Below are positions 1 through 64,000 of a DNA stretch of 64,000 nt, piece after piece (the first letter of the stretch is position 1; the number at the start of each line of letters is the position of its first letter). The translations under genes were made by a program, and so were the position numbers. The notes beneath the pieces were generated by a model. It did not search any database. It saw nothing but the letters and a program-made list of their open reading frames with translations, and had not been told where the DNA came from. This stretch comes from Terriglobia bacterium (lineage in GTDB: Bacteria > Acidobacteriota > UBA6911). The stretch lies in contig JAIQGI010000008.1 of assembly GCA_020072565.1 (NCBI GenBank), forward strand, positions 124,001 to 188,000, given 5' to 3'.

Positions 1-1
1 C

Positions 2-328
2 CTGGGCCGCATCGTCGGCCTTCCGGGGGATACTGTGGAGTTGGCCAGAGGCACGCTTTATGTAAACGGGCAGGCTTGGGATGAACGGTACCTCACGCCG
101 GAGTACCGCGGCGACGCCTCCCTGCCTCCGAAATCTCTGGGGGAGTCGGAGTACCTCATCCTGCCCGAGAACAGGCGCCTGATCGATGAAATGAAAGACG
201 AGCTTGTGGTCGGTCGGGACCGGATCGGCGGCCGGGAGATCCTCAACAGATGGCCGCTGGGATGGTGGACCTTCCAGCCCACAGTTTTCCTCCGGGCCCA
301 GCCGGCCGCGCAGACCAAGACTCCCTGA
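2..328 (+). CDS. S26 signal peptidase I-like protein, C-terminal part
   Basis: This is the 3' end of a gene that enters from the left edge; the frame is open from base 2 to the TGA at 326. The product resembles the catalytic half of signal peptidase I, the membrane serine protease that removes signal peptides outside the cytoplasmic membrane. The stretch GRIVGLPGDTVE followed by LYVNGQ is the classic box-D region. Two things are odd. In LepB and SipS the catalytic lysine directly precedes the arginine of this motif, and here that position is glycine. The later GDNR/SxDSR box is replaced by PENRRLIDE. I therefore see the S26 fold but cannot assert peptidase activity. The Ser-containing N-terminus and transmembrane anchor lie outside the window. 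Confidence 0.6.
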   Translation: MGRIVGLPGDTVELARGTLYVNGQAWDERYLTPEYRGDASLPPKSLGESEYLILPENRRLIDEMKDELVVGRDRIGGREILNRWPLGWWTFQPTVFLRAQPAAQTKTP

Positions 329-414
329 GGGAGTCAGAAGCCGGGGATCAGAAGTCAGCGGGGGAGGGCGGCCGTCAAACGAATACCTGCGCTGCATCCA
401 TTTTATTCTGACTG

Positions 415-443
415 CTGACTCGTGCCTTCTTCTCGCTTACAAT
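415..443 (+). promoter_or_regulatory. Candidate sigma-70 promoter of the propeller-phosphoesterase gene
   Basis: CTGACT (415-420) and TACAAT (438-443) are separated by 17 bases, about 50 bases before the preferred GTG start at 493. Both boxes are near-consensus by eye only; no transcription start is known. Confidence 0.35.
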
Positions 444-492
444 AGTCCTCTCGCGGCTGCCGACACGAATGACAGACTTGGGGGAGAGCTTT

Positions 493-2919
<2,427 letters not shown>

Positions 2920-3091
2920 TGGTGTCATGCCTGCCAGATTCCGTTTTCGACTGACGGGAAATCTTTCCCTCGGCAGCGGGGCAATGATGGATCTGGAATG
3001 ACGTGCGCCGGCATAAACCCATGAAAGATTTTTCGTGAATTATGCGCAATCCATGGCAGAGTTTAAGAGTGACATCATGGAGGAACTGCGA

Positions 3092-3298
3092 ATGCCGGGA
3101 ACATACAAGCTCAGCGAAGTGGTTGGGACGTCGCCGGTCAGTTTTGCCGAAGCGGTCAAAGCAGGGGTTGCTGAGGCGGCGAAGACGGTGCGGCACATGG
3201 ATTGGTTCGAGGTCGTGGAAATGCGCGGTCACATCAAAGACGGCAAGGTGGACGAGTTCCAGGTCACCCTCAAGGTGGGATTCAAGCTCGAGCGCTGA
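3092..3298 (+). CDS. Dodecin flavoprotein
   Basis: This is a 68-residue dodecin, a small protein that assembles into a hollow dodecamer and stores or buffers flavin (and in some bacteria CoA). The start is fixed by GGAGG at 3079-3083 in front of ATG 3092; an upstream in-frame ATG at 3035 would add 19 residues absent from the family. Family motifs are clear: YKLSEVVGTSPVSFAEAV, then TVRHMDWFEVVEMRGHI with the flavin-stacking tryptophan, and FQVTLKVGFKLE at the end. The length matches dodecins (65-70 residues). It appears monocistronic between two unrelated genes. Confidence 0.93.
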   Translation: MPGTYKLSEVVGTSPVSFAEAVKAGVAEAAKTVRHMDWFEVVEMRGHIKDGKVDEFQVTLKVGFKLER

Positions 3299-3340
3299 CG
3301 ATTAGTCCTGCCGTGCTGGAAAAACAGGAAACCGACTGAG

Positions 3341-3365
3341 GGGAAAGGGGGCATCCCGCTTTCCC
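3341..3365. terminator. Hairpin between convergent genes
   Basis: GGGAAAG (3341-3347) pairs with CTTTCCC (3359-3365), with an inner GGG/CCC and a CAT loop. It lies between the dodecin gene and the convergent permease gene. There is no clear T-run on the plus side, so termination is only likely. Confidence 0.35.
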
Positions 3366-3436
3366 GCTACTCGCCGGATTGCCGGCCGGGCTTGCATGGA
3401 AAGACGGAACGTCCTCTTTAGTTTCGCGGCCGCCGG

Positions 3437-4357
3437 TTAAGTCCTTGCCGTGGCCGGGAGTGCGTTCATCCTCTCGACCCGCGCGGAGTGCAGCATCCTG
3501 GTCGCAGTATAGACGACCACCCCCACCACGAGCCAAATCACGTACTCGAGCGGAAGCGTCTTCACAAGAAACGCCGCAAGCAGGACGCCGGGAATGCCGC
3601 CCAGGGTCAGCCCAAGGGCGGCGCGCAGGCTGTAGCGGTTATTGCGGATGAACTGAACACTGCCCACCGGCATTAGAAAGGCGCAACTCCCCATCATGAT
3701 GGGGTACGCAGCCAGCGGCTGCATGCCGAGCATATAGACCAGCGCCATGCATGGGGCATACAGGCCGATTCCTATGGTCATCAGCGCCCCCAGCATGAAG
3801 TTGCCGAAGGCCCCCAACCAGAGCAGGTATCCGTCCAGCCCCAGGCTTGTGCCGCTGCCCAGCGCGTCAATGAGTTTCGCCTGCCTCAAGGCCATTATTC
3901 CCGCCACTGCCAGGAGAGCAAGGCCCATCGAGATCTGGATGTTGCGCCGCGGCCAACGCGCGACGATGCCGGCGCCGATCCATGAACCCAGCACGGCGGC
4001 TACTATCATGATAAGCAGGGTGGAGACGCTGACCTGTACGATCGTCATGTAGATGAAGGCTTCCGTGATGGTGGGCAGCGCGTGACCGACATTCAGCGTG
4101 CCGGGCACCTGCTCGTCCGGCACCAGGCGCCCGAGCTTGAACATGGATGTTGTGGTAGCAAAGGATCCGATGCCCAGCGTATCGAGGAAATTCGCGACGA
4201 ATCCGATCAGAATCTGGAGGGGATTCGGCACGGGCCTCTCCGGAGCCGAGCCGGCCTGGCGCTCCTGTTTGCGACGGCTGCGGGCAATCAGCAGCCAGGC
4301 GATCACGTACAGGCCGGAAATGATCGAAAGTGCCACCAGGAGATATTTTATGAACAT
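3437..4357 (-). CDS. TauE/SafE family sulfite/anion permease
   Basis: The product is a 306-residue integral membrane protein of the TauE/SafE (formerly DUF81) family, whose members export sulfite, sulfoacetate or related anions. Hydrophobic segments recur throughout (N-terminal helix about residues 4-24, then around 100-130, 140-160, 175-200, 210-230, 240-265 and 270-290). The family's two half-repeats are recognisable in the GFVANFLDTLGIGSFATTT stretch near residue 52. A hydrophilic loop rich in R, K, E and P separates the first helix from the rest. The ATG at 4357 is preceded by a GGGAGCGG-like site. Substrate cannot be deduced; no sulfur-metabolism gene adjoins it. Confidence 0.85.
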   Translation of the reverse strand: MFIKYLLVALSIISGLYVIAWLLIARSRRKQERQAGSAPERPVPNPLQILIGFVANFLDTLGIGSFATTTSMFKLGRLVPDEQVPGTLNVGHALPTITEAFIYMTIVQVSVSTLLIMIVAAVLGSWIGAGIVARWPRRNIQISMGLALLAVAGIMALRQAKLIDALGSGTSLGLDGYLLWLGAFGNFMLGALMTIGIGLYAPCMALVYMLGMQPLAAYPIMMGSCAFLMPVGSVQFIRNNRYSLRAALGLTLGGIPGVLLAAFLVKTLPLEYVIWLVVGVVVYTATRMLHSARVERMNALPATART

Positions 4358-4581
4358 AGTCTTGGCCGCTCCCCGCAGGTCAACGATATCCTGTTCGATG
4401 AGTGATCCTTAGCGTGGTCGAGGCCTGATTTATAGGACATTCTCCGGTTCGGGACAAGAGGAAAAGCCGGAATCCCGGCCGAGCCGAGTCTCAGGTCCCG
4501 AAGCCCTCGTTTACCGGATTCACCGGCAGTCTATGGTAGGTGCGCGTGAAGAATGAAATCTTCCAGGTGTCCGGAGTTCGG

Positions 4582-4611
4582 TTGACTTGCCCGAGGGATT
4601 CGGCATATAGA
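4582..4611 (+). promoter_or_regulatory. Candidate promoter placing plsC on a near-leaderless mRNA
   Basis: TTGACT (4582-4587) and TATAGA (4606-4611) are 18 bases apart. The expected transcription start falls about 7 bases after the -10 box, at or within two bases of the ATG at 4620. There is no Shine-Dalgarno sequence in this interval. Confidence 0.4.
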
Positions 4612-4619
4612 CACTGGCG

Positions 4620-5426
4620 ATGGAACGTCTCAGAGCGAAGATCTTCACAATCTGGTGCTGGACCGGCTGTGGCCTGAGTACGGCATTCTGGGCGACAGTT
4701 TCGATTTTAGGCAGTCTGGTGTCCGGCAGCGGCCGGCTCCAGCATTTCTGCATGCAGCGCTGGTCGCGAGATAACCTCTGGCTGAGCCGAGCCCGGGTCG
4801 AGATCGAAGGCCTCGATCACCTCGATAGCGCACGCCCCCAGCTGCTCGTCGCCAACCACAGCGGGCTGCATGACATCCTCTCCCTCGCGGCGCATCTTCC
4901 GATCCAGTTTCGCTGGGTGGCAAAAAGATCTCTCTTCCGGGTTCCGTTCATGGGCTGGCACATGCGCCGGTCAGGCTGCATCCCCATCGACCGTGATAAT
5001 CCGCGCGAAGCCGCCAGGAGCATCCTTGCAGCCGCGAAGGTCATTCAAGGCGGAGTCAACGCGATTGCCTTTCCTGAGGGGACTAGAAGCCGCAACGGCT
5101 ACCTCGGCGGGTTTCACAGCGGCGCATTCGCCCTGGCGTTGCGAGCCGGCGTGCCTCTGGTTCCGGTTGCGTTGGAAGGAAGCCACCGGGTGATCATGCC
5201 GAAAACCCTGCAAGTCAACCCGGGCGTGATCATCCGCATCAAGATCGACCGTCCCATCGATGTAACGCACTATGACAGGGGCGGCAAACACCGCCTCATG
5301 GATGAGGTCTGCCAGATCATGAGCCGGAACCTGGACGAGTTGCGCGGGCGCAGGCGCCGGGACGAAGAGCGCGAGGATCGCGTGTTCCGCTGGATCCATG
5401 GTGCCGACGGCCGCCCCAATCGATAA
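4620..5426 (+). CDS. plsC: 1-acyl-sn-glycerol-3-phosphate acyltransferase (PlsC family)
   Basis: This is a 268-residue lysophospholipid acyltransferase. The family transfers an acyl chain to lysophosphatidic acid or a related acceptor at the inner face of the cytoplasmic membrane. Motif I is NHSGLHD near residues 79-85 (HxxxxD catalytic dyad), the acceptor-binding motif is FPEGTRSRNG near residue 150, and VPLVPVALEGS follows as motif IV. A hydrophobic N-terminal segment (about residues 8-35) would anchor it. A basic C-terminus (RGRRRRDEERE) is unusual but not unique. The lack of any ribosome-binding site, together with the adjacent promoter, suggests leaderless translation. Exact acceptor specificity is unknown, so the symbol is by family only. 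Confidence 0.88.
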   Translation: MERLRAKIFTIWCWTGCGLSTAFWATVSILGSLVSGSGRLQHFCMQRWSRDNLWLSRARVEIEGLDHLDSARPQLLVANHSGLHDILSLAAHLPIQFRWVAKRSLFRVPFMGWHMRRSGCIPIDRDNPREAARSILAAAKVIQGGVNAIAFPEGTRSRNGYLGGFHSGAFALALRAGVPLVPVALEGSHRVIMPKTLQVNPGVIIRIKIDRPIDVTHYDRGGKHRLMDEVCQIMSRNLDELRGRRRRDEEREDRVFRWIHGADGRPNR

Positions 5427-5435
5427 GACAACAGC

Positions 5436-5520
5436 TTAACGCAAGGATACGGGGCAACCTCTGCCTCGTCATCCCCGCACTCGCTGCGCTCTCTACTCCC
5501 CTGTGCATCCTCTGCGTTAA
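5436..5520. repeat. Inverted intergenic spacer element of the ACGCAGAG type
   Basis: TTAACGCAAGGAT (5436-5448) is mirrored by ATCCTCTGCGTTAA (5507-5520). Related sequence occurs at 52169-52200 and 57031-57100. It fills the gap between plsC and the kinase gene. No protein-coding signal is seen. Confidence 0.5.
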
Positions 5521-5656
5521 TCTTTTGCCTTTCAATTTACCCGACTCGAATGACAGCGAGGGGCCTGTCGCGGGTGAATCTCACGATCACATGAGGTATC
5601 ATGTTGGTTCAAATCGTGCTTCCTATAGAATCGGATCGGCTGATGCGGGGCGGAGA

Positions 5657-6988
5657 ATGGAAAAGGTGTCCGATCATGGGCCGCGAAGGTTAAGTGCTTT
5701 TCCGACCGGTGCTTTTGTTGTTGTCGTCGCCGCAGTATGTGTCGGCCTCGCGGTCAGCGCGGGCTGGGACTTCGTTCGGCTGTCCCGCCTTCGGGTGCAG
5801 TATCTGCACAACGGTGCTGCTGAAATCGCGGCTGCTCTCGATGGCCAGATGCGGGGGCCGGAGCGGGCCAATCCGAGTTCCTGGCAGAGGCTGTTCGCCG
5901 AGATTGCCAGGGCCGATGGCTCATCGGTAGCTTTTCTCGCCCTCCTCGATGAGGCGGGACAGGTGCTTGCGAGCGAAGGAGACCGCTTCGCACCTATCTT
6001 CTCCAGTTCGCCCGGCTTTGTGCGCTCGCTGGGGACCGAAGTCTACATCTTTGAAGCGGCGCTACCTATTCCGCGCGGGGGGGCGGGGCGGGGCCGGGGC
6101 ATGGGCATGGGGCCGGGAATGGGGCCGGGAATGGCGCATCGTGCGGCACCGGCACGGCTCCGCATTGGGATGTACTCCTCCTCCGTCGGTTTTATCCGGT
6201 GGCAGGCGGTGACCCATCTTGCGATCAACTGTGTCGCCATTGTGACCCTGCTTGCGCTCGCCCGCTACTTTCTGCGCACCCTCAACCGGTTCCTGCTGCT
6301 GAAAGCGCGCGAGGGGTCCGAACGGCACCTGACGGCGCTGGGCGCGATGGCGGCGACGCTGGCTCATGAGATTCGCAATCCGCTCGGAGCGATGAAGGGA
6401 CTGACACAACTCGCACAGGAGGACTTGCCCAGCGACCACAAAACTCAATCGCTCATGAAAACGGTCGTCCGCGAAGCGGAGCGGCTGGAGCAGTTGGTCA
6501 CCGATCTTCTCACTTTCGCCCGGCCTCGGGACCCCCAGATCAGCCGCTTCGACTTCGCGCATCTCTTGTCAGACCTCACGGTGGCGCTGCAATCGAAACT
6601 TGAAGCGGCCGGGGTCACGCTCGACATTGCCGCCGGAACCGATGCCATGATTCTCGAGTCGGATGAGAGCGGCCTCAGGCAGATTCTGCTCAACATTTTG
6701 CTCAACGCGATGGAAACGACGCCTGCCGGCGGGCACATCACTGTGCGAACGAGGCGGGACGCACAGGAGTTGATTGCCGAGATCGATGACTCGGGCCCTG
6801 GCCTTGGCGATCGGGAGCCGGAGGAATTGTTCCAGCCCTTTGCCACTACCAAGACCAAAGGGACCGGGCTTGGGCTTCCGATCTCACGGCAGATTGCGGT
6901 GCGCCTGGGCGGAACTCTGGACCTGGCGAACCGGCCTGAAGGCGGAGCCAGATGCACTCTCCGGCTGCCGTTGCGGGCATCCGTGTGA
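5657..6988 (+). CDS. Sensor histidine kinase (NtrB/ZraS type)
   Basis: This is a membrane histidine kinase of about 443 residues that should phosphorylate the response regulator encoded directly downstream. I chose ATG 5657, preceded by GGGG (5647-5650), because it places the first transmembrane helix (FVVVVAAVCVGLAVSAGW) near the N-terminus; in-frame ATGs at 5525 and 5591 would add an implausible leader. A periplasmic sensor loop of about 130 residues follows, then a second helix (HLAINCVAIVTLLALARY). The cytoplasmic part has the H-box LAHEIRNPLG, the N-box LLNILLNAMETT, IDDSGPGLG, and GTGLGLPIS for ATP binding. The sensor loop carries an odd Gly/Met-rich insert (RGMGMGPGMGPGM), encoded partly by a perfect 12-base tandem repeat at 6107-6130. 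Confidence 0.88.
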   Translation: MEKVSDHGPRRLSAFPTGAFVVVVAAVCVGLAVSAGWDFVRLSRLRVQYLHNGAAEIAAALDGQMRGPERANPSSWQRLFAEIARADGSSVAFLALLDEAGQVLASEGDRFAPIFSSSPGFVRSLGTEVYIFEAALPIPRGGAGRGRGMGMGPGMGPGMAHRAAPARLRIGMYSSSVGFIRWQAVTHLAINCVAIVTLLALARYFLRTLNRFLLLKAREGSERHLTALGAMAATLAHEIRNPLGAMKGLTQLAQEDLPSDHKTQSLMKTVVREAERLEQLVTDLLTFARPRDPQISRFDFAHLLSDLTVALQSKLEAAGVTLDIAAGTDAMILESDESGLRQILLNILLNAMETTPAGGHITVRTRRDAQELIAEIDDSGPGLGDREPEELFQPFATTKTKGTGLGLPISRQIAVRLGGTLDLANRPEGGARCTLRLPLRASV

Positions 6989-7072
6989 GAGGATGCCATA
7001 CAGGGATCAATACCAAATCCAAGAGGCCACAGCACCGCCTGGCAGGCGCAGCCAGAGTGGGCCGGAAGACAA

Positions 7073-8410
7073 ATGAAGAACTCGATCCTGGTGGTGGATG
7101 ACGAACCCGCACAACGACAGCTGCTGACGGCTTCGCTGCAAAAGGAGTACCTGGTGGTGGCGGCTGGCAACGGCAAAGAGGCGACGCAGCTGCTCTCTGC
7201 GCGCAGTTTCGACCTGGTCGTCACCGATGAACGCATGCCGGACATGAGCGGCCTCGAGCTGGTAAGGTGGCTGCGCGAGCGCATGCCGGAGGTCCCTGTC
7301 ATCGTGCTCACGGCCTATGGCTCGATTGCGACTGCCGTCGAGGCCATGAAACTGGGGGCACAGGAGTACCTGACCAAGCCGCTCGAGAGCCCGGACGAAC
7401 TGAGGCTGGTGGTCGCCCGCACTCTGCGCCAGCGGATGTTGAGGGATCAGAGCCTCCTGCTCCGTGCCGAAACCGAGGCTCAATATCCACCCGATATCGT
7501 TGCCGATAGTGAGGCCATGAAACGCGTGCTCACTCTGGCGGCGCAGGTAGCGCAACAGTCGACGACCGTGCTGCTCACGGGGGAATCCGGAACCGGGAAG
7601 GAGGTGGTCGCGCGCTTCATTCACCGGCGCAGCCCGCGCAGCGAGGAGCCGTTCGTCGCAGTGAACTGTGCCGCACTAGCCGAGACTCTGCTGGAGTCGG
7701 AACTCTTCGGGCATGAAAAGGGAGCATTCACCGGGGCGGTTCAGGTGCGGAGAGGCCGGTTCGAACTTGCCCATGGCGGGACGCTCTTCCTGGACGAAGT
7801 CGCTGAAATGAGCGTCAATTTGCAGGCCAAGCTCCTGCGCGTGCTGCAGGAACAGCAATTTGAGCGCTTGGGCGGCACACGGACCATAATGGTCGACGTG
7901 AGAGTCATCGCAGCTACCAATAAAGATCTCGCCCGCGCACTGGAGGAAAAGTCGTTCCGCGAAGACCTCTATTACCGGCTCAATGTATTCCCCATCCCCA
8001 TCCTGCCGCTGCGGGACAGACGGGCAGACATCCTGCCTTTGGCGGATTTCCTGGCGCGGAAAATCTCGGCGCGCATGGGCCACCGCTTTCAAGCCTTGAG
8101 CTCTGAAGCACGGAGGATATTGTATCGCTACGATTGGCCGGGCAATGTGCGCGAACTCCAGAACGCTCTGGAACGATCCCTGATTGTGGCAAAAGGCGAT
8201 ACCATCCTCCCGGAGGACCTGTCGCTTCAATTCGAGCGGAAAATCAGTGGAGCACGCCCCATGACCCTCGCCGAGATTGAAAAAGTCGAGATTCTCGAAG
8301 CGCTGGCCCGCAACCAGGGCGACCGTCGCAGCAGCGCGCGCGAGCTGGGCGTAAGCCTCCGCACCCTGCAATACCGCCTGAAGGAATATGGCCTGGCCGG
8401 CAAGGAGTGA
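7073..8410 (+). CDS. Sigma-54-dependent response regulator (NtrC/ZraR type)
   Basis: This is a 445-residue transcription activator paired with the preceding kinase (84-base gap). The receiver domain (about 1-115) has acidic pocket DD9-10, phospho-acceptor D52 in VTDERMPDMSG, and the conserved KP after EYLT. The AAA+ domain carries Walker A GESGTGKE (about 170), the sigma-54-contacting GAFTGA loop (about 216) and Walker B GGTLFLDE. Arginine-finger and sensor regions (YRLNVFPIPILPLRDR; WPGNVREL) follow. The C-terminus is a Fis-type helix-turn-helix (SARELGVSLRTLQYRLKEY). It should bind enhancers and drive sigma-54 promoters. No sigma-54 -24/-12 site was identified in the window, so its regulon is unknown. 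Confidence 0.93.
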   Translation: MKNSILVVDDEPAQRQLLTASLQKEYLVVAAGNGKEATQLLSARSFDLVVTDERMPDMSGLELVRWLRERMPEVPVIVLTAYGSIATAVEAMKLGAQEYLTKPLESPDELRLVVARTLRQRMLRDQSLLLRAETEAQYPPDIVADSEAMKRVLTLAAQVAQQSTTVLLTGESGTGKEVVARFIHRRSPRSEEPFVAVNCAALAETLLESELFGHEKGAFTGAVQVRRGRFELAHGGTLFLDEVAEMSVNLQAKLLRVLQEQQFERLGGTRTIMVDVRVIAATNKDLARALEEKSFREDLYYRLNVFPIPILPLRDRRADILPLADFLARKISARMGHRFQALSSEARRILYRYDWPGNVRELQNALERSLIVAKGDTILPEDLSLQFERKISGARPMTLAEIEKVEILEALARNQGDRRSSARELGVSLRTLQYRLKEYGLAGKE

Positions 8411-8505
8411 GGAATTTGACAGAATCAGTGCAGCCTGACGGCTGCGGCCACAAGGATGCGTTCTGAGCTCGGAGCACGGCTGCGGGGGCCGCCCGGATTC
8501 CCTTC

Positions 8506-11001
8506 TTACCTGCCGGGTGAATTGCTGCGGCCTCCGGCTCGCGCTGCCGTTGCCTTGGCCAGGTTTGCGCCGGCCTCGACGTAGTCCGGCTTGAGTCTCA
8601 GGGCCTCTTTGAACTCCGTCACGGCCTCATCAAGCCGGCCCGTAGCGGCGAGAGCAATGCCCAGAGTATTGTGGATTGCAGCGATGCCCGGTCTGGTTTT
8701 GAGTGCTTCCCGGTAATGCGCTATTGCCTCATCGAGCCGACCCATCGAGTGCAACGCGTTGCCCAGGTCATAATGAGCGGCGGCGAAGTCGGGCTTCAGC
8801 CGGAGAGCTTCCTCGAAATAGCTCATTGCCTCCGTAGTACGTCGCATCTGCAGCAAAGCCAGGCCGAAATTGTCGTAAGCCTCGGCTGATTTGGGATTAA
8901 CCCGAAGACTCTCCTCATATTGCTTCAATGCTTCCTCGGGCCGGCCCTGAATTTGCAGAGCAGTTCCCAACGCATTGTAGGCTTCTGCATAGGTTGGATC
9001 GCGCCGTATTGCCTCCCGATATTGCGCCATGGCTTCATCAACACGGCCCAGCGCCTGCAGGGCTTTACCCAGGTTAAAGTGCGCCTCTGAAAAATCCGGA
9101 CGGAGTCGCAAGGCCTCGTTGTGTTGCGTTACAGCATCCTGGAGGAGTCCTGCTGCCTGCAATGCGATGCCCAGGTTCGTATGGGCCTCGGGGTAGTCCG
9201 GCTTAAATGATAAGGCCTGCCTATATTGACTCATAGCTTCTTCCAAGTGGCCCATCCTGAACATGGTATTGGCCAGGGTGTTGTGGGCTTGGGGATATTT
9301 GGGATCAATCCTCAGCGCTTCATGGATGTGTGTCAGCGCCTCCTCGAGAGATCCCGATTCCTGCAAGGCCTCCGCCAGAAGAAGATGAGATTCGGGGAAA
9401 TCAGACTTGAGCCTCAAGCCTTCCTTGTATTGAACTATCGCCTCGTTCAGACGGCCCACAGCGCGCAAAGCCACGCCCAGGTTGGTGTGTGCTTCCGGGA
9501 TGTTTGGATTCAGCCTGAGAGCCTCGTTATATTGAGCGATCGCTTCCGCATAGTGTCCCATTGTCCTTAAAGCCGTACCCAGGTTCATGCGCGCCCCTGC
9601 GTAGTCGGGTTTCAATTTCAGGGCTTCCTGAAAATGCGCCAGTCCCTCCTGCACCTCAGCCCTGGAGCCGCCCAGCTTCAAGGAACCCAGATTGTTGTGG
9701 GCCAGCCAGCACGAAGGGTTGCGTGCGATCGTGGTGCGATACAGTGTCTCGGCATCGACGTACTGCCTGCATTGATTCCAGGTCAGGAAGGCCAGCACTC
9801 CTCCCAGAATTAATGCCGACGCCGTCGGCATCGTCCGGATTTTCCACCGCTTGATGAGGTTCGTCGCGGCGGCGGAGAAGAGGGCGATCGGTGCTATGCT
9901 CGCCAGGTATTGAAAGTGATCCGCGACAAACGAAAAAACAAACGGATACACGTTGAAGAAGCCAAGCGCAGGGAAAAGTGTTCCGCAAAAAATGAGCATC
10001 GTCGCAAGTGGCGTCCGGGTACGCTTCCGGATCAGCCAAAGTCCGGTAAAAAGAGCCAGCACCCCGAGCGGATAGAGATACTGCCACCACACACTCTGGC
10101 TGACCTGCCACCGCGGGTATATGAAGACCAGATTCGCAGGCCAGCACAGCTTGGCGATATAAAACCAGATTGCACGCCCGGCGATCAGACACCTCTCGAT
10201 AAGAGTGAAATCGAAGCTTGCGCCCTGAGCGCCGATCTGTGTGCGCTCGACCCAGACGGTGAACAGGCCTCCACAGGCACCGACCGCGAAAAATGGGAGG
10301 AGCGGAATGATGTCACGACGCCAGCTCAACATCCCGCGGTGCCACCAGAGGATCACCAGCAATACCGCCGGCAGTGTGGCGGTCACGGATTTGCTCAGCA
10401 ATGCCGGAATGAAAAGAGCCAGAGCCAGCAGATAGAACCGCCTCTGCCGCCTGGAGTCGAAGTGGGAATACGCCAGCGCGGCACCCAGATAAAAAGCGCC
10501 CGAGAGCGTGTTTTTCAGCTCCGCGATCCAGGCAACGGACTCCACACATACGGGATGCAAGGCAAAGATCATGGCCGCCAGGCAGGCCCCTGGAATTGCC
10601 AACCGGCGTAATATCAGGGCTACCAGAAACGCCGACAGCGCATGGAGGAAAATATTGACCAGATGGTACCAAAGGGTGTGGTCACCGCAGAGTTGGTACA
10701 GAACCCAAAAAGCTGAATGAACTGCGGGATAGTACTGCTGAGTTGCGCCCGGGTCGAACCAGATGCGCCATAATCCCTGCGCCGAACGCAATCCGGGAAG
10801 AGTGATATGAGCGTTGTCATCCCAGAGCAAGCCTCCGTACCATGCAGGATGGTAGGCCAGAAGCGTCGCGAGGAGCAATGCCGGCAGCAAGAGCCACAAG
10901 GCCCAGTCACGGATTGGGCGGGCGGGTTGCCGCTCCGGCGATTTACGCTTCTTGATCGGGAGGCCAACGGACTGTGAGGTTTTGCGCTTTCTGGAACTCA
11001 T
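8506..11001 (-). CDS. GT-C/TMTC-like membrane protein with TPR array
   Basis: This 831-residue protein starts with a basic cytoplasmic tail. It then has about ten hydrophobic segments (residues about 30-410) with the layout of GT-C glycosyltransferases and TMTC/DUF1736 proteins, including WDDNAHI near residue 82, where the catalytic acidic pair of this fold usually lies. Residues about 430-810 are roughly a dozen consecutive tetratricopeptide repeats with the consensus RLKPDYxEAHxNLGxALxxxGRLDEAIxxYxEAL. Such proteins may mannosylate or otherwise glycosylate exported proteins, with the TPR part binding partners; this function is inference. It is transcribed convergently toward the response-regulator gene and shows no operon partner. 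The near-identical TPR units make the locus prone to repeat expansion. Confidence 0.75.
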   Translation of the reverse strand: MSSRKRKTSQSVGLPIKKRKSPERQPARPIRDWALWLLLPALLLATLLAYHPAWYGGLLWDDNAHITLPGLRSAQGLWRIWFDPGATQQYYPAVHSAFWVLYQLCGDHTLWYHLVNIFLHALSAFLVALILRRLAIPGACLAAMIFALHPVCVESVAWIAELKNTLSGAFYLGAALAYSHFDSRRQRRFYLLALALFIPALLSKSVTATLPAVLLVILWWHRGMLSWRRDIIPLLPFFAVGACGGLFTVWVERTQIGAQGASFDFTLIERCLIAGRAIWFYIAKLCWPANLVFIYPRWQVSQSVWWQYLYPLGVLALFTGLWLIRKRTRTPLATMLIFCGTLFPALGFFNVYPFVFSFVADHFQYLASIAPIALFSAAATNLIKRWKIRTMPTASALILGGVLAFLTWNQCRQYVDAETLYRTTIARNPSCWLAHNNLGSLKLGGSRAEVQEGLAHFQEALKLKPDYAGARMNLGTALRTMGHYAEAIAQYNEALRLNPNIPEAHTNLGVALRAVGRLNEAIVQYKEGLRLKSDFPESHLLLAEALQESGSLEEALTHIHEALRIDPKYPQAHNTLANTMFRMGHLEEAMSQYRQALSFKPDYPEAHTNLGIALQAAGLLQDAVTQHNEALRLRPDFSEAHFNLGKALQALGRVDEAMAQYREAIRRDPTYAEAYNALGTALQIQGRPEEALKQYEESLRVNPKSAEAYDNFGLALLQMRRTTEAMSYFEEALRLKPDFAAAHYDLGNALHSMGRLDEAIAHYREALKTRPGIAAIHNTLGIALAATGRLDEAVTEFKEALRLKPDYVEAGANLAKATAARAGGRSNSPGR

Positions 11002-11394
11002 CAGCGGATGCTCTTATATGACACCTTGTCCGGCATTGCAAGGGACAAGCGGCCATTCTGTGAATCAGTCCAGGAAGGCTTCGGGGAGAAATCGCGCCGG
11101 GACCAAGCAAAGCAAATACCCGCAAAGGATACTCCCCAGGAAGGATCCCAGCAGGCTCTTATTCGCGATTTTTTACTGTCTTTTGCGTTTAAGGCACAGC
11201 CGCGGCGGGGCGGACTGCAGAACTTCGAAGTTCGCCCAACTCACCATCAGCTTGTCCAGCTCCAATCCGCTCTGCACCGGCCGCCGCCGGCGGCCCTCGA
11301 AGCCTCGTGCTCCTCGACATGCACATGGCGTCGGGAGAACTCGACATAACCTTTCGGTTCGATCCCGGCAAATTCGGCGTTTCGCTCGCTCGCC
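11002..11394. other. Intergenic stretch, no assigned gene
   Basis: These 393 bases separate two minus-strand genes. The plus strand from about 11319 to the TGA at 11419 reads a protein-like peptide (ELDITFRFDPGKFGVSLAR), and one minus-strand frame reads SGLELDKLMVSWANFEVLQ. Neither has a convincing start or a family I recognise. I leave it as possible gene debris. Confidence 0.3.
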
Positions 11395-14022
11395 TCAGGA
11401 TGTGGGACGAGGCGGCGTGTAGGTGATCTGATAATTGGTGCCGCTGTACACCACCATGCTGTAATGGCCGTTGGTATCCGTTCTTGTGCTCGCCGTGAAA
11501 CTGAGATTCGGCGCCCCCGCGATCGACTGCGAAATTGCGAAAACCGCTGTGTTGGCGACACCATTGCCCGATGCATCTGTGACCTGACCTGAAATGGTCA
11601 CCGTCGCCGGAAGGGCGGGAACACTCAGATTGAGAGTGGCATTGCCGCTCAGGTTTGTGGAATTGGGGGGCACCGGAAAACTAATCGAACTCCCGCCATT
11701 GCTCGATCCCAGTGTGAAACCAATTGCAGCGTTGATGCTATAGCTGCGGTTTTGCGCCAGCACCGCCTGATACTGGCCTGAAGTGTCCACGCCCATGCTA
11801 CTCGTCGCGGGAAATCCCAGGAGCCCCGCCTGCGTGGGCAGAGGCGCAGATGTGTCCATGGCAGAGAGTGAAGTGAATAGAACGCTTGGAAGACCGCCGG
11901 TGTTGATTGTTCCTGAAAGCGTCGCCATGTTGGGTATCATAAATGTGCCGCTGGCGGGTCCGTTTCCCATCACCAGAGAACCAAGGTTATAGATCGCCAT
12001 CTGTTCCGTCTGGAGCGCGGAAAACTGAAGGCCCGATCTGGAGAGGGAAGCCACATAATTGCCCGTCGGCAGCATTCCCTGGAAATTGCCATTCGCATCC
12101 GGCGCGAACAATCCCTGCACCGTGTCATCACTGGAGGTGAATACGACAACTGTAGAGATGCTGGGAGGCAGGGTGCTCAAACCCAGGAGGCTGCCCGACA
12201 CGTTAAAAAGCGTCACCGCAGGCAGAGTGATGTTTCTGACTGTGTCGCCGGATACCTGCACGGGATTGGGGTCCGCATAGGTCATCTGTACAAAGACGCC
12301 CGGCGGGAGACCGGCAGGCTGGAAGCTCACTGTGAGATTGTACAACCCGGACGGGACCACGATCAGGTACTGGGTATTTTGCTGGACAAGGGAGCTTGAA
12401 AAAAAGGTGTTACCGCCGGCGCTGGCTACCACAAAGACGGCGGTGCCGGTCCCGCTGATCGTGCCCGAGAGCTTAAATCCCGCGGGAAGCGTTTCGTTCA
12501 TGATCAGGTTGGCGGTAGCCGAAATTGCGGTCTCCGTCTTCGAAAGCAGCACCGGAGTTGCCGCTTGTCCTGTGGCCGCACCGGCTGCGGTTGGCAGAGT
12601 AGTGTAAGTAAGCAAAGACGCGCTCGGCGAATCCTGTCGCAACGTCATAGCGGCAACAGCGCTGCTGGCGGTAATTGCCAACGATCCCCTGAAATTGGCG
12701 GTGCCGGGGAACAGCTGATCGACAAACAGCGACAAATGATTGTTGGAACCCAACGGCGGCTCCGTTTTCGTACCCCTGATCGTTCCGTTGGCATCCAGCA
12801 ACTTGAGCGTCAGTGTCGCGGACGCGCTTCCCGGATTGAAAAATGCCACCCCGGTGTCTGAGGTGCCGGTGATGTCGACGGGAAGTGTCATCGAAGTCAG
12901 TGAGGGTGAATCACCTACACCTGCCTCGGTTTCGAATTGTCCCTGCGAGTCAAATACCGTGAAGATCGCGGATGCCCCCAAGGGTACATCGGAGGTAATG
13001 GTTGCCGCCCCTGCGGTTCCCGCGCCCAGCCCATCCGTCTGGAGAAACACAGAGGCGCCTGGAGCCAGCGTAAAGCTGAAATTGCTGCCTGTGCCGGTTC
13101 CGGGACCGCTGCCTGGAATGTTCACGGTGAACGGCGAGCCGTTGTCCTGCGTCAGGGCGAGGGATACGTGAGCTGGAGCCGAGGAGATGCTGAAGATCAG
13201 GAAAGAGGTCTTGAAGCTGATGCTGCCGAAGGATCCATTCGCCACCTGCGCAAGGTCGAGTGCGAGCTTGCCCGAAGAATGTGTTACCACCGGCAACGAG
13301 GTATAGGTGAGTTTGGAGGAAGTCTGATATTGCCTCAGAACAAGCGCAGCGATGGGCGAACTGCTCTGGACACGCAGGGTGCCGCGGAAGTTGGTCATCG
13401 TGGGGAAAAACTGTCCCGCTGCCGCCACGAATCCTGCCGTGTGGGCGCCGTTGCCCAATGACAGGGGCGCAGTGCCGGCCTGGCTGCCGTCGGGATTGAT
13501 CAAAGTCAGTGTGATCGACGCATTTCCGGCGGGGCTGTAGAGCGCGAACCCGGTGAGAAAGGATCCTGTGGAGTCCACAGGCAGCACGAAATCAGTCAGG
13601 AGAGCCGAGCTGCCCACGCCCGCTTCGGTCATAAAGTTTCCATTGGCGTCATTGACCGTAAAGACCGCAGAGACTCCAATGGGGGTCGTTGCCGTTACGG
13701 TTGCGGCGCCCACGGCTCCGCTTCCCCGCCCATCGGTCTGGAGAAAATCCGTGGCCCCGGGACCCAGGGTGATGCTGAACTGACTGCCGGTTCCAAGTCC
13801 CGTCATCGTCACAGACAAGGGATTGCCGTTGTTATCCGTCAGCGTCAGAATTGCCGTCACAGTGGCGTTTGTGTCGTTGAAGCAGATGAATGTGGTTGCA
13901 AAGCTGACGTTGCCGAAATTCCCGTTGACAACTTGCGCGAGGTAGGCTTGAAATTGCCCGTAGGCGCTCTGTCCCATAAAGAACGCCACGAAGGCGATTG
14001 CTGGCAGGATTCTGGACTTCAT
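11395..14022 (-). CDS. Secreted beta-rich repeat protein with carboxypeptidase-regulatory-like domain
   Basis: I do not recognise a named family for most of this 875-residue protein. The ATG at 14022 has a clear GGAGG site, and a signal peptide (ILPAIAFVAFFMGQSAYG) follows. Two tandem units of about 220-230 residues share AQVVNGNFGNVSFATTF / AQVANGSFGSISFKTSF, FLQTDGxGxGxxGAAT, TEAGVG, and NFRGxLxxxSSxxxAAxxLRQ, and are low in Lys and Cys as expected for extracellular beta sandwiches. A third part (about 490-790) is also beta-rich. The final 70 residues (TISGQVTDASGNGVANTAVF to SMVVYSGTNYQITY) form a carboxypeptidase-regulatory-like fold. The role is unknown; cell-surface adhesion or matrix structure is a guess. 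Confidence 0.7.
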   Translation of the reverse strand: MKSRILPAIAFVAFFMGQSAYGQFQAYLAQVVNGNFGNVSFATTFICFNDTNATVTAILTLTDNNGNPLSVTMTGLGTGSQFSITLGPGATDFLQTDGRGSGAVGAATVTATTPIGVSAVFTVNDANGNFMTEAGVGSSALLTDFVLPVDSTGSFLTGFALYSPAGNASITLTLINPDGSQAGTAPLSLGNGAHTAGFVAAAGQFFPTMTNFRGTLRVQSSSPIAALVLRQYQTSSKLTYTSLPVVTHSSGKLALDLAQVANGSFGSISFKTSFLIFSISSAPAHVSLALTQDNGSPFTVNIPGSGPGTGTGSNFSFTLAPGASVFLQTDGLGAGTAGAATITSDVPLGASAIFTVFDSQGQFETEAGVGDSPSLTSMTLPVDITGTSDTGVAFFNPGSASATLTLKLLDANGTIRGTKTEPPLGSNNHLSLFVDQLFPGTANFRGSLAITASSAVAAMTLRQDSPSASLLTYTTLPTAAGAATGQAATPVLLSKTETAISATANLIMNETLPAGFKLSGTISGTGTAVFVVASAGGNTFFSSSLVQQNTQYLIVVPSGLYNLTVSFQPAGLPPGVFVQMTYADPNPVQVSGDTVRNITLPAVTLFNVSGSLLGLSTLPPSISTVVVFTSSDDTVQGLFAPDANGNFQGMLPTGNYVASLSRSGLQFSALQTEQMAIYNLGSLVMGNGPASGTFMIPNMATLSGTINTGGLPSVLFTSLSAMDTSAPLPTQAGLLGFPATSSMGVDTSGQYQAVLAQNRSYSINAAIGFTLGSSNGGSSISFPVPPNSTNLSGNATLNLSVPALPATVTISGQVTDASGNGVANTAVFAISQSIAGAPNLSFTASTRTDTNGHYSMVVYSGTNYQITYTPPRPTS

Positions 14023-14250
14023 GGTGTACCTCCGGTTCTAGGGGTCTGGATACAGCAAACATGGCGGTCCTACCCAAACGAAGACCCTTTCTTGCCGGGG
14101 TACAGGTTCAGTCTCTATTGTGCCTGCTACCCGAGCCTCTATTAAGAATACCGCCCGGGGGTTCTTAGGGAAGAGTTCTCTGCATGTGGCATCTATTATC
14201 TTGTGTGCTCGGGTGCGATAGGAATCGCTGATTGCCCAAATGCAAACGGT

Positions 14251-16077
14251 TCATGCGAATCCTGGAGGGCGCTCGCCGGCGACGCCGAAAGCGCGCTCGA
14301 GGGCGATGCCGGCACGGCCGAGCGTGCCCTCGTCGAACAGGCGCCCAATCAAGGAAACGCCATGCGGTACACGTCGCTTCGACGCAAACGTCGTGAGGGG
14401 ATGGGCCGGATCCGGTGCCCAGTCGCTGCGCGCTTTGTCCACCTCGACAAATCCCGCGCGCAGCGTCAGCGACGGGTGGCCGCTGAAATTGGTAATAGTG
14501 AGAATTTCGTCGCGCAGAGAGGGGACCAGGAGCAAATCGACGTGCGCAAAAACACGCGCCATCTCCTGTGCCACTTTGCGCCGCAGCCGGTCCGCCTGGA
14601 CGAAGTCGACTGCGGACAGAAAGCGCGACTGGCGGAATGTGTTGGGCCAGGCATCGGGCACCTGCATTTTGAGCGTGTCGATGCCATGAGAGAGCGTCAG
14701 CTCCTCGAAGGCGGCCGCCGCTTCGGCAAAGAGAATAACGTTGAGGGAGCCGTACGCCCAGTCGGGGAGCGAGACTTCAACCGGCACCATCCCGAGGCGT
14801 CTTGCCGTTTCAAGCGCGGCGCGATCCACGTCTGTGGCGGGCGGACTCGTCATCCAGCCCGGGATGTAACCTACGCGCAACCCTTCGACCCCCGCGGACG
14901 CATCAAAGTCGAGCCTGCTGGATACGCTTGACATATCGCCCGCATCGGGGCCGGTGATTGCCGCCAGGACCAGCAGCGTGTCCTCGACGCCGCGCGCCAT
15001 CGGTCCCAGCTTGTCGAGAGACCAGCAGAGCGTCATCGCGCCGGTGCGCGGCACGCGGCCGAATGTGGGCCGGAGGCCGACCACGCCGCAACGCATCGCA
15101 GGGGCGACGATGCTGCCGCCCGTCTCGCTGCCGACGGCGAAACCGACGCAGGCCGCCGCCGTGGCAGCTCCCGGGCCGGCGCTGCTTCCCGACGAACCCT
15201 CTTCCAGCAACCAGGGATTCATGGTCTGCCCGCCGAACCAGACGTCATTCAGCGCGAGCGCGCCGAGACTCAATTTCGCGATCAGCACTGCTCCCGCCTC
15301 GTGCAGCCGGGCAACCACCGCGGCGTCGGCGTCGGGGAGACGATTACGAAACGGCTCGGCGCCGTAAGTGGTTGCGATGCCGGCCGTGTCGAGCAGGTCC
15401 TTGGCTCCCCAGGGGATGCCGTGCAGCGGGCCGCGGTATTTGCCGGCCGCGATCTCGGCATCCGCGCGCCGTGCCTGCGCAAGCGCTTGATCGCGGATCA
15501 CGGTGATCGCACAGCGGAGCTTCGGGTCGAAGCGCTCCAGTCGCGCGAGATAAATGCTCGTCAGCCGCTCAGAGGAGAGAGTCCGCGACTCGATCCAGCG
15601 CGCCAGCACCGTCACCGGCGCGAATGCGATGTCCTCGTCGCGCGCCGGCAGCGGACCGTCCGCAGTCCGGCTTCGGACGAACCGGTCGCGCGTCGGACCG
15701 GCGCTGACACCGGGCAGCACCGGATCCCATCGGGTGGCCGGCGAGAGCGCTGGTTCCAGCGCGACCTTGCGCGGTCCGGTACGCCGTTCGTAGAGAGGCG
15801 CCATGGACACACGCCAGTTGCCTGCGGCCTGCGCCCGTTCGCTCGCGGTGTATTGAACCTGCACCAGTTTCTCGGCCTCTGCGATGGTGGCCGGGCCGAC
15901 TTCCGGGCCGGCGGGCGGAGCAGCCCCAAAAACCGGAGGCGAGCCGGCCGGCAACACACCCGGCACCTGGCCGGTTTCCTTAGCGGGCTTGTTGCAGGAC
16001 ATCACCGAGGTGGCCGCAGCAACGCCCACGAGCCCGACAGCAGTGCGTCCCAGAAACTCCCTGCGGGAATTGTCCAT
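14251..16077 (-). CDS. Exported amidase (amidase-signature family)
   Basis: The product is a 608-residue amidase-signature hydrolase. The N-terminus RREFLGRTAVGLVG is a twin-arginine signal, and VMSC just after it could be a lipobox, so the enzyme is probably a folded, exported and perhaps lipid-anchored protein. The Ser-cis-Ser-Lys triad is visible: Lys in HGIPWGAKDLLDTAG, a glycine/serine-rich SSGSSAGPG stretch, and the nucleophile region GFAVGSETGGSIVAPA followed by CGVVGLRPTFGRV. About 120 residues precede the catalytic core and contain no motif I know. A GAAGGAG site precedes ATG 16077. Such enzymes hydrolyse linear amides; the substrate is not deducible. The gene stands next to remnants of an ABC ATPase. 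Confidence 0.88.
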   Translation of the reverse strand: MDNSRREFLGRTAVGLVGVAAATSVMSCNKPAKETGQVPGVLPAGSPPVFGAAPPAGPEVGPATIAEAEKLVQVQYTASERAQAAGNWRVSMAPLYERRTGPRKVALEPALSPATRWDPVLPGVSAGPTRDRFVRSRTADGPLPARDEDIAFAPVTVLARWIESRTLSSERLTSIYLARLERFDPKLRCAITVIRDQALAQARRADAEIAAGKYRGPLHGIPWGAKDLLDTAGIATTYGAEPFRNRLPDADAAVVARLHEAGAVLIAKLSLGALALNDVWFGGQTMNPWLLEEGSSGSSAGPGAATAAACVGFAVGSETGGSIVAPAMRCGVVGLRPTFGRVPRTGAMTLCWSLDKLGPMARGVEDTLLVLAAITGPDAGDMSSVSSRLDFDASAGVEGLRVGYIPGWMTSPPATDVDRAALETARRLGMVPVEVSLPDWAYGSLNVILFAEAAAAFEELTLSHGIDTLKMQVPDAWPNTFRQSRFLSAVDFVQADRLRRKVAQEMARVFAHVDLLLVPSLRDEILTITNFSGHPSLTLRAGFVEVDKARSDWAPDPAHPLTTFASKRRVPHGVSLIGRLFDEGTLGRAGIALERAFGVAGERPPGFA

Positions 16078-16118
16078 TAGCTTTCTCCTTCTCAGTAAAG
16101 CAGGGACGCCACCCTGTT

Positions 16119-16265
16119 ATCAGGAGAGAACCTGTCAACGGAAGGCTCGAGGCGCTGCACGACCTGAATCTCCTGGTTCCGCACGGCAGCCTGTATGCCC
16201 TTCCGGGGCCTGACGGCGCCGGCAAGACCACGGCCACTCACGTGCTCATGAACCTCCTTACGCCC
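16119..16265 (+). pseudogene. Remnant of ABC transporter ATP-binding subunit (N-terminal fragment)
   Basis: One plus-strand frame reads VIRREPVNGRLEALHDLNLL, then VPHGSLYALPGPDGAGKTTA, then THVLMNLLTP, after which similarity stops abruptly (stop codon 16365). This matches the start of ABC ATPases, including Walker A (GPDGAGKTT, normally GPNGAGKTT) and the following helix. There is no start codon with a ribosome site, no Q-loop, no signature motif and no Walker B. It is therefore the decayed first quarter of a gene in the gap between two minus-strand genes. Sequence is seen directly; the family call rests on recall. Confidence 0.6.
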
Positions 16266-16329
16266 TTCGCGGTGTTTACAACGCGGTCGATGACGCTGCC
16301 CCTTTTTCACAAATGCCCATCCTCAAAAC

Positions 16330-16797
16330 TCAAAGACGGGAGGCAATCAATCTGCCCAGAGCCGTAAGCTGGTCAACCGTCAGGTAGACCGTCTTTTTAA
16401 TAAAGTCCCCGAATGCGGTCAGGACAACACAATGGGTCCCTTTTGTGAATGCCAGCAAGTTATCCGGCATTCCGGGCAGTGCAGCACCCCGGACCGCCTC
16501 ACCGCCGACGCCGCTGACGGCACCCTTTGCGTACTTGTTTTTCAGACCGCCGAAATTCTTTGCATCTGTGAACTGGACCATCAGAATCAGTTCGCCTGAA
16601 GCATCTGCAAAATTGAGATCTCCAGCCGCCGCGGCGACGGATCCGCGCGGAATCAGGTTGATCCCCTTCATCCCGGTGACCTTTTCGATATCGGCTCCCG
16701 TGAGATATTTTTCATAGGGATTTTGCGCCATTGCAGTAAGAGCCAGACCAAAACTCAAATAAAGGCAAATCCCGAGTGCGCAAGAAGATTTCCTCAT
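16330..16797 (-). CDS. Small secreted protein of unknown function
   Basis: I do not recognise this 155-residue protein. It has a standard signal peptide (ALGICLYLSFGLALTAMAQ, cleavage near residue 24). The mature part of about 130 residues begins with a pattern (YLTGADIEKVTGMKGINLIP) reminiscent of periplasmic or lipoprotein domains that bind peptides or sense the envelope. It ends VYLTVDQLTALGRLIASRL. Only one Cys is present in the mature chain. The ATG at 16797 is preceded by AGGAGAAAGG. It is flanked by the ABC remnant and the MscS gene and is probably monocistronic. Confidence 0.7.
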   Translation of the reverse strand: MRKSSCALGICLYLSFGLALTAMAQNPYEKYLTGADIEKVTGMKGINLIPRGSVAAAAGDLNFADASGELILMVQFTDAKNFGGLKNKYAKGAVSGVGGEAVRGAALPGMPDNLLAFTKGTHCVVLTAFGDFIKKTVYLTVDQLTALGRLIASRL

Positions 16798-17057
16798 TGC
16801 CCATGCCTTTCTCCTGAGATTCCAATCAAAGGTACGCCGAACCGCTCGCCACAGTCAACGAGTGGCTGTGTGCGTATGGGCGGATACAAAGGCACTTGCA
16901 GCCTTCGAATGGCTCCAGGCACGACGACAAGCTCCCGCCACTCAAACGATGTGGTGGCAGCCAGGATGCTGCTCGCATCGCCTGCAAGACCTTCTGGGCG
17001 TGACGCACGTCTTTTCCCTGCCCCCCGCAGGAATTGGAATATTGCAGACGTGGCACC

Positions 17058-18998
17058 TTAGCCGGAGGTGTCGGTCTTCAGGCGGAGTGGGGGCTTGCCT
17101 GAACCGGCCAGTTTCAGTTTTGGCTCGCGATCAATCATGCTGAGCAACTCGCGGGTCACACGGTCATCGATTTCGGACGCAATCATCATATCCACCGGGT
17201 ATCGGATGACCACTTCGAGGCCGGACGTTGCCGGACGCAGCCGGCTCGTCGGTTGCAGGGCCCCGGCCGGCGCGGCTGCCAGGGTCTTTTGGAAGTGGTG
17301 GTACTGCTTTTCCATCTCGTCCCGGTACTCTTTAAAAATGGCTTCAACGACTTCGCGCGACCGTTCTTCCGCAAGGTGGTAATCGCTGTCGGGGGCCACC
17401 GTCAGGGTGACCTCGTGCCAGACGAAGTTCGTACCGGGGATCTGCTTGAAAAAACCGGCATTCGATTGAAAAACGATCGAATTCGAGAATGCGACGACTC
17501 GGCCGCTCGCCGTTTTCTCTAAACCGCTGACCAGTTCGAGCAAATGGAATCGTACGAGTCCGATATCTACTACTTCGCCCGTGATTCCAGCCACCTGCAC
17601 GCGGTCGCCTACGCGGATGCCGTATCTGCCGATCAGGAAGAAGTAGGCCACAATTGAAAGGATGACACTCTGGAGCGCCACGGCAACGCCGGCCGTGATC
17701 AGTCCGGCAAAGGTCGCTACCGAGCTGAGCTCGTTCGCAAACGAGAAAGTGAGCACGATGGCGATCACACACCAGAACACAATTTTGCGCATCAACAGGA
17801 ACTGGTATCTGCGGCGCGGGTCGCGCGCGTAGCGGAATATCGCTCGCCGCCACAGCTCTGCGCCTCCGATAATCATCGTCAGCACCACCACAAGCATCAC
17901 CAGCCTGAGGAGAAGGTTCCTCAACTCCGTTGCATATCGGGTCTCGAGCGAACCCAGCCAGTTTGTCAGGTTTTTTTTGTACAGCTCGAGCAGGATCCCT
18001 TGTTTGCTCAAAGGCAACACAGAGTCCGCCGTGCGCTTGAACTGCGCGGTCATAGCGTCAAGCATGGCTTTCTGCTGAACAAGCAGGATCTGGTCGGAGG
18101 TGTCGGCCTGACCGGCGAGCTCATCGCCGCGTTTCGACAGTTCTCTCAGCGTGTTCACAAGGGGCGTGCGCAGCCCTTTCAGGTCCTGATTCAGAGAATC
18201 CGTCAGCTGAATGGCGTCACGGATCGTGCGCATTCTTTTGGAAACGGCGATGACGTCTAACGTCAATCCCCAAACACCGGACGGTTCATCTTTCCGCATG
18301 CCGGATGCAGGAGCGGGATAGATCTGCTCATTGGCGGGCGCCGGGGTCCCCTGTTTTGTGGCGGGCTTCGCCAGAGCTGCAGGCACCGACCTCGCCAGGG
18401 CTTCGATCTTCTCACGAAGGCCGATGGCGCCAAAGCCGCTGGTGCTCGATCCGCCGATAAACTCGGCAATGGTATGGAACATGTCGCTTCGCACCTGTGC
18501 AAGATCAAGTTCGCTCTTGGTTTCATCAATCCGGGTCTGAAGTGATTCCCGCCGCGGGCCGGTTTCATTGGCCTGCTTCTGTTGCAGCGATTCCAGTTCC
18601 TTCTTGTTTGCCCGAACCTGCTGGTCCAGGTTGGTCATCATTTGGCGCAGGGCTTGATAACGCGATGGGGCGGCTTGGTCCCGACCCCCCGCCTGCCCCG
18701 ACGCCTCTTCTTTTTCGATCGACTCCGCTTCGGCTCTGGCGAACTCGAAGGCGAGCGACACTACCTGGTTTGCGATCTGCTGATTGTCATTGACGACCAT
18801 TCCCTCGTCGGGATCAGTCATCAGTTGCCTCTGAAGGTCGAGCTGCTGATACCAGCCTATGGTCTGATTGAGGTATTGAAGAAGCACCGCCGAGTTCAGG
18901 TCAGTACCCGGTGCGGTCTGCGAAAACGAGACCCACACTCCGGAAACCAGGATGGCAAATATGAGTCCCAATGCCTTTTTAAAACGAAAAAACCTCAT
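17058..18998 (-). CDS. MscS-family mechanosensitive channel with long periplasmic domain
   Basis: This 646-residue protein has an N-terminal signal or anchor (LGLIFAILVSGVWVSFS). About 330 mainly helical, charged residues with coiled-coil character follow (ANKKELESLQQKQANETG). Next come transmembrane helices near residues 375-395 and 410-430. The MscS pore helix and beta domain follow: AGVAVALQSVILSIVAYFF, then GDRVQVAGITGEVVDIGLVR. The C-terminal cytoplasmic domain resembles MscS alpha/beta vestibules. The large periplasmic region recalls MscK/YbdG-type enlarged channels. It would release solutes on hypo-osmotic shock. No neighbouring gene is obviously linked. Confidence 0.85.
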   Translation of the reverse strand: MRFFRFKKALGLIFAILVSGVWVSFSQTAPGTDLNSAVLLQYLNQTIGWYQQLDLQRQLMTDPDEGMVVNDNQQIANQVVSLAFEFARAEAESIEKEEASGQAGGRDQAAPSRYQALRQMMTNLDQQVRANKKELESLQQKQANETGPRRESLQTRIDETKSELDLAQVRSDMFHTIAEFIGGSSTSGFGAIGLREKIEALARSVPAALAKPATKQGTPAPANEQIYPAPASGMRKDEPSGVWGLTLDVIAVSKRMRTIRDAIQLTDSLNQDLKGLRTPLVNTLRELSKRGDELAGQADTSDQILLVQQKAMLDAMTAQFKRTADSVLPLSKQGILLELYKKNLTNWLGSLETRYATELRNLLLRLVMLVVVLTMIIGGAELWRRAIFRYARDPRRRYQFLLMRKIVFWCVIAIVLTFSFANELSSVATFAGLITAGVAVALQSVILSIVAYFFLIGRYGIRVGDRVQVAGITGEVVDIGLVRFHLLELVSGLEKTASGRVVAFSNSIVFQSNAGFFKQIPGTNFVWHEVTLTVAPDSDYHLAEERSREVVEAIFKEYRDEMEKQYHHFQKTLAAAPAGALQPTSRLRPATSGLEVVIRYPVDMMIASEIDDRVTRELLSMIDREPKLKLAGSGKPPLRLKTDTSG

Positions 18999-19618
18999 GG
19001 GAAGATTCCGATCTCAATGTTCTGTTCTTATAGTGTAGACGATTAGATCGGCGGATTCCATTTGTACGCAGGAAAATCAAAGCAGCCAGGTGGGCTGCAC
19101 CCCTATCGCGAGACAAGAGAAATAAGGAAATAGGACGCCCAATTTCCAGCGGCCGGGAAATCAGGTGGCGCCCGAGCGCCGGCATAAACCGGCATGAAGT
19201 CGAGAGTGAAAGAGTCTTACAGGACCGGAGCTCCTGAGGCATCGATCACGCGCCCGAATATGCCCGCATCTGGGTGCCTCAAATGATCCGGGTCATGGAC
19301 GCCCGCGCCTGAAATGCCGAGGAAGTGAGTGCAAAGGCTGCAGCTTGCAAGCCCGATACGTGCAATATTTGCGCCTGGTGCTGCCCTTGTGAAGAAGAAT
19401 ATACCAATGCGGCGTTCCGCGCGCAGTGCTCCTAATTGTTGGCATCGAAAAACTTCCTCCCTTCGCGGACTGCCGCGAATTCTGTTATCTGTCCAGTGGC
19501 ACGGGGTTTGCGATAGAGACAGTGCTCCTTTTGCTGATTTGGCAGGGAGTGGAAGCAGGCTCCATTGGGAGCCGGACGCAATCGGGATTTTTGTGTATCT
19601 GAGGGAGGGAAGTTCGTT
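18999..19618. other. 620-base intergenic region between divergent genes
   Basis: This region should hold the promoters of the MscS gene (minus) and the Met-rich protein (plus). Small hairpins are visible, for example GCAGCC-AGGTG-GGCTGC near 19082. A long antisense frame in this area ends at 19217 with DAGIFGRVIDASGAPVL, which looks protein-like and might be the tail of a lost gene. I see no complete gene. Confidence 0.35.
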
Positions 19619-20497
19619 ATGCGAAGCAAAACGTTCGCAGTCGGATCGATCGTCGTGATTGCCGGATTGCTGGCCATTGCCGGCCTGGCTCAAAACCGGA
19701 TTCCACATCAGGGGGCGACAGCGCCCATGGCCCATGCTGCCGCCCAGAATGTCGTTACGCTGGCGGGCACGGTAACCAGCGTCAACATGGCCCCCGGCCG
19801 GGGGATGCCTTCGGTCGTGCTTCATACCCCGGCAGGCGATTTTACCGTCCTGCTCGGCCCGTATCGGCTGTTGACGAACAACAAGTTTGAGATCAAGCCC
19901 GGAGACACAGCGCAGGTCAAGGCATTCCAGGATCCCCAAACGGCCAATGCCTATGTGGCAACCGAGATTACCGTAAACGGTTCCACGCTTGTCCTCAGAG
20001 ACGCCGGCGGCATGCCGCACGCCGGCGGGCGCATGGGAATGCAGCAAGGCGGCAGAATGATGGGCATGCAACACAATGCCGACGGCACGATGCAGGGAAT
20101 GCGCGGAATGCATGCAATGCACGGGGCGGGCACCTGCGCTTACAGCGCAGCGAATCTCGACCTCAGTGCCCTCACCGTCCTCGAAGGTGCGGTGCTGAGC
20201 GTCAATCTCGGCGCCGGCCAGGGTATGCCGACATTCGTACTGACCTCGGGTGGAAAGAACCTGACGATCGCAGCCTGTCCATACCATGCTTTGGTGAAGG
20301 CAGGTTTCCAGATATCGGCAGGTGACGTCATGTCGGTAAAAGCCTACCCCATCACCAACGCGGCGGGGAGCTATGTCGCGGCGGAGCTCAACAATCTGAC
20401 AACCTCGAAAAGCCTGAAGCTCCGGGACGAGAGTGGCATGCCCTTGGGCATGCAAGGTGACTGTCCCATGAAAGGGAACTGTCCGTACATCAAGTAA
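19619..20497 (+). CDS. Secreted Met/His-rich protein with two tandem domains
   Basis: I do not recognise a named family for this 292-residue protein. ATG 19619 follows GGAGGGAAG (in-frame 19565 is less likely) and opens a signal peptide (VGSIVVIAGLLAIAGLAQ). Two homologous domains of about 90 residues follow. The first has TLAGTVTSVNMAPGRGMPSV, GPYRLLTNNKFEIKPGDT and LRDAGGMP. The second has VLEGAVLSVNLGAGQGMPTF, CPYHALVKAGFQISAGDV and LRDESGMP. Between them lies a linker packed with Met, Gly and His (MGMQQGGRMMGMQHNADG, then MRGMHAMHG). Such Met/His clusters commonly bind copper or silver, so a periplasmic metal-binding role is plausible but inferred. A strong hairpin terminator follows. Confidence 0.75.
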   Translation: MRSKTFAVGSIVVIAGLLAIAGLAQNRIPHQGATAPMAHAAAQNVVTLAGTVTSVNMAPGRGMPSVVLHTPAGDFTVLLGPYRLLTNNKFEIKPGDTAQVKAFQDPQTANAYVATEITVNGSTLVLRDAGGMPHAGGRMGMQQGGRMMGMQHNADGTMQGMRGMHAMHGAGTCAYSAANLDLSALTVLEGAVLSVNLGAGQGMPTFVLTSGGKNLTIAACPYHALVKAGFQISAGDVMSVKAYPITNAAGSYVAAELNNLTTSKSLKLRDESGMPLGMQGDCPMKGNCPYIK

Positions 20498-20523
20498 CAG
20501 GACCGGGGTCTGTGCCGAGCCTG

Positions 20524-20582
20524 AAGACCTCCAAGACCTTTGAGGATTTGCCCTAAGTCCCTCGGGGGTCATGGAGGTCTTT
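20524..20582 (+). terminator. Long hairpin terminator after the Met-rich protein gene
   Basis: AAGACCTCCA-A-GACC (20524-20538) pairs with GGTC-A-TGGAGGTCTT (20567-20581), 14 pairs with one A/A mismatch, followed by TTTG. An inner GAGG/CCTC adds to the stem. Confidence 0.65.
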
Positions 20583-20757
20583 GTCGTTCGGCAGGTGCAA
20601 CTCCTTGCTGAAAAAGGTCTCCCGACTTTCCCGCGCCGCCCGCCTCGCGTCTCATCGCCGGCCCCTCTTGTGCTGGCAATAAGTGCCAAAAATTTGTATA
20701 GTTACCCCCCATGAGTTTGGAGATCGCGGCTTTTCTTTCATACGGAATGGATGGATT

Positions 20758-23676
20758 ATGGCTTCCAAAAACCCTACTAATAAGAAGACGTTGTCTGCCC
20801 GGGGAATCCTGGACGATACCGGCAGCTTTGTTCATCGACACATAGGCCCGAGCGAACAGGATTGTCAGTCCATGCTGGAGGTCCTCGGTTTTCCCACGCT
20901 TGATGCTTTGATCGACAAGACCGTCCCGGCGCCGATTCGCATCCAGGCGCCGCTGCGGCTCGAGGAGGCGCGCAGCGAGCATGTAGCCTTGAGCGGGCTG
21001 CGCGAGCTGGCCTCCATGAACAAGTTGTTTCGGTCGTACATCGGCATGGGTTATTACGACTGCATCACCCCGCCGGTGATTCAACGCAACATCTTCGAAA
21101 ACCCCGGGTGGTACACGCAGTATACTCCCTATCAGCCTGAAATTTCCCAAGGGCGGCTTGAAGCGTTGCTTAACTTTCAAACCATGGTTGCGGATCTGAC
21201 CGGCCTGCCGGTTGCGAATGCGTCCCTGCTCGATGAAGCGACGGCCGCGGCCGAGGCCATGAACATGTGCTACGCCTTGAGCAAGGAAGAACGCAACTGT
21301 TTCTTCATCTCGGATCAGTGCCACCCGCAGATCATCGAGGTGGTCAGGACCAGAGCCGACGCGAAAGGGATCGAGGTGCTGGTCGGCGATCATGAGACTT
21401 TCGATTTTGCGCATCCGGTCTGCGGCGCACTGGTGCAGTATCCAGCCACTGACGGCTCGATCTGCGATTACTCCGCTTTCATCGAGCGGGCGCACCGGGC
21501 CGGAGCCTTGGTTGCGGTGGCCGCCGATCTGCTGAGCCTCACACTCCTGAAGGCTCCGGGGGAATTCGGGGCGGATGTGGCTGTCGGCACCTCCCAGCGT
21601 TTCGGCGTGCCCCTCGGCTACGGCGGTCCCCACGCGGCGTACATGTCTACCCGGGATGAATACAAGCGCTACATGCCTGGCCGCATCGTGGGGGTGTCCA
21701 AGGATCCGCATGGGAACGAAGCCCTGCGACTGGCGCTGCAGACACGCGAACAGCACATCCGGCGCGAAAAGGCGACGAGCAACATCTGTACAGCCCAGGT
21801 GTTACTTGCAGTCATGGCCAGCATGTACGCGATTTACCACGGCCCCTGCGGGCTCCGAAAGATCGCCGGGCGCATCCACCTGCTCACGTCGGTCCTGGCT
21901 AAACGCCTTGCACAGCTCGGCCATTCAGTCGGGCCCGAACTTTTCTTCGACACGCTTCGGGTGAAGCTGGGAAAGGGGCGTCTCGCCGGCATTCTTGACG
22001 CCGCGCGCGCCCATAAGATCAACCTGCGGATCATCAACGACACCACGGTCGGAATCAGTCTGGATGAGACCGTCACCGCCGGAGACCTCAAGGACCTGCT
22101 CATTGTTTTTGGTGAGCGCCAGGGCCTGCAGGAAGCAGAGATTGAAGATCTGGCCGGGACCGTCACAGCTTCTTACCCGGCGCACCTCGCCCGCACGAGC
22201 AGCTATCTGACACAGCCGGTGTTCAACCGCTATCACTCCGAAACAGAACTGCTGCGTTATACGCGCCGTCTCGAAGCGAGGGATCTCTCGCTCACCGCCT
22301 CGATGATCCCGCTCGGCTCCTGCACCATGAAGCTCAACGGCACCGCAGAAATGTATCCCGTGAGCTGGCCGGAGTTCAACCGGATCCATCCTTTCGCGCC
22401 GTTGGATCAGACCTCGGGCTATCAAGCCCTGTTCCGGCACCTGGAGCAGGCGCTGATTGAGATCACAGGCTTCGCGGGCGTTTCGTTGCAACCTAATTCC
22501 GGCGCCCAGGGGGAATTCACCGGTCTTCTCGTGATCCGCAAGTACCTCGACAGCCGGGGAGACGGGCATCGCAATGTGTGCCTCATCCCCCATTCCGCTC
22601 ACGGCACGAATCCCGCCAGCGCGATCATGGCCGGATTCAAAGTGGTTGTGGTCGAATGTGACGAACTGGGCAATATCGATGTGACCGACCTCAAGGCGAA
22701 AGCGGAGCTTCATGCGCGCGACCTCGGTGCGTTGATGGTCACCTATCCTTCAACCCACGGCGTGTTCGAAGAAGCGATCAAGGAGATCTGCGCTATTGTG
22801 CATGCGAACGGAGGCCAGGTTTATATGGATGGCGCCAACATGAATGCCCAGGTCGGTTTGTGCCGCCCCGGCGATATCGGCGCAGACGTCTGTCACCTGA
22901 ACCTTCACAAGACCTTCTCCATTCCCCATGGGGGCGGAGGTCCGGGCGTAGGGCCCATCGCGGTCGCATCGCATCTGGCTCCTTTGCTTCCGCGCCATCC
23001 TGTGATTCCGGTGGGAGGGGAGAAAGGCATCGGGCCGGTTTCAGCAGCCCCTTACGGCAGCGCGAGCATCCTGCCGATATCGTGGGTCTACATCGCGCTC
23101 ATGGGGCCCGCCGGACTCACCGAAGCCACCCGATACGCCATCCTGAACGCCAACTACATCGCGAGACGGCTGGACCCGTACTATCCCCTGGTGTACAAGG
23201 GCAAACACGGGATGATCGCCCATGAATGCATCCTGGATCTGCGGCCGCTGAAGAAGAGCGCAGGCATCGAAGTGGATGACGTCGCCAAGCGTCTCATGGA
23301 CTATGGATTCCACGCTCCCACGGTTTCCTTTCCGGTCGCAGGCACCATGATGGTGGAGCCGACAGAAAGCGAATCCAAAGAGGAACTCGATCGGTTCTGC
23401 GAGGCGATGATCGCCATCCGTAAAGAGATCGAGGCGATCGAGCAGGGAAGGATGGATCCGAAGGACAACCTGCTGAAAAATGCGCCGCATACTGCCAAAG
23501 CGCTCTTGGCTGAGGAGTGGACCCATCCCTATACCCGCCTCGAGGCGGCCTATCCAGCCGCGGCGACCCGCGAGAACAAGTTCTGGCCCGCGGTGGGTCG
23601 CGTTGACAATGTCTACGGCGATCGTCACCTGGTCTGCGGTTTGGCGCCAGCGAAGATACAATCTGCGAAGAAATAG
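20758..23676 (+). CDS. gcvP: Glycine dehydrogenase (P-protein), single chain
   Basis: This is full-length GcvP (972 residues), the PLP-dependent decarboxylase of the glycine cleavage system. It transfers the aminomethyl group of glycine to lipoyl-GcvH. Both halves of the homodimeric type are present in one chain. The N-terminal half starts [17 protein letters not shown] and includes [13 protein letters not shown]. The C-terminal half contains [26 protein letters not shown] and the PLP-lysine motif [18 protein letters not shown] (Lys about 718). I prefer ATG 20758 over 20683 because the family begins close to the RHIGP motif. Its partners are nearby but not co-transcribed: gcvH and the fused gcvT-glyA lie on the other strand. 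A TATAGT box at 20697-20702 may serve as the -10 element. Confidence 0.97.
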
Positions 23677-23680
23677 CTGA

Positions 23681-23795
23681 CCTGAATTATTTATGAAGCA
23701 GAACCGCACGCCGACCAAGGCCGAACGGTCGGCGAGGGTCAGCGTTTTTCCGCGCCCAAAACCGCTTTTGGTCGCACATTTATGAATGATCCAGA
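23681..23795 (-). repeat. MITE-like structured repeat, copy A
   Basis: This is one of four related intergenic elements. Read on the minus strand it runs GGATCATTCATAAATGTGCG, a CCAAAA-TTTTGG hairpin, then an arm CGCTGACC ... GGTCGGCG enclosing GACCGTTCGGCC, and ends GTGCGGTTCTGCTTCATAAA. The two ends are inverted copies of ATTATTYRTGAA. It begins five bases after the gcvP stop codon and separates convergent gcvP and gcvH. Copy A has lost one base in the first hairpin relative to the others. Confidence 0.75.
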
Positions 23796-23825
23796 CTAAA
23801 GGAGTGCGAAAACGAGGAAATGGAT

Positions 23826-23862
23826 CCGCCGCCCCACCATGCGGGGCGGCGGCGCTGTTTTT
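23826..23862 (+). terminator. Intrinsic terminator of gcvP
   Basis: CCGCCGCCCC (23826-23835) and GGGGCGGCGG (23843-23852) form a perfect 10-pair stem with a 7-base loop, followed by GCTGTTTTTG. It lies downstream of repeat copy A. Confidence 0.75.
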
Positions 23863-23886
23863 GAACCTGTTCCGACCGCGGCCTGC

Positions 23887-24276
23887 TCAGCTGCCGGACA
23901 ACTCCTGGAGGTATTCTTCGTACTCCTCCGCGCTGAGCATCTCTTTGAGTTCTTCCGGATTGGAGATTCGGATCTTGATCATCCAGGCCTTTTGATGGGG
24001 CGACTCGTTGACAAGCTCCGGATTGTCTTCCAGTTTTGCATTGACCTCGAGAACCTCGCCGCTGACGGGACTGAACACCTCGGAGACCGCCTTGACCGAT
24101 TCGACGGAGCCAAAAGGTTCTGTAGCCTCAAAAGTGTCTCCCACCTCCGGCAGATCCACGTAGACCACGTCCCCCAATTCATGCTGGGCGTAGTCGGTTA
24201 TGCCTACGATTCCCACATCTCCCTGGACGTGAATCCACTCGTGATCTTTTGTATACAGGTTTTCCTCGGGGTACAT
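23887..24276 (-). CDS. gcvH: Glycine cleavage system H-protein
   Basis: GcvH (129 residues) is the lipoylated carrier that shuttles the aminomethyl group from GcvP to GcvT and is reoxidised by the L-protein. The lipoyl-lysine is K62 in GSVESVKAVSE; DHEWI, GITDYAQHELGDVVYVDLP and the SPVSGEVLEVN stretch are diagnostic. ATG 24276 is chosen because GGAGG lies 8 bases upstream; the in-frame ATG at 24306 has none. It converges on gcvP, and its leader contains a possible RNA structure (24326-24416). No lpd gene is in the window, so the L-protein must be encoded elsewhere. Confidence 0.97.
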   Translation of the reverse strand: MYPEENLYTKDHEWIHVQGDVGIVGITDYAQHELGDVVYVDLPEVGDTFEATEPFGSVESVKAVSEVFSPVSGEVLEVNAKLEDNPELVNESPHQKAWMIKIRISNPEELKEMLSAEEYEEYLQELSGS

Positions 24277-24325
24277 AGGGTAAACCTCCGCTGTGACTGA
24301 ATGCATGAGCCCTTGCAGGGCCGAC

Positions 24326-24416
24326 TCAGGACTTCGTTACTCTCCAGCAAAATGGCGTCGGAACACCCCGGGCCTCACCGGCTTTCCACGGATAATAACA
24401 CTGAACCCTGTCCTGA
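24326..24416 (-). promoter_or_regulatory. Possible structured leader RNA upstream of gcvH
   Basis: In the 470-base gap between divergent gcvH and the Omp85-like gene, TCAGGAC (24326-24332) and GTCCTGA (24410-24416) close a 7-pair stem. Read toward gcvH, the interior contains CGTGGAA ... TTCCGACG, with a nested CCGG-TGAGGC-CCGG hairpin, and then GGAGAG. It resembles no riboswitch class I can match securely. The rest of the gap (24417-24747) shows nothing definite beyond a small ACGGA-TTCG-TCCGT hairpin near 24642. Confidence 0.3.
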
Positions 24417-24747
24417 AGCTTACCTTTCCAAAGGAGCGAAAAAGTGCATGCGGAATCTAACACTCTTGTGGGGTGGAGTCAAGCTCAATGTATTCCATGA
24501 ACATACTGAAAACACAGGGTTTATAGTATAAAAATGTGACGGGCAGTCAGGAGTTGGGAGAAAAAGCAGCAGGCAAAGGTGACCACGCAACCTGCATCAG
24601 AGTGAGCCCGCGAGAGAGAGCTGCCTGCGGTTTCTTGCACGGATTCGTCCGTTATGGTTCGGGGCCGTTTTTTGGCAGATGGGAGACGGTGAAGATATAC
24701 TGGAACTGGCGCAGAGTGACGGAGTATAAGATATAGGTCAGGCAGTG

Positions 24748-27198
24748 ATGATTCGACGCTTTCTTTTCCTGAGTTGCCTGTTACTGGCGGCTCCTCATCT
24801 ATTTTCCCAGACTTCGCCCCGGTTGACAATCCGCAGCGTGCAAGTCCGCGGCAACGTCCGCATCCCTGCGGCCACGATTCTCCACTACGTCTCTGCTGCC
24901 CCCGACAAGTTGTACGACGAGGCCGGAACCCGCGCAGATATGCACTTTCTCTATGGCTTGGGAGTATTTCAATCGCTTGAGATCCAGACGCAGGAAGCTG
25001 GGGAAGGGGGAATCGACGTCATCTATCGGGTGCGCGAGCAGCCTTTTGTCTCAGAGTTTGTGATCGAAGGTGTGAGCGAGGGAGAACAGGAACAGATCCG
25101 GCGTTTGCTGGGCCAGCAGAAGCTCTTGATGCAGCCCGCAACGCCTTTTCGTCCCGGAGCGGCGAACAAGGCGGCGAATTTCGTGCGCAGCTACCTGCGG
25201 ATGCACAAGTATCCGTTTGCGCAGGTGCGCGTGCTTACGGAGGAGGAGAGAGAAGGCACCGCGCGGCTCAAGCTGAGCATCAATGCGGGCCCTAATCTGG
25301 ATGTCGGGGAAGTCCGCTTCAGTGGTAACCGATCCATCCCATCCGGCGATTTGCTGAAGCAGCTGCAGTACACGCGTCCCGCTCCATTTTTTGCGCCCTG
25401 GCTGCGGGGGGCGTATGTGGCCGAGGACGTCAACGCGGATCTGGACAGCCTCCGTCGCTATTACCAGTCGCAAGGTTTTGCCGCCGCAAGCATCGGCACG
25501 CCGGAGATGGTTGCCCGGGATTTCCCGCGGCGATATTTGGTGCCTCTGCCGAAAATAGGCGGATCGAAACAGAAACTGGCGCTTTTGATCCCGATTGTCG
25601 AGGGGCCGGGCTACCGGCTGGTGTCGGTCGGCAGCGACGGGAGCGCGAAATCTGCTGCTGCAAAGGTGGCTGAGATCCTCGCCGCCGTCAAGGTGCCCGG
25701 CCCCTATGACTCGTCGCTGCTCGAAGCGACGCGCCAGAAGATTGTGGATGCCCTGGGCCACGAAGGCTACGCGCTGGCACAGGTGATGCTCGAACAAAAC
25801 ATCGGCGACGCGGAGCTCACGGTCGGCGCCCTGTACCGGATCTATGCGGGAGATCCGATCGTGATCGGCAGAATCCAATTCAGCGGCAACACACGACTGC
25901 GGGAAAGATTTCTGCGCCGCGAAGTGGTGGTGCGCGAAGGGGAGATCTTCGATTCGGCAAAGCTGGATCAGAGCATCAAGCGTCTCAACCGGAGCGGGAT
26001 GATTCAGGAGGTCAGGCGCGCTGACGTAGCCCTGGATATGAACGAGAAAACCGACGAGCTGGACGTTACATTCAAGATCAAGGAGAAGGAGCGGCAGGGG
26101 ATTTACGGGACAGGCGGGACCGGCGGTATCGGGGGAGGGTATCTGGGAATACTATACAGCGCATTCGATCTGCTGGGGCTGGGCGAATCGCTTTCCCTGC
26201 AGCTGGACGGCGGCGCAGCGCAATCCAACATGGTGCTCGACATCATCGGCAGTCGTTTTCTCGGCCTTCCTTTTACCTTGGGTCTGTCGGTCTTCCATCG
26301 GCTGACCAATTTCAACGTGGCGAGTGTCGTGCCGAACGCTACGGATCTGATTCAGGTCCTCCGGCGTCGTTCCACCGGCATGGCCTTGTCCGGTGCCTAT
26401 CCGGTAACTTCAAAGGTTCAGGTCGGTCTGGGAGCGCAGTTCGAACGGCTTTCGCTGTCGCAAGACGCTTCAGCCGGTGCTGCTGCGCAAAACATTGTAC
26501 AGGGAAGAACGGAACTTTCGCCTACCTTTGTCTTCGACTCAACCAAGGGAACAGGGCCCGCGGCGCGCGGCACTCGATTCGCATTCACGAATTCCTGGGC
26601 GGGTACTACTCTGCTCCGGACGGTCGATTCGACCGCGCAGTCCTACCGTTTTTCCCAGTACGTGAACGATCCCATTACGCAGGGAAGGAATTCCTTTGCC
26701 TTCCGTTTCCAGGCCGCGATGACGCGTCCGCAAAACGGTGTGCCCCTGACGCTGGATCGGCGCTTCTATCCAGGCGATGAGATCGTGCGCGGGTTTGCGC
26801 GCGGCGCTATGACCGCCTGGGCTCTGCCAACCGGAACGGAGGTCTCCCCGAGCCCGGTGGGCGCCGATACCGTCCTGGGATTCTCCATGGAGTATCGCGT
26901 CCCGATTCAGGGGCCGCTGAGCGCCGCTGCCTTTGTGGACCTCGGGTGGAGCGGCCTGTCGAAGAGAAATGTGGATCCGGATACGAGTTCGAACCTGATT
27001 GACAAATCCAGCCGGGTCCTGCGCGCTTCGGTCGGCGGGGAGTTCCGCCTGCAGCTTCCGGTGATTCGTCAGCCTGCGCGCCTGATTTTTTCCTGGAATC
27101 CCCTGCGGCTCAACCAACTCATTCAGAACAAAGGCTCGCTGCTGCGCCTCGTGGACCCGCGCGGCTCGGTCCACTTTGCCCTCGGCGACCTGTTCTAG
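24748..27198 (+). CDS. Omp85/BamA-TamA family outer membrane protein
   Basis: This is an 816-residue outer-membrane beta-barrel protein with N-terminal POTRA repeats. The signal peptide is RRFLFLSCLLLAAPHLFSQ. POTRA-like modules follow (TIRSVQVRGNVRIPAATILHY; FVIEGVSEGEQEQI; VGEVRFSGNRSIPSGDLL; IGRIQFSGNTRLRERFLRRE). A Gly-rich turn (YGTGGTGGIGGGYLG) leads into the barrel, which has the conserved GTRF-like motif (PAARGTRFAF) and a typical final segment ending VHFALGDLF with the terminal aromatic residue. Such proteins insert or export outer-membrane proteins. Its length (4-5 POTRAs) fits BamA, but no bamA neighbours (skp, lpxD) are present, so I assign only the superfamily. GTG 24745 immediately precedes the ATG and could also start it. 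Confidence 0.85.
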   Translation: MIRRFLFLSCLLLAAPHLFSQTSPRLTIRSVQVRGNVRIPAATILHYVSAAPDKLYDEAGTRADMHFLYGLGVFQSLEIQTQEAGEGGIDVIYRVREQPFVSEFVIEGVSEGEQEQIRRLLGQQKLLMQPATPFRPGAANKAANFVRSYLRMHKYPFAQVRVLTEEEREGTARLKLSINAGPNLDVGEVRFSGNRSIPSGDLLKQLQYTRPAPFFAPWLRGAYVAEDVNADLDSLRRYYQSQGFAAASIGTPEMVARDFPRRYLVPLPKIGGSKQKLALLIPIVEGPGYRLVSVGSDGSAKSAAAKVAEILAAVKVPGPYDSSLLEATRQKIVDALGHEGYALAQVMLEQNIGDAELTVGALYRIYAGDPIVIGRIQFSGNTRLRERFLRREVVVREGEIFDSAKLDQSIKRLNRSGMIQEVRRADVALDMNEKTDELDVTFKIKEKERQGIYGTGGTGGIGGGYLGILYSAFDLLGLGESLSLQLDGGAAQSNMVLDIIGSRFLGLPFTLGLSVFHRLTNFNVASVVPNATDLIQVLRRRSTGMALSGAYPVTSKVQVGLGAQFERLSLSQDASAGAAAQNIVQGRTELSPTFVFDSTKGTGPAARGTRFAFTNSWAGTTLLRTVDSTAQSYRFSQYVNDPITQGRNSFAFRFQAAMTRPQNGVPLTLDRRFYPGDEIVRGFARGAMTAWALPTGTEVSPSPVGADTVLGFSMEYRVPIQGPLSAAAFVDLGWSGLSKRNVDPDTSSNLIDKSSRVLRASVGGEFRLQLPVIRQPARLIFSWNPLRLNQLIQNKGSLLRLVDPRGSVHFALGDLF

Positions 27199-27267
27199 CC
27201 GGCAAACCACAGACGCACGCTGACGGACGCAGATTCCAATCTGCCTTCTTCAGCGTGCTTTCTAGTC

Positions 27268-27466
27268 CGGAATATTTATGAATGTGCGACCAAAATGCAG
27301 TTTTGGACGCGGAAAAACACTGACCGGCGCCGACCGTTCGGTCTTCGTCGACGTGCAGGAGCTTTTTCCGGGCAAGCAGGACGGCAAATGCTCCTGCCTC
27401 CGTTTACCCGCGTCCAATTCTGCTGCTTTTCACGGGTGTGCGGTTCTGCTTCACGAATAAATCAGG
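27268..27466 (+). repeat. MITE-like structured repeat, copy B (longest)
   Basis: It begins CGGAATATTTATGAATGTGC, contains CCAAAA-TGCAG-TTTTGG and an arm CACTGACC ... CGTCGACG around GACCGTTCGGTC. About 80 further bases lead to an end (TGCGGTTCTGCTTCACGAAT) nearly identical to that of copy A. It fills the gap between the convergent Omp85-like gene and the gcvT-glyA fusion and abuts the latter's stop codon. A short hairpin GCAGATT-CC-AATCTGC (27229-27244) just before it may end the Omp85 transcript. Confidence 0.75.
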
Positions 27467-30127
27467 CTAGAAAGTCGCCAGCAGCTTGGTCCGTTGCTGC
27501 TCCATATCCTTTCCGTCGAAACAGTAGCGCATCTTCAGGAAGCCCTGCCGGAACCTGGCCACTTCCTCCGCTACGTTCTTGCCTCTGACGGCGTCTGCAA
27601 AGAGCGCTGCAAACGCGCGGAAATCTTTCTCCTTCATTCCGAATCGGGTCATCTCGGAAACTCCCAGACGAAGTCCGGAGCTGGCCGTGAAGCTTTCGTC
27701 ACTCGGAACAGCCTGGTAGTTTACGATGATGTTGTTGCGCTCGAGGTTCCGGGCTACATCGCACCCGTGAGCGTAGCCGACTTTGACGATGACCTGGTGG
27801 GTGTCGGTATAGCGGATGGCCGGATCGCCGGCCACATCGAGGCCCTGTTCCTTGAGGGCACACGCCAGAGCCTTGGCATTGGCGATCACCTGAGGCTGGT
27901 ACTCACTCTTGAACGCGTTCATTTCGATTGCCGCCATGAGGAGCCCCAGCAACGTGCCCAGATGATGATTGCTGGTCATGCCCGGGAACGCCCGCCGCCG
28001 GACCGCATTCCACAGCTCGAACTCCGGGGTGTTCTCCGAGACATTCATTCCGATCACCCCGCGCTGCGACCCGAAGAACGTCTTGTGGGTGGAGCCGGTT
28101 ACGACATCGGCGCCTTCCTTGAACGGTTCCTGGAAATGAGGCCCGATCAATCCAAGGACATGCGCCATGTCGTACATGACGATCGGCGGTTCTTTTCGGT
28201 CCTTGACCAGCTTCCTGATTTCAGCGACGGGTTCCTTATGGATTACCATGCTCTTGCCGAAGATGATGATTTCCGGGTTGACCTGGTCCAGGATCTTCGC
28301 CGTTTCGGCCACATCGATCTTGAAGGGATTGTCCGCGCACACGGGGAAGTTGATCACGGCGAAGCGCTCGGTGACCGGGTCCTTGGCAATGTAGTCGCGG
28401 AGCGCGCCCATCGGTTGAGCGCTCAAATGCCCGCCGTAGGTGATGTGATTGTTCATGGCGAGGCGAATGCGCCCCGGCTCGCGGCGGCGGTCGATCCGGT
28501 TTCTGTAATCCACCATGGCGCTGAACACGGTCATGTTAGCCATCTGGCCGCTGATGGCGCGGGCCTCCACCTGCGGGCAGCCCAAGAATTGCGCCATTTC
28601 GGCCATCAGCCGGTCTTCAACCCAGGCAATGAAATCTGTGCCCTGATAGTAGAAGACTTCCTGGTCAAGAAAAGCCGCGAATTCCCTGTGCTCGGCGTAG
28701 CGCCCTACCGGGTCCGACACCTGAAGCATGCGCACGAGCGGGGAGGGTGTCATCTCGGACGGAATCAGGTTGATGCAGCGGCGCTGGCGCCACTCGTGGT
28801 TCTCGAGCGCCTTTCGGAGCAGCCGCCGGGCCTTCTCGAGACCTTCGCCCACCGCCGGCGCGCGCTCCGGCTTGTGCCAGCTCGCCGGAATCGGGCGAAA
28901 GTACGGCGGTGCCTCCGACCTTCCGTGCCATTGGACGATGCGGGCCTTCATGCGGCGCCCGCGGACCAGCACTTCGACCTCCTGCTCGGGCATCAAGGTT
29001 GCGTCCATCAGAGCCATGGCCACCGCCCGCCGCTCCGTTTCGTCGGTGATCCTCATGGTGGAACCTTCGCCCTCGAATTTCCAGTAGGGGGCTACGGTGC
29101 CGCTGGTTATCATCCCCACTTTTTTGTCCCCCATGAACACCTGATCTCCCTGGCGCGCCACGCCTTTGTCCACGATGGCCACCGGCCGGATCCGGCGCGG
29201 AAGGACATCGGAGGATTCATAGATGCCCTCCATGAGCCTTTTCACTTCCTCGAACTGGCGCGCCAAAGCCTCGCGGCCGATGAAACTGCCTTTGCGGTCG
29301 GAAAAGCTGACGGCGATGCTGGTGAGCGGAAAAGCGAAAGCCGGTATTTCCTTGCCTTCCGTGTCGATGCCGAATTCATGGCCATAGAGCGGCAGTCCGC
29401 CTTCAAGGCGAAGCGTGTCCCTGCCGCCGAGCCCGATGGGGAGTACGCCCCGGTCCTTGCCTGCTGCACAGAGCTTTGACCAGATCTTCACGGCCTGATC
29501 CGCGGGCACGAACAGCTCGAGGCAAATGGGTTCTGCCGTGTAGCCCGTGCGCCCGATAAGAATTTCCGTGCCGGAGATCGCCGCCCGCGACAGTGCATTG
29601 CGGAACGGCTTCGGCAGCGAGCCTCCTTCGATCAGCTCCTCCAGGATCAGCCCTGCGAGTGGACCCTGGAAGGCAATCATCGCCAGTTTCTCGCTGTGGT
29701 TTTCCATCACCAGGCCGGGAAAGTTGCGGGCTTGTTCCTGAAAATGGTGCCAGTCTTTTTCCGCATTGGATGCATTTACCACGAGCAGGTAATCATCTTC
29801 ACCAAAACGGTAGAGATACGCGTCGTCGACCAGGCCTCCGTTCTCATTCGGGACCAGTGTGTACTGGGCCTGCCACGGCTCGAGCGCCTCCGCGTTGTTG
29901 GACAGGACGTGCTGCAGAAATGGGATCCGGTCTGCGCCTTTGAAACGGAACCGGCCCATATGGCTGACATCAAACAAGCCGCCGAACTTGCGCGTGGCCA
30001 TATGCTCCTGGATGATGCCGGTTTCGTATTGCACCGGCATGTCCCATCCGCCGAAATCCACCATTTTCGCCCCATGATCGCGGTGCCATTGGTTTAACGG
30101 GGTCTTGTTAAGATTACTCGCCGTCAC
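27467..30127 (-). CDS. Fused aminomethyltransferase (GcvT) - serine hydroxymethyltransferase (GlyA)
   Basis: One 886-residue chain joins two C1 enzymes. I choose GTG 30127, preceded by AGAGGAGA; earlier in-frame codons lack a site. Residues about 1-410 are GcvT: MVDFGGWDMPVQYETG, FDVSHMGRF, GGLVDDAYLYR (catalytic Asp), GRTGYTAEP, LGGRDTLRLEGGLPLYGHE, and the C-terminal barrel motif GMITSGTVAPYWK. After a charged linker (EGLEKARRLLRKALENHEW), residues about 450-886 are a divergent SHMT: NLIPSEMTPSPL, SGQMANMTVF, HITYGGHLS, the YDMAHVLGL pocket, PLP-lysine in TGSTHKTFFGSQRG, and GLRLGVSEMTRFGM. Both active sites look intact. GcvT makes methylene-tetrahydrofolate from GcvH; SHMT uses it to make serine from glycine. 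The fusion could channel methylene-THF (inference). The alternative of a sequencing artefact is unlikely because the linker is open and in frame. Confidence 0.93.
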   Translation of the reverse strand: MTASNLNKTPLNQWHRDHGAKMVDFGGWDMPVQYETGIIQEHMATRKFGGLFDVSHMGRFRFKGADRIPFLQHVLSNNAEALEPWQAQYTLVPNENGGLVDDAYLYRFGEDDYLLVVNASNAEKDWHHFQEQARNFPGLVMENHSEKLAMIAFQGPLAGLILEELIEGGSLPKPFRNALSRAAISGTEILIGRTGYTAEPICLELFVPADQAVKIWSKLCAAGKDRGVLPIGLGGRDTLRLEGGLPLYGHEFGIDTEGKEIPAFAFPLTSIAVSFSDRKGSFIGREALARQFEEVKRLMEGIYESSDVLPRRIRPVAIVDKGVARQGDQVFMGDKKVGMITSGTVAPYWKFEGEGSTMRITDETERRAVAMALMDATLMPEQEVEVLVRGRRMKARIVQWHGRSEAPPYFRPIPASWHKPERAPAVGEGLEKARRLLRKALENHEWRQRRCINLIPSEMTPSPLVRMLQVSDPVGRYAEHREFAAFLDQEVFYYQGTDFIAWVEDRLMAEMAQFLGCPQVEARAISGQMANMTVFSAMVDYRNRIDRRREPGRIRLAMNNHITYGGHLSAQPMGALRDYIAKDPVTERFAVINFPVCADNPFKIDVAETAKILDQVNPEIIIFGKSMVIHKEPVAEIRKLVKDRKEPPIVMYDMAHVLGLIGPHFQEPFKEGADVVTGSTHKTFFGSQRGVIGMNVSENTPEFELWNAVRRRAFPGMTSNHHLGTLLGLLMAAIEMNAFKSEYQPQVIANAKALACALKEQGLDVAGDPAIRYTDTHQVIVKVGYAHGCDVARNLERNNIIVNYQAVPSDESFTASSGLRLGVSEMTRFGMKEKDFRAFAALFADAVRGKNVAEEVARFRQGFLKMRYCFDGKDMEQQRTKLLATF

Positions 30128-30527
30128 GGTCTTGTCTCCTCTGCTTCGAAAAAGGTTTTTAGGATACCTGAATTCTACCAACAAGGCCGACTGCAGCCGA
30201 AGCCGTCGGCGGAAATAAACTTGTAATGATCATCCTGAAACCAGGTCAGCGCAATCAAAAAGAGCAGACGCAGGCCGGACCGCCTGGATCCCTGGCCGCT
30301 GCGGCGCGGCAAAAGCTCCTCCACGCCGACCAGGACCGATCGGTCGGCTTCGGTCGGCGTTTTCCTGCCTCCTAAACTGCACCTTGGCTGCACATTCACG
30401 AATAATCCGTGTCAGGGCCTTTTTTTTTCATGTCCGGTGGAGACTCCGAGACTTGAAAACCTCAAGAAAGTTGTTTGGAGAAGGCCGGGATTTGTGAGAA
30501 TGTCTTGCGTTCGGAAATGGAGGAGCT
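30128..30527. other. Intergenic region upstream of gcvT-glyA
   Basis: This 400-base gap separates divergent gcvT-glyA and the ANKH-like transporter. It holds repeat copy C (30301-30409) and a nine-T run at 30422-30430. An open minus-strand frame (30175-30399) runs through the repeat but resembles no protein. Promoters for both genes should lie here; none is obvious. Confidence 0.4.
30301..30409 (-). repeat. MITE-like structured repeat, copy C (diverged)
   Basis: Read on the minus strand it starts CGGATTATTCGTGAATGTGC and contains the arm CGCCGACC ... GGTCGGCG (eight perfect pairs) around the 12-base palindrome GACCGATCGGTC, ending GGAGCTTTTGCCGCGCCGC. It differs from copies B and D at many single bases but has no insertions or deletions, and several changes keep the stem paired. 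Confidence 0.7.
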
Positions 30528-31832
30528 GTGACCTTACCGGCGTCGGTATCAACGCAGCGGCAGATCTTCCTGTTCTGGGTCCCGCTCGCTGCCAGCTGGT
30601 TGCTGATGGGTGCGGAGGTGCCGGTGCTTCAGGCAGCGATCGCCCGCCTGCCGGACATGCAGACACAACTCGCTGCTTTCGGCATAGTCATGAGCCTGGA
30701 GATCGCGATCGAGAGCCCGGTTATCATGCTGCTTGCCACCAGCACCGCGCTCTCCACGAGTGCCCGCAATTATCTCACCCTCCGTCGCTTCATGATCTGG
30801 ATCAACGTACTCGCCACGGCGACTGCAGTACTGGTGGCCTTCACTCCGGTATTTGACTTGGTCGTGCGCTCGCTCATGGGCATCCCGCCGGACATCGCCG
30901 ACGCCGCACAGCCAGGCATGAGGATCATGACGCTCTGGACTGCGGCCATCGGCGTGCGCCGGTTCTACCAGGGCGTCATGATCCGCCACGGGCAAACCCG
31001 CTCGATCGGATATGGGACCGCCGCCCGTCTTGCAGGGTCGGCGGGGACGGGCATCCTGCTCGCGCTGGTCACTCATTTACCCGGCGCCTGCGTGGGCAGC
31101 ATCGCGCTCATGGCCGGCGTGTCGACGGAGGCCACGTTCGTTGCGTGCGTGGTGCGGCCGACTGTAAAACGGGTCCTGGCGGGCGGGCCGGAGCGGAGCA
31201 CCGATGTCTTCGGCATGTGGGATGTCCTGCGCTACCACGCGCCGCTGGCGGCGACATCCCTGCTGACCCTCCTTGCCCAGCCGCTGATTGGCGCCGGATT
31301 GGCGCGCATGCCGCACCCCGAGGAGAACCTTGCAGCCTGGCCCGTTGTGTGGGGAATTGTGTTTCTGTTCCGCAGCCCGACCTTCGCACTGCCGGAGGCG
31401 GTCATCGCCCTGGTTACCGAGCGCCGCCTCAAGGGGGCGGTGTGGACGTTCTGCCGCAGGATCGGCATCGCATGCTCGGCAGCCATGCTGCTGGTAGTGG
31501 CAACACCGCTGTCGAGGATCTACATCTACTACGTTGCCGGCCTCCCGGCGAACCTGTCACGCTTTGTGATTCCCGCCATCGTGCTTGCCTTGGCGCTCCC
31601 CTTCATCAATTCGATCCACAGCTGGCTGCGCGGTCTGCTCATGGCGGCCCACTCCACCAAAACGATCTATTGGGGAATGGGGCTCAATCTGGGAGTGACG
31701 GCAATTATCGTGGCGGCAGCGGCTCTCATGCACGCCCCCGGCGCGGAGACGGCAGTCATCGCGCTGACTGCAGCCTTCATTGCAGAAATCCTTTACCTGC
31801 GCAAGGCCGGCCGCTCGGTCCTCACCGTCTAG
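30528..31832 (+). CDS. ANKH-like (progressive ankylosis) MOP-superfamily transporter
   Basis: This 434-residue protein has about 12 hydrophobic segments. Its pattern matches bacterial homologues of ANKH, a branch of the MOP/MATE exporter superfamily: FWVPLAASWLLMGAEVPVLQ, AFGIVMSLEIAIESPVIMLL, TALSTSARNYLTLRRFMIWI, and the diagnostic AAIGVRRFYQGVMIRHGQT. Human ANKH moves ATP/citrate/pyrophosphate-related solutes out of cells; the bacterial substrate is unknown. GTG 30528 is preceded by GGAGGAG. The gene is divergent from gcvT-glyA and convergent with the amidohydrolase; repeat copy D starts two bases after its stop. A lipid-flippase or MATE drug-efflux role is the main alternative. Confidence 0.75.
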   Translation: MTLPASVSTQRQIFLFWVPLAASWLLMGAEVPVLQAAIARLPDMQTQLAAFGIVMSLEIAIESPVIMLLATSTALSTSARNYLTLRRFMIWINVLATATAVLVAFTPVFDLVVRSLMGIPPDIADAAQPGMRIMTLWTAAIGVRRFYQGVMIRHGQTRSIGYGTAARLAGSAGTGILLALVTHLPGACVGSIALMAGVSTEATFVACVVRPTVKRVLAGGPERSTDVFGMWDVLRYHAPLAATSLLTLLAQPLIGAGLARMPHPEENLAAWPVVWGIVFLFRSPTFALPEAVIALVTERRLKGAVWTFCRRIGIACSAAMLLVVATPLSRIYIYYVAGLPANLSRFVIPAIVLALALPFINSIHSWLRGLLMAAHSTKTIYWGMGLNLGVTAIIVAAAALMHAPGAETAVIALTAAFIAEILYLRKAGRSVLTV

Positions 31833-31833
31833 C

Positions 31834-31942
31834 GCGGATTATTCGTGAATGTGCGACCAAAATGCAGTTTTGGACGCGGGAAAACGCTGACCGGCGCTGA
31901 CCGTTCGGTCTTGGTCGGCGTGCAGGAGCTTTGGCCGCGCCG
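31834..31942 (+). repeat. MITE-like structured repeat, copy D
   Basis: It starts CGGATTATTCGTGAATGTGC, with hairpin CCAAAA-TGCAG-TTTTGG and arm CGCTGACC ... GGTCGGCG around GACCGTTCGGTC. The similarity ends at CCGCGCCGC exactly where the stop codon of the convergent amidohydrolase (31943-31945) begins. The whole 110-base intergenic space is this element. The distal inverted end found in copies A and B is missing. Confidence 0.75.
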
Positions 31943-33146
31943 CTATTTAAGACGCGTGTTTTTGTAGATCCTGCCGCCTTTCATCACGAATGCGACCCGG
32001 CGCAGCGCGGTGATGTCCTGAAGCGGATTCCCTTCGACGGCGACGATATCAGCCTCCATGTTCGGCGCGATCGTGCCGATCTTTCAGCGATTGGGCCGCC
32101 AGCGAGGTCATGGCGATGATCGCTGCCATCGGATCCTGGCCTCCCTTCTGGACCCGGTAGATCAGCTCCTCCACATTGCGGCCGTGCGCGCCGGCCACAG
32201 CATCGGTCCCGAAAACGATTTTGAGACCCTTGATGGCCAACGCTTTCTTGAACATGGCGAGGTCGACCGGAATGGCTTTCTCCATCGCTGCGAAGCCCTC
32301 ATCGTTGTAGTTGCCGATACCCTGGTAGTGGGATCTGTTCTCCAGGTAGTTCTGCTTGACCAGGCCGATGTTCGGGTCGAAATAGGTGCCATGTTCCGCC
32401 ATCAGCCTGAGCATCTCCTCGCTGACGAGCGTGCCGTGTTCGATGCTGGTGCATCCCGCCAGGACGGAGGCCTTGATGGCATCGTCGCCATACGCGTGCA
32501 CCAACGTGCGCAGACCCCGCCTGGTGGCCTCTCCGCAGGCTGCCTGGATCTGCTCGGCGCTCAGGGTCTGGCCACCGCCGTCACGGATGCTCCTGGAGGC
32601 GAAGATCTTGATCAGGTCGGCTCCATTGGCCGCGGTCTTCTTGACATATTCCCGGATCTGGTCCGGAGTCATATTGGGACTGGTCAATGCTGCCAGGGAG
32701 GTCAACACCCTCGGCCCGGGCAGGACACCGCGCGCAATGACGTCGCGCAGGTCCTTGTCGATATTTGCGCCCACGCATTGCACGGTAGTGAAGCCGGCCA
32801 TCAGGGTAGCGTATGCGTTCTCCGCTTCGCAGGCCATTGTCAGCGAAGCCGAATCCCTCGTTGCATACCGCCCGTCGAGGCCGAAATGCCAGTCGAGGTG
32901 AACGTGGGTGTCGATCCAGCCGGGGAGCACGGTCAAGCCCCGCAGGTCGTAGATGGTGGAGCCTGCGGGCGCACCCGGCCCGACTTTGACAATGCGCGCG
33001 CCTTCGATTTGAATGCCGGTGTTACGAACCACGCCGCCTTTGCCATCCAGCATGGTATCGGCCTGAATCACGACCGGCTTGTCCTGAGCTGCATACAGGG
33101 AAGCTGCCATGACAAGGCTGCAGAGAGGCCACGATGCGAATCTCAT
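31943..33146 (-). pseudogene. Exported metal-dependent amidohydrolase, frameshifted near the C-terminus
   Basis: This encodes a secreted imidazolonepropionase/prolidase-like amidohydrolase. After the signal peptide (LCSLVMAASLYAAQ) come VIQADTMLDGKGG and the first metal motif PGWIDTHVHLDWHFG. Later metal and substrate regions are LVHAYGDDAIKASVLAGCTS, IEHGTL and VFGTDAVAGAHGRN. The continuous frame ends early at 32049. A different frame just beyond reads exactly the expected family ending (KIGTIAPNMEADIVAVEG, then NPLQDITALRRVAFVMKGG and RIYKNTRLK) to a stop at 31943. A net one-base shift lies near 32079-32085. It may be a real mutation or an assembly error; with the shift corrected the protein is about 400 residues, normal for the family. 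It follows the aldo/keto reductase gene by 14 bases, suggesting an operon. Confidence 0.85.
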
Positions 33147-33160
33147 CTTTCACCCCCTTT

Positions 33161-34162
33161 TCAACCGCGACCTGGAATCCAGAAGCCGGTCGTCCTGAAA
33201 ACCTGCGCCCTGTCGGCGATCGACGCCATGGTCGCCGCGGTCAATGGTTTGAACCCGGAAATGTCTCTGGTCACGGCATCGAGGGTCTCGAGCGAGTCGA
33301 TGCCGATGACCACGGTCGCCACCGGCAGCGTGAGCGCGTAATGGAGGTACTCCCGCGCCGTGGGCAGGTCTGTGCGCTCGAAAACGCCTGCCGGCGGGCC
33401 GTACTGATCAATGCGGTCCGGCTTGGTAAAGTTGTGCGGCAGAAAATAGCCCTTGCCGCAGGATTTCATGACGACGACGGCGATGCCGCGCGCCTTTGCC
33501 AGCGGCAGGACCTCCGACTCAACATCAGGGACACGCGTAGCGTTCGCGATGACCTGGATTGCCTGGGGCTCGATTCTTTTTATGCCGTCCAGGAGCAACT
33601 GCGGAGCATGACATGAGAAGCCGCGGAAGCGGACCGCCTTTTGATCGACCATTTTGCGAATGGCGCGATCGGCGCCGTTTTCCGCCAGCAGCCGGTCGAT
33701 CTCGGCCGCCCGGCTGAGGTTGTGGTGCAGCACCAGGTCGAGCTTGTCGGTCTGCAGGAGCTTCAGGCTGCGCTCCATTTCGCGCATGGCTCCATCGTAA
33801 TCGCGCGCGTCCACCTTGGTTTCCAGGAAGACCTGAGACCGGCGCGTCTTCATGGCCATGCCGATGCGCACCTCGCTCTCATTTTTGTCACCGTAATTTG
33901 CACCTGTCTCGATGAATCGGATGCCGCGATCGATGGCCCGGCGCACAAGCTCTGCGCCGTGCTCATCATCCGGCACGGGGATGAAAAAACGGCTGCCGCC
34001 GCCGAGGCCCACCATGGTAACCTCAACTCCGGTATTTCCGAATGGCCTGCGAGGGATTTCCGGCGCGGAGTCCGGCGGGAGCGGCCGTCGCTGCCCTAGC
34101 AGCCCGGCGCCTGCAAGAGCGGCGGTATTGGCAACAAACGTGCGGCGCGAGATGCGGGTCAT
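33161..34162 (-). CDS. TAT-exported aldo/keto reductase
   Basis: This 333-residue aldo/keto reductase begins with a twin-arginine signal (ISRRTFVANTAALAGAGLLG), so it is probably folded with its NADPH cofactor before export. Family features are IPRRPFGNTGVEVTMVGLGG, the catalytic tyrosine in FIETGANYGDKNESEVRIG, the lysine in VFLETKVD, and the histidine in DLVLHHN. The C-terminal cofactor region includes VVIGIDSLETLDAV. Such TAT-linked reductases are common in Acidobacteriota and Planctomycetota but their substrates are not known. It is the first gene of a probable two-gene operon with the amidohydrolase. Confidence 0.87.
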   Translation of the reverse strand: MTRISRRTFVANTAALAGAGLLGQRRPLPPDSAPEIPRRPFGNTGVEVTMVGLGGGSRFFIPVPDDEHGAELVRRAIDRGIRFIETGANYGDKNESEVRIGMAMKTRRSQVFLETKVDARDYDGAMREMERSLKLLQTDKLDLVLHHNLSRAAEIDRLLAENGADRAIRKMVDQKAVRFRGFSCHAPQLLLDGIKRIEPQAIQVIANATRVPDVESEVLPLAKARGIAVVVMKSCGKGYFLPHNFTKPDRIDQYGPPAGVFERTDLPTAREYLHYALTLPVATVVIGIDSLETLDAVTRDISGFKPLTAATMASIADRAQVFRTTGFWIPGRG

Positions 34163-34401
34163 AGTCCTTCCTCCTTTGCAGGATCAAGCATGTCGGTGTG
34201 CCGATGACGTGGTTCAAAGATAGGTGTTTCATCCGGCAGTTGCAATTAAAAATCTCGGCCATGAAACGGGGCGTTTGGATTCGTCATGATTTGTGAATTC
34301 TGGCACTAACTATCGAAGGCATGGTCGGATAATATTAGAGAGGACAAAGTTTAGCCTGGCGGATATCATTTGCTGCGACATCAGCTCGCAAGGAGGATGC
34401 C

Positions 34402-35292
34402 ATGTTTCGACGGGGTGCATTTCTTCTGCCCATTCTGTTGCTTGTAACTCTTTACGCCTGCAGTGGAGCAAAAAAAGACGAAACCCAAACGCAAAATCCG
34501 GCGCCGGCGCAACAGCCCGCTGCCCAACAGCCTTCCACGCAGATCCAGCCGGCAGAGCCTGCACCTAAGCCGGAAGCCCCGGCGGCACAGGCGGGAGCCG
34601 AAAAGTCGGCTACCCGTCCCCCGGCCGGACAGCGCTCAACTACGCGTGGTGCTGCAACCAAGAAGGCAGCGCCTGCTGTGGGCGCCAATCCGGAATCTAT
34701 TCCCCCTGCCGCGGCGCCGGCGGCACCCAAACAGGTCAGTGAGGCGCCTGCAGCAGTTGTCCCGCCGCCACCACCGCCGAAGCCGATAGTGATTCCTTCC
34801 GGCACACGATTCGAAATCAGCCTGGTTGACCCCATCAATTCCGCAGAGAATAAATCAGGCGACACATTCAAGGCGACCCTCAACCAGGACCTGGAGGCTG
34901 ATGGGAAGGTAATCGTGCCCAAAGGCAGCACGGTTGCAGGCAAACTGATCGAAGTGAAGCAGTCCGGACGCGTGGAAGGTCGCGCCGCTCTGTCAATGAC
35001 CTTGACCAAAATCACTGTCGGTGAAGCATCCTATCCCATCCAGACCAACACGCTCTCTTTCGAAGCCGAGAAAACCACAAAGCAGGACGCCACCAAAATC
35101 GGCATCGGTGCAGGTCTGGGCGCGATCATCGGCGCAATTGCCGGAGGGGGAAAAGGCGCGGCCATCGGGGCCGCCGTCGGCGGCGGAGCCGGTACCGCAA
35201 CCGTTCTGGCCACCAAGGGCAAGGAAGTGAAGTTTCAGCCCGAAGAGCGCTTCAGCTTCGTGCTGCGCAGCGATCTGGCGATCAGGCAATGA
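34402..35292 (+). CDS. Lipoprotein with beta domain and glycine zipper
   Basis: This is a 296-residue lipoprotein. The signal ends in a lipobox LYAC (Cys20), preceded by a strong AAGGAGG site. A Pro/Ala/Gln-rich linker of about 110 residues follows. The folded part (about 130-235) has SGTRFEISLVDPINSAENKS, the GDTFKATLNQDLEADGKVIV stretch and PKGSTVAGKLIEVKQSGR, resembling the TrbI/VirB10-like beta domain found in envelope proteins. A glycine zipper (GIGAGLGAIIGAIAGGGKG, then AAIGAAVGGGAG) can cross or insert into a membrane, and a final beta strand ends SDLAIRQ. It is paralogous to the protein encoded at 60309-61148. The role is unknown; envelope integrity is a guess. Confidence 0.75.
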   Translation: MFRRGAFLLPILLLVTLYACSGAKKDETQTQNPAPAQQPAAQQPSTQIQPAEPAPKPEAPAAQAGAEKSATRPPAGQRSTTRGAATKKAAPAVGANPESIPPAAAPAAPKQVSEAPAAVVPPPPPPKPIVIPSGTRFEISLVDPINSAENKSGDTFKATLNQDLEADGKVIVPKGSTVAGKLIEVKQSGRVEGRAALSMTLTKITVGEASYPIQTNTLSFEAEKTTKQDATKIGIGAGLGAIIGAIAGGGKGAAIGAAVGGGAGTATVLATKGKEVKFQPEERFSFVLRSDLAIRQ

Positions 35293-35634
35293 TGACGACC
35301 GACGACTGAACAAACATCCGGCGTGGGAAGCCATTTTTTGCGATTCCGTGGTTGCGAGCGGTGAGCGCCTTGCTTCGGCATCCGCCAGGTGCCAGCTCTT
35401 GCCCGGGACGATTCCCGCTTTATGTTGCCCGGGATAGAACTGAGCGAACTCATCACCCTTAGAGAATCCCTGCGCCGAAAGGGGAACCATTTCCGCGGCA
35501 AGGCTGCACCCCGTCGCGTCCGGCTCTCAAAACGGACATGGCTTTCTTAAGATTAATTTAATTACCTTTAGGCGGAGGATGTGCTAAAAAATGATGCGAG
35601 CTTGAAACGAAACTTGAATAGCGGGGTTTAAAAA
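35293..35634. other. 342-base intergenic region before the glycan locus
   Basis: No gene is evident. An AT-rich patch (TTAAGATTAATTTAATTACC, 35547-35566), unlike the surrounding GC-rich DNA, is a likely promoter area for the glycosyltransferase that starts at 35635. Confidence 0.3.
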
Positions 35635-36411
35635 ATGAACGAGCGGCCGCATTCCATCTCGGCCTTCTTTCCTGCCTGCAATGACGTAGGCTCCATCGGC
35701 AAAATCATTCATACGATGGCCTGGCTGCTGCCGAAGCTGACGGACGACTACGAAATCGTGGTCGTGGATGATGGCTCGATGGATGGGACCGCAGACTTGC
35801 TGCACGTCCTGGCACGGGAATATCCGTTCCTCAAGGTGATCCACCACGGAGTCAACCGAGGTTACGGTGCCGCCCTGATCACAGGCTTCGCAAATTGTTC
35901 CAAGGATCTGATTTTCTACACCGATGGAGATGGCCAGTACGACGTAGAAGAGTTGCCGCAGCTCCTGAATGCCTTCCGCGATGGTGTGGATGTGGTCAAT
36001 GGTTACAAAATCTCCCGATCCGATCCCAGACACCGAATCCTTGCCGGCCTGATTTATCGTCATCTTATGCGATTGTTGTTCCGGTTGAACGTCAGGGACG
36101 TGGACTGTGACTTTCGGTTGTTCAGGCGGAGTCTTCTGGCGCGCACCCAACTTACATGCGACAGCGGCGTGATCTGCATCGAGATGGTGAAGAGGTTTCA
36201 GGACGAAGGATGCCGGATCGTCGAAGTTCCTGTGCATCATTACCACCGCTCTTCCGGGAGCAGCCAGTTCTTCAGATTCAGGCATCTCCGCAGAGTTTTC
36301 ATTCAACTCTTTACCGCCTGGTGGAAGCTCGTGGTGCGCCGCGAGCGCCTGCGCAGTGACCCCTTGCGGGATCTGGGAGCGGTCATCCGGGATTCCGGCC
36401 TTCCCCGTTGA
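35635..36411 (+). CDS. Family 2 glycosyltransferase (dolichyl/undecaprenyl-P sugar transferase type)
   Basis: This 258-residue GT-A enzyme moves a sugar from a nucleotide donor to an acceptor, often a polyprenyl phosphate. It shows FFPACNDVGSIGKIIHT near the start, nucleotide-binding VVVDDGSMDGTADLL, and the metal-binding DGDGQYD motif. The later acceptor-side segment VDCDFRLFRRS and the basic VPVHHYHRSSGSSQF are typical of the DPM1-like branch. There is no C-terminal transmembrane segment, so it is probably peripheral. It opens the glycan locus and is followed 82 bases later by the aminotransferase gene in the same direction. Confidence 0.88.
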   Translation: MNERPHSISAFFPACNDVGSIGKIIHTMAWLLPKLTDDYEIVVVDDGSMDGTADLLHVLAREYPFLKVIHHGVNRGYGAALITGFANCSKDLIFYTDGDGQYDVEELPQLLNAFRDGVDVVNGYKISRSDPRHRILAGLIYRHLMRLLFRLNVRDVDCDFRLFRRSLLARTQLTCDSGVICIEMVKRFQDEGCRIVEVPVHHYHRSSGSSQFFRFRHLRRVFIQLFTAWWKLVVRRERLRSDPLRDLGAVIRDSGLPR

Positions 36412-36493
36412 ATCGCGCACAGATGCGCATATTCGTTGCGCCATGCGCGCCTGCCGAAAATCAGCGGAACGCCCCTTTCTTTCGCAATGAGGC

Positions 36494-37609
36494 ATGATGC
36501 TTGTCCCCTTCCTTGAACTCAAGCGTGAGTCCGAGCGCTGTCGCGCGGAGATAGAGCAGACGATCGCGCGCGTCTTGAAGAGCGGCCGGTACATACTCGG
36601 CCCCGAGTTGGAGGCGCTGGAAACCGAGTTTGCCCGGTACCTGAAGGTTCCCTTCGCCGTGGGGGTCGCATCCGGCACGGACGCCCTCACTCTCGCGCTC
36701 GAGGCCGCGGGGATCATTCAGCCCGGCAAAAACGACGAGGTTATTACCTCTGCTCTGTCAGCGGCTTTCAGCGCCCTGGCGATCTGCCGGGCCGGGGCCG
36801 TTCCTCGTTTTGCGGATGTTGATCCGGCCACCCTTCAGATCGATCCAGGCCGGATCGAGCCGTTGATCGGCGGGCGTACTCGGGCGATACTTCCTGTCCA
36901 TTTGTACGGACACGTCGGCGACCTCCATGGGATCGCGGAACTGGCGCGCAAATATCATCTGACCATAGTGGAGGATGCATGCCAGGCACATGGCTCTCGA
37001 TGGAAGGGGGCATCTCTTGGTACCCTGAGCCTGGCGGCCGGATTCAGTTTCTATCCCACCAAGAACCTGGGGGCTCTGGGCGATGCGGGAATGGTAGTCA
37101 CAGCGGATGAAGCTGTCTCAACTCGGGTCAAGAAACTCAGGCACGGCGGACAGAGCCGCGCTTATCACCATGAACTGCTCGGCTACAACTCGCGTCTGGA
37201 CGAAATGCAGGCTGCCGTGCTCAGGCTCAAGCTGGAAGGATTAGAAACGCGGAACGAGGTGCGGAGGCGGCGGGCGGCCCGTTACGATGAAGCGTTTGCA
37301 GATCTGGATCTCACCGTCCTGCCCGTGGCGGCGGGCTTCCTGCCCAACCGCCACCTCTACCCAGTGCGGACTCCGCGGCGTGACACCCTGCGCCGCTTCC
37401 TGATGGACCACGGGATAGAGACGCTCGTGCACTATCCTGCCCCGCTTCCACAGCAACCTGCGCTGAAGCAGTTTGTGCTCGCGGGCCAGGAATTTCCCGT
37501 CGCGGAGAAAGCCGCACGCGAGATCTTCTCGCTCCCGCTTTACCCGGAGCTCACGGATGAGGAGTTGCAGTACACGATCCAAATCGTGCGCCGGTTTTTC
37601 AAAATGTAG
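36494..37609 (+). CDS. DegT/DnrJ/EryC1/StrS sugar aminotransferase
   Basis: This 371-residue PLP enzyme aminates a keto-sugar nucleotide for surface-glycan synthesis. Signature segments are FLELKRESERCRAEIEQTI, SGRYILGPELEALETEFARY, ASGTDALTLALEAAGI, LPVHLYGHVGD, VEDACQAHGSRW, and the PLP-lysine motif FYPTKNLGALGDAGMV. The C-terminal acceptor region contains GYNSRLDEMQAAVLRLKL and HYPAPLPQQ. ATG codons at 36494 and 36497 are equally possible starts. It is usually coupled to a 3- or 4-ketosugar-forming enzyme, none of which lies in the window. Confidence 0.93.
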   Translation: MMLVPFLELKRESERCRAEIEQTIARVLKSGRYILGPELEALETEFARYLKVPFAVGVASGTDALTLALEAAGIIQPGKNDEVITSALSAAFSALAICRAGAVPRFADVDPATLQIDPGRIEPLIGGRTRAILPVHLYGHVGDLHGIAELARKYHLTIVEDACQAHGSRWKGASLGTLSLAAGFSFYPTKNLGALGDAGMVVTADEAVSTRVKKLRHGGQSRAYHHELLGYNSRLDEMQAAVLRLKLEGLETRNEVRRRRAARYDEAFADLDLTVLPVAAGFLPNRHLYPVRTPRRDTLRRFLMDHGIETLVHYPAPLPQQPALKQFVLAGQEFPVAEKAAREIFSLPLYPELTDEELQYTIQIVRRFFKM

Positions 37610-37703
37610 TCTCCGGATGAAAAGGAATACTGCGCGGTCACCCAAGGTGCTGTTCGAAAGAGCCCGTTCGATCTTCCGCTCCTGATGATCCCGGCATGCC
37701 GAA

Positions 37704-38387
37704 TCAATCCATGAATCGGTACTTGATGATGAAATAGACGGCGGCGATTCCGTCCTTCCAGCCGATCTTCTTGCCTTCCGAGTAATCACGGCCGCTGTAG
37801 GAAATCGGGACCTCATAAATCCTGCATCGGCTTCTGGCAACCTTGGCGGTGAATTCCGGCTCGAATCCAAACCGGTCTTCCCGAAACCTCAACTTGCGCA
37901 GTACATCTGCGCGAAAGACTTTGTAGCAGGTTTCCATATCCGTGAGGTTCAGATCGGTCAGCATGTTGGATAGCGTTGTCAGGAAACGGTTTCCTACCGA
38001 ATGCCAGAATAACAGCACACGGTGGGGGCCGCTCAGGAAGCGGGAACCATAGACAACATCCGCCTTATTCGCGAGGATCGGCTGAATTAACGCGTGATAT
38101 TCGGCCGGATCATATTCGAGGTCGGCATCCTGGATCACGACGATGTCGCCCGAGACCGCTTCAAATCCGCGGCGCAATGCCGCACCCTTCCCCCGGTTTT
38201 CAGGTTGGAAGATGATCTTCAAATCATCAGAAGGGGGCAATCCCTGGAGAATCACACGCGTGCCATCCGTAGAGAAGTCATCAACGATGATGATCTCCTT
38301 GGGAAGATCCACTCTCCGGATTCTGTCCAAAATCTGCAGAACGGTTTTTTTCTCGTTGTAGACCGGTACGACAACGGAGAGTTTCAT
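37704..38387 (-). CDS. Family 2 glycosyltransferase
   Basis: This is a 227-residue GT2 enzyme of the DPM1 (dolichol-phosphate mannosyltransferase-like) type. I use ATG 38387 (GGAG five bases upstream) because the protein then begins directly with MKLSVVVPVYNEKKTV; the same frame runs open upstream to 38807 but reads no protein-like sequence. Motifs are IIVDDFSTDGTRVIL, PENRGKGAALRRGFE, and the metal-binding IQDADLEYDPAEY. YGSRFLSGPHR and TDMETCYKVFR are characteristic of this branch. There is no membrane segment. It is transcribed away from the GT4 gene across a 247-base divergent gap. Confidence 0.9.
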   Translation of the reverse strand: MKLSVVVPVYNEKKTVLQILDRIRRVDLPKEIIIVDDFSTDGTRVILQGLPPSDDLKIIFQPENRGKGAALRRGFEAVSGDIVVIQDADLEYDPAEYHALIQPILANKADVVYGSRFLSGPHRVLLFWHSVGNRFLTTLSNMLTDLNLTDMETCYKVFRADVLRKLRFREDRFGFEPEFTAKVARSRCRIYEVPISYSGRDYSEGKKIGWKDGIAAVYFIIKYRFMD

Positions 38388-38634
38388 GTCGGCTCCGCAC
38401 GGTTTGTTGAGTCCCAAGTAATGGTGGCTCAGTATACAACAGGCGTGAAAGGGGCAAGCCTCAAAAACGGGACTGCGGATGACTGCAGACGCGCGCAAGC
38501 GATTATCGGCGTTTATCCTCATAGTCGGCACGATCCCTCTTGCTTGCCAATTAACCGGACTGTTCGTAGTATGGCCGTGCACGAATCGCTTGGCAGAGAT
38601 TTGGTGATCAAGATCGCCGGGTGGACCTGGATAC

Positions 38635-39771
38635 ATGAGAGTCGTCTGGATTTCCCACAGCGAGAGCCTGAGTGCCGGGGCCGAACTCTGCTTATGGGAG
38701 GGGGCCAGAGGTCTGGCTGCAGAGGGCCACGAAGTTCGTGTCGTTGTGCCTGCGCCCGGACGGCTTGCCGAGCGCCTGCAAAGCGTGAATGTAGCCGTGA
38801 CAGTCATCCCCTACCGCTGGTGGATGCACGCGCGCTTCCGGCTGCCCTTCCGACGGCTTTGCCGGAACGTGCCGGCAGCGCGCAGGCTCGCGCGCCTGCT
38901 CCGGCAGCTCCGACCTGATGTCGTGATAACGAACACTCTTGCAGTTCCCATTGGGGCTTTCGCTGCACGGTGGGCCGGCATTCCTCACGTCTGGCACATC
39001 CACGAGTTCGGCCTCGAGGATCACGGGCTGGCGTTCGATTTCGGCAATTTCCTGAGTCTCTCCTGCATCAACAGGCTCTCAAACAGGGTAATTGTCAATT
39101 CCCGCGCTGTTTTTGCCAAATTTCGACCCCGCATCCCTGAATCCAAGCTTCGGTTGATCTATTATGCGGCCGAGATCGCGGGGCCGCTGGAGCAGGTGGA
39201 AGCAGGCAAGGATCCTTTCCGTTTGAGCCTCGTGGGGCGAATCTGCCCCGGGAAGCGGCAGGAGGATGCAGTAAGGGCAGTGTCCTGGCTGGCGCAGAGA
39301 GGGCTCAAAGTGCGCCTTTCTCTCGTCGGGAACGAGAACCTGGACTACGGCCGTTTTCTGCGCTGCCTGGCGAAAGAGCTTGGCGTCGGGGAACAGATTG
39401 AATTTGTCGCTTTCACGGAGAATCCTTCTGTCCACTTCGCCCGATCGCATGTCGCCCTGGTGTGTTCGAGAAGCGAGGCATTCGGACGGGTGACGATAGA
39501 AGCCATGAAGCTGGGGAAACCCGTGGTGGGTGCCGACGGCGCCGCCACCAGCGAATTGATCCGGGATGGCGTCACCGGATTTCTCTATAAGCCTGGTGAT
39601 GGGGAGGACCTGGGCGCGAAGATCGAAGCGCTCTATCGTAATCGGCTTCTTTTAGGTGAAATGGGGGAGAATGCAAAGGACTGGTCGAGGCGAACGTTTA
39701 ATATGGCGAACTACACATCCGCTCTGCTGGAGGTATTGGAGGAAGCGGTTGCGGCTTACCGGCAAGCATAA
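38635..39771 (+). CDS. Family 4 glycosyltransferase (GT-B fold)
   Basis: This 378-residue GT-B enzyme starts MRVVWISHSESLSAGAELCL, the usual glycine-containing loop of GT4 N-domains. The inter-domain region has LSLVGRICPGKRQEDAVRAV, LSLVGNENLDYGRFL and EQIEFVAFTENPSVHFARS. The donor-binding C-domain has the E(x7)E-like motif SRSEAFGRVTIEAMKLGKPV followed by GADGAATSELI. It should transfer an activated hexose to a lipid-linked glycan in the cytoplasm. It is the only GT4 member of the locus. The start has no strong ribosome site. Confidence 0.9.
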   Translation: MRVVWISHSESLSAGAELCLWEGARGLAAEGHEVRVVVPAPGRLAERLQSVNVAVTVIPYRWWMHARFRLPFRRLCRNVPAARRLARLLRQLRPDVVITNTLAVPIGAFAARWAGIPHVWHIHEFGLEDHGLAFDFGNFLSLSCINRLSNRVIVNSRAVFAKFRPRIPESKLRLIYYAAEIAGPLEQVEAGKDPFRLSLVGRICPGKRQEDAVRAVSWLAQRGLKVRLSLVGNENLDYGRFLRCLAKELGVGEQIEFVAFTENPSVHFARSHVALVCSRSEAFGRVTIEAMKLGKPVVGADGAATSELIRDGVTGFLYKPGDGEDLGAKIEALYRNRLLLGEMGENAKDWSRRTFNMANYTSALLEVLEEAVAAYRQA

Positions 39772-39798
39772 GTCAGGACATGGCTGAATCTTGCGTTT

Positions 39799-42087
39799 TC
39801 AAGGATTTTGTCCGGGATTTCCTATGCTTTCAATGACAATGTCTCTCCAGTTTAACCAGTCGGCAACTGTGTTTTTTCCCCGGTCGTTGTAACATTTCAG
39901 GACGAGATCCGCCTCCTGATCTTCGAAGCGCCGCAAATCGATGCGGACTTCCTTCCAAAGCAAGCTTCTTCTCCTGGGATCGGGCTGCATATGTTCACGG
40001 TAGAGGACGGTTTCTTTCCCCGCCAGGCGTAAGGCGGCTTCGGCCCACCCGCCGTCTCCCTGTTCGAACATCCACGAAACATCGAACCGCAGTCGCGAAC
40101 CACCGGGAATACCATGAAGCGGAATGATTGCTTCCGAGCCTCCGATCTGGGTAAGGATTTCCTTTTCCGGGGTCGGGAAAAAGACCGGAGCCCCGGTCGG
40201 AGTTCCGAAGTGTTCATAATTGGGGTAGTACTCTGCCCGGTCGACACTGGAGCGGATGTCTTCGAGTCCCTTAATCACTCGCCGGGAACGATCCGTATGC
40301 CTCCCCTTGTAGTAGTCCGTTACATCGGTGAAGCGTCCCGCCATGTACTGCAGGATCCAGATGTCACGCCGTGCGGGGTAATCTTCCGGCAGCCGTGCCC
40401 CTTCATCTCCAAACATCATCCGGACGTATTCCTGCTGGAGCATTCTTCCGCCGGCCGGCTCCTTCTTCAGGAGGGGAGCAACCTGGCCTTCGTAGGTCGG
40501 CAGCAGATAGAGCACCATCTTTCCGGTGCTTGTGAAGAAACCGGTTACATCGTAGAGGTGACGATCGAGATATTGGAGCACGATCATGTCGGAACGAGCG
40601 CCGATGTTCTGCGGCAGCCGGTCGCCCTTATGGGCGAACATCGCCTGTATCTGCGTGTGCGGGTAATACATCTGGAAGAGCTCCCCGCGACTGATCGGGG
40701 CAACGGAGAGCAGGTCGGAGACTCCTTCTTCAAAGGCCGGCAGAAAAAACAGGGTGGCGCGAGGAGGCAGGGAAGGATGCGCTTCCTGAAAATCGGCCAG
40801 ACAGGCTTGCAGCAGGTCGGATTGATATACGGAATCCGACTTGGCTACGTAACTCATGGTCTGAACACGGGATGAAAACAAGATCGGCGCAACCAGGAAC
40901 ACCGGGATAAAAAGACCGGCGATCCTTTGAAGCCGGGCGGGGGCAAAGGAGCGCAAATTCCCGGCCAGAACACCAAATGCCAGGGCCAGGCCGAACAGCG
41001 GCAGATACAAATACCATTTGGCGAGACGGTGCGACAAAAGCAATGCCGGCACATTCAATCCGGCAAACCAAAGGAGTCCAGCCCCTTCAATGACTGCGAG
41101 TCTTCCCCGACGCCTCAGGACATCCAGACCCCATAGCAGCAACAGGCAGCCCATCCCGCCGAGTGCCAGCGCACGGTTTCTTGCGGCGTTGGGAATGCTC
41201 AGAGCGTCCGGGAAATTCAGAGCCCAATAGAGGTATTTTGTCTTGGCGACCAGGTTTGAAAGAAGGTTGATGTGATAGGCAGATTGTGCGCCTTGCGCAT
41301 AAGTGCGCCCTGTGATCAACCAGTATCCGAACAGCGCAGCGAAGGCGATGGTGATCAATATGAAAAATGACATCAGCGGAACGGCCTTCTTGAAGGCGTT
41401 CAACGCATGCTTCAGGGTAGCGGTCTCCTCCGACGTGCGCAGGTGTGCAAGAGCCAGTGAGATCCAAATGGCCAAGGGGAAAGTGACTGCGGCCTCTTTG
41501 GTCAAGAGGGAGAGGGTGAAAACGATCAACGAAGCGGCGGCCAGCAGGCGGGACTTGCGCAAGCTCCCCTCTACTGCGAGGACAATCGAGAGCAGGAGAA
41601 GAAACGCGAGCAAGAAGTCCGAAAGGTAGGTGATGTCATAGGTGATCCAGCCGGCAACGGAATGGAGACCCCAGAATCCCGTGGCCGCAAGCACGGCGGT
41701 CGAATTCGTCAGAATTCTTCTTGCCAGAAGGTAAAACAGCAGCGTGTTTGCCAGGTGAAAGAAGATCGGGACCCAATGCCAGGGGTGCGGATTGTTACCG
41801 AGGAACGGGCTGAGGACGGCGACGACCGCCAGGTTGAGGGGCCGATACGACATCTCCTCGGAAGGGGCGAGCAGGAACGGCCGGAACTGTTCCCATGAGT
41901 GCGCGATATGGGTCATGTAAAAAAGGCTGTCGTGAGTGAAGAATTTGTGAAACGAACCCGAGAAAATCCACAGCTCGGCCGATAGGAGCAGAGCCAGGAG
42001 CATCATCTCAGCCATTGGGATTGCCCGAAACGACTGCACACCGCCGTCCGGGAACAGCAACTGTTTCTCACGCAAACGATCTCTCAC
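39799..42087 (-). CDS. GT-C-like polytopic membrane protein with large soluble C-terminus
   Basis: I do not recognise a named family for this 762-residue protein. Residues about 25-430 contain 11-12 hydrophobic helices. The early segment FTHDSLFYMTHIAHSW carries Asp in the position of the GT-C catalytic acid, and MSYRPLNLAVVAVLS, HPWHWVPIFFHLANTLLFYL and TKEAAVTFPLAIW match bacterial O-mannosyl/TMTC-like transferases. The last 330 residues are soluble and beta-rich, with two similar passages (QMYYPHTQIQAMFAHKGDRL, then PQNIGARSDMIVLQYL; and QEYVRMMFGDEGARLPEDYP, then ARRDIWILQYM) that look like an internal duplication. It is convergent with the GT4 gene and divergent from the methyltransferase gene. 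Confidence 0.7.
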   Translation of the reverse strand: MRDRLREKQLLFPDGGVQSFRAIPMAEMMLLALLLSAELWIFSGSFHKFFTHDSLFYMTHIAHSWEQFRPFLLAPSEEMSYRPLNLAVVAVLSPFLGNNPHPWHWVPIFFHLANTLLFYLLARRILTNSTAVLAATGFWGLHSVAGWITYDITYLSDFLLAFLLLLSIVLAVEGSLRKSRLLAAASLIVFTLSLLTKEAAVTFPLAIWISLALAHLRTSEETATLKHALNAFKKAVPLMSFFILITIAFAALFGYWLITGRTYAQGAQSAYHINLLSNLVAKTKYLYWALNFPDALSIPNAARNRALALGGMGCLLLLWGLDVLRRRGRLAVIEGAGLLWFAGLNVPALLLSHRLAKWYLYLPLFGLALAFGVLAGNLRSFAPARLQRIAGLFIPVFLVAPILFSSRVQTMSYVAKSDSVYQSDLLQACLADFQEAHPSLPPRATLFFLPAFEEGVSDLLSVAPISRGELFQMYYPHTQIQAMFAHKGDRLPQNIGARSDMIVLQYLDRHLYDVTGFFTSTGKMVLYLLPTYEGQVAPLLKKEPAGGRMLQQEYVRMMFGDEGARLPEDYPARRDIWILQYMAGRFTDVTDYYKGRHTDRSRRVIKGLEDIRSSVDRAEYYPNYEHFGTPTGAPVFFPTPEKEILTQIGGSEAIIPLHGIPGGSRLRFDVSWMFEQGDGGWAEAALRLAGKETVLYREHMQPDPRRRSLLWKEVRIDLRRFEDQEADLVLKCYNDRGKNTVADWLNWRDIVIESIGNPGQNP

Positions 42088-42251
42088 GCACCACCACGCC
42101 CGTTGGCCGCCGGAACCAAAACGGCCACCGCCTTAATGGGAATGTCCTAATATGGTTACCTCTACGCCAACTATATGTTAGAAAGTAATTGAGAATTGGC
42201 AATAGATTTCCGGATCCGGAGTCCTGAAAAACCAACATAGGGGGCGACAGA

Positions 42252-43220
42252 GTGCCAACCGCCATACTGTGTCCAATCTGCCGGTCGGGCTCTTCGCTTG
42301 CCCTCACAAAAGACGGCTGCCCCTATTTTCAATGCAGCCAGTGCGAATTCCTCTTTCACCGGCCGGAGCATGATCGCCCAGGCGCTTCGAACCGGAGTTT
42401 TTATGACCACGGATACTGGGAGATGGAGCGTGCCGAAGCCCTGCGGCGGGAAAGCGAAGACAGCTTCATCCGTGCGCTTGAACTCCTTTACCTCTCGACG
42501 ATCAGGGTCGAGAACATTCTGGACTTCGGATGCGGTCTGGGCCTCACGGTCCAACTGCTGCGGGAGAAGCTGGGTTTAAACGCTGTGGGCGTCGATCTGT
42601 CTGCCGATTTTGTGGAAACCGATTACCTGCACCGCTGTGATCTAGAGACGTTGTCGGGCAAGTACCCGCCGGGACATTTCGACGCGATATACACGATTGA
42701 AGTTTTTGAGCATCTCGAGCATCCCGGGCGGATCCTTTCGTTGCTCGGCGCGCTGTTGAAACCCCAAGGAAAGATACTCATCAACACCAGCACGCGCGAA
42801 TATCTCGACAAGTATGATCCCGAGCGGGATTACATTGATCCGCTGCGGCGTGGTCACATCAGCATTTACTCTCTCAAGAGTCTTGCGCATCTGGCAACCT
42901 CGATCGGTCGCAACGCGGAATTCCTCGGCGATCGCAAATACGAGGTAATCCTGTCGCCCGCGGATGGACAGCCGGCCTATCCGCATCCGGAGAACATCGC
43001 GCACATCCGCAGGCTTGGAGATTGGTGTCCGGTTTTCCTTCGGGAATATATGCGCCTGGTCTTCCTGGAACGGGAGTTTGAAACCCGGAGTGCTTGGGCG
43101 GCGAAGCTGCAGAAGGTGGTGGAAACCCTCAGCCCCGGAGCGCAGCACTCCCCGCCAAAAATGCCGTTCTGGAAAAAGCTTTGGCGAGGGACAACAAGGC
43201 GCCGAACGACGATTATTTGA
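42252..43220 (+). CDS. Class I SAM-dependent methyltransferase with N-terminal zinc ribbon
   Basis: This 322-residue protein begins (GTG 42252, GGGGGCG upstream) with a zinc-ribbon-like module, CPICRSGS ... FQCSQCEFLFHRP. It continues with a Rossmann methyltransferase: ILDFGCGLGLTVQLLRE (motif I), NAVGVDLSADFVE, then IYTIEVFEHLEHP and LLKPQGKILINTST. This architecture (Methyltransf_23-like) is frequent in polysaccharide loci, where it methylates sugars or lipid-linked intermediates. Its last 8 bases overlap the end of the convergent membrane-protein gene. Confidence 0.88.
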   Translation: MPTAILCPICRSGSSLALTKDGCPYFQCSQCEFLFHRPEHDRPGASNRSFYDHGYWEMERAEALRRESEDSFIRALELLYLSTIRVENILDFGCGLGLTVQLLREKLGLNAVGVDLSADFVETDYLHRCDLETLSGKYPPGHFDAIYTIEVFEHLEHPGRILSLLGALLKPQGKILINTSTREYLDKYDPERDYIDPLRRGHISIYSLKSLAHLATSIGRNAEFLGDRKYEVILSPADGQPAYPHPENIAHIRRLGDWCPVFLREYMRLVFLEREFETRSAWAAKLQKVVETLSPGAQHSPPKMPFWKKLWRGTTRRRTTII

Positions 43221-45294
43221 TCACCACGCGCACGTTGACTTCGATCCAGCTGTCCGGGTTCGGGGCAACGGAATCGCGGATTCCTATGATGTGATACCAT
43301 CCCTTTTTGGTGGCTGTGTCAACCGGGATTTGAGAAGTCCTCCTGGCATCGAGGGGCCAGTTTCTCAAAGGGGGCATCGACTCGCCATCGATAGTGTAAA
43401 GCATGTCTATTGCTCTGGCTTTCAGGCCGACTACGCGAAACTGGATGGTATCTTTGCCTGCGGTTGCCCGCGACGGGGTGACCTCTAATCCCACATGAGC
43501 GAGTTTCCGAAACACCGGCCCGGTCCCGGCTCCGGGCATCGGTTTCACAGCGTCGGGCTTGTATACGGACCTTACCCCGCAGAGATAGCCGCGATTTTCT
43601 GCTCGCGAGCGCACTTCCCGGCATGACTCTGTGTCAAGTGTCACCCCGTAATAGAAGACCGCGTTACGCACAACATCCATTTCCCCGGCGTTGGCGACAT
43701 AAACCAGGGTGCGCGCGGAATCGTATTGTGCCAGCATCTTGCGGATTTTCTCGCCAAGATTCGGGTTCCGGCCCACGAAAAGGAAGTTGGACGAAACCCT
43801 CACGAAGCGTGTGCCCGATGGGAAATGCGGCACGATATAGGATGTCGCTTCTTCTCCGGCCATCAACACAATGCACTTGTCCAGGGCATGGAACGGCGGA
43901 ATTTCGACCTTCAGAAAGTTGTCGTCGAACTTCTGCCGCCCATAATCTGGGGGAATCATGCTCTTACAGAGGATCAGGTTCAGAAACAGGGAAAACACAA
44001 AAACCAGCGACTTTCTCCGGAGGAAGTGGGCCAGGACAAGTGCCAGGAAGGTCGGTGCGAGCAACTCCAGGACAATCAGGTAGCGATAGATGGAGAAGAG
44101 ATGCTCCCAGATCACATACGAAATGGCAAAGACGAGGGCAAGAAACAGCAGGCACACGTAACGCTGCCGGGGGAGGTCCCGATTGATGGTGTTGCCGCCT
44201 CGTCTGAATAAACCAAACAGGCCGGCTCCCGCCAGCAGGACAAGCGCAACATAGCAGAAGGCAAGCCTGACATCGCGGAAGTCCATTTCGCTGACCAGGT
44301 GGTTCTTCCTGGCAAAATAAAAAGGATAGAGGAGTGTCTGCTGCCAGGTCTGCGGCAGGAAACGAGTGTCCGATACATTTTCCAGATCATAATAGGGAGA
44401 CCGGAAGATGGCGTTTGCGTAAGGGAAAACGGGATTCCCGTATTCGCGATAGAGGCTGATCCCCCAAATTCCATACGCGGCTATGAATCCGATGGCCAGG
44501 CCGCAGCCGAAGGCCGCCAGCATTCGTACGCGGTGTCGCGAGGTGAGCAGGCACGCGGTCAAGGAGCTGAGGATGGCAGCGACATAAGTGGCAACCGTAA
44601 GCTTGAGCCCGAACGCAAATCCGATGCTTACGCCTGCGATTGCAAGCTGAACGATCGAAACCGGAGCCAAAGCCCTGCGCAGCATGAGATGGCGGATGAT
44701 CAAGAGCAGTCCGGCCAGGATCAACAGGCTGCCCAGGTTGTCGCCGAACGTGGTGCCGAGCTCGGCGATGCCGACAGCGCCATAGAACCCGGCCGCGGCA
44801 CAGCTCAGACTGAGCAGCAATCGAAGCGGGTTCTTCCAGCTCCGGAACAGCACCTGCGCGATCTGGAACACGAGATAACAGTTGAGCCCCTGGATGGCGC
44901 CCAGGAGCGCAACCGCAACCTTGCCGGGCAGATGTTCGAGCATGAGGTAGCTGAGGACGTGCTGAAGAGGGTTGAAGAAACTCTGCACCTGGGCCGGGGC
45001 AAAATCGTAATTGAGGGGCTTATGGAGAAAGGCATAGCCGCCGTAAAAGTGGTAATTCAGAACATCCCAGCTCGCGTCCTGCCCGAGCGCGACGGCGATA
45101 CCTGCCGACGCGGCCATCGAGAGCAACAAAACGGGCCAGTATGAGCCGGTCGCTTGCTTTTCTTCTGGCGCATCGGCTTCCGCGAGCAGCAATAGCCTGC
45201 GCGCACCACAAAAAAATCGATTCGTTTTCATCTCGCGGTCACACTTGCCCAGCCTATTGATCCGACTCTGCGGAGCGAGGGGAATATAGCCCAT
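43213..45294 (-). CDS. Polytopic membrane protein, probable GT-C glycosyltransferase
   Basis: The 693-residue product has about 11 hydrophobic helices between residues 45 and 430, and then a soluble C-terminal part of about 250 residues. LGQDASWDVLNYHFYGGYA near the first periplasmic loop has the acidic residue and aromatic context of GT-C enzymes, and FFNPLQHVLSYLMLEHLPG follows. The C-terminal part contains LDKCIVLMAGEEATSYIVPH and, finally, a beta-sandwich-like region. The function is probably to use a polyprenyl-linked sugar donor, but this is by fold only. A start at ATG 45231 (MKTNRFFCGARR) is a good alternative; neither has a strong ribosome site. Confidence 0.65.
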   Translation of the reverse strand: MGYIPLAPQSRINRLGKCDREMKTNRFFCGARRLLLLAEADAPEEKQATGSYWPVLLLSMAASAGIAVALGQDASWDVLNYHFYGGYAFLHKPLNYDFAPAQVQSFFNPLQHVLSYLMLEHLPGKVAVALLGAIQGLNCYLVFQIAQVLFRSWKNPLRLLLSLSCAAAGFYGAVGIAELGTTFGDNLGSLLILAGLLLIIRHLMLRRALAPVSIVQLAIAGVSIGFAFGLKLTVATYVAAILSSLTACLLTSRHRVRMLAAFGCGLAIGFIAAYGIWGISLYREYGNPVFPYANAIFRSPYYDLENVSDTRFLPQTWQQTLLYPFYFARKNHLVSEMDFRDVRLAFCYVALVLLAGAGLFGLFRRGGNTINRDLPRQRYVCLLFLALVFAISYVIWEHLFSIYRYLIVLELLAPTFLALVLAHFLRRKSLVFVFSLFLNLILCKSMIPPDYGRQKFDDNFLKVEIPPFHALDKCIVLMAGEEATSYIVPHFPSGTRFVRVSSNFLFVGRNPNLGEKIRKMLAQYDSARTLVYVANAGEMDVVRNAVFYYGVTLDTESCREVRSRAENRGYLCGVRSVYKPDAVKPMPGAGTGPVFRKLAHVGLEVTPSRATAGKDTIQFRVVGLKARAIDMLYTIDGESMPPLRNWPLDARRTSQIPVDTATKKGWYHIIGIRDSVAPNPDSWIEVNVRVVIK

Positions 45295-45439
45295 CAGCCA
45301 CTAACCTGACAAACGAAACATGACCGTCCGCCGGAGGCCAGGCTCCGCGACAGAATGTCCGGCACGGGGACGGACCCGATGCCGGCGACCCATTCTGGGC
45401 TTGGCATCAAGCGGGATAATAAGTAGTATTGCGGCTGCC

Positions 45440-46366
45440 GTGAAAGACAAGCCTGAACTCGCGATCCTGATTCCCTGCTACAACGAGGAAATTACTGTCG
45501 GCAAGGTCATCGAGGACTTCCGCGCTCAGCTGCCTGGCGCGGCCATCTATGTATTCGACAACTGCTGCACCGATCGCAGTGCTGAGGTCGCGCGCGAGCA
45601 CGGGGCCCGTGTAATCTCGGAAGCGCGGCAGGGCAAAGGTTACGTGGTGGACTCAATGCTCGACACCGTAGACGCGGATCTCTATGTTCTGGTAGACGGG
45701 GACGATACCTATCCTGCCGAGAGCGTCCACGATCTCCTCAACCCGGTTCGATCCGGAAAAGCCGACATGGTAGTCGGCGCCCGGCTCACGCAGTTCGCCG
45801 GTGGGAGCTTCCGGCCTCTGCACATGTTCGGCAACCGCCTGGTATGCAACCTGATCAACAGGATCTTTCATGCCGACTTGACCGATATCATGAGCGGGTA
45901 CCGTGCTTTCAATCGCAAGGTCGTCCAGCGCATTCCCGTGGATTCGTCCGGCTTCGAAGTCGAGACCGAACTGACGGTCCAAATGCTCTATTACCGGCTG
46001 AAGTTGATGGAAGTCACGATCCTGTACCGAGGCCGACCCGAGGGGAGTGTTTCCAAACTGCGCACTCTGCCGGACGGTTTGCGTGTGCTTTGGAAGCTCT
46101 TCAGTCTTTTTCGTAACTTCAAACCCTTGACCTTTTTCGGCGGTCTCGGGCTTCTCGTTTTAGCCCTGGGAATTCTGGCCGGCATTCCGCCGATCTATGG
46201 TTTTGTGCAGAGCGGCTACACCGAGGTCAGGCGATTTCCCCTGGCGATCCTGGCGGTGGGGCTGGTCTTGCTGGCCTCGATCCTGGCATTTCTCGGGATC
46301 ATTCTCCACGCCGTCAATTGGCGCTTCAAGGAACTCCACAATGTCATAGTCCGGCAGCGTCGCTAG
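45440..46366 (+). CDS. Family 2 glycosyltransferase with two C-terminal membrane helices
   Basis: This enzyme of about 308 residues starts at GTG 45440 in my reading, giving KDKPELAILIPCYNEEITVG at the N-terminus; the frame is open back to ATG 45320, but the extra 40 residues are Arg-rich and unlike the family. GT2 motifs are IYVFDNCCTDRSAEVA, QGKGYVVDSML, and the metal site LVDGDDTYPAESV. SGYRAFNRKVVQRIPVDSSG and FEVETELTVQ are typical of polyprenyl-phosphate sugar transferases. Two C-terminal helices (FFGGLGLLVLALGILAGI; LAILAVGLVLLASILAFLG) anchor it, as in GtrB/ArnC-like proteins. It probably makes the lipid-linked donor used by the GT-C proteins of the locus. Confidence 0.85.
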   Translation: MKDKPELAILIPCYNEEITVGKVIEDFRAQLPGAAIYVFDNCCTDRSAEVAREHGARVISEARQGKGYVVDSMLDTVDADLYVLVDGDDTYPAESVHDLLNPVRSGKADMVVGARLTQFAGGSFRPLHMFGNRLVCNLINRIFHADLTDIMSGYRAFNRKVVQRIPVDSSGFEVETELTVQMLYYRLKLMEVTILYRGRPEGSVSKLRTLPDGLRVLWKLFSLFRNFKPLTFFGGLGLLVLALGILAGIPPIYGFVQSGYTEVRRFPLAILAVGLVLLASILAFLGIILHAVNWRFKELHNVIVRQRR

Positions 46367-46711
46367 GCCCCGGGCCTTCGCAAACTCAACGGCTGCTGCG
46401 ACCGGGGGCAAACAGATTCGTGTGCACCGGGTTCAGAGTTTGGCTGCTCCGTCCCGCTGCCGGGGAGAGCGGCCGTGGGAAAAACGCAGGCCGCGTGCGT
46501 CTCGGGGATTGATTTCCCGCCAGGATAGTCTAAGATTATATTTCGCGCTTGCATTTGGCTGGGAAACCACTAAATTATCGTGCGAATCTTCAGGACCAAT
46601 CGCGGTTAAGGCTCGTCTGTCCGAATCGCCGGGCGGAAATCAAGAGTGCCACCGAGAGAGTGCCCATATAGAAGCAAGGAAACGTAATCAATTTGCGGAG
46701 GACCCAAGAAC
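46367..46711. other. 345-base region upstream of the ferredoxin gene
   Basis: No gene is evident. TTGCAT (46549-46554) and TAAATT (46571-46576) are 16 bases apart and are the best promoter candidate for the ferredoxin gene, giving a leader of about 130 bases. Confidence 0.3.
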
Positions 46712-47014
46712 ATGTCGTACAACATTAACGAGGAGTGCATCAACTGCGGCGCTTGCGAACCCGAGTGCCCCAACAAAGCGATCTACGCCGGCGGTGAGGA
46801 GTACGAATTGAACGGCCAGATGCATCCGGCCCTTTCCGAAGAGTACTACTATATCGTTGCTGACAAGTGCACCGAGTGCGTGGGCTTTCACGACGAAAAG
46901 CAGTGCGTGTCCGTGTGCCCCGTGGATGCCTGTGTCGCGGACCCGAATCACACCGAGTCCAAGGATCAGCTTCTGTCGAAAGCGAAAGTTCTGCATCCGG
47001 ACAAAACCTTTTAG
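46712..47014 (+). CDS. YfhL-type 4Fe-4S dicluster ferredoxin
   Basis: This 100-residue electron carrier starts SYNINEECINCGACEPECPN, which holds one complete CxxCxxCxxxCP cluster motif. A second set follows as DKCTECVGFHDEKQCVSVCP with the family's characteristic insertion between the second and third Cys. Length and spacing match the YfhL family of ferredoxins. GGAGG stands ahead of the ATG. A textbook terminator immediately follows, so it is monocistronic. The redox partner is unknown. Confidence 0.93.
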   Translation: MSYNINEECINCGACEPECPNKAIYAGGEEYELNGQMHPALSEEYYYIVADKCTECVGFHDEKQCVSVCPVDACVADPNHTESKDQLLSKAKVLHPDKTF

Positions 47015-47038
47015 GTTTTCCAGCAGCTCCAGCGCTTG

Positions 47039-47086
47039 GAACAGGGACTACCCGCCCTCCGAGGGCGATAGTCCCTGTTCTTTTTT
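47039..47086 (+). terminator. Intrinsic terminator of the ferredoxin gene
   Basis: GAACAGGGACTA (47039-47050) pairs with TAGTCCCTGTTC (47069-47080), with an inner CGCCCT/AGGGCG helix, followed by six T residues (47081-47086). The stem is perfect over 12 pairs. Confidence 0.92.
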
Positions 47087-47226
47087 GGATAGACCTTTGC
47101 GATTTTGGATTGAAAGGCCCGATTCGGCATTCAGGTAAGAGTTCAGAATCAAAATTCGGACGGCCTTGTTGCCTCTCTGAGCGTGTGCGAGAATTCCATC
47201 TGGATATTGGGTGGTGAGGAAATGCG

Positions 47227-48288
47227 ATGGCTGCAAGAATACCGGTGGGCGTCCTTGGGGCCACGGGAACAGTCGGCCAGAAGTTCATCAGGTTGCTGGA
47301 GAATCATCCCTGGTTCGAGGTTGCCGAGTTAGCGGCCTCCGAGCGCTCGGCCGGACGGCCCTATGAAGAAGTGGTGGCCTGGAAGCAATCGACGCCGATT
47401 CCGGATGCCGTGCGGCATCTCGAACTGCGCCCCTGCCTTGCGGATCTCGAGTGTCGCCTCGTTTTTTCCGGGCTGGACGCCGGGATTGCCGGTCCGATCG
47501 AGGACAGCTTTGCTCAGGCCGGCTATGTCGTGCTGAGCAACTCCAGAAACCACCGGCTCGACCCGGACGTGCCGCTGATCATTCCCGAAGTGAACGCCGG
47601 GCATCTCGGGCTGATCCCGGAACAACGTCAAAACCGCAAGTCGCACGGCTACATCGTCACCAACTCGAACTGCTCAACCATGTTTCTCGCGCTGGCTCTC
47701 GGCCCTCTCCACCGGGCGTTCACCGTCGAGCAGGTGATGGTGGTGACAATGCAGGCGATCTCCGGCGCCGGCTACCCCGGCGTTCCCGCCCTGGACATCC
47801 TCGGCAACGTAATCCCCTATATCGGCGGTGAAGAAGAGAAAATGGAGATCGAAACGCGCAAGATCCTGGGGCGATTCAACGGCAAGACCGTCGATCTTGC
47901 TGATTTCCTTGTGAGCGCCCAGTGCAACCGGGTCCCTGTCGAGGATGGGCACACCGAGTCTGTTTCGGTGAAGCTGGCGGCCAGGACTTCGGCAGAGGAG
48001 ATCGCGGAACTGCTGCGCGGCTTCTCCAGCCTGCCGCAACAGCTGGGCCTTCCCAGCGCGCCTGAACGGCCCATTCTGGTGATGGACGCACCGGACCGCC
48101 CGCAACCTCGGATTGATGCCGGCCTGGCGTGCGGCATGGCCGCCGTGGTGGGCCGAATCCGTCCTTGCCCGGTTCTGGGTTTCAAGTTTACCTTGTTGGG
48201 ACATAACACCGTCCGAGGGGCAGCAGGCGCATCTGTCCTGAATGCCGAATTGCTCAAGGCCCAGGGATATCTGGAGGATTCTGTGTAA
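47227..48288 (+). CDS. asd: Aspartate-semialdehyde dehydrogenase
   Basis: The enzyme (353 residues) reduces aspartyl phosphate to aspartate semialdehyde with NADPH, the branch point for lysine/DAP, threonine and methionine. The Rossmann motif is VGVLGATGTVGQKFIRLLEN, the catalytic cysteine lies in VTNSNCSTMFLALAL, and substrate residues lie in CNRVPVEDGHTESVSV. The C-terminal LGHNTVRGAAGASVLNAELL is typical of the archaeal/fungal-type branch of Asd rather than the E. coli type. A GAGG site precedes ATG 47227. It leads a same-strand run asd-dapB-dapA-dapD-DUF1015 with gaps of 48, 70, -4 and 17 bases, almost certainly one operon. Confidence 0.96.
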   Translation: MAARIPVGVLGATGTVGQKFIRLLENHPWFEVAELAASERSAGRPYEEVVAWKQSTPIPDAVRHLELRPCLADLECRLVFSGLDAGIAGPIEDSFAQAGYVVLSNSRNHRLDPDVPLIIPEVNAGHLGLIPEQRQNRKSHGYIVTNSNCSTMFLALALGPLHRAFTVEQVMVVTMQAISGAGYPGVPALDILGNVIPYIGGEEEKMEIETRKILGRFNGKTVDLADFLVSAQCNRVPVEDGHTESVSVKLAARTSAEEIAELLRGFSSLPQQLGLPSAPERPILVMDAPDRPQPRIDAGLACGMAAVVGRIRPCPVLGFKFTLLGHNTVRGAAGASVLNAELLKAQGYLEDSV

Positions 48289-48336
48289 ACAAAAGAGGAC
48301 GTGCTGCATTGTCCGCTTTTTAAACTGGAGGCCGGT

Positions 48337-49038
48337 ATGAAGATTGCGCTCCTCGGCTACGGCAAGATGGGTAAGCTCGTGGAGACGCTGGCCAGGCAGG
48401 AAGGCTGGGAAATCGGGCCCAGACTGGACATCCACAACAATGCGGGGGGAAGAGGAATCACAAAGGCGGCCATGGAGAAAGTGAATGTCGCCATTGATTT
48501 TTCGCAACCTGACGCAGTCTTGCCCAATGTGGAAGCCGCGGCGCGCCTGGGAATCAACCTGGTGGTCGGGACTACCGGATGGCTGAGCGATTTGGAAAAG
48601 GTCGAGGGTCTGATCCGGGAAGCCGGCATCGGCATGGTCTATGGCTCGAATTTTTCGGTCGGAATGAACCTGTTTTTCGAGATTGTCGCGCGCGCGGCCC
48701 AGCTTATAGGCACCCTTCCTCAATACGACCCGTTTCTGGCCGAGCAGCATCATCAGGCCAAGAAGGATTCTCCCTCCGGAACCGCGCTCAAGCTGCAGGC
48801 AATTCTGGCGGCGCACTTCCCGAATCGCACTCTTGCCGTAGCCTGCACACGGTCAGGATTCATTCCCGGCAACCACCAGGTGGGTTTCGACAGTGAGGCG
48901 GATACGATCCTGCTGGAACACCGGGTCCGAAGCAGGCAGGGATTTGCCGAGGGTGCGATCCTGGCCGCCAAATGGGTTTCAGACAAAAAAGGGCTGTACG
49001 ATTTTCACAGTGTGTTTACGCAAATACTGGAGATATGA
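48337..49038 (+). CDS. dapB: 4-hydroxy-tetrahydrodipicolinate reductase
   Basis: DapB (233 residues) reduces the product of DapA with NAD(P)H in the DAP/lysine pathway. The start is ATG 48337 (CTGGAGG upstream; MKIALLGYGKMGKLVE). The nucleotide loop GYGKMG, NLVVGTTGWL, SNFSVGMNLFFE, and the active-site motif HHQAKKDSPSGTALKL (catalytic His, Lys and substrate SGT) are all present. It is slightly short for the family (about 240-270) because the central loop is compact, as seen in some thermophile and acidobacterial forms. Second gene of the operon. Confidence 0.95.
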   Translation: MKIALLGYGKMGKLVETLARQEGWEIGPRLDIHNNAGGRGITKAAMEKVNVAIDFSQPDAVLPNVEAAARLGINLVVGTTGWLSDLEKVEGLIREAGIGMVYGSNFSVGMNLFFEIVARAAQLIGTLPQYDPFLAEQHHQAKKDSPSGTALKLQAILAAHFPNRTLAVACTRSGFIPGNHQVGFDSEADTILLEHRVRSRQGFAEGAILAAKWVSDKKGLYDFHSVFTQILEI

Positions 49039-49042
49039 ATGA

Positions 49043-49096
49043 AAACCACGGAATGCGCGAAGGCAGTCTTCGAGTCTTTCGTGCATTCCGTGGTTT
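49043..49096. repeat. 14-bp inverted repeat between dapB and dapA
   Basis: AAACCACGGAATGC (49043-49056) is perfectly mirrored by GCATTCCGTGGTTT (49083-49096) around a 26-base loop that itself has GCGAA/TTCGT. It sits immediately before the dapA ribosome site (GAGG near 49099). No T-run follows. Confidence 0.6.
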
Positions 49097-49108
49097 CTGA
49101 GGCGCAGC

Positions 49109-50005
49109 ATGAGTGAAGCGGAAGCCATCAAAGGATGCGGCACTGCTCTGGTCACGCCCTTCCGGCCTGATCTCAGCCTGGATCGCGAGACGTTGATCTC
49201 TCTTGTTTCATGGCAGATCCAGGAAGGAATCGACTTCCTTGTGTCTTGTGCCACGACCGGGGAAAGCGCGACACTGACCCACGAAGAGATTCTGGAGGTT
49301 GTGAGGATCACGGTGAAGACCGCAGCGGGGCGTCTCCCAATAGTGGCCGGTGCCGGCAGCAACAACACCGCTCACGTAATCGAAATGGTCCGGGAACTCG
49401 AACGCGAGGGCGCAGACGCGATCCTTTCCGTCTCGCCTTATTACAACAAGCCGACACAGGAGGGTATTTACCAGCATTTCCGCGCTGTCGCGCAATCGAC
49501 CCGGATGCCGGTCATCATCTATAATGTCCCGGGCCGCACGGGCAGCAACATACTGCCGGAGACGCTGCTGCGGCTTGCCGAGATTCCGAACATCTACGGC
49601 GTGAAAGAGGCCAGTAACGATATTTCCCAGATCGGCGACGTCTGTACGCGCGTTCCTCCGGGCTTTCGAGTTTTTTCCGGCGATGATGCGCTCACTCTTC
49701 CCGTGATCGCCCTAGGCGGTCACGGTGTGATCTCGGTTGCCGGCAACGAGGTGCCGGGAATGATGGCGAAATTCTGCCACGCCTGCCTGGAGGGGCGATG
49801 GGACGAAGCGCGAGCCTGGAACCGCAAGCTCTATCCGCTGATGAAGGTCAATTTTATCGAGAGCAATCCGATTCCCGTGAAAGCCGCGCTGGCGCTCATG
49901 GGGAAGATTTCCGAGGTCTACCGGTTGCCTCTGGTGAAAATGGGCGACGAAGCGCGCGCCCGGCTCGCCGGAACCCTCCTGGACCTCCAGTTGGTGACGA
50001 AATGA
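49109..50005 (+). CDS. dapA: 4-hydroxy-tetrahydrodipicolinate synthase
   Basis: DapA (298 residues) condenses pyruvate with aspartate semialdehyde. Conserved stretches are GCGTALVTPFRPDLSLD, SCATTGESATLTHEE, GAGSNNTAHVIEM, SPYYNKPTQEGIYQHFRAVA (with the catalytic Tyr), YNVPGRTGSNI, and the Schiff-base lysine in YGVKEASNDISQIG. FSGDDALTLPVIALGGHGVI follows as usual. The reading frame ends in the tetranucleotide overlap ATGA with dapD, showing translational coupling. The hairpin just upstream could modulate its expression relative to dapB. Confidence 0.97.
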   Translation: MSEAEAIKGCGTALVTPFRPDLSLDRETLISLVSWQIQEGIDFLVSCATTGESATLTHEEILEVVRITVKTAAGRLPIVAGAGSNNTAHVIEMVRELEREGADAILSVSPYYNKPTQEGIYQHFRAVAQSTRMPVIIYNVPGRTGSNILPETLLRLAEIPNIYGVKEASNDISQIGDVCTRVPPGFRVFSGDDALTLPVIALGGHGVISVAGNEVPGMMAKFCHACLEGRWDEARAWNRKLYPLMKVNFIESNPIPVKAALALMGKISEVYRLPLVKMGDEARARLAGTLLDLQLVTK

Positions 50006-50838
50006 ACTCACTGGAGCAGCAGATCAGCCGGCTTTTCCACGATCCGCCGCCTGCAGGATTCACCTCGGAGCAGTTCGAGGTTTTTGCCCGATTTAAGCAA
50101 CTCCTCAACACAGGGGAGATACGCGCGGCATCTCCCCAGGGGAGAAATTGGGAAGTCAATCTTTGGGTCAAGCAGGGCATCCTGCTTGGTTTCCGGATGG
50201 GAATCCTGCGCAACTACTCCATCAACGAGGACTTCCGCTACTTCGACAAGCATACGTTCCCGCTCAAACGGTTGACGATCGAAGATGGTGTCCGTGTGGT
50301 TCCGGGCGGATCCGCCATCCGGGACGGAGTGCATCTCGGGAAGGGGATCACCTGCATGCCGCCCATGTACATCAACGTGGGCGCCCACGTGGGTGACGAC
50401 ACCATGATTGACTCACACGCTCTGGTGGGTTCCTGCGCGCAGGTCGGCAGGCGCGTTCACGTCAGCGCCGGGAGCCAGATCGGAGGCGTCCTCGAACCGG
50501 TGGGCGCTCTACCGGTCATTGTCGAGGATGATGTTCTGATAGGCGGCAACTGCGGCATCTACGAAGGGACGGTCGTGCGCGAAGGGGCGGTGCTGGGGGC
50601 GGGAACCATTCTCACCGGCGGCACGCCCGTCTATGACCTGGTCAAGGAGACTGTCTATCGGAGGGAGAAAGACCGCCCGCTGGAGATCCCCGCCAGGGCT
50701 GTGGTCGTCCCCGGGGCGCGCGCGATCACCCTGGAGTGGGGTAAGGCGCAGCAACTGTCCGTATACACACCGATCATCATCAAATATCGGGATTCCAAAA
50801 CCGAGGGCAGCATTCAGCTGGAGGGTTTGTTGCGCTGA
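50002..50838 (+). CDS. dapD: Tetrahydrodipicolinate N-succinyltransferase
   Basis: This 278-residue acyltransferase uses succinyl-CoA in the succinylase branch of DAP synthesis. It starts at ATG 50002, overlapping the dapA stop by four bases (an in-frame extension upstream to 49798 is inside dapA and rejected). NWEVNLWVKQGILLGFRMG and the FPLKRLTIEDGVRVVPGGSA stretch precede the left-handed beta-helix made of hexapeptide repeats (YINVGAHVGDDTMIDSHALV, GSCAQVGRRVHVSAGSQIGG). GNCGIYEGTVVREGAVLGAG closes the helix. Presence of DapD indicates the succinylase rather than the aminotransferase (DapL) route; dapC and dapE are not in this window. Confidence 0.95.
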   Translation: MNSLEQQISRLFHDPPPAGFTSEQFEVFARFKQLLNTGEIRAASPQGRNWEVNLWVKQGILLGFRMGILRNYSINEDFRYFDKHTFPLKRLTIEDGVRVVPGGSAIRDGVHLGKGITCMPPMYINVGAHVGDDTMIDSHALVGSCAQVGRRVHVSAGSQIGGVLEPVGALPVIVEDDVLIGGNCGIYEGTVVREGAVLGAGTILTGGTPVYDLVKETVYRREKDRPLEIPARAVVVPGARAITLEWGKAQQLSVYTPIIIKYRDSKTEGSIQLEGLLR

Positions 50839-50855
50839 TTGCAGGAGGTCCTGCC

Positions 50856-52160
50856 ATGGCGCTTCTTGGTCCGTTCCGTGCGTACCGCTACAGCCCGAAA
50901 ATCGTCGGTGATCTTGCGCTCGTCGTCACGCAACCCTACGACAAAATCTCACCGGCGCTGCAGAAGGAGTGTTACCGGCGCTCCCCTTTCAATGTTGTGA
51001 GGGTGACCCGGAACCTCGAGAAACTCGACAATCCTGAGACCGATTACCCGGAGGCTGCCGGAGCACTTCAATCCTGGATCGATCGGGGCATCCTGTTGCA
51101 GGATGCTCTCCCCAGCATCTATGCGTACTACCAGCAGTATGAATTCGAGGGTGAAAGCCTGCTGCGCAGGGGCTTTGTCGCACTTCTTGACCTGCAGCAT
51201 TCTGCGGCCGGCATACTGCCGCACGAGCGCACGCTTGCCGAGCCCAAAATGGATCGTCTGCGGCTGCTGCGCAGCACCGAGTGCAACGAGGATATGATCT
51301 TCATGATCTATACGGAAGATCGGCTGAAGGTCAATCGTATCCTGGAAGAAACAACGGCGGCGCGGCCGCCGGAGATTGAAGTAAAGGACGATTCCGGCAG
51401 CGTCCACCGGCTTTGGTCCATCAGCGACACAAAGTCCGTCCGCAGGATCCAGGACGGCATGGTCCCCGAGGAGCTCTTCGTCGCCGACGGCCAACACCGG
51501 TTTGAAAGCGCGCTCAACTACAAGCGGGAGTGCGAAGCGCAGGGATGGAAGCCGGCGGCGGCGGAATCGTTCCACAGCCGGATGGTGGCTTGCTTCAACA
51601 GTGCCGAAGGCGGCATCACAATCCTGCCTACGCACAGGCTGATCCGCGACCTCCCGCACTTCGCCCCCCAGAAATTCCTGGAGGCGGCCGGAAAGTACTT
51701 TGAGGTGGAGCCATGTCTCCGGGCAGCCGATCTGTGGGAGAAAATGACGAACGGCCGGGACGCGACCCACGTCTTCGGCTTTTACGCCCGCAAGAAATTC
51801 TTCCTGCTGCGGCTGAGGGTCAAGGTGGACCCGCTCATGCTGGCACACGCGGAAGCCTACCGCAACATCGATGTCAGCATCCTGCATGCGGTGATCTTGG
51901 ATCGGCTGCTCGGGATCGACGAGAGCCAGGTCGTCAAACAGGCCCACGTGGACTTCGCCCGCGACCGCGATGTGTGCATGAAGCGGGTGAATGAAGGCGC
52001 CTGTCAGGCGGCATTTTTCCTGAACCCGGTGACCGTGGAGCAGGTCCAGCGTGTGGCGCTGCTTGGCGAGCGATTGCCGCAGGAGTCGACCTATTTCCAC
52101 CCCAAGCTCCTCACCGGCCTCGTCTTCATGAAGATGAAGATTTCCAAACCAGGAGCATAA
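50856..52160 (+). CDS. DUF1015 family protein
   Basis: This 434-residue cytoplasmic protein belongs to the DUF1015 family. It starts (AGGAGG upstream) with LLGPFRAYRYSPKIVGDLAL and VVTQPYDKISPALQKE, the family's N-terminal motif. YAYYQQYEFEGESLLRRGFV, the VALLDLQ region, the FVADGQHRFESALNYKRE motif and a C-terminal NPVTVEQVQRVALLGERLPQ block with ESTYFHPKLLTGL (metal/phosphate-like residues) follow. The biochemical role is not established to my knowledge. It is the last gene of the dap operon, 17 bases after dapD, which may hint at a metabolic link. Confidence 0.9.
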   Translation: MALLGPFRAYRYSPKIVGDLALVVTQPYDKISPALQKECYRRSPFNVVRVTRNLEKLDNPETDYPEAAGALQSWIDRGILLQDALPSIYAYYQQYEFEGESLLRRGFVALLDLQHSAAGILPHERTLAEPKMDRLRLLRSTECNEDMIFMIYTEDRLKVNRILEETTAARPPEIEVKDDSGSVHRLWSISDTKSVRRIQDGMVPEELFVADGQHRFESALNYKRECEAQGWKPAAAESFHSRMVACFNSAEGGITILPTHRLIRDLPHFAPQKFLEAAGKYFEVEPCLRAADLWEKMTNGRDATHVFGFYARKKFFLLRLRVKVDPLMLAHAEAYRNIDVSILHAVILDRLLGIDESQVVKQAHVDFARDRDVCMKRVNEGACQAAFFLNPVTVEQVQRVALLGERLPQESTYFHPKLLTGLVFMKMKISKPGA

Positions 52161-52224
52161 AAACCGCTGCCAAAAATCTCCACGCAGAGTTCACCGTGAT
52201 CGCAGCAACCGCCGGCAGGCCGCT

Positions 52225-52635
52225 TTACTGCCCCAGGTCGTAGGTGATCTTCACATCCGTGTCCGGCCGGAGGCAGGCATAGACGGAGCAGTAGGTTTCC
52301 CGCGACAGCTTGATGGCCCGCTCGACGTCGGCCGGATTGATGTCCTTACCGGCGATCTTGAAGTGCAGGTTGAGGGCGGTGAATCGCCGCGGGTGCGAAT
52401 CTGCTCGCGTTCCTTCGATTTGCGCCCGCACCGATTTCAATTCGGATCTCATCCTGCCGAGGATGTGCACGAGATCGATGGCCATGCATCCGGCAAGCGC
52501 CTCCATCAGCAATTCCATAGGGGTATTTCCGGCATGGCGCTCCCCGTCCATCCGGGTCTCATGGCCGCCGGCGCCGGCCGTGAACTGGAGGCCGCCGTTC
52601 CACACGATTTCAGCACGCATCGGTTGATCGCTCAT
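52225..52635 (-). CDS. OsmC/Ohr family protein
   Basis: This 136-residue protein is probably a thiol peroxidase that detoxifies organic hydroperoxides. The two redox cysteines are visible in MEALAGCMAIDLVHILGRMR and ETYCSVYACLRPDTDV. The N-terminal beta strand part (AEIVWNGGLQFTAGAGGHE) fits the OsmC subgroup. The start is ATG 52635, with AGGTGA upstream inside the end of the preceding hydrolase gene. The short spacing to that gene (5 bases between its stop and this start) suggests co-transcription and coupled translation. Confidence 0.88.
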   Translation of the reverse strand: MSDQPMRAEIVWNGGLQFTAGAGGHETRMDGERHAGNTPMELLMEALAGCMAIDLVHILGRMRSELKSVRAQIEGTRADSHPRRFTALNLHFKIAGKDINPADVERAIKLSRETYCSVYACLRPDTDVKITYDLGQ

Positions 52636-52640
52636 TGCCG

Positions 52641-53552
52641 TCACCTGCTGCCGAAGTAAGCAGCGGCCTGTTCGGTGATGCGGGCGACGGCGTCTTCAAG
52701 CATCGTTCCCATGCCGAAATGGTTTGCGGTGAAAATCGACACTACGACCCTCTTGTTCCCGGTTTCGAGCACGCCGACGTCGTTGGCGATGTACGGGAGG
52801 AAGTCGCCAGTCTTATGGGGTGCGCGCCCGAAGCCGGTGTAAGAGAGATAACGTGGAATGCGGGTGGCGTAGAGCTGGCCGCGCATGTGCTGGAGCATCT
52901 TCTGGCTCGCCTCTTTGCTGACGGCCTCTCCTTTCTCGATCTTTTCCAGCAGCAGGCCGATCTGCCGCGGCGTCGCCAGCCCGAAGGGGTGCTTGGCTTC
53001 GCGGTGGAAGGTGTCCCGATTGGTGGCGGCAAGAGCCTTGAACCAGTCGGCCGCCAGGCCGGTCGCGCGGATCTTGTCGTACCCGTAAGAATCCATGAGC
53101 TTGTTGACTGCCTCCGGCCCCCCGACCTTCTGGAAGATGAGATCGGTTGCCGTGTTGTCGCTGACGATGATCATGAGGTCCATAATGTCCTCATAGGTCA
53201 TCACCGTGCCCTCTGCCCAGCGCTGGAGGATGCCGGTGCCCTGCCGTTTTTCCGAAGCTTTGAGGGCGTGAGTCTCCGACAGCTTGATATTCCCTTCCTC
53301 GTCCTGGCGGTAGGCTTCCACCATGAGCGGGATCTTGATGACCGACATCGTGTCCATCTGCTCATCCGCATTAAGCGCGATTTCTTCCCCGGTCTCGATG
53401 GACTTTATGTAGATCCCCCATTTGGCGTTGATGGATCTTGTGATCGCTTCGATGCGCGATCTTGCGGCTTCAAGCGGTGTCCGTTGCTGTTGCTGCTGGA
53501 ACGCCATCGCGAAGAACGACAGGGCGCAGACAGCCAGAATGCGTTTTTTCAT
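52641..53552 (-). CDS. Class A beta-lactamase-like serine hydrolase
   Basis: This 303-residue secreted hydrolase has the class A beta-lactamase fold. ATG 53552 is preceded by GAGGGAG; the signal peptide is KKRILAVCALSFFAMAF. Conserved elements: SxxK in TMSVIKIPL (Ser70, Lys73), SDN in IIVSDNTATDL (131-133), and KTG in APHKTGDFLPY. I could not place the omega-loop glutamate (E166), which true beta-lactamases need for deacylation; the sequence there reads FHREAKHPFGLATPRQ. It may therefore be a peptidase or esterase of the same superfamily rather than a resistance enzyme. It is followed by the OsmC gene in a likely operon. Confidence 0.85.
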   Translation of the reverse strand: MKKRILAVCALSFFAMAFQQQQQRTPLEAARSRIEAITRSINAKWGIYIKSIETGEEIALNADEQMDTMSVIKIPLMVEAYRQDEEGNIKLSETHALKASEKRQGTGILQRWAEGTVMTYEDIMDLMIIVSDNTATDLIFQKVGGPEAVNKLMDSYGYDKIRATGLAADWFKALAATNRDTFHREAKHPFGLATPRQIGLLLEKIEKGEAVSKEASQKMLQHMRGQLYATRIPRYLSYTGFGRAPHKTGDFLPYIANDVGVLETGNKRVVVSIFTANHFGMGTMLEDAVARITEQAAAYFGSR

Positions 53553-53698
53553 CTCACACTCCCTCATGGCGATATGGGTTGTTCACGCATGATAACACCA
53601 GAATTTCAACATCAGGATAGCAGAGGAAACGAATTCTTGCTCCACGACATCTGCGCCCTCTGCACTGAGATTCTTTTGTGCTAGACTCTTCCCTCGGT

Positions 53699-55426
53699 AT
53701 GAACGCCAGGCAAACAAAGATCGTACTCGGCATCACCGCAGCCGTGATCCTGTGCTGGCTGACGGCGCCATTTTGGGGCAGCGGCGACAGGACGGCCATG
53801 CCCGTTTCCCAGACCCCGCTCCTGTTTAATGCGGAGCAGGCTTTCCAAGTCACGCAGGAGTTCGTGACCCAAAACCCAAGGCGGGTGCTGGGAAGCATCG
53901 AGGCGCGGCAGGCCACAGGCAATCTGCGGGATCATCTGAAGGATCTGGGCTACTCGCTCGATCCTCCCTCTTATTTCAATGCCACGATAGCGGGGCGCCG
54001 CCAGGTCGGAAGCAACGTCGTAGCTTTCAGGGCAGGCACACTCCCGGAAATGCTCGTTGTGATCGCGCATTACGACACGGCGCGCACGACGGTGCAGGGG
54101 GCGATGGACGACGGCTCCGGCATCGGAGTGATGCTTGAACTGGCGCGGGTGTTTGCAGGTTCCCCCCTTCGTCACAGCCTCCTGATCGTTGCCACCGACG
54201 GCGAGGAATGGGGCATGCTCGGGGCCGCCGACATCGCACAAAACTATCCGGAAAGGCGACGATTCACAGCGGTGCTTTCCCTGGACTGGGTGAGCATCGG
54301 CGATCTGGCGGAACTCCGGCTGGATGCAGACGGGCAGATGAGCGGCTATGCGCCCGCGTGGCTGCGCCGGATCGCGGTCGGAGCTGCCGAAGCTCAAGGA
54401 CTGCCCGTGGTGGCCCCCTCCGGCTTTCGGGAAAGCCTTCAGAGGGCCATCGCACTGTCACTCACCGACCAGGGGCCCTTTCTGCATGCCGGGATTCCTG
54501 CGGTCAACCTGGGCAGCGGATCGGTGGATGAAGCGCGCGTGAGGGAAGTCTACCATTCTCCCAACGACACGATCGAAAACCTGAAGCCGGCGAGCATCGG
54601 GAAATACGGCCAGGCGGCAGAACGCATTCTGCGTTCCATTGATGAGCTCGTGCCAGTCGCGCCCGGGATGAACAATGCTTTTAATTGGAGCGACGATACT
54701 TTCGTTTCCGGGTGGGCGATGACGCTCCTGCAATACCTCGCTTTCCTCCCGTTTCTGGCCATGCTCGTTTTTGGGTGGTCGCAGGCTCGCTTATCTCTGA
54801 CTACGGGGAAAATCCTGCGGGAAGCAATTTTCTTCCTGGCGTGGCTCCTGCCTCTCGGCCTGATTTATTCGCTGATTCTATTTTGCCGCCTGATGCGACT
54901 CCTGCCTCACAATAGCTCGTATCCGGGACCTCTCAAGGATCCTCTGCTGACGCACCCTGCCTGGGGCGTGCTCTGGGGAATCCTGGCAGGTGCGGTCGTC
55001 GTATGGATCGGCCTGCATTTCCTTGCGAAGTACCTGACGCGCGGGCAGTCACCCTCTTTCGGCTCCTCCAAGACGGTCCTGATGACAGTCCTGCTGATCG
55101 TGGTCGTGCTCGCCTTGCAGTACAATCTCTACTGGGCGACGAGCTTTCTGGTTTTTCCCGCTCTGATCTGGGGAGCGCTGGGGCAGGGGCGGAGCCCCGG
55201 TGCGCGGGCAGCCGGCGTACTTGCCATCCTGGCAGGAGGATTCGGGCTTTATGCCGCGGCAATTCTCTCCGGACGCAGCCTGGGAGTGGGTTTGGACATG
55301 ATCTGGTACGCGGTCCTCGGTTTGAGCAACGGCATGCTGCAATGGCAGGGTTTCTTTCTGGCGGCGGCCGCATTTGTGGTCGGCCTGCGACTTCTGTCCC
55401 TCCAGTTCTTACGCCACCCGGACTGA
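53699..55426 (+). CDS. Membrane-bound M28 family zinc peptidase
   Basis: This 575-residue protein has one N-terminal membrane helix (TKIVLGITAAVILCWLTAPF). An exported M28 aminopeptidase domain follows (about 50-310), and then 7-8 C-terminal helices. Zinc-site motifs are VVIAHYDTARTTVQGAMDDG, SGIGVMLELARVF, VATDGEEWGMLGAADI (catalytic Glu pair) and LSLDWVSIGDL, with the final His in VREVYHSPNDTIENL. The layout recalls eukaryotic Fxna/ERMP1 and bacterial homologues that have a peptidase followed by a membrane bundle. The start at ATG 53699 is chosen over 53678 since it begins directly with the helix. The substrate is unknown. Confidence 0.85.
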   Translation: MNARQTKIVLGITAAVILCWLTAPFWGSGDRTAMPVSQTPLLFNAEQAFQVTQEFVTQNPRRVLGSIEARQATGNLRDHLKDLGYSLDPPSYFNATIAGRRQVGSNVVAFRAGTLPEMLVVIAHYDTARTTVQGAMDDGSGIGVMLELARVFAGSPLRHSLLIVATDGEEWGMLGAADIAQNYPERRRFTAVLSLDWVSIGDLAELRLDADGQMSGYAPAWLRRIAVGAAEAQGLPVVAPSGFRESLQRAIALSLTDQGPFLHAGIPAVNLGSGSVDEARVREVYHSPNDTIENLKPASIGKYGQAAERILRSIDELVPVAPGMNNAFNWSDDTFVSGWAMTLLQYLAFLPFLAMLVFGWSQARLSLTTGKILREAIFFLAWLLPLGLIYSLILFCRLMRLLPHNSSYPGPLKDPLLTHPAWGVLWGILAGAVVVWIGLHFLAKYLTRGQSPSFGSSKTVLMTVLLIVVVLALQYNLYWATSFLVFPALIWGALGQGRSPGARAAGVLAILAGGFGLYAAAILSGRSLGVGLDMIWYAVLGLSNGMLQWQGFFLAAAAFVVGLRLLSLQFLRHPD

Positions 55427-55513
55427 AACTTCCGAGATCGGTTTGATATGCATCCGCTCGAAGCGATCGAGCGGATTAAATCCCGCGCCGCGTCCATAAT
55501 CCGATCTCGGCAT
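55409..55513 (-). pseudogene. Truncated N-terminus resembling PA0069-type radical SAM protein
   Basis: A 34-residue minus-strand peptide reads PRSDYGRGAGFNPLDRFERM and then HIKPISEVSVRVA before a stop. RGRGAxxNPxNRFExxHxE is the N-terminal hallmark I associate with the PA0069/Rv2578c family of radical SAM proteins, but the Fe-S cysteine motif and everything after are absent. It overlaps the last 18 bases of the M28 gene. The same DNA contains two nested perfect palindromes (55432-55441 with 55501-55510; 55454-55461 with 55467-55474). It is either gene debris or a short relic peptide. The family call rests on recall only. Confidence 0.4.
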
Positions 55514-55551
55514 GCCAGATTCAATGAGAGCAGCCGCTTCCGATCGATTTC

Positions 55552-56877
55552 CTAGTTCTTTTGTTCCGGTCTTTCCAGAACATAGGCTCGGCCGGCATCC
55601 GCTCGCTTGAGCAGGATGGCAAACACCAGGCCGGTCAGGCCGAGGCAGGCAAACATGATTTGGGATGAGGTGTAAGAACTGGTGTTGTGGGCCAGCATCC
55701 CGTTCAGATAGGGGAACAGAGCCAGGCCCATGTTCTGGATCATGGTGGTCAAGCCGAAGGCCGTGCCCACTTTTCCCTTGGGCACCACCAGCGGGATGGA
55801 GGGCCACATAGCCGCCGGAACCAGGACGAACGCCGTGCCGAGCACAATCATGGGCAAACGCGGGTCGATATGTGTCAGGCCCAGGACCAGGTGGCTCGCG
55901 ATCAGCAGAACGGATCCCAGAATCATGAGGGAGGCACGTCTGCCGATTCTGTCCACCATGCGGCCCGCGAAAGGAGCGAAGATCATCGATGCGAAGATGG
56001 GGATGCTCGTGATTCCCGGAGCGGTGGTGAACATGTGGAAAAGATTAAAAAAGGCCTGGTAGAAAAAGCCGCCCTCACCCGGTTGTATATCGGCGATTCC
56101 CCACTTCGTTGCGATCAGGTTGGTGGAGAGGGCAGTGAAAGGAAAGATGGCAGAATAGAACGTGACGCACAGCAGAGTCACATACCAATAAGTGTTGGTG
56201 AAGGCCCGCACATCGGCAAATACGATCTTGTCTCCCGCCCCTTCCTCTTTCGTTCCCAGCACGATCTCTCCCCGCCGGTCCATGGCATTGGACACGAGGT
56301 TACACAGTAGGGAAAGGCCACAGAGGAAAAATGCGGCCCACAACGCGTAACGGAAGTTTCCGAAATAACTGGCGATCAGGGCTTCCGTATTGAACGAAAA
56401 AAGCGTTCCCAGGCGGCTGATGGTCAGCGCCACACCGAAGGAGAGGGCCAGCTCTTTCCCCTTGAACCACTTGGAGAGAATAGCCAACTGGGCCACCACC
56501 AGCGACTCTGACCCCGCCCCAAACACGAGGCGCCCGGCAAAAAGCATCCAGGACGACTGGGCCAGCGCAACGATCAGCGCTCCCAGAGTCACCAGCAGAG
56601 AGAACAGCAGAGAGGCACGCCGGGTTCCCAGCCGGTCCGTGATGACCCCGCCGAAAAAGACGATGGCAATTGCGGCGATGGAATAAGCGGAGTAAAGGCT
56701 TCCGATGGTCCCCGTGGAGATGCCCATCTTCTGAATGAGGATGTTTTCAATGGCTCCGATAGAGTCGTAGGCGAAGTAGGACCCGAAAGTCAGCATGCTG
56801 ACAAACAACAGAAGAGTGAAACGATACAGCCGTGTGGAAGGATGGAACCCAAGGACATTCCGGGCGGGCTCGCTCAT
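55552..56877 (-). CDS. Major facilitator superfamily transporter
   Basis: This 441-residue transporter has 12 hydrophobic segments. It starts after GGGGGT (ATG 56877). MFS features are the loop-2/3 motif GGVITDRLGTRRASLLFSLL, the loop-8/9 equivalent FAGRMVDRIGRRASLMILGS, and FAYDSIGAIENILIQKMGIS after TM1. A central hydrophilic loop (GEIVLGTKEEGAGDK) separates the halves. Sequence pattern suggests an organic-anion/sugar-phosphate-like subgroup, but the substrate cannot be inferred. It is convergent with the peptidase gene. Confidence 0.85.
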   Translation of the reverse strand: MSEPARNVLGFHPSTRLYRFTLLLFVSMLTFGSYFAYDSIGAIENILIQKMGISTGTIGSLYSAYSIAAIAIVFFGGVITDRLGTRRASLLFSLLVTLGALIVALAQSSWMLFAGRLVFGAGSESLVVAQLAILSKWFKGKELALSFGVALTISRLGTLFSFNTEALIASYFGNFRYALWAAFFLCGLSLLCNLVSNAMDRRGEIVLGTKEEGAGDKIVFADVRAFTNTYWYVTLLCVTFYSAIFPFTALSTNLIATKWGIADIQPGEGGFFYQAFFNLFHMFTTAPGITSIPIFASMIFAPFAGRMVDRIGRRASLMILGSVLLIASHLVLGLTHIDPRLPMIVLGTAFVLVPAAMWPSIPLVVPKGKVGTAFGLTTMIQNMGLALFPYLNGMLAHNTSSYTSSQIMFACLGLTGLVFAILLKRADAGRAYVLERPEQKN

Positions 56878-57030
56878 GGATACCCCCTAGGGAAAGGAAA
56901 AGAGCAAACAGCCTAATAAAAAATCCGGAGAAAGGCAAGGCGCATGGAGTTTGCGGCCGCGATTCAGGCGTCGCGATTAAAAAGCAGCCACGAATGACAC
57001 AGCGCCGCATCGCCGCACTCGAAAAATCTC

Positions 57031-57100
57031 AACGCAGAGTTTGCTGAGGCCGCTCACCGCAGGTGCACGCAGACGCTGCGATCTCAGCGAACTCTGCGTT
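57031..57100. repeat. Inverted spacer element of the ACGCAGAG type
   Basis: AACGCAGAGTTTGCTGAG (57031-57048) is mirrored by CTCAGCGAACTCTGCGTT (57083-57100) with one mismatch in 18 pairs. The lead-in AAAAATCTC-ACGCAGAGTT also occurs at 52169-52186. It lies in the gap between the MFS and ferredoxin genes and could act as a bidirectional RNA hairpin. Confidence 0.65.
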
Positions 57101-57193
57101 AGGATTCTTGCGATGCGTCCATGCCGTGCCGTGTGCCTCGTGTTTCGGTGGCATTTCCCAGTGTCCGAATCGCAGGAATTTGCAGGTCGATTC

Positions 57194-57529
57194 TCAAGGG
57201 GCTGCGAGGTTCCTTTTGTTTATCCCCGGCTTGAGCGGGTGGTAGATCAGTCGCTCGACCGGCTTGCCGCCGAGCAGATGCTCGGTGAATATCACGTCGG
57301 CATCCTCGACCTTCACGCCGCAGTACCAGACATTGTCGGGGTAAACCACGACCATGGGCCCGTTTCCGCACTGGCCCATGCACCCCGCATGATTGATGCG
57401 GATGGACGATTCGAGACCCGCCTGCCTCACCAGTTCCTTCAGGCGAGCGTGCACGTTCACGGAGCAGCCCTCTACGGGGCACACCTTGCCTGATGTGCAG
57501 ACGAAAACGTGCTTGGTGAAGGGAACCAT
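57194..57529 (-). CDS. Thioredoxin-fold 2Fe-2S ferredoxin
   Basis: This 111-residue protein belongs to the thioredoxin-like 2Fe-2S ferredoxin family (NuoE/Shethna type). Its cluster cysteines are in KHVFVCTSGKVCPVEGCSVN and NHAGCMGQCGNGPMVVVYPD; WYCGVKVEDADVIFTEHLLG follows as in the family. I start at ATG 57529 (VPFTKHVFVC), where family members begin; the frame is open upstream and ATG 57553 or 57607 would extend it with non-family residues. It is divergent from the ygfZ gene, which fits shared Fe-S chemistry. Confidence 0.85.
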   Translation of the reverse strand: MVPFTKHVFVCTSGKVCPVEGCSVNVHARLKELVRQAGLESSIRINHAGCMGQCGNGPMVVVYPDNVWYCGVKVEDADVIFTEHLLGGKPVERLIYHPLKPGINKRNLAAP

Positions 57530-57730
57530 CTCAGCTGTCACTTGGAGCATCTCGCGAATAACTGAAAGATCCGTAGTATTTGCCGCGCGAATATCGAATT
57601 GTACCATTAGGGCGGGCCGCCTAATATCTAGTTTTAGGCCCGGAGGGGTGCTGTCGGGACCCTTTCGAATGTCGGTTTCCATGACATGTCTGCGGCCGAG
57701 TTTTTGATCCATTGCCGCACGGAGGTTGAC

Positions 57731-58807
57731 TTGAAATCCCGCACCACGCCCCTTCACGAAGCCGAAGCAGCCGCCGGCGCATGCTTCGAGCCCTATTGCG
57801 GCTGGGAAGTCGCTGCCCACTATGGCAATCCGGATGCGGAGTACCAGGCCCTGCGTCTGACCGCAGGCGCCCTGAATGCTTGCTTTCTTGGCAAGCTGCG
57901 GGCAGCGGGGAAAGACAGACATCGCTACTTGAACAGCATGCTGACCCACAACATCAAGGACCTCGGGATGGGGACAGGATGTTATGCCGCACTATTGACG
58001 CGCCAGGGATTGATGGAGTCCGACCTCTGGGTTTATGCCTTTGCGGACGAGTTGTGGCTGGAATGCCCGCCGTGCGGAGTCGACCGTGCCCTCGCGACCC
58101 TGGCCAAGCATATTGTCAGCGACGTCGTGTCTCTGGACGACATCACCGACGCTTTCGGGATTCTCTCGCTGCAGGGGCCGAAGGCTGGAAAAATCATGGA
58201 GACTGCCGCGGGGGTTTCCCTGTCGACACTTCGGCCGCTGGAACATCGGACGATTGAGCGGGAGAGGGGCAATTGGGTTGTTGTGAATCGCGATCGCTCA
58301 GGCAGCGGCGGCTACGACCTATGGCTGCCGTGCGCGGATCTGCCGGGGGTCTGGAATCAATGGACTGAAGTTGAGAGGGTGCAACCGGTCGGACTGCGGG
58401 CATTGAACTGGGCCCGGACTGAAGCGGGGATTCCCTGGTATGGGAGCGATATGGATGACAGGTCTCTTCCTGTGGAGATGGGACTCGATGCGGCAATCAG
58501 CATGAACAAGGGCTGCTACCGGGGGCAGGAAATCGTTGCCCGCATCGCGCACCGGGGCCGCCTGGACCGCAGGTTGGGCGGCGTCGTGGTTGACAATCAC
58601 GAACCGCCGGCCAGAGGGGCGGAAGTGCGCTCGGAGGGAGTCAGGATCGGCGAAGTGTGTTCAGCCGTGCCCTCTCCGCGCCTCGGGAAGCCGCTCGCTC
58701 TCGCGGTCATCAAGACGGCTTTCCTGCGGCCGGGAACTCCCGTCGAGGTGGACTCCGGACATGGCTACCTTCCGGGGACCGTAGTAGCCCTTCCCATCAA
58801 GCATTGA
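57731..58807 (+). CDS. ygfZ: Folate-dependent Fe-S maintenance protein YgfZ
   Basis: YgfZ (about 358 residues) is a GcvT-related, folate-binding protein that helps repair or mature Fe-S enzymes. Its hallmark KGCYRGQEIVARIAHRG is present, and the GcvT-like fold is seen in RHRYLNSMLTHNIKDLGMG and LLTRQGLMESDLWVYAF. There is no aminomethyltransferase catalytic Asp context. I prefer the TTG at 57731, five bases after a perfect ACGGAGGT (57718-57725); an ATG at 57686 is in frame but has no ribosome site. It faces the 2Fe-2S ferredoxin gene across a 200-base divergent promoter region. Confidence 0.9.
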   Translation: MKSRTTPLHEAEAAAGACFEPYCGWEVAAHYGNPDAEYQALRLTAGALNACFLGKLRAAGKDRHRYLNSMLTHNIKDLGMGTGCYAALLTRQGLMESDLWVYAFADELWLECPPCGVDRALATLAKHIVSDVVSLDDITDAFGILSLQGPKAGKIMETAAGVSLSTLRPLEHRTIERERGNWVVVNRDRSGSGGYDLWLPCADLPGVWNQWTEVERVQPVGLRALNWARTEAGIPWYGSDMDDRSLPVEMGLDAAISMNKGCYRGQEIVARIAHRGRLDRRLGGVVVDNHEPPARGAEVRSEGVRIGEVCSAVPSPRLGKPLALAVIKTAFLRPGTPVEVDSGHGYLPGTVVALPIKH

Positions 58808-58824
58808 GTGAGACAAAGAATTGA

Positions 58825-58930
58825 GGTCCGAAGGACCGGCACATATGTCTTGTGCCACACCTTCGGCGCTCATTCCGATTGCCTTAAACCCCGGCCTCAC
58901 GGCCGGGGCTATGGTCTGCCGCCTCTTCGA
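58825..58930. repeat. Multi-palindrome intergenic element
   Basis: Four hairpins occur in a row: GGTCC-GAA-GGACC (58825-58837), GGCACA ... TGTGCC (58838-58856), CCCCGGCC-TCAC-GGCCGGGG (58889-58908) and GCCTC-TTC-GAGG (58921-58932). The style is that of dispersed palindromic repeats seen in acidobacterial and planctomycete genomes. Only one copy is in this window. Confidence 0.6.
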
Positions 58931-58945
58931 GGTCCCTCTTCTCCG

Positions 58946-58968
58946 CGGCTGTGCCGTTTTGTTTTTTT
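58946..58968 (+). terminator. Terminator of ygfZ
   Basis: CGGC-TGT-GCCG (58946-58956) is followed by TTTTGTTTTTTT. The stem is short but the T-run is strong. Confidence 0.55.
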
Positions 58969-59014
58969 CGTGCCCTTCGGGGGGCGGTTCTATCTTCCAA
59001 TGGGTTCAATGTCT

Positions 59015-59040
59015 TCATACTAACAAACTGATTAGTATGA
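59015..59040. repeat. Perfect 9-bp AT-rich inverted repeat
   Basis: TCATACTAA (59015-59023) and TTAGTATGA (59032-59040) surround an 8-base spacer. It lies 12 bases beyond the stop of the minus-strand SirB1 gene. It could be an operator-like dyad or an RNA 3' hairpin. Confidence 0.5.
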
Positions 59041-59052
59041 CTCATCCGTGAT

Positions 59053-59877
59053 TTAGTTGGAGGAAGCAACCACTCCCCGGAGCGTCTTTATGTGCGCTTC
59101 GATGTAAGCGACGTCCTCCGGAGCCTTGGCATGTTCGAGGTAGTACTCGAGGTCTGCGAGTGCCTTGGAAAAAAGACTGGTCTGCATGTACAGCAGCCCA
59201 CGGTCCCGGATTTCCGAGGTGATGCCGGGGTTGAGCATCAGTATCCGGTCCACGACCGACAGGGCCTTGTGATAGTCTTCCCTCTGATAGTACAGCCCCT
59301 TGAGATTGAATAACATCCGGGTAATGATAGCCTTCTTTTCCATCGGGTACAGGTGGGCCGGCTGCACCGGAACTGAACCGCCATAGACCCGATCGAGGAG
59401 TTCCTGGCAATCCTCGACGGTAAGGACCCGCCCATTATGGAAGGGATCAATCAGCACCTCGCGCCCGCTGCCGGGGCACTTGACGATGAAATGGCCCGGA
59501 AAGCCCACACCCTGGATGTGGAAGTCGATGCGGCGCGCGATCTCGATATAGATCACAGAAAGGGAAATGGGAATGCCCTGCTTGCGGTCCAGCACCTCAT
59601 TCAAGTAGCTGTTGCGCGGATCATAGTAATCGTCCGTGTTACCCCGGAAAGCCTCCTGCACGAACAGCACCTGATTGAGGCATTCCAGGATGTTGCCGCT
59701 GGTGCGGTCCCGTCCGGCAAGCACCTCTGTGCGGGCGGCCAGGGTGTCCAGCTTGCGCAGATAGGCATCGACCTCGATGGCCGGATATTCCTCGAGGCAG
59801 ATCGTCAAAGCGGCGCGATCCAGCGGAAAGACGGTCTCATCCAGAACTGTGAGTTCGGAAAACTTCTTCCGGGCCAT
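59053..59877 (-). CDS. SirB1/YchA-like transglutaminase-fold protein with TPR tail
   Basis: This protein of about 274 residues has the SirB1 family transglutaminase-like core: LNEVLDRKQGIPISLSVIYI, IARRIDFHIQGVGFPGHFIV and DPFHNGRVLTVEDCQELLDR. The catalytic triad residues usual in true transglutaminases cannot be assigned: there is no conserved Cys in the expected place. The last 70 residues are TPR-like (NLKGLYYQREDYHKALSVVD; YMQTSLFSKALADLEYYLEH). I use ATG 59877; a GTG at 59895 is also in frame. No ribosome site is strong. The function of the family is unclear. Confidence 0.85.
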   Translation of the reverse strand: MARKKFSELTVLDETVFPLDRAALTICLEEYPAIEVDAYLRKLDTLAARTEVLAGRDRTSGNILECLNQVLFVQEAFRGNTDDYYDPRNSYLNEVLDRKQGIPISLSVIYIEIARRIDFHIQGVGFPGHFIVKCPGSGREVLIDPFHNGRVLTVEDCQELLDRVYGGSVPVQPAHLYPMEKKAIITRMLFNLKGLYYQREDYHKALSVVDRILMLNPGITSEIRDRGLLYMQTSLFSKALADLEYYLEHAKAPEDVAYIEAHIKTLRGVVASSN

Positions 59878-60308
59878 GAGAGTTTCGCCGATCACGGCTG
59901 AACCTCGAGAAAATGCCGCAGAGTGGGCAATGCCGCCTCGTCCGTCCGCTTCGACGTTCCGCCGGCAGAGCCCGATTTTGTCAGGGAGTAGATGCCGCCG
60001 ACCCCGGGAACTCGCATTCCAGGTATGCTCCTGTCCCGAATTACGGCAACCATGCTTGCAATGAAGACCTTGAAATCAAAGATGCTCGCTCTCAGCGTCC
60101 AGACCCAAAAACTACTTATATCAGGCGGGTTCCTGCGCGGCAAGGTGATTCGAGGCCCGGATTCGCGACGGTACACAAGCCAGCGTTATCGAGCTGAGGT
60201 TCTTGGAGCGCGCAAGCCTGCTTGCGCCATGCGATTCTCTTTGGCAGTCTTCGCTCTATGCGAAGGCAGCAGTTCGCTGCCGCACTCCAGGCTGTCAGGA
60301 TCAAAGAG
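59878..60308. other. Intergenic region with three consecutive hairpins
   Basis: This 430-base gap has no convincing gene; a minus-strand frame over 59892-60176 resembles nothing known. Between 60210 and 60281 lie GCGCAAGC-CT-GCTTGCGC (60210-60227), CTTCGC-TCTAT-GCGAAG (60249-60265) and GGCAGC-AGTTC-GCTGCC (60265-60281). They follow the minus-strand glycine-zipper gene and may end or stabilise its transcript. Confidence 0.45.
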
Positions 60309-61148
60309 TCATTGCTGGTCGATGACGAGTTCGTGTTCGAGCTTGAACTCGAGCAGGGTCTCCACGGGGACCTTGAGGGTTTGCCCTTTCGTCAAGACAA
60401 CAGCCCCGGTACCCACGGCAGCGCCCGTGGCAGCCCCAACAGCCGCTCCCTTGCCGCCTCCAGCGATGGCGCCGATAATCGCGCCGACGGCAGCGACGCC
60501 GCCCGCGGCCGTGGCCGTCTGCCTGGTTCGGGATGCTCCCACCTCATTGTAGTCTGATGTGCGGATCACATAAGACTTGCCATTGGCCTTCAACTCCGTG
60601 AGTTCCAAGATCAGTTCGGATTGCCCCGTGAGTTTGCCGGATTGCCTGGCGTAGGCGATCGTCCCTTTTACGTCGGCTCCCCGCGGCACCACGACACGGT
60701 CCCCCGACATCAAGGGCTCATCGAGAACCGCGCTGAACGCGTCGCCGACCTTGTTGGTGTCTGTGTCGATCGCGGAGGTCGTCCGTATGGCTATGGTGGT
60801 TCCTGTCGGAAATGTTACAGCGGAAGCAGTCGCTGTGGGAGCAACGCGGGCAGCGGGCTGCACCGCTGGTTGCTCGACCGCCTGCTGAGTCTTGGCCGGA
60901 GCCGTGCCGGATGTCCGTGCCGGAGCTGGGACCGTGATCTCCGGCTCCTGAAAGAGGATCTGGCTGACTTCGGCCGTCTTGAAGCTTTCGATTCTCCCGA
61001 GGATCTGGAATTCCACGACGCTGCTGTCGCCCCGCACAAATCTCCCCGAGTATCGCTGTCCGCTTTTGAGAATGATCTGGTCTGCCCAAGCGGCAGTGCT
61101 GCAAAGGACAAGCACTAGAAAAACAGACAATGAACATCTTCGTTTCAT
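60309..61148 (-). CDS. Secreted glycine-zipper protein, paralogue of the 34.4-kb lipoprotein
   Basis: This 279-residue protein has a cleavable signal peptide (LSVFLVLVLCSTAAWA). An N-terminal beta module, DQIILKSGQRYSGRFVRGD, SSVVEFQILGR and AEVSQILF, is of the type often found in envelope proteins of Acidobacteriota. A Pro/Ala linker follows. The domain PTGTTIAIRTTSAIDTDTNK, VVVPRGADVKGTIAYARQSG and LTGQSELILELTELKANGKS then precedes a glycine zipper (GAIIGAIAGGGKGAAVGAAT). That C-terminal block is homologous to the lipoprotein at 34402-35292 (shared VP(R/K)G(A/S), QSG, GAIIGAIAGGGKGAA). The function is unknown. Confidence 0.75.
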   Translation of the reverse strand: MKRRCSLSVFLVLVLCSTAAWADQIILKSGQRYSGRFVRGDSSVVEFQILGRIESFKTAEVSQILFQEPEITVPAPARTSGTAPAKTQQAVEQPAVQPAARVAPTATASAVTFPTGTTIAIRTTSAIDTDTNKVGDAFSAVLDEPLMSGDRVVVPRGADVKGTIAYARQSGKLTGQSELILELTELKANGKSYVIRTSDYNEVGASRTRQTATAAGGVAAVGAIIGAIAGGGKGAAVGAATGAAVGTGAVVLTKGQTLKVPVETLLEFKLEHELVIDQQ

Positions 61149-61446
61149 GAAGATCTCCTAGGATTGAATCCGGACGCCGGCGCAGGCAGCATCACTCTTT
61201 CCATCACCGGCTATAAGATGGAAGGAAGCCCGCGAAGTTTCACGCCACGGAGCTCGGCTGCATGCTTAAGACTCTCGCACGTAATCCACACCCGCTATGA
61301 ATGTTAGAAGGGGCTCCAACGTAAATCAAGGCCTGCCATGCTCGGGGCCGGGATGAGGAATCCAATCAGTGAAGATAGGTGCGGTTGGGGTTATTAGGGA
61401 ATCCCAATATTTGCCTGAGCGCCGCAACGGGTTATAATGCCAGCCA

Positions 61447-61893
61447 ATGGCTGACGAGCATCCGGATATCTGCGAATTTGAAAATGACGCGCTCCTCCTG
61501 CGCCTTGACGTCACGTTTGCGGCCAGGATTGACGCCATTTATCCCGTGGTCATGCGCATCCTCGATCTTGCGAGAGAATCGGGCTGCATCGCGGGAAAGG
61601 AGTTCGAGGTCCAGGCATCGTTGCAGGAAGCTCTGACCAATGCCGTCGTCCATGGCTGCAAAGAGGACCCTGGCAAGGAGGTGAGGGTGACAGCATGCTG
61701 CGATCATTCAAGGGGGATACTGATCGTTGTCCGGGATCCAGGTGCGGGATTTGACGTGAATGCGATCCCCAGCCCCGTCATGGGTGAGAGGGTCTTCTCC
61801 GGTCATGGAAGGGGCATTTTTCTGATCAATCAGCTGATGGACGAGGTGTGCTTCAAACGAGGCGGCACAGAGATTCACATGCGCAAAAAATGA
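61447..61893 (+). CDS. Anti-sigma-factor-type ATP-binding kinase (RsbW/SpoIIAB family)
   Basis: This 148-residue stand-alone HATPase_c_2 protein is of the serine-kinase/anti-sigma class, which phosphorylates an anti-anti-sigma partner or binds a sigma factor. Motifs are the N-box LQEALTNAVVHGCKED, the G1-box VVRDPGAGFDVNAIP, and the G2 region VFSGHGRGIFLINQLMDE. It ends at a TGA that overlaps the ATG of the next gene (ATGA, 61890-61893). No STAS antagonist or sigma factor is nearby, so partners lie elsewhere. Confidence 0.85.
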   Translation: MADEHPDICEFENDALLLRLDVTFAARIDAIYPVVMRILDLARESGCIAGKEFEVQASLQEALTNAVVHGCKEDPGKEVRVTACCDHSRGILIVVRDPGAGFDVNAIPSPVMGERVFSGHGRGIFLINQLMDEVCFKRGGTEIHMRKK

Positions 61894-62585
61894 CATCCCT
61901 GCGGGCGTGCAAATTCAGAACCCCGACCGTGACCCGCTGCAACCTCCTTGCCTTCATATTTGCTCTGCTCACTGCCGGTTTTGGTCCCGAACTCCTGCCG
62001 CAATCGCAGACGGAGCAGAACGCCTATGACAACCTTCCCGATCCGCGCCTGGTGACCCTCCTCAAGTCGATTTCCGGCAAACCAGGCCGCACCGATCTGT
62101 TTCCCCAGGACGGCCGCTATCTGTACGATCTCATATTGAAAAACAAGCTCGCGTCGGGCCTGGAGATCGGCGCCAGCGGAGGTTACGCTGCCATCTGGTT
62201 GGGGATGGCGTTCCGCCAGACCGGAGGCAGACTGGTCTCAGTCGAGTCCTCGAAAGAGCCGGGGCGCGGCGCGCTCGGCAGTCTCGAACAGGCCGGGCTG
62301 CTGGACAAGGTTGATCTTCTTCAGGACAATCCCTTCAAGGTCATCCCGATGTTGACCGGGCCCTTCGACTTTGTGTTTCTCGATGCCCGCAAACAGGACT
62401 ATGTCAGATATCTGAAACTGCTCCTCCCCAAGGTGCGCCCGGGAGGATTCTTCGTCGCGCACGACGTCACCGATAAGAGCCGCGACTTGGCCGACTTCAT
62501 CCGCAGTATCACCGGGGATCCGCACCTGAAGACCGAGTTTGTTCCCGTCAGTCGTGCAGGTATGAGCGTCACAAAAAAGCTGTAG
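61890..62585 (+). CDS. Exported class I SAM-dependent (O-)methyltransferase
   Basis: This protein of about 231 residues is an O-methyltransferase-like Rossmann enzyme: LASGLEIGASGGYAAIWLGM (motif I), RLVSVESSKEPG, FDFVFLDARKQDYVRYLKLL with metal-type Asp, and the LPKVRPGGFFVAHDVTD segment. Unusually, it is preceded by a hydrophobic signal-like sequence (CNLLAFIFALLTAGFGPELL), so it may act outside the cytoplasm or be membrane-tethered. ATG 61890 overlaps the preceding gene's stop by four bases, implying translational coupling to the anti-sigma-type kinase. A start within the mature part would make it cytosolic; no such ribosome site is visible. Confidence 0.8.
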   Translation: MTSLRACKFRTPTVTRCNLLAFIFALLTAGFGPELLPQSQTEQNAYDNLPDPRLVTLLKSISGKPGRTDLFPQDGRYLYDLILKNKLASGLEIGASGGYAAIWLGMAFRQTGGRLVSVESSKEPGRGALGSLEQAGLLDKVDLLQDNPFKVIPMLTGPFDFVFLDARKQDYVRYLKLLLPKVRPGGFFVAHDVTDKSRDLADFIRSITGDPHLKTEFVPVSRAGMSVTKKL

Positions 62586-62640
62586 GTCGATGGCGGTGGA
62601 TGCAGCGGGGCCCCTGGGTCTTACACATGATCCCTTCTGC

Positions 62641-63816
62641 TTACTGTCCACTGCCGACTGAGTTTCTGAGGGTCACCAGACTGAGGAGAAACGCCAGCCC
62701 CATAAAAAGGCCGGCGGTGACAAACGGCGACACAATCCCGAACGCTTTAAACGCATAGCCGCCCCAAAGCGGCCCCAGAATCCGCCCCAGGCTCGCCATT
62801 GACTGAGCAATGCCCATAATCCCCCCCTGCTCGTCGATGTTGCAGGAACGGGACAGCAGGCCTGTGATCGAGGGGTTGTTGATCCCCGCGCCGAAAGACA
62901 CGGCCGTAAGAATGAGGCAGTATGCGGTCATATTGGGGGAGAAGGGCATCAGGCCCAGCCCGAAGATCATGGTAAAGGTGCCCAGCACGATGAGACGTCT
63001 CTCCCCCAGGCGGCGCACGAGGCGGCCGACCAGAACCCCCTGCATCACGCTCATGAGGATACCGATGAAAGCGAAGAGATACCCGGTTTCGCGGGCCGTC
63101 AAACCGTAACGATGCTCGTTCAGCAGGCCGAACGTGGCTTCCATGTTCGAAAAGGCGAAAATCACCACCAGGTACATGGCCAGCAAGGGCGCGATCTGCG
63201 GATGGGCGAGCGCCTCCGCCAGGGTCTTGAGGTTGAACCGGCGACTCTGAGCCCGGCCCCGGGCAACTTCGGTCAACGATTCCGGCAGCTTGAAGTAGGC
63301 GAAAACGAGGTTAAGGCCTGCCAGTGCCGAGGCGAGCAGTACGGGCTTGTTGTAGCCATACGGGGCGAGCAATCCGCCGATGGCGGGGCCGAGGATAAAG
63401 CCCAACCCGAACGCGGCCCCAATCAGTCCCATGCCCTTGGCTCTCCCCTCGGGAGGGGTCAAATCCGCGATGTAAGCCTGGGTCGTCGGGATGATGGCGC
63501 CTGCGATCCCTGCGACCATCCGGCCGATAAACAGGGCCGGGAGGGTTCCGGCCAGGCCGAAGATCAAAAACCCGCCGCAGGAGCCCGCGAGACTGATCAT
63601 GATGAGGGGCCGCCGGCCGTAACGATCCGACAGCCGTCCCCAGATCGGCGTGAAAAGAAACTGCATTAGGGAATAGCTCGCTGATAGCAGCCCGATCGTG
63701 AAGGGAGATGCGCCAAAGCTCTCGGCGTAGTATGGGAGCAACGGCAGGACGATGCCAAATCCCACGAGATCAACAAATACCGTTAAAAAAATAATCGCTA
63801 GCGGCGAGCGTTTCAT
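62641..63816 (-). CDS. TetA/DHA1-type MFS exporter
   Basis: This 391-residue, 12-helix transporter belongs to the DHA1/TetA-like drug:H+ antiporter group. TM1 LVGFGIVLPLLPYYAESFGA and the loop WGRLSDRYGRRPLIMISLAG are the group's motif A region. GMVAGIAGAIIPTTQAYIAD (TM4/5) and PEGRAKGMGLIGAAFGLGFI (motif C, exporter hallmark) follow. The start is ATG 63816 (KRSPLAIIFLTVFVDL); a longer frame to 63864 adds non-family residues. It may export tetracycline-like or other small molecules; specificity is unknown. Confidence 0.9.
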   Translation of the reverse strand: MKRSPLAIIFLTVFVDLVGFGIVLPLLPYYAESFGASPFTIGLLSASYSLMQFLFTPIWGRLSDRYGRRPLIMISLAGSCGGFLIFGLAGTLPALFIGRMVAGIAGAIIPTTQAYIADLTPPEGRAKGMGLIGAAFGLGFILGPAIGGLLAPYGYNKPVLLASALAGLNLVFAYFKLPESLTEVARGRAQSRRFNLKTLAEALAHPQIAPLLAMYLVVIFAFSNMEATFGLLNEHRYGLTARETGYLFAFIGILMSVMQGVLVGRLVRRLGERRLIVLGTFTMIFGLGLMPFSPNMTAYCLILTAVSFGAGINNPSITGLLSRSCNIDEQGGIMGIAQSMASLGRILGPLWGGYAFKAFGIVSPFVTAGLFMGLAFLLSLVTLRNSVGSGQ

Positions 63817-63887
63817 AAGTGTTAAACGATACCAGAAAGAAATGGCGGATGACCAATGATACAAGCATGATGGATGAGGGGTGACGG

Positions 63888-64000
63888 ATGACGGATGTTG
63901 CGGACGTTGTTTTTTTTGATGCGGCGGGAACTTTGTTCAAGGTGAAGGGTTCTGTGGGGGAGGTCTACAGCCGCATCGCCGGAAATTATGGGGTCACTGC
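63888..64000 (+). CDS. HAD-superfamily hydrolase, N-terminal part
   Basis: This gene runs off the right edge after 37 codons. The start ATG 63888 follows GAGGGGTGA. The product begins DVADVVFFDAAGTLFKVKGS; the motif DAAGT is HAD motif I with Ala in the second Asp position (normally DxDGT), as in HAD proteins that act on phosphate esters or are dehalogenases. The remainder lies outside the window, so the substrate is unknown. Confidence 0.7.
   Translation, partial: MTDVADVVFFDAAGTLFKVKGSVGEVYSRIAGNYGVT

Follow-up and report, generated by a model that had tools for sequence, protein, structure and literature searches.

Short nested-palindrome repeats in a Terriglobia genome: a probable MITE family with IS1380-type ends

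Four related repeats lie within 8.3 kb, around glycine-cleavage genes, in the 64-kb stretch of DNA analyzed here (the window; C8:124001-188000 of a 7.46-Mb genome in 135 contigs). Are they mobile elements, or are they structured RNAs that act at the ends of genes? An earlier note on the window had considered both possibilities and had read the changes in the stems of the repeats as a sign of selection on RNA or cruciform structure. On the basis of sequence comparisons, we consider it probable (at about 0.82) that the repeats are an IS1380-type MITE family with a nested-palindrome body and a YTAR target, mobilized by an IS1380 transposase acting in trans.

Copies in the window, the host genome, and relatives

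The four repeats are real and lie where they had been reported (Table 1), and a profile derived from copies in the genome has exactly four matches in the window (23677-23799, 27263-27470, 30266-30414, and 31830-31982). Copies A and B, whose distal ends had been described as an inverted match of the first, indeed have two facing ends, and copies C and D have one end each. The convergent gaps reported for three of the copies are those of A, B, and D. Abutment on stop codons, reported for the same three, is accurate for B, whose right CTAG contains the TAG stop of the minus-strand GcvT-SHMT gene, and for D, which sits on the stop of the preceding gene, but not for A, which is four bases past the GcvP stop. 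Copy D terminates beside the minus-strand stop of an apparently frameshifted amidohydrolase (31943-31945), and its profile match extends past that stop. In six ORFs around the window copies, no transposase domain was found by Pfam.

Table 1. Repeat copies in the window and the terminal inverted repeats of copy B.
Feature	Position	Strand	Description
Copy A	23677-23799	-	Two ends; body of 115 bp at 23681-23795; central-deletion form; flanking 4-mers CTGA and CTAA
Copy B	27262-27470	+	Two ends; body of 201 bp at 27266-27466; CTAG on each side
Copy C	30266-30414	-	One-ended, first end only; between divergent gcvT-SHMT and a 434-aa ORF
Copy D	31829-31942	+	One-ended; begins at a CTAG that includes the TAG stop codon of ORF 30528-31832
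Terminal inverted repeat, end 1 of copy B	27266-27282	+	TCCGGAATATTTATGAA
Terminal inverted repeat, end 2 of copy B	27450-27466	-	CCTGATTTATTCGTGAA

The statement that no further copies are seen in the window is correct, but the genome has many more, as the genome-wide search proposed in the earlier note revealed. A blast search of the host genome with copy B gave 46 rows, 40 of 133 candidates having been scored; some of these rows are second fragments of a single element. At up to two mismatches, the end motif GRATTATTCRTGAA occurs 345 times genome-wide (170 + 175), compared to 18 (9 + 9) for the reversed control. After profile matches were merged, 58 elements were counted in 1.25 Mb, a non-random sample made up of fetched contig stretches and the window, in which each fetched contig had shown matches beforehand. 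The largest fetched contigs (C3, C7, and C20; 813 kb) hold 20 elements, which extrapolates to ~183 genome-wide, a number that is perhaps high because all fetched contigs had matches beforehand; halving the 345 ends gives ~170 copies, and our overall estimate is roughly 170-180. The copies are locally clustered: C7:183480-194755 has five copies, C48 has eleven within 79 kb, and C88 has five within 15 kb. The four copies of the window are a cluster of the same kind.

Copy B was matched in two of 60 genomes, the host included, and the second (G001) gave one weak match. Among 38 genomes from the class, the consensus was matched in three, namely the host, G001, and G002, and in the latter two the profile found diverged copies of full length (L196, L153, and L154). 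The ends are distributed much more widely than the body: their motif occurs 102 times in G013, 88 in G007, 66 in G012, and 48 in G063 (controls, 0-2 each). It therefore appears that ends of one kind are combined with different bodies, with bodies read in G013 only. An exact 23-mer of the MITE had no match in a genome contig collection from which the host's own genome was possibly excluded.

Anatomy and insertion

Each complete element is bounded by a terminal inverted repeat of ~17 bp, CCNGRATTATTCRTGAA; in an alignment of 21 long copies, end 1 reads CCCGGATTATTCATGAATGTGCGACCAAAATGCAGTTTTGGACGCGG and end 2, read inwards, CCTGAATTATTCATGAAGCAGAACCGCACGCCCGTGAAAAGCAACAAAATTGGACGCGG. Within the 1.25 Mb, 38 pairs of ends face each other at 60-600 bp, and they enclose elements of either 110-213 or 319-321 bp. 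The copies, at 110-321 bp, are short, numerous, and too small for a transposase gene. No element-length autonomous copy was found among the pairs of facing ends in the 1.25 Mb, where every pair closer than 5 kb spans at most 321 bp, or among the end-motif matches listed out of the 345.

Elements of the longest form (319-321 bp) are nested palindromes. The central palindrome, GCTTGCCCGGAACGGGCTGTCGA plus complement, is clear in three of the four such copies and diverged in the fourth, and the short forms (110-213 bp) lack it wholly or partly. By alignment, the short forms are deletions across the center of the long form: relative to two 321-bp copies, 30 shorter copies carry 32 deletions, 28 of which are centered at 146-200 of 321. 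This analysis omitted eight of the 38 complete copies (the four long ones and four whose ends could not be oriented by the rule used). Direct repeats flanking the deletions average 2.8 bp, compared to 0.77 bp for random breakpoints, a mean that the aligner's placement of gaps may inflate, and six of the 32 deletions have no such repeat. Two 26-bp end-to-end palindromes are also present in the 1.25 Mb (C20:41875-41900 and C7:242866-242891). We propose that the founding form was a nested palindrome of ~320 bp and that slippage between short direct repeats would have removed its center to give the 110-213-bp forms, with the end-to-end palindromes as the extreme outcome.

The 38 complete copies are flanked on each side by a 4-mer of the form YTAR. 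The two flanks agree at the first base in 28 copies (18.0 in shuffles; P = 5e-4) and at the fourth base in 29 (16.7 in shuffles; 0 of 10000 shuffles). Agreement at the middle two bases (24 and 22 of 38) is no higher than in shuffles because most of these bases are T and A. The whole 4-mer is identical on both sides in six copies (2.6 expected; P = 0.036). The flanking YTAR is a decayed 4-bp target duplication. Among the ten elements of G013 with both flanks read, the duplication is exact in four (CTAG in L184; TTAA in L185, L187, and L190), differs by one base in L182, L183, L186, and L188, and by more in L181 and L195.

Absence of an element from a corresponding site was observed for the copy at C88:9651-9851, which lies between two same-direction genes, on the stop of the first. 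With its flanks joined, DNA of both G004 and G002 aligns across this one two-gene site, and the element is absent. Six genomes were searched: three were matched anywhere by the joined flanks, the joined site was crossed only in these two, and no match was found at the site in G001, G013, G003, and G019. At C25:39355-39553, a copy lies between convergent genes, one of which ends in its left CTAG and the other in its right TCAG; in G001, the right flank alone aligned (the left side did not), and there the gene ends at TTAG and the element is absent. In G004, copy A is missing from the GcvP-GcvH spacer, which is too diverged for an exact empty site. Clean empty sites were not found for any of copies A-D, for which the relatives are too diverged or rearranged.

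IS1380 as the candidate mobilizer

A transposase of the IS1380 family is likely the mobilizer, judging from the ends of such elements elsewhere. In G095, a genome of the same phylum, facing ends CCCGAATATTTCATGAA and CCCGGATATTTCATGAA lie 1.6 kb apart with flanks CTAA/TTAA, and the element encodes a 446-aa transposase (NF033539 match of 428 bits). Two further G095 copies have matching ends and flanks TTAG/TTAG and ATAA/ATAA, with the IS1380 class established for the transposase of the first copy only. Annotated IS1380 elements on plasmids of Methylocystis sp. MJC1 and Mesorhizobium loti end in CTAGCCCATCTTATTCGCGA and CTAGCCCGTCTTATGCACGA, respectively, each with CTAG also at the far side. In G013, which belongs to the same family as the host, an intact IS1380 (343 bits) carries ATTATTCACGAA at each end, the outermost bases differing, and the MITEs of that genome, of about 170 bp, have ends of the same kind. 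A 1.8-kb end pair in G013 (L179) was rejected as an IS, as its ends flank a 490-aa ORF that, by its sequence, we take to be tryptophan-synthase-like. Ends of the MITE pattern are thus found on IS1380 elements of four records (G095, G013, and the two plasmids). IS1380-family insertion sequences (NF033539), as exemplified by the two plasmid elements, resemble the MITEs in ends of the pattern CCC....TTAT.CRCGA flanked by CTAG at each side; they carry a transposase, whereas the MITEs do not.

The host has IS1380 fragments on C39, C51, and C7 and one intact IS1380 on C44 (513 aa). The intact one has no such end within 1.5 kb on each side. About 40 bp beyond the C39 fragment lies TTAGCCCGATTAATTCATGAATG, read there as TTAGCCCGATTAATTCATGAATGGGC; the chance of an end motif within 100 bp of a given point is estimated at below 1 per cent (84 motifs with up to two mismatches in 1.25 Mb). 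In the host, our search for an intact IS1380 with matching ends found only this one-ended remnant. The MITE profile matches the C39 end with E = 0.012 over 42 aligned positions, including the CCAAAA...TTTT part, and the end of the G095 IS with E = 0.0026; among the IS elements tested, it matches ends but not bodies at E < 0.1, and these matches are short with modest E-values. Scans found no such ends on IS1380A of Acetobacter or on the G014 element, whose contig is short on one side. NF033539 has no match in G001, G007, or G012, despite 29, 88, and 66 end motifs (two control matches each); in those genomes, either the partner is another one or it has been lost or is missing from the assembly.

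The IS5 and IS701 groups also prefer YTAR targets. It is unlikely, in our judgment, that one of them moves the MITEs, even if these families cannot be told apart by their target alone and some end-rich relatives have no IS1380 match. The host search covered PF13546 (DDE_5; one match) and PF01609 (DDE_Tnp_1; seven matches, including the C44 IS1380), and none of these loci has an end at three or fewer mismatches of 17; the best is a 4-mismatch site, present at three of the eight. The end pattern is instead carried by the IS1380 elements of the four records.

For movement by IS1380, we infer the following order of events. A transposase of this family, supplied in trans, would bind the ~17-bp ends and excise the element, which would reinsert at a YTAR tetramer (CTAG, TTAA, CTAA, or TTAG) and duplicate it. 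In the host, the elements would now be largely immobile.

Relationships to known systems are of several kinds. Part of one paper places IS1380 as an outgroup to piggyBac and describes for piggyBac a TTAA duplication with TTAG and CTAA variants and CCC-type end motifs (PMC10813416). The likeness of the MITEs to piggyBac, which is eukaryotic, lies in the 4-bp TTAA-type duplication and the CCC-type ends, as that paper describes them rather than by sequence comparison. Passages on MITEPye1 of Paracoccus yeei describe a short non-coding element with terminal and direct repeats that is mainly intergenic and folds as RNA; it matches IS1182 at its ends and is present in 1-3 copies per chromosome (PMC11578231), compared to roughly 170-180 copies here. 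MITEs of Anabaena sp. 90, in the passages describing them, number 147 complete or partial copies of 77-541 bp, 132 of them intergenic, and their ends show no evident similarity to the ISs of that genome (PMC3542288), whereas the ends here are of IS1380 type. No MITE is linked to IS1380 in passages of four papers (PMC11578231, PMC4133298, PMC3542288, and PMC9330008), and a search of the wider literature by title found no title on such a link. The family is new as a family and ordinary as a kind, as compared with IS1380 elements of genomes and plasmids rather than with ISfinder entries.

RNA structure and placement at gene ends

Could the repeats be a conserved structured RNA, or a family of bidirectional terminators at gene ends, with the fold under selection? 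A 321-bp copy with its flanks is predicted to fold strongly (z = -11.1 vs. shuffles), but nested inverted repeats give such folds. Of the 49 pairs in the RNAalifold structure, two have double-sided changes, compared to 1.6 in shuffles and two to five in slid controls, and the covariation score (0.099) is below the shuffle mean (0.102). Paired cells amount to 94.0 per cent, compared to 94.1 per cent in shuffles; this share is far above that of slid versions (29-42 per cent) because inverted repeats give that. The T-G to C-G stem changes on which the case for selection had been built are one-sided, and the pattern of stems that stay paired is one-sided drift. No Rfam family matches any copy in the stretches examined. 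The covariance analysis that the earlier note had proposed therefore yields no covariation above shuffles, and its case for compensatory changes and selection on RNA or cruciform structure falls away. Its other suggestion, a non-autonomous MITE, is borne out by multiple copies with inverted ends of IS1380 type, a 4-bp duplication, and the absence of one copy in two relatives. Rfam did match a separate short palindromic repeat in the genome (RF01687).

In the 1.25 Mb, with genes called by a simple caller of our own, 55 of the 58 elements are not mainly inside a called ORF; the other three comprise two weak matches (40 and 46 bits) and one (91 bits) near a contig end. Among the 53 copies with two called neighbors, 12 lie in convergent gaps, a modest excess given that such gaps make up 12.7 per cent of intergenic bases (P = 0.03) or 14.7 per cent of gene pairs (P = 0.08), and divergent gaps hold eight, fewer than expected by intergenic bases (P = 0.02). 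Such placement would suit a terminator, but 33 of the 53 are in tandem gaps, the copies differ in size (110-321 bp), and some have a single end. Taken with the lack of covariation and of Rfam matches, these observations make a structured RNA improbable. Least probable of all is a RAYT/REP-type palindromic repeat without cut-and-paste transposition, which would fit the high copy number, intergenic location, and palindromic form but not the two inverted ends and the 4-bp target duplication, identical around young copies in four of ten G013 elements (L184, L185, L187, and L190), nor the presence of that separate short palindromic repeat with its RF01687 matches.

Abutment on stop codons is largely explained by the target, because YTAR contains TAG or TAA. 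A called stop falls within a flanking 4-mer in nine of the 38 complete copies, compared to 182 of the 1107 YTAR sites (16.4 per cent) that are at stops or in intergenic DNA (P = 0.16), and a preference for stop codons beyond the target is unsupported. Insertion of the MITE at a YTAR that includes TAG or TAA would leave the gene its stop; insertions at gene ends and in intergenic DNA would survive, and those within genes would not. Target choice and the loss of harmful insertions are enough to account for the observed positions and leave no need to invoke a role at 3' ends, although the copies may have one. At C25:39355-39553, the duplicated tetramer forms the end of each neighboring gene, which is the case for one of the 38 complete copies. 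A bolder proposal, which we regard as doubtful, is that the family is a piggyBac-MITE-like bacterial element that exploits stops: YTAR would serve as a stop on either strand, the element would enter the 4-bp overlap of convergent genes, the duplication would restore the stop of each, and the body might act as a shared two-way terminator.

For an IS1380-type MITE family, the findings have three consequences. IS1380 is a concrete partner candidate for a high-copy bacterial MITE family. The series from the 320-bp nested palindrome to the 26-bp remnants would be a natural record of palindromic transposon decay. Finally, a target that contains a stop codon would place elements at gene ends and thereby give them the look of terminators.

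Regional grouping, related elements and fused ends

Copies of the host MITE family are grouped by region, with five copies in 11 kb on one contig (C7:183480-194755), eleven in 79 kb on a second (C48) and five in 15 kb on a third (C88). G013, a genome of the same family, has a separate set of MITEs (stretches L184, L185, L187, and L190) that seems to be younger and whose ends are of the type seen in the host, and a spacing of exactly 153 bases is common to eight of its end pairs. Because about a dozen G013 ends are located less than 200 bases from a contig start, these elements probably break the assembly. Palindromes of about 26 bp, in which two ends are fused, are present in both host and G013, some of them with YTAR flanks; they may be either excision leftovers or the end-point of internal deletion.

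Positions of fused-end palindromes and of the second repeat
Feature	Position	Source
Fused-end palindrome, host	C20:41875-41900	
Fused-end palindrome, host	C7:242866-242891	
Fused-end palindrome, G013	L191:473	
Fused-end palindrome, G013	L193:111	
RF01687 match	L050:5909-5955	Rfam
RF01687 match	L050:16015-16060	Rfam
RF01687 match	L051:10631-10679	Rfam
RF01687 match	L051:16028-16076	Rfam
RF01687 match	L051:18554-18600	Rfam
Second repeat, window	58846-58932	Five-place profile

Genes of the window

Aminomethyltransferase (GcvT) and serine hydroxymethyltransferase are fused in a single 905-aa ORF (window 27467-30184, minus strand). In a homologue search, both halves were matched in 34 of 79 loci, many of them titled Desulfo- or Deltaproteobacteria. 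The same-genus relative G001 has a separate 367-aa ORF with a GcvT-like match, adjoining gcvH. Copy D is followed by an amidohydrolase gene that is apparently frameshifted (window 31943-32213): its long ORF stops at 32049, and a C-terminal-like end lies in a different frame, with a stop (31943-31945) that adjoins copy D.

A second repeat family

Acido-Lenti-1 (RF01687) scored at or above the gathering threshold at five places in two stretches scanned against Rfam (L050 and L051). A profile of these places with 60-base flanks, searched in the examined 1.25 Mb of the host genome, returned more than 20 rows, one of them in the window. These matches form a second repeat family of the host genome, to all appearance short, palindromic and present in multiple copies.

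Follow-up and report, generated by a model that had tools for sequence, protein, structure and literature searches.

Genes at the locus

The window analysed here, a stretch of 64,000 nucleotides, stems from a genome of 7.46 Mb (135 contigs, 98% complete) and carries on its minus strand a gene whose product joins a GcvT half to a serine hydroxymethyltransferase (SHMT) half (Table 1). An ORF check showed the frame of 886 aa to be uninterrupted between its GTG and its stop. This GTG is a better start than the TTG upstream at 30184, since it is preceded by an AGGAGA motif and since homologues start at about the same place. Pfam domains were found in the order GCV_T (residues 11-256, E 3e-74), GCV_T_C (314-348, matched in part only) and SHMT (437-841, E 5e-38), and with E-values far under 1e-30 the domain matches are not due to chance. 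The GC content of the gene is not distinctive, so that a recent transfer is neither supported nor excluded. Divergent from the fusion, at 30528-31832 on the plus strand, lies a gene for a probable membrane protein of 434 aa, without a Pfam match at E ≤1e-5.

Table 1. Features of the fusion gene and its neighbours in the window
Feature	Position	Strand	Remarks
gcvP, single-chain glycine decarboxylase	20683..23676	plus	profile matches; true start may be downstream of its GTG
gcvH, lipoyl carrier protein of the glycine cleavage system	23887..24306	minus	profile matches
Omp85/POTRA outer-membrane protein gene	24745-27198	plus	between gcvH and the fusion, on the strand opposite to both
gcvT-glyA fusion gene	27467..30127	minus	886 aa; GTG start at 30127; stop at 27467 included
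C-terminal tail, residues 866-886	27470..27532	minus	mostly helix in the predicted model
SHMT half, residues 437-865, archaeal-type-like	27533..28819	minus	Pfam and structure-database match
PLP lysine K682 codon of the SHMT half	28082-28084	minus	
Linker, residues 409-436	28820..28903	minus	28 residues; alignment and structure model
GcvT half, residues 1-408	28904..30127	minus	Pfam/NCBIfam profiles, alignment of fusions
Four family-specific insertions of the GcvT half			near residues 256-263, 293-307, 350-365 and 401-407
Catalytic Asp101 codon of the GcvT half	29825-29827	minus	alignment with E. coli GcvT
Shine-Dalgarno-like AGGAGA	30135..30140	minus	shortly upstream of the fusion GTG

Both gcvP and gcvH lie within 7 kb of the fusion; together with the Omp85/POTRA gene they form a neighbourhood and not one operon. 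Two GcvT-family genes are present in the genome, namely the fusion and a gene at 57686-58807 of the window (plus strand). As a candidate for a second gcvT the latter was rejected, because it passes the YgfZ/CAF17 model (82.1 vs 49), fails the GcvT cut-offs and is thus a YgfZ, leaving the fusion as the only T-protein of the genome. The initial annotation had linked the fusion to the glycine cleavage system, which is borne out by the proximity of gcvP and gcvH and by this only gcvT; its picture of a GcvP-GcvH-GcvT/GlyA set holds as regards the closeness of the genes, but not as an operon, the strands being mixed. Separate genes, the presence of which it had proposed to check, were found for one function only: there is no other gcvT, but a canonical glyA is encoded on contig 20 (C20:195595-196722), which gives the genome an SHMT besides that of the fusion. 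A search for glycine riboswitches revealed none in the window at the gathering score and none near the fusion start at E ≤1.

The GcvT half

The N-terminal half passes the GcvT models TIGR00528 (255.3, cut-off 235.85) and NF001567 (311.1, cut-off 300), with the alignment to the latter spanning residues 5-399. For the sarcosine oxidase alpha model TIGR01372 it scores 123 against a cut-off of 1164, and this match is confined to the GcvT-like part. The partner genes by which GcvT membership was also judged, gcvP and gcvH, are both found within the window. In the alignment, D101 corresponds to D97 of E. coli GcvT, the residue mutated in PDB 3a8k, and it is invariant in 41 aligned fusions. The half is thus predicted to act as an aminomethyltransferase.

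The SHMT half

The C-terminal half reaches 131.3 for the Pfam SHMT family PF00464 (gathering cut-off 27). Eleven residues of E. coli GlyA, namely S35, Y55, E57, Y65, H126, S175, D200, H203, H228, K229 and R363, are identical in the alignment, and the active-site residues of the half are K682, H681, D653, H656, E479, Y477, H567, S626 and R820. The catalytic positions are invariant in the 41 aligned fusions, except for the Y65 equivalent, with a conservation of 90% or more. Together with D101, these alignments with the E. coli enzymes confirm the earlier statement that both active sites are intact.

Changes were found at E. coli GlyA positions S99, R235 and N347 (Q in all three) and at G262-G263, all of which also occur in stand-alone relatives of the half. 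The GlyA subfamily model NF000586 is failed (253.6 vs 335; alignment spanning 437-863), the half falls outside the canonical GlyA clade in the tree, and its closest solved structure is the SHMT of Methanocaldococcus jannaschii (E 1e-49, compared with 4e-25 for E. coli GlyA). The divergence from the E. coli type, already suspected in the initial annotation, is hereby substantiated and, judging by sequence, the half is archaeal-type-like.

A different aldol activity, for example that of a threonine aldolase or transaldolase, appears very improbable. It is true that the half also matches the L-threonine transaldolase structure 7k34 and the fluorothreonine transaldolase model TIGR04506, but the latter score remains at 120.6 with a cut-off of 650, and E57 and most folate-site residues are retained. 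The fusion to a THF enzyme and the glycine riboswitches described below likewise point to SHMT. Moreover, a stand-alone sister group of the half is the only SHMT, in place of GlyA, in 20 of the 21 genomes of the source phylum that were checked (most >90% complete), which provides good indirect evidence that proteins of this type would be working SHMTs. We therefore expect serine hydroxymethyltransferase activity for the fused half as well.

Distribution and origin of the fusion

The first fusion homologue seen was WP_212821284.1 of Vescimonas fastidiosa. Including it, a scan of GTDB genomes uncovered at least 55 loci with both halves in one frame, distributed over about eight phyla. Carriers belong to the Bacillota, Thermodesulfobacteriota and other deltaproteobacteria, Actinomycetota, Planctomycetota, Spirochaetota, Armatimonadota and Pseudomonadota, though some of these phylum labels may be wrong. 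End-to-end homologues in unrelated genomes display 47-64% identity and, with the open frame and the Pfam domains, establish the single-chain fusion that had been reported for this DNA. In the phylum of the source genome the fusion is not common, being present in the source genome alone (one of 396 genomes), and stand-alone relatives of the SHMT half with 49-56% identity occur in many of these 396 genomes (loci L006-L016 and L047-L075). Of 394 genomes in the order to which one gut carrier belongs, 8 possess the fusion.

That the long frame is an artefact of assembly or annotation has a negligible probability. The contig comes from a draft genome, three fusion loci are frameshifted in the GcvT half, and one has an in-frame stop; however, at least 42 complete homologous fusions from independent assemblies, including the complete chromosome of Ca. 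Formimonas, refute such an explanation, and between the two domains, where a stop or frameshift had been considered, the frame is intact.

The in-frame stop is a TAG within the GcvT half of a deltaproteobacterial fusion (L108:1012-1014). Its reading as pyrrolysine was rejected, as no PylS above the cut-off was found in that genome, which makes an error or a broken gene the more likely cause.

Phylogenetic analysis placed the fused SHMT halves in one group (SH-aLRT 92, or 95 once the long row L123 is left out); a single stand-alone SHMT (L131) also falls inside it. The fused GcvT halves also form one group, on a long branch (support 100), in which six stand-alone GcvTs of gut Clostridia are nested (L141, L143, L144, L145, L146 and L149). 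These separate proteins, the six GcvTs and L131, all from gut Clostridia, are best read from their positions in the trees as cases of secondary loss or split. Since all fusions fall into one clade in both trees, a recent lineage-specific fusion can be ruled out, and a single fusion event followed by spread and then a few losses or splits is indicated. The fusion of the window groups with L077 and L078 in the trees of both halves, and the pairwise distances of one half correlate with those of the other (r = 0.87), meaning that both halves travel together.

Outside the fusions, the fused SHMT is most closely related to stand-alone proteins from Aminicenantes, WOR-3, Fermentibacterota and the source phylum. 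Genomes of the source phylum are interspersed in the trees with sequences of Aminicenantes and Acidobacteriota, which makes the source organism a probable acidobacteriote. In WOR-3, the gene just after the stand-alone SHMT, on its downstream side, is glycerate-kinase-like.

Gene context in relatives and direction of the reaction

Apart from the source genome, 28 fusion genomes were checked, many of them drafts, so that absences weigh less than presences. All but one encode gcvP (27 of 28); the fusion is the only detected GcvT in 15, the only SHMT above the cut-off in 10 and both at once in 8. With a separate glyA here and in more than half of the fusion genomes that were checked, the SHMT half would be dispensable there for basal serine-glycine conversion. 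Neighbouring genes were assigned by reference searches, since antisense frames dominated the ORF clusters of GC-rich loci. Many Clostridia show the gene order fusion-gcvH-gcvPA-gcvPB, often together with lpd. Sporomusa ovata and Clostridium thailandense have a second, stand-alone gcvT, and their fusion is an orphan gene.

Glycine riboswitches, as a rule, switch on glycine breakdown. Their aptamers precede the fusion or its operon in 7 of the 26 loci scanned (L076, L087, L091, L092, L097, L118 and L126); at L118 (Ca. Formimonas), two of them lie upstream of an otherwise orphan fusion gene. In L092 (Thermoleophilia) a riboswitch is followed by a glyoxylate/hydroxypyruvate reductase-like gene and an aminotransferase-like gene, next by the fusion and lastly by a glycerate 2-kinase gene, an arrangement that fits a path from glycine via serine and hydroxypyruvate to 2-phosphoglycerate. 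The conversion of glycine and serine via hydroxypyruvate to 2-phosphoglycerate is that of the textbook serine cycle. Many other deltaproteobacterial and actinobacterial carriers display no context of this kind. The L092 cluster (L092:5375-16245) also includes a gene that by eye is amidinotransferase-like and, further along, an MttB-like gene.

We consider it highly probable that the fusion belongs to the glycine cleavage system as a bifunctional enzyme which couples glycine to serine on a shared THF pool. The GcvT half would take the aminomethyl group from GcvH, release ammonia and make 5,10-methylene-THF; the PLP-dependent SHMT half, tied to it by a flexible linker whose length hardly varies, would join the methylene group to a second glycine, yielding serine and returning THF. 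Together with GcvP, GcvH and lipoamide dehydrogenase, two glycines would give serine, CO2, NH3 and NADH in a reversible net reaction. In the relatives, the glycine riboswitches and the L092 operon support glycine to serine as the main direction. The same direction, proposed in the initial annotation for the DNA studied here, gains support from them and is probable rather than certain.

A mainly reductive role, in which CO2, ammonia and formate-derived methylene-THF would be converted to glycine and the SHMT half would add a second methylene group to give serine, seems unlikely to us. The glycine cleavage system is reversible, the source genome encodes a formate-THF ligase, and many carriers belong to anaerobic lineages, among them sulfate reducers, the acetogen Sporomusa and Ca. 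Formimonas; in addition, CO2 fixation by the reductive glycine pathway is reported for D. desulfuricans (PMC7547702). Nevertheless, such a role is at odds with the riboswitch aptamers in front of the gene in several relatives and with the glycerate-forming genes in one operon (L092), and for gut Clostridia a heterotrophic role is enough.

Linker and coupling of the two halves

In 38 of the 41 fusions the linker comprises 28-29 residues, and its sequence conservation is poor (mean column identity 0.31 over 413-430). A fixed length combined with a free sequence points to a tether of defined reach, which would be compatible with a local transfer of methylene-THF. AlphaFold, run for the monomer from 40 sequences with row L076 left out, modelled both halves well (mean pLDDT 85.8; pTM 0.57) and gave low pLDDT over linker residues 411-421. 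Given this pTM and the low-confidence linker, no fixed interface is predicted in the monomer model. Because SHMTs form dimers, the fusion probably dimerizes as well, with two T-protein arms.

A linker region of 107 residues rather than 28 probably belongs to the Desulfamplus fusion (L127:7998-10880, about 960 aa), an assignment based on the size of this fusion and on the gap separating its two matched halves.

There is an even chance that the fusion mainly sets stoichiometry, co-expression or dimer assembly, with both halves active and methylene-THF passing via the bulk pool. The variable linker sequence, its low confidence in the model and the lack of a predicted fixed interface are in line with this, as are the lineages that have re-split the halves; the loss of the SHMT half in some gut Clostridia means that the tie between the halves is not indispensable. 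On the other hand, the near-constant linker length over several phyla suggests a geometric constraint. Such a role is compatible with the bifunctional enzyme preferred above and is a rival to channelling only. We regard it as rather doubtful, though conceivable, that the fusion is a true two-glycine-to-serine enzyme, in which methylene-THF would be passed from the GcvT to the SHMT half within one dimer without mixing with the bulk pool, by means of the near-fixed linker, and which would have persisted since a single ancient fusion and been transferred between phyla.

Significance

The GcvT-SHMT fusions constitute an old family over several bacterial phyla that is undescribed in searchable papers. 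The full-text literature searched names no such fusion, most subscription journals lying beyond that search, and an earlier mention may exist. A comparative study of Dehalobacteriia gives GcvT and GlyA as separate functions (PMC10327494). Fusion sequences are already public, labelled gcvT only, a systematic gap in annotation by which the SHMT of some genomes, including those of gut Clostridia, would be overlooked. The question whether methylene-THF is exchanged directly between the glycine cleavage system and SHMT bears on one-carbon metabolism, photorespiration and engineered formate assimilation, and a natural single-chain GcvT-SHMT offers a ready-made test of it as well as a compact part for reductive-glycine pathway engineering.

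Comparison with known systems

WP_212821284.1 of V. fastidiosa is a matching end-to-end fusion with 54% identity; unlike the fusion of the window, it heads a riboswitch-controlled gcv operon, and its public annotation is gcvT only. The fold, the catalytic Asp and whole-length homology are common to the GcvT half and the known GcvT structures (PDB 1yx2, 1wos and 3a8i), and gcvP and gcvH are nearby in both cases. In comparison with these, the fusion adds the C-terminal SHMT and the four family-specific insertions; it has SHMGR where many canonical GcvTs have SHMGE, and DDAYLY in place of DDLxxY.

With the M. jannaschii SHMT (PDB 4bhd, 4uqv), the SHMT half shares the motifs STHKTFFG.Q, SNHHL and YD.AHVLGL and the PLP-site residues, but it reveals only about 31% identity, has longer loops, is bacterial and is joined to GcvT. 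The stand-alone SHMT clade of the source phylum, Aminicenantes, WOR-3 and Fermentibacterota, with about 50-56% identity, is the sister of the fused halves, supplies the sole SHMT of most genomes that carry it and is itself unfused.

A further parallel is found in enzymes of the soxA/DMGDH type, which also contain a GcvT-like domain making methylene-THF and in some plasmids lie beside a glyA gene, as in the sarcosine oxidase gene clusters with glyA. Their GcvT-like domain is joined to a flavin oxidoreductase, whereas the fusion joins GcvT to SHMT and, in contrast to them, has GcvH and GcvP as its partners.
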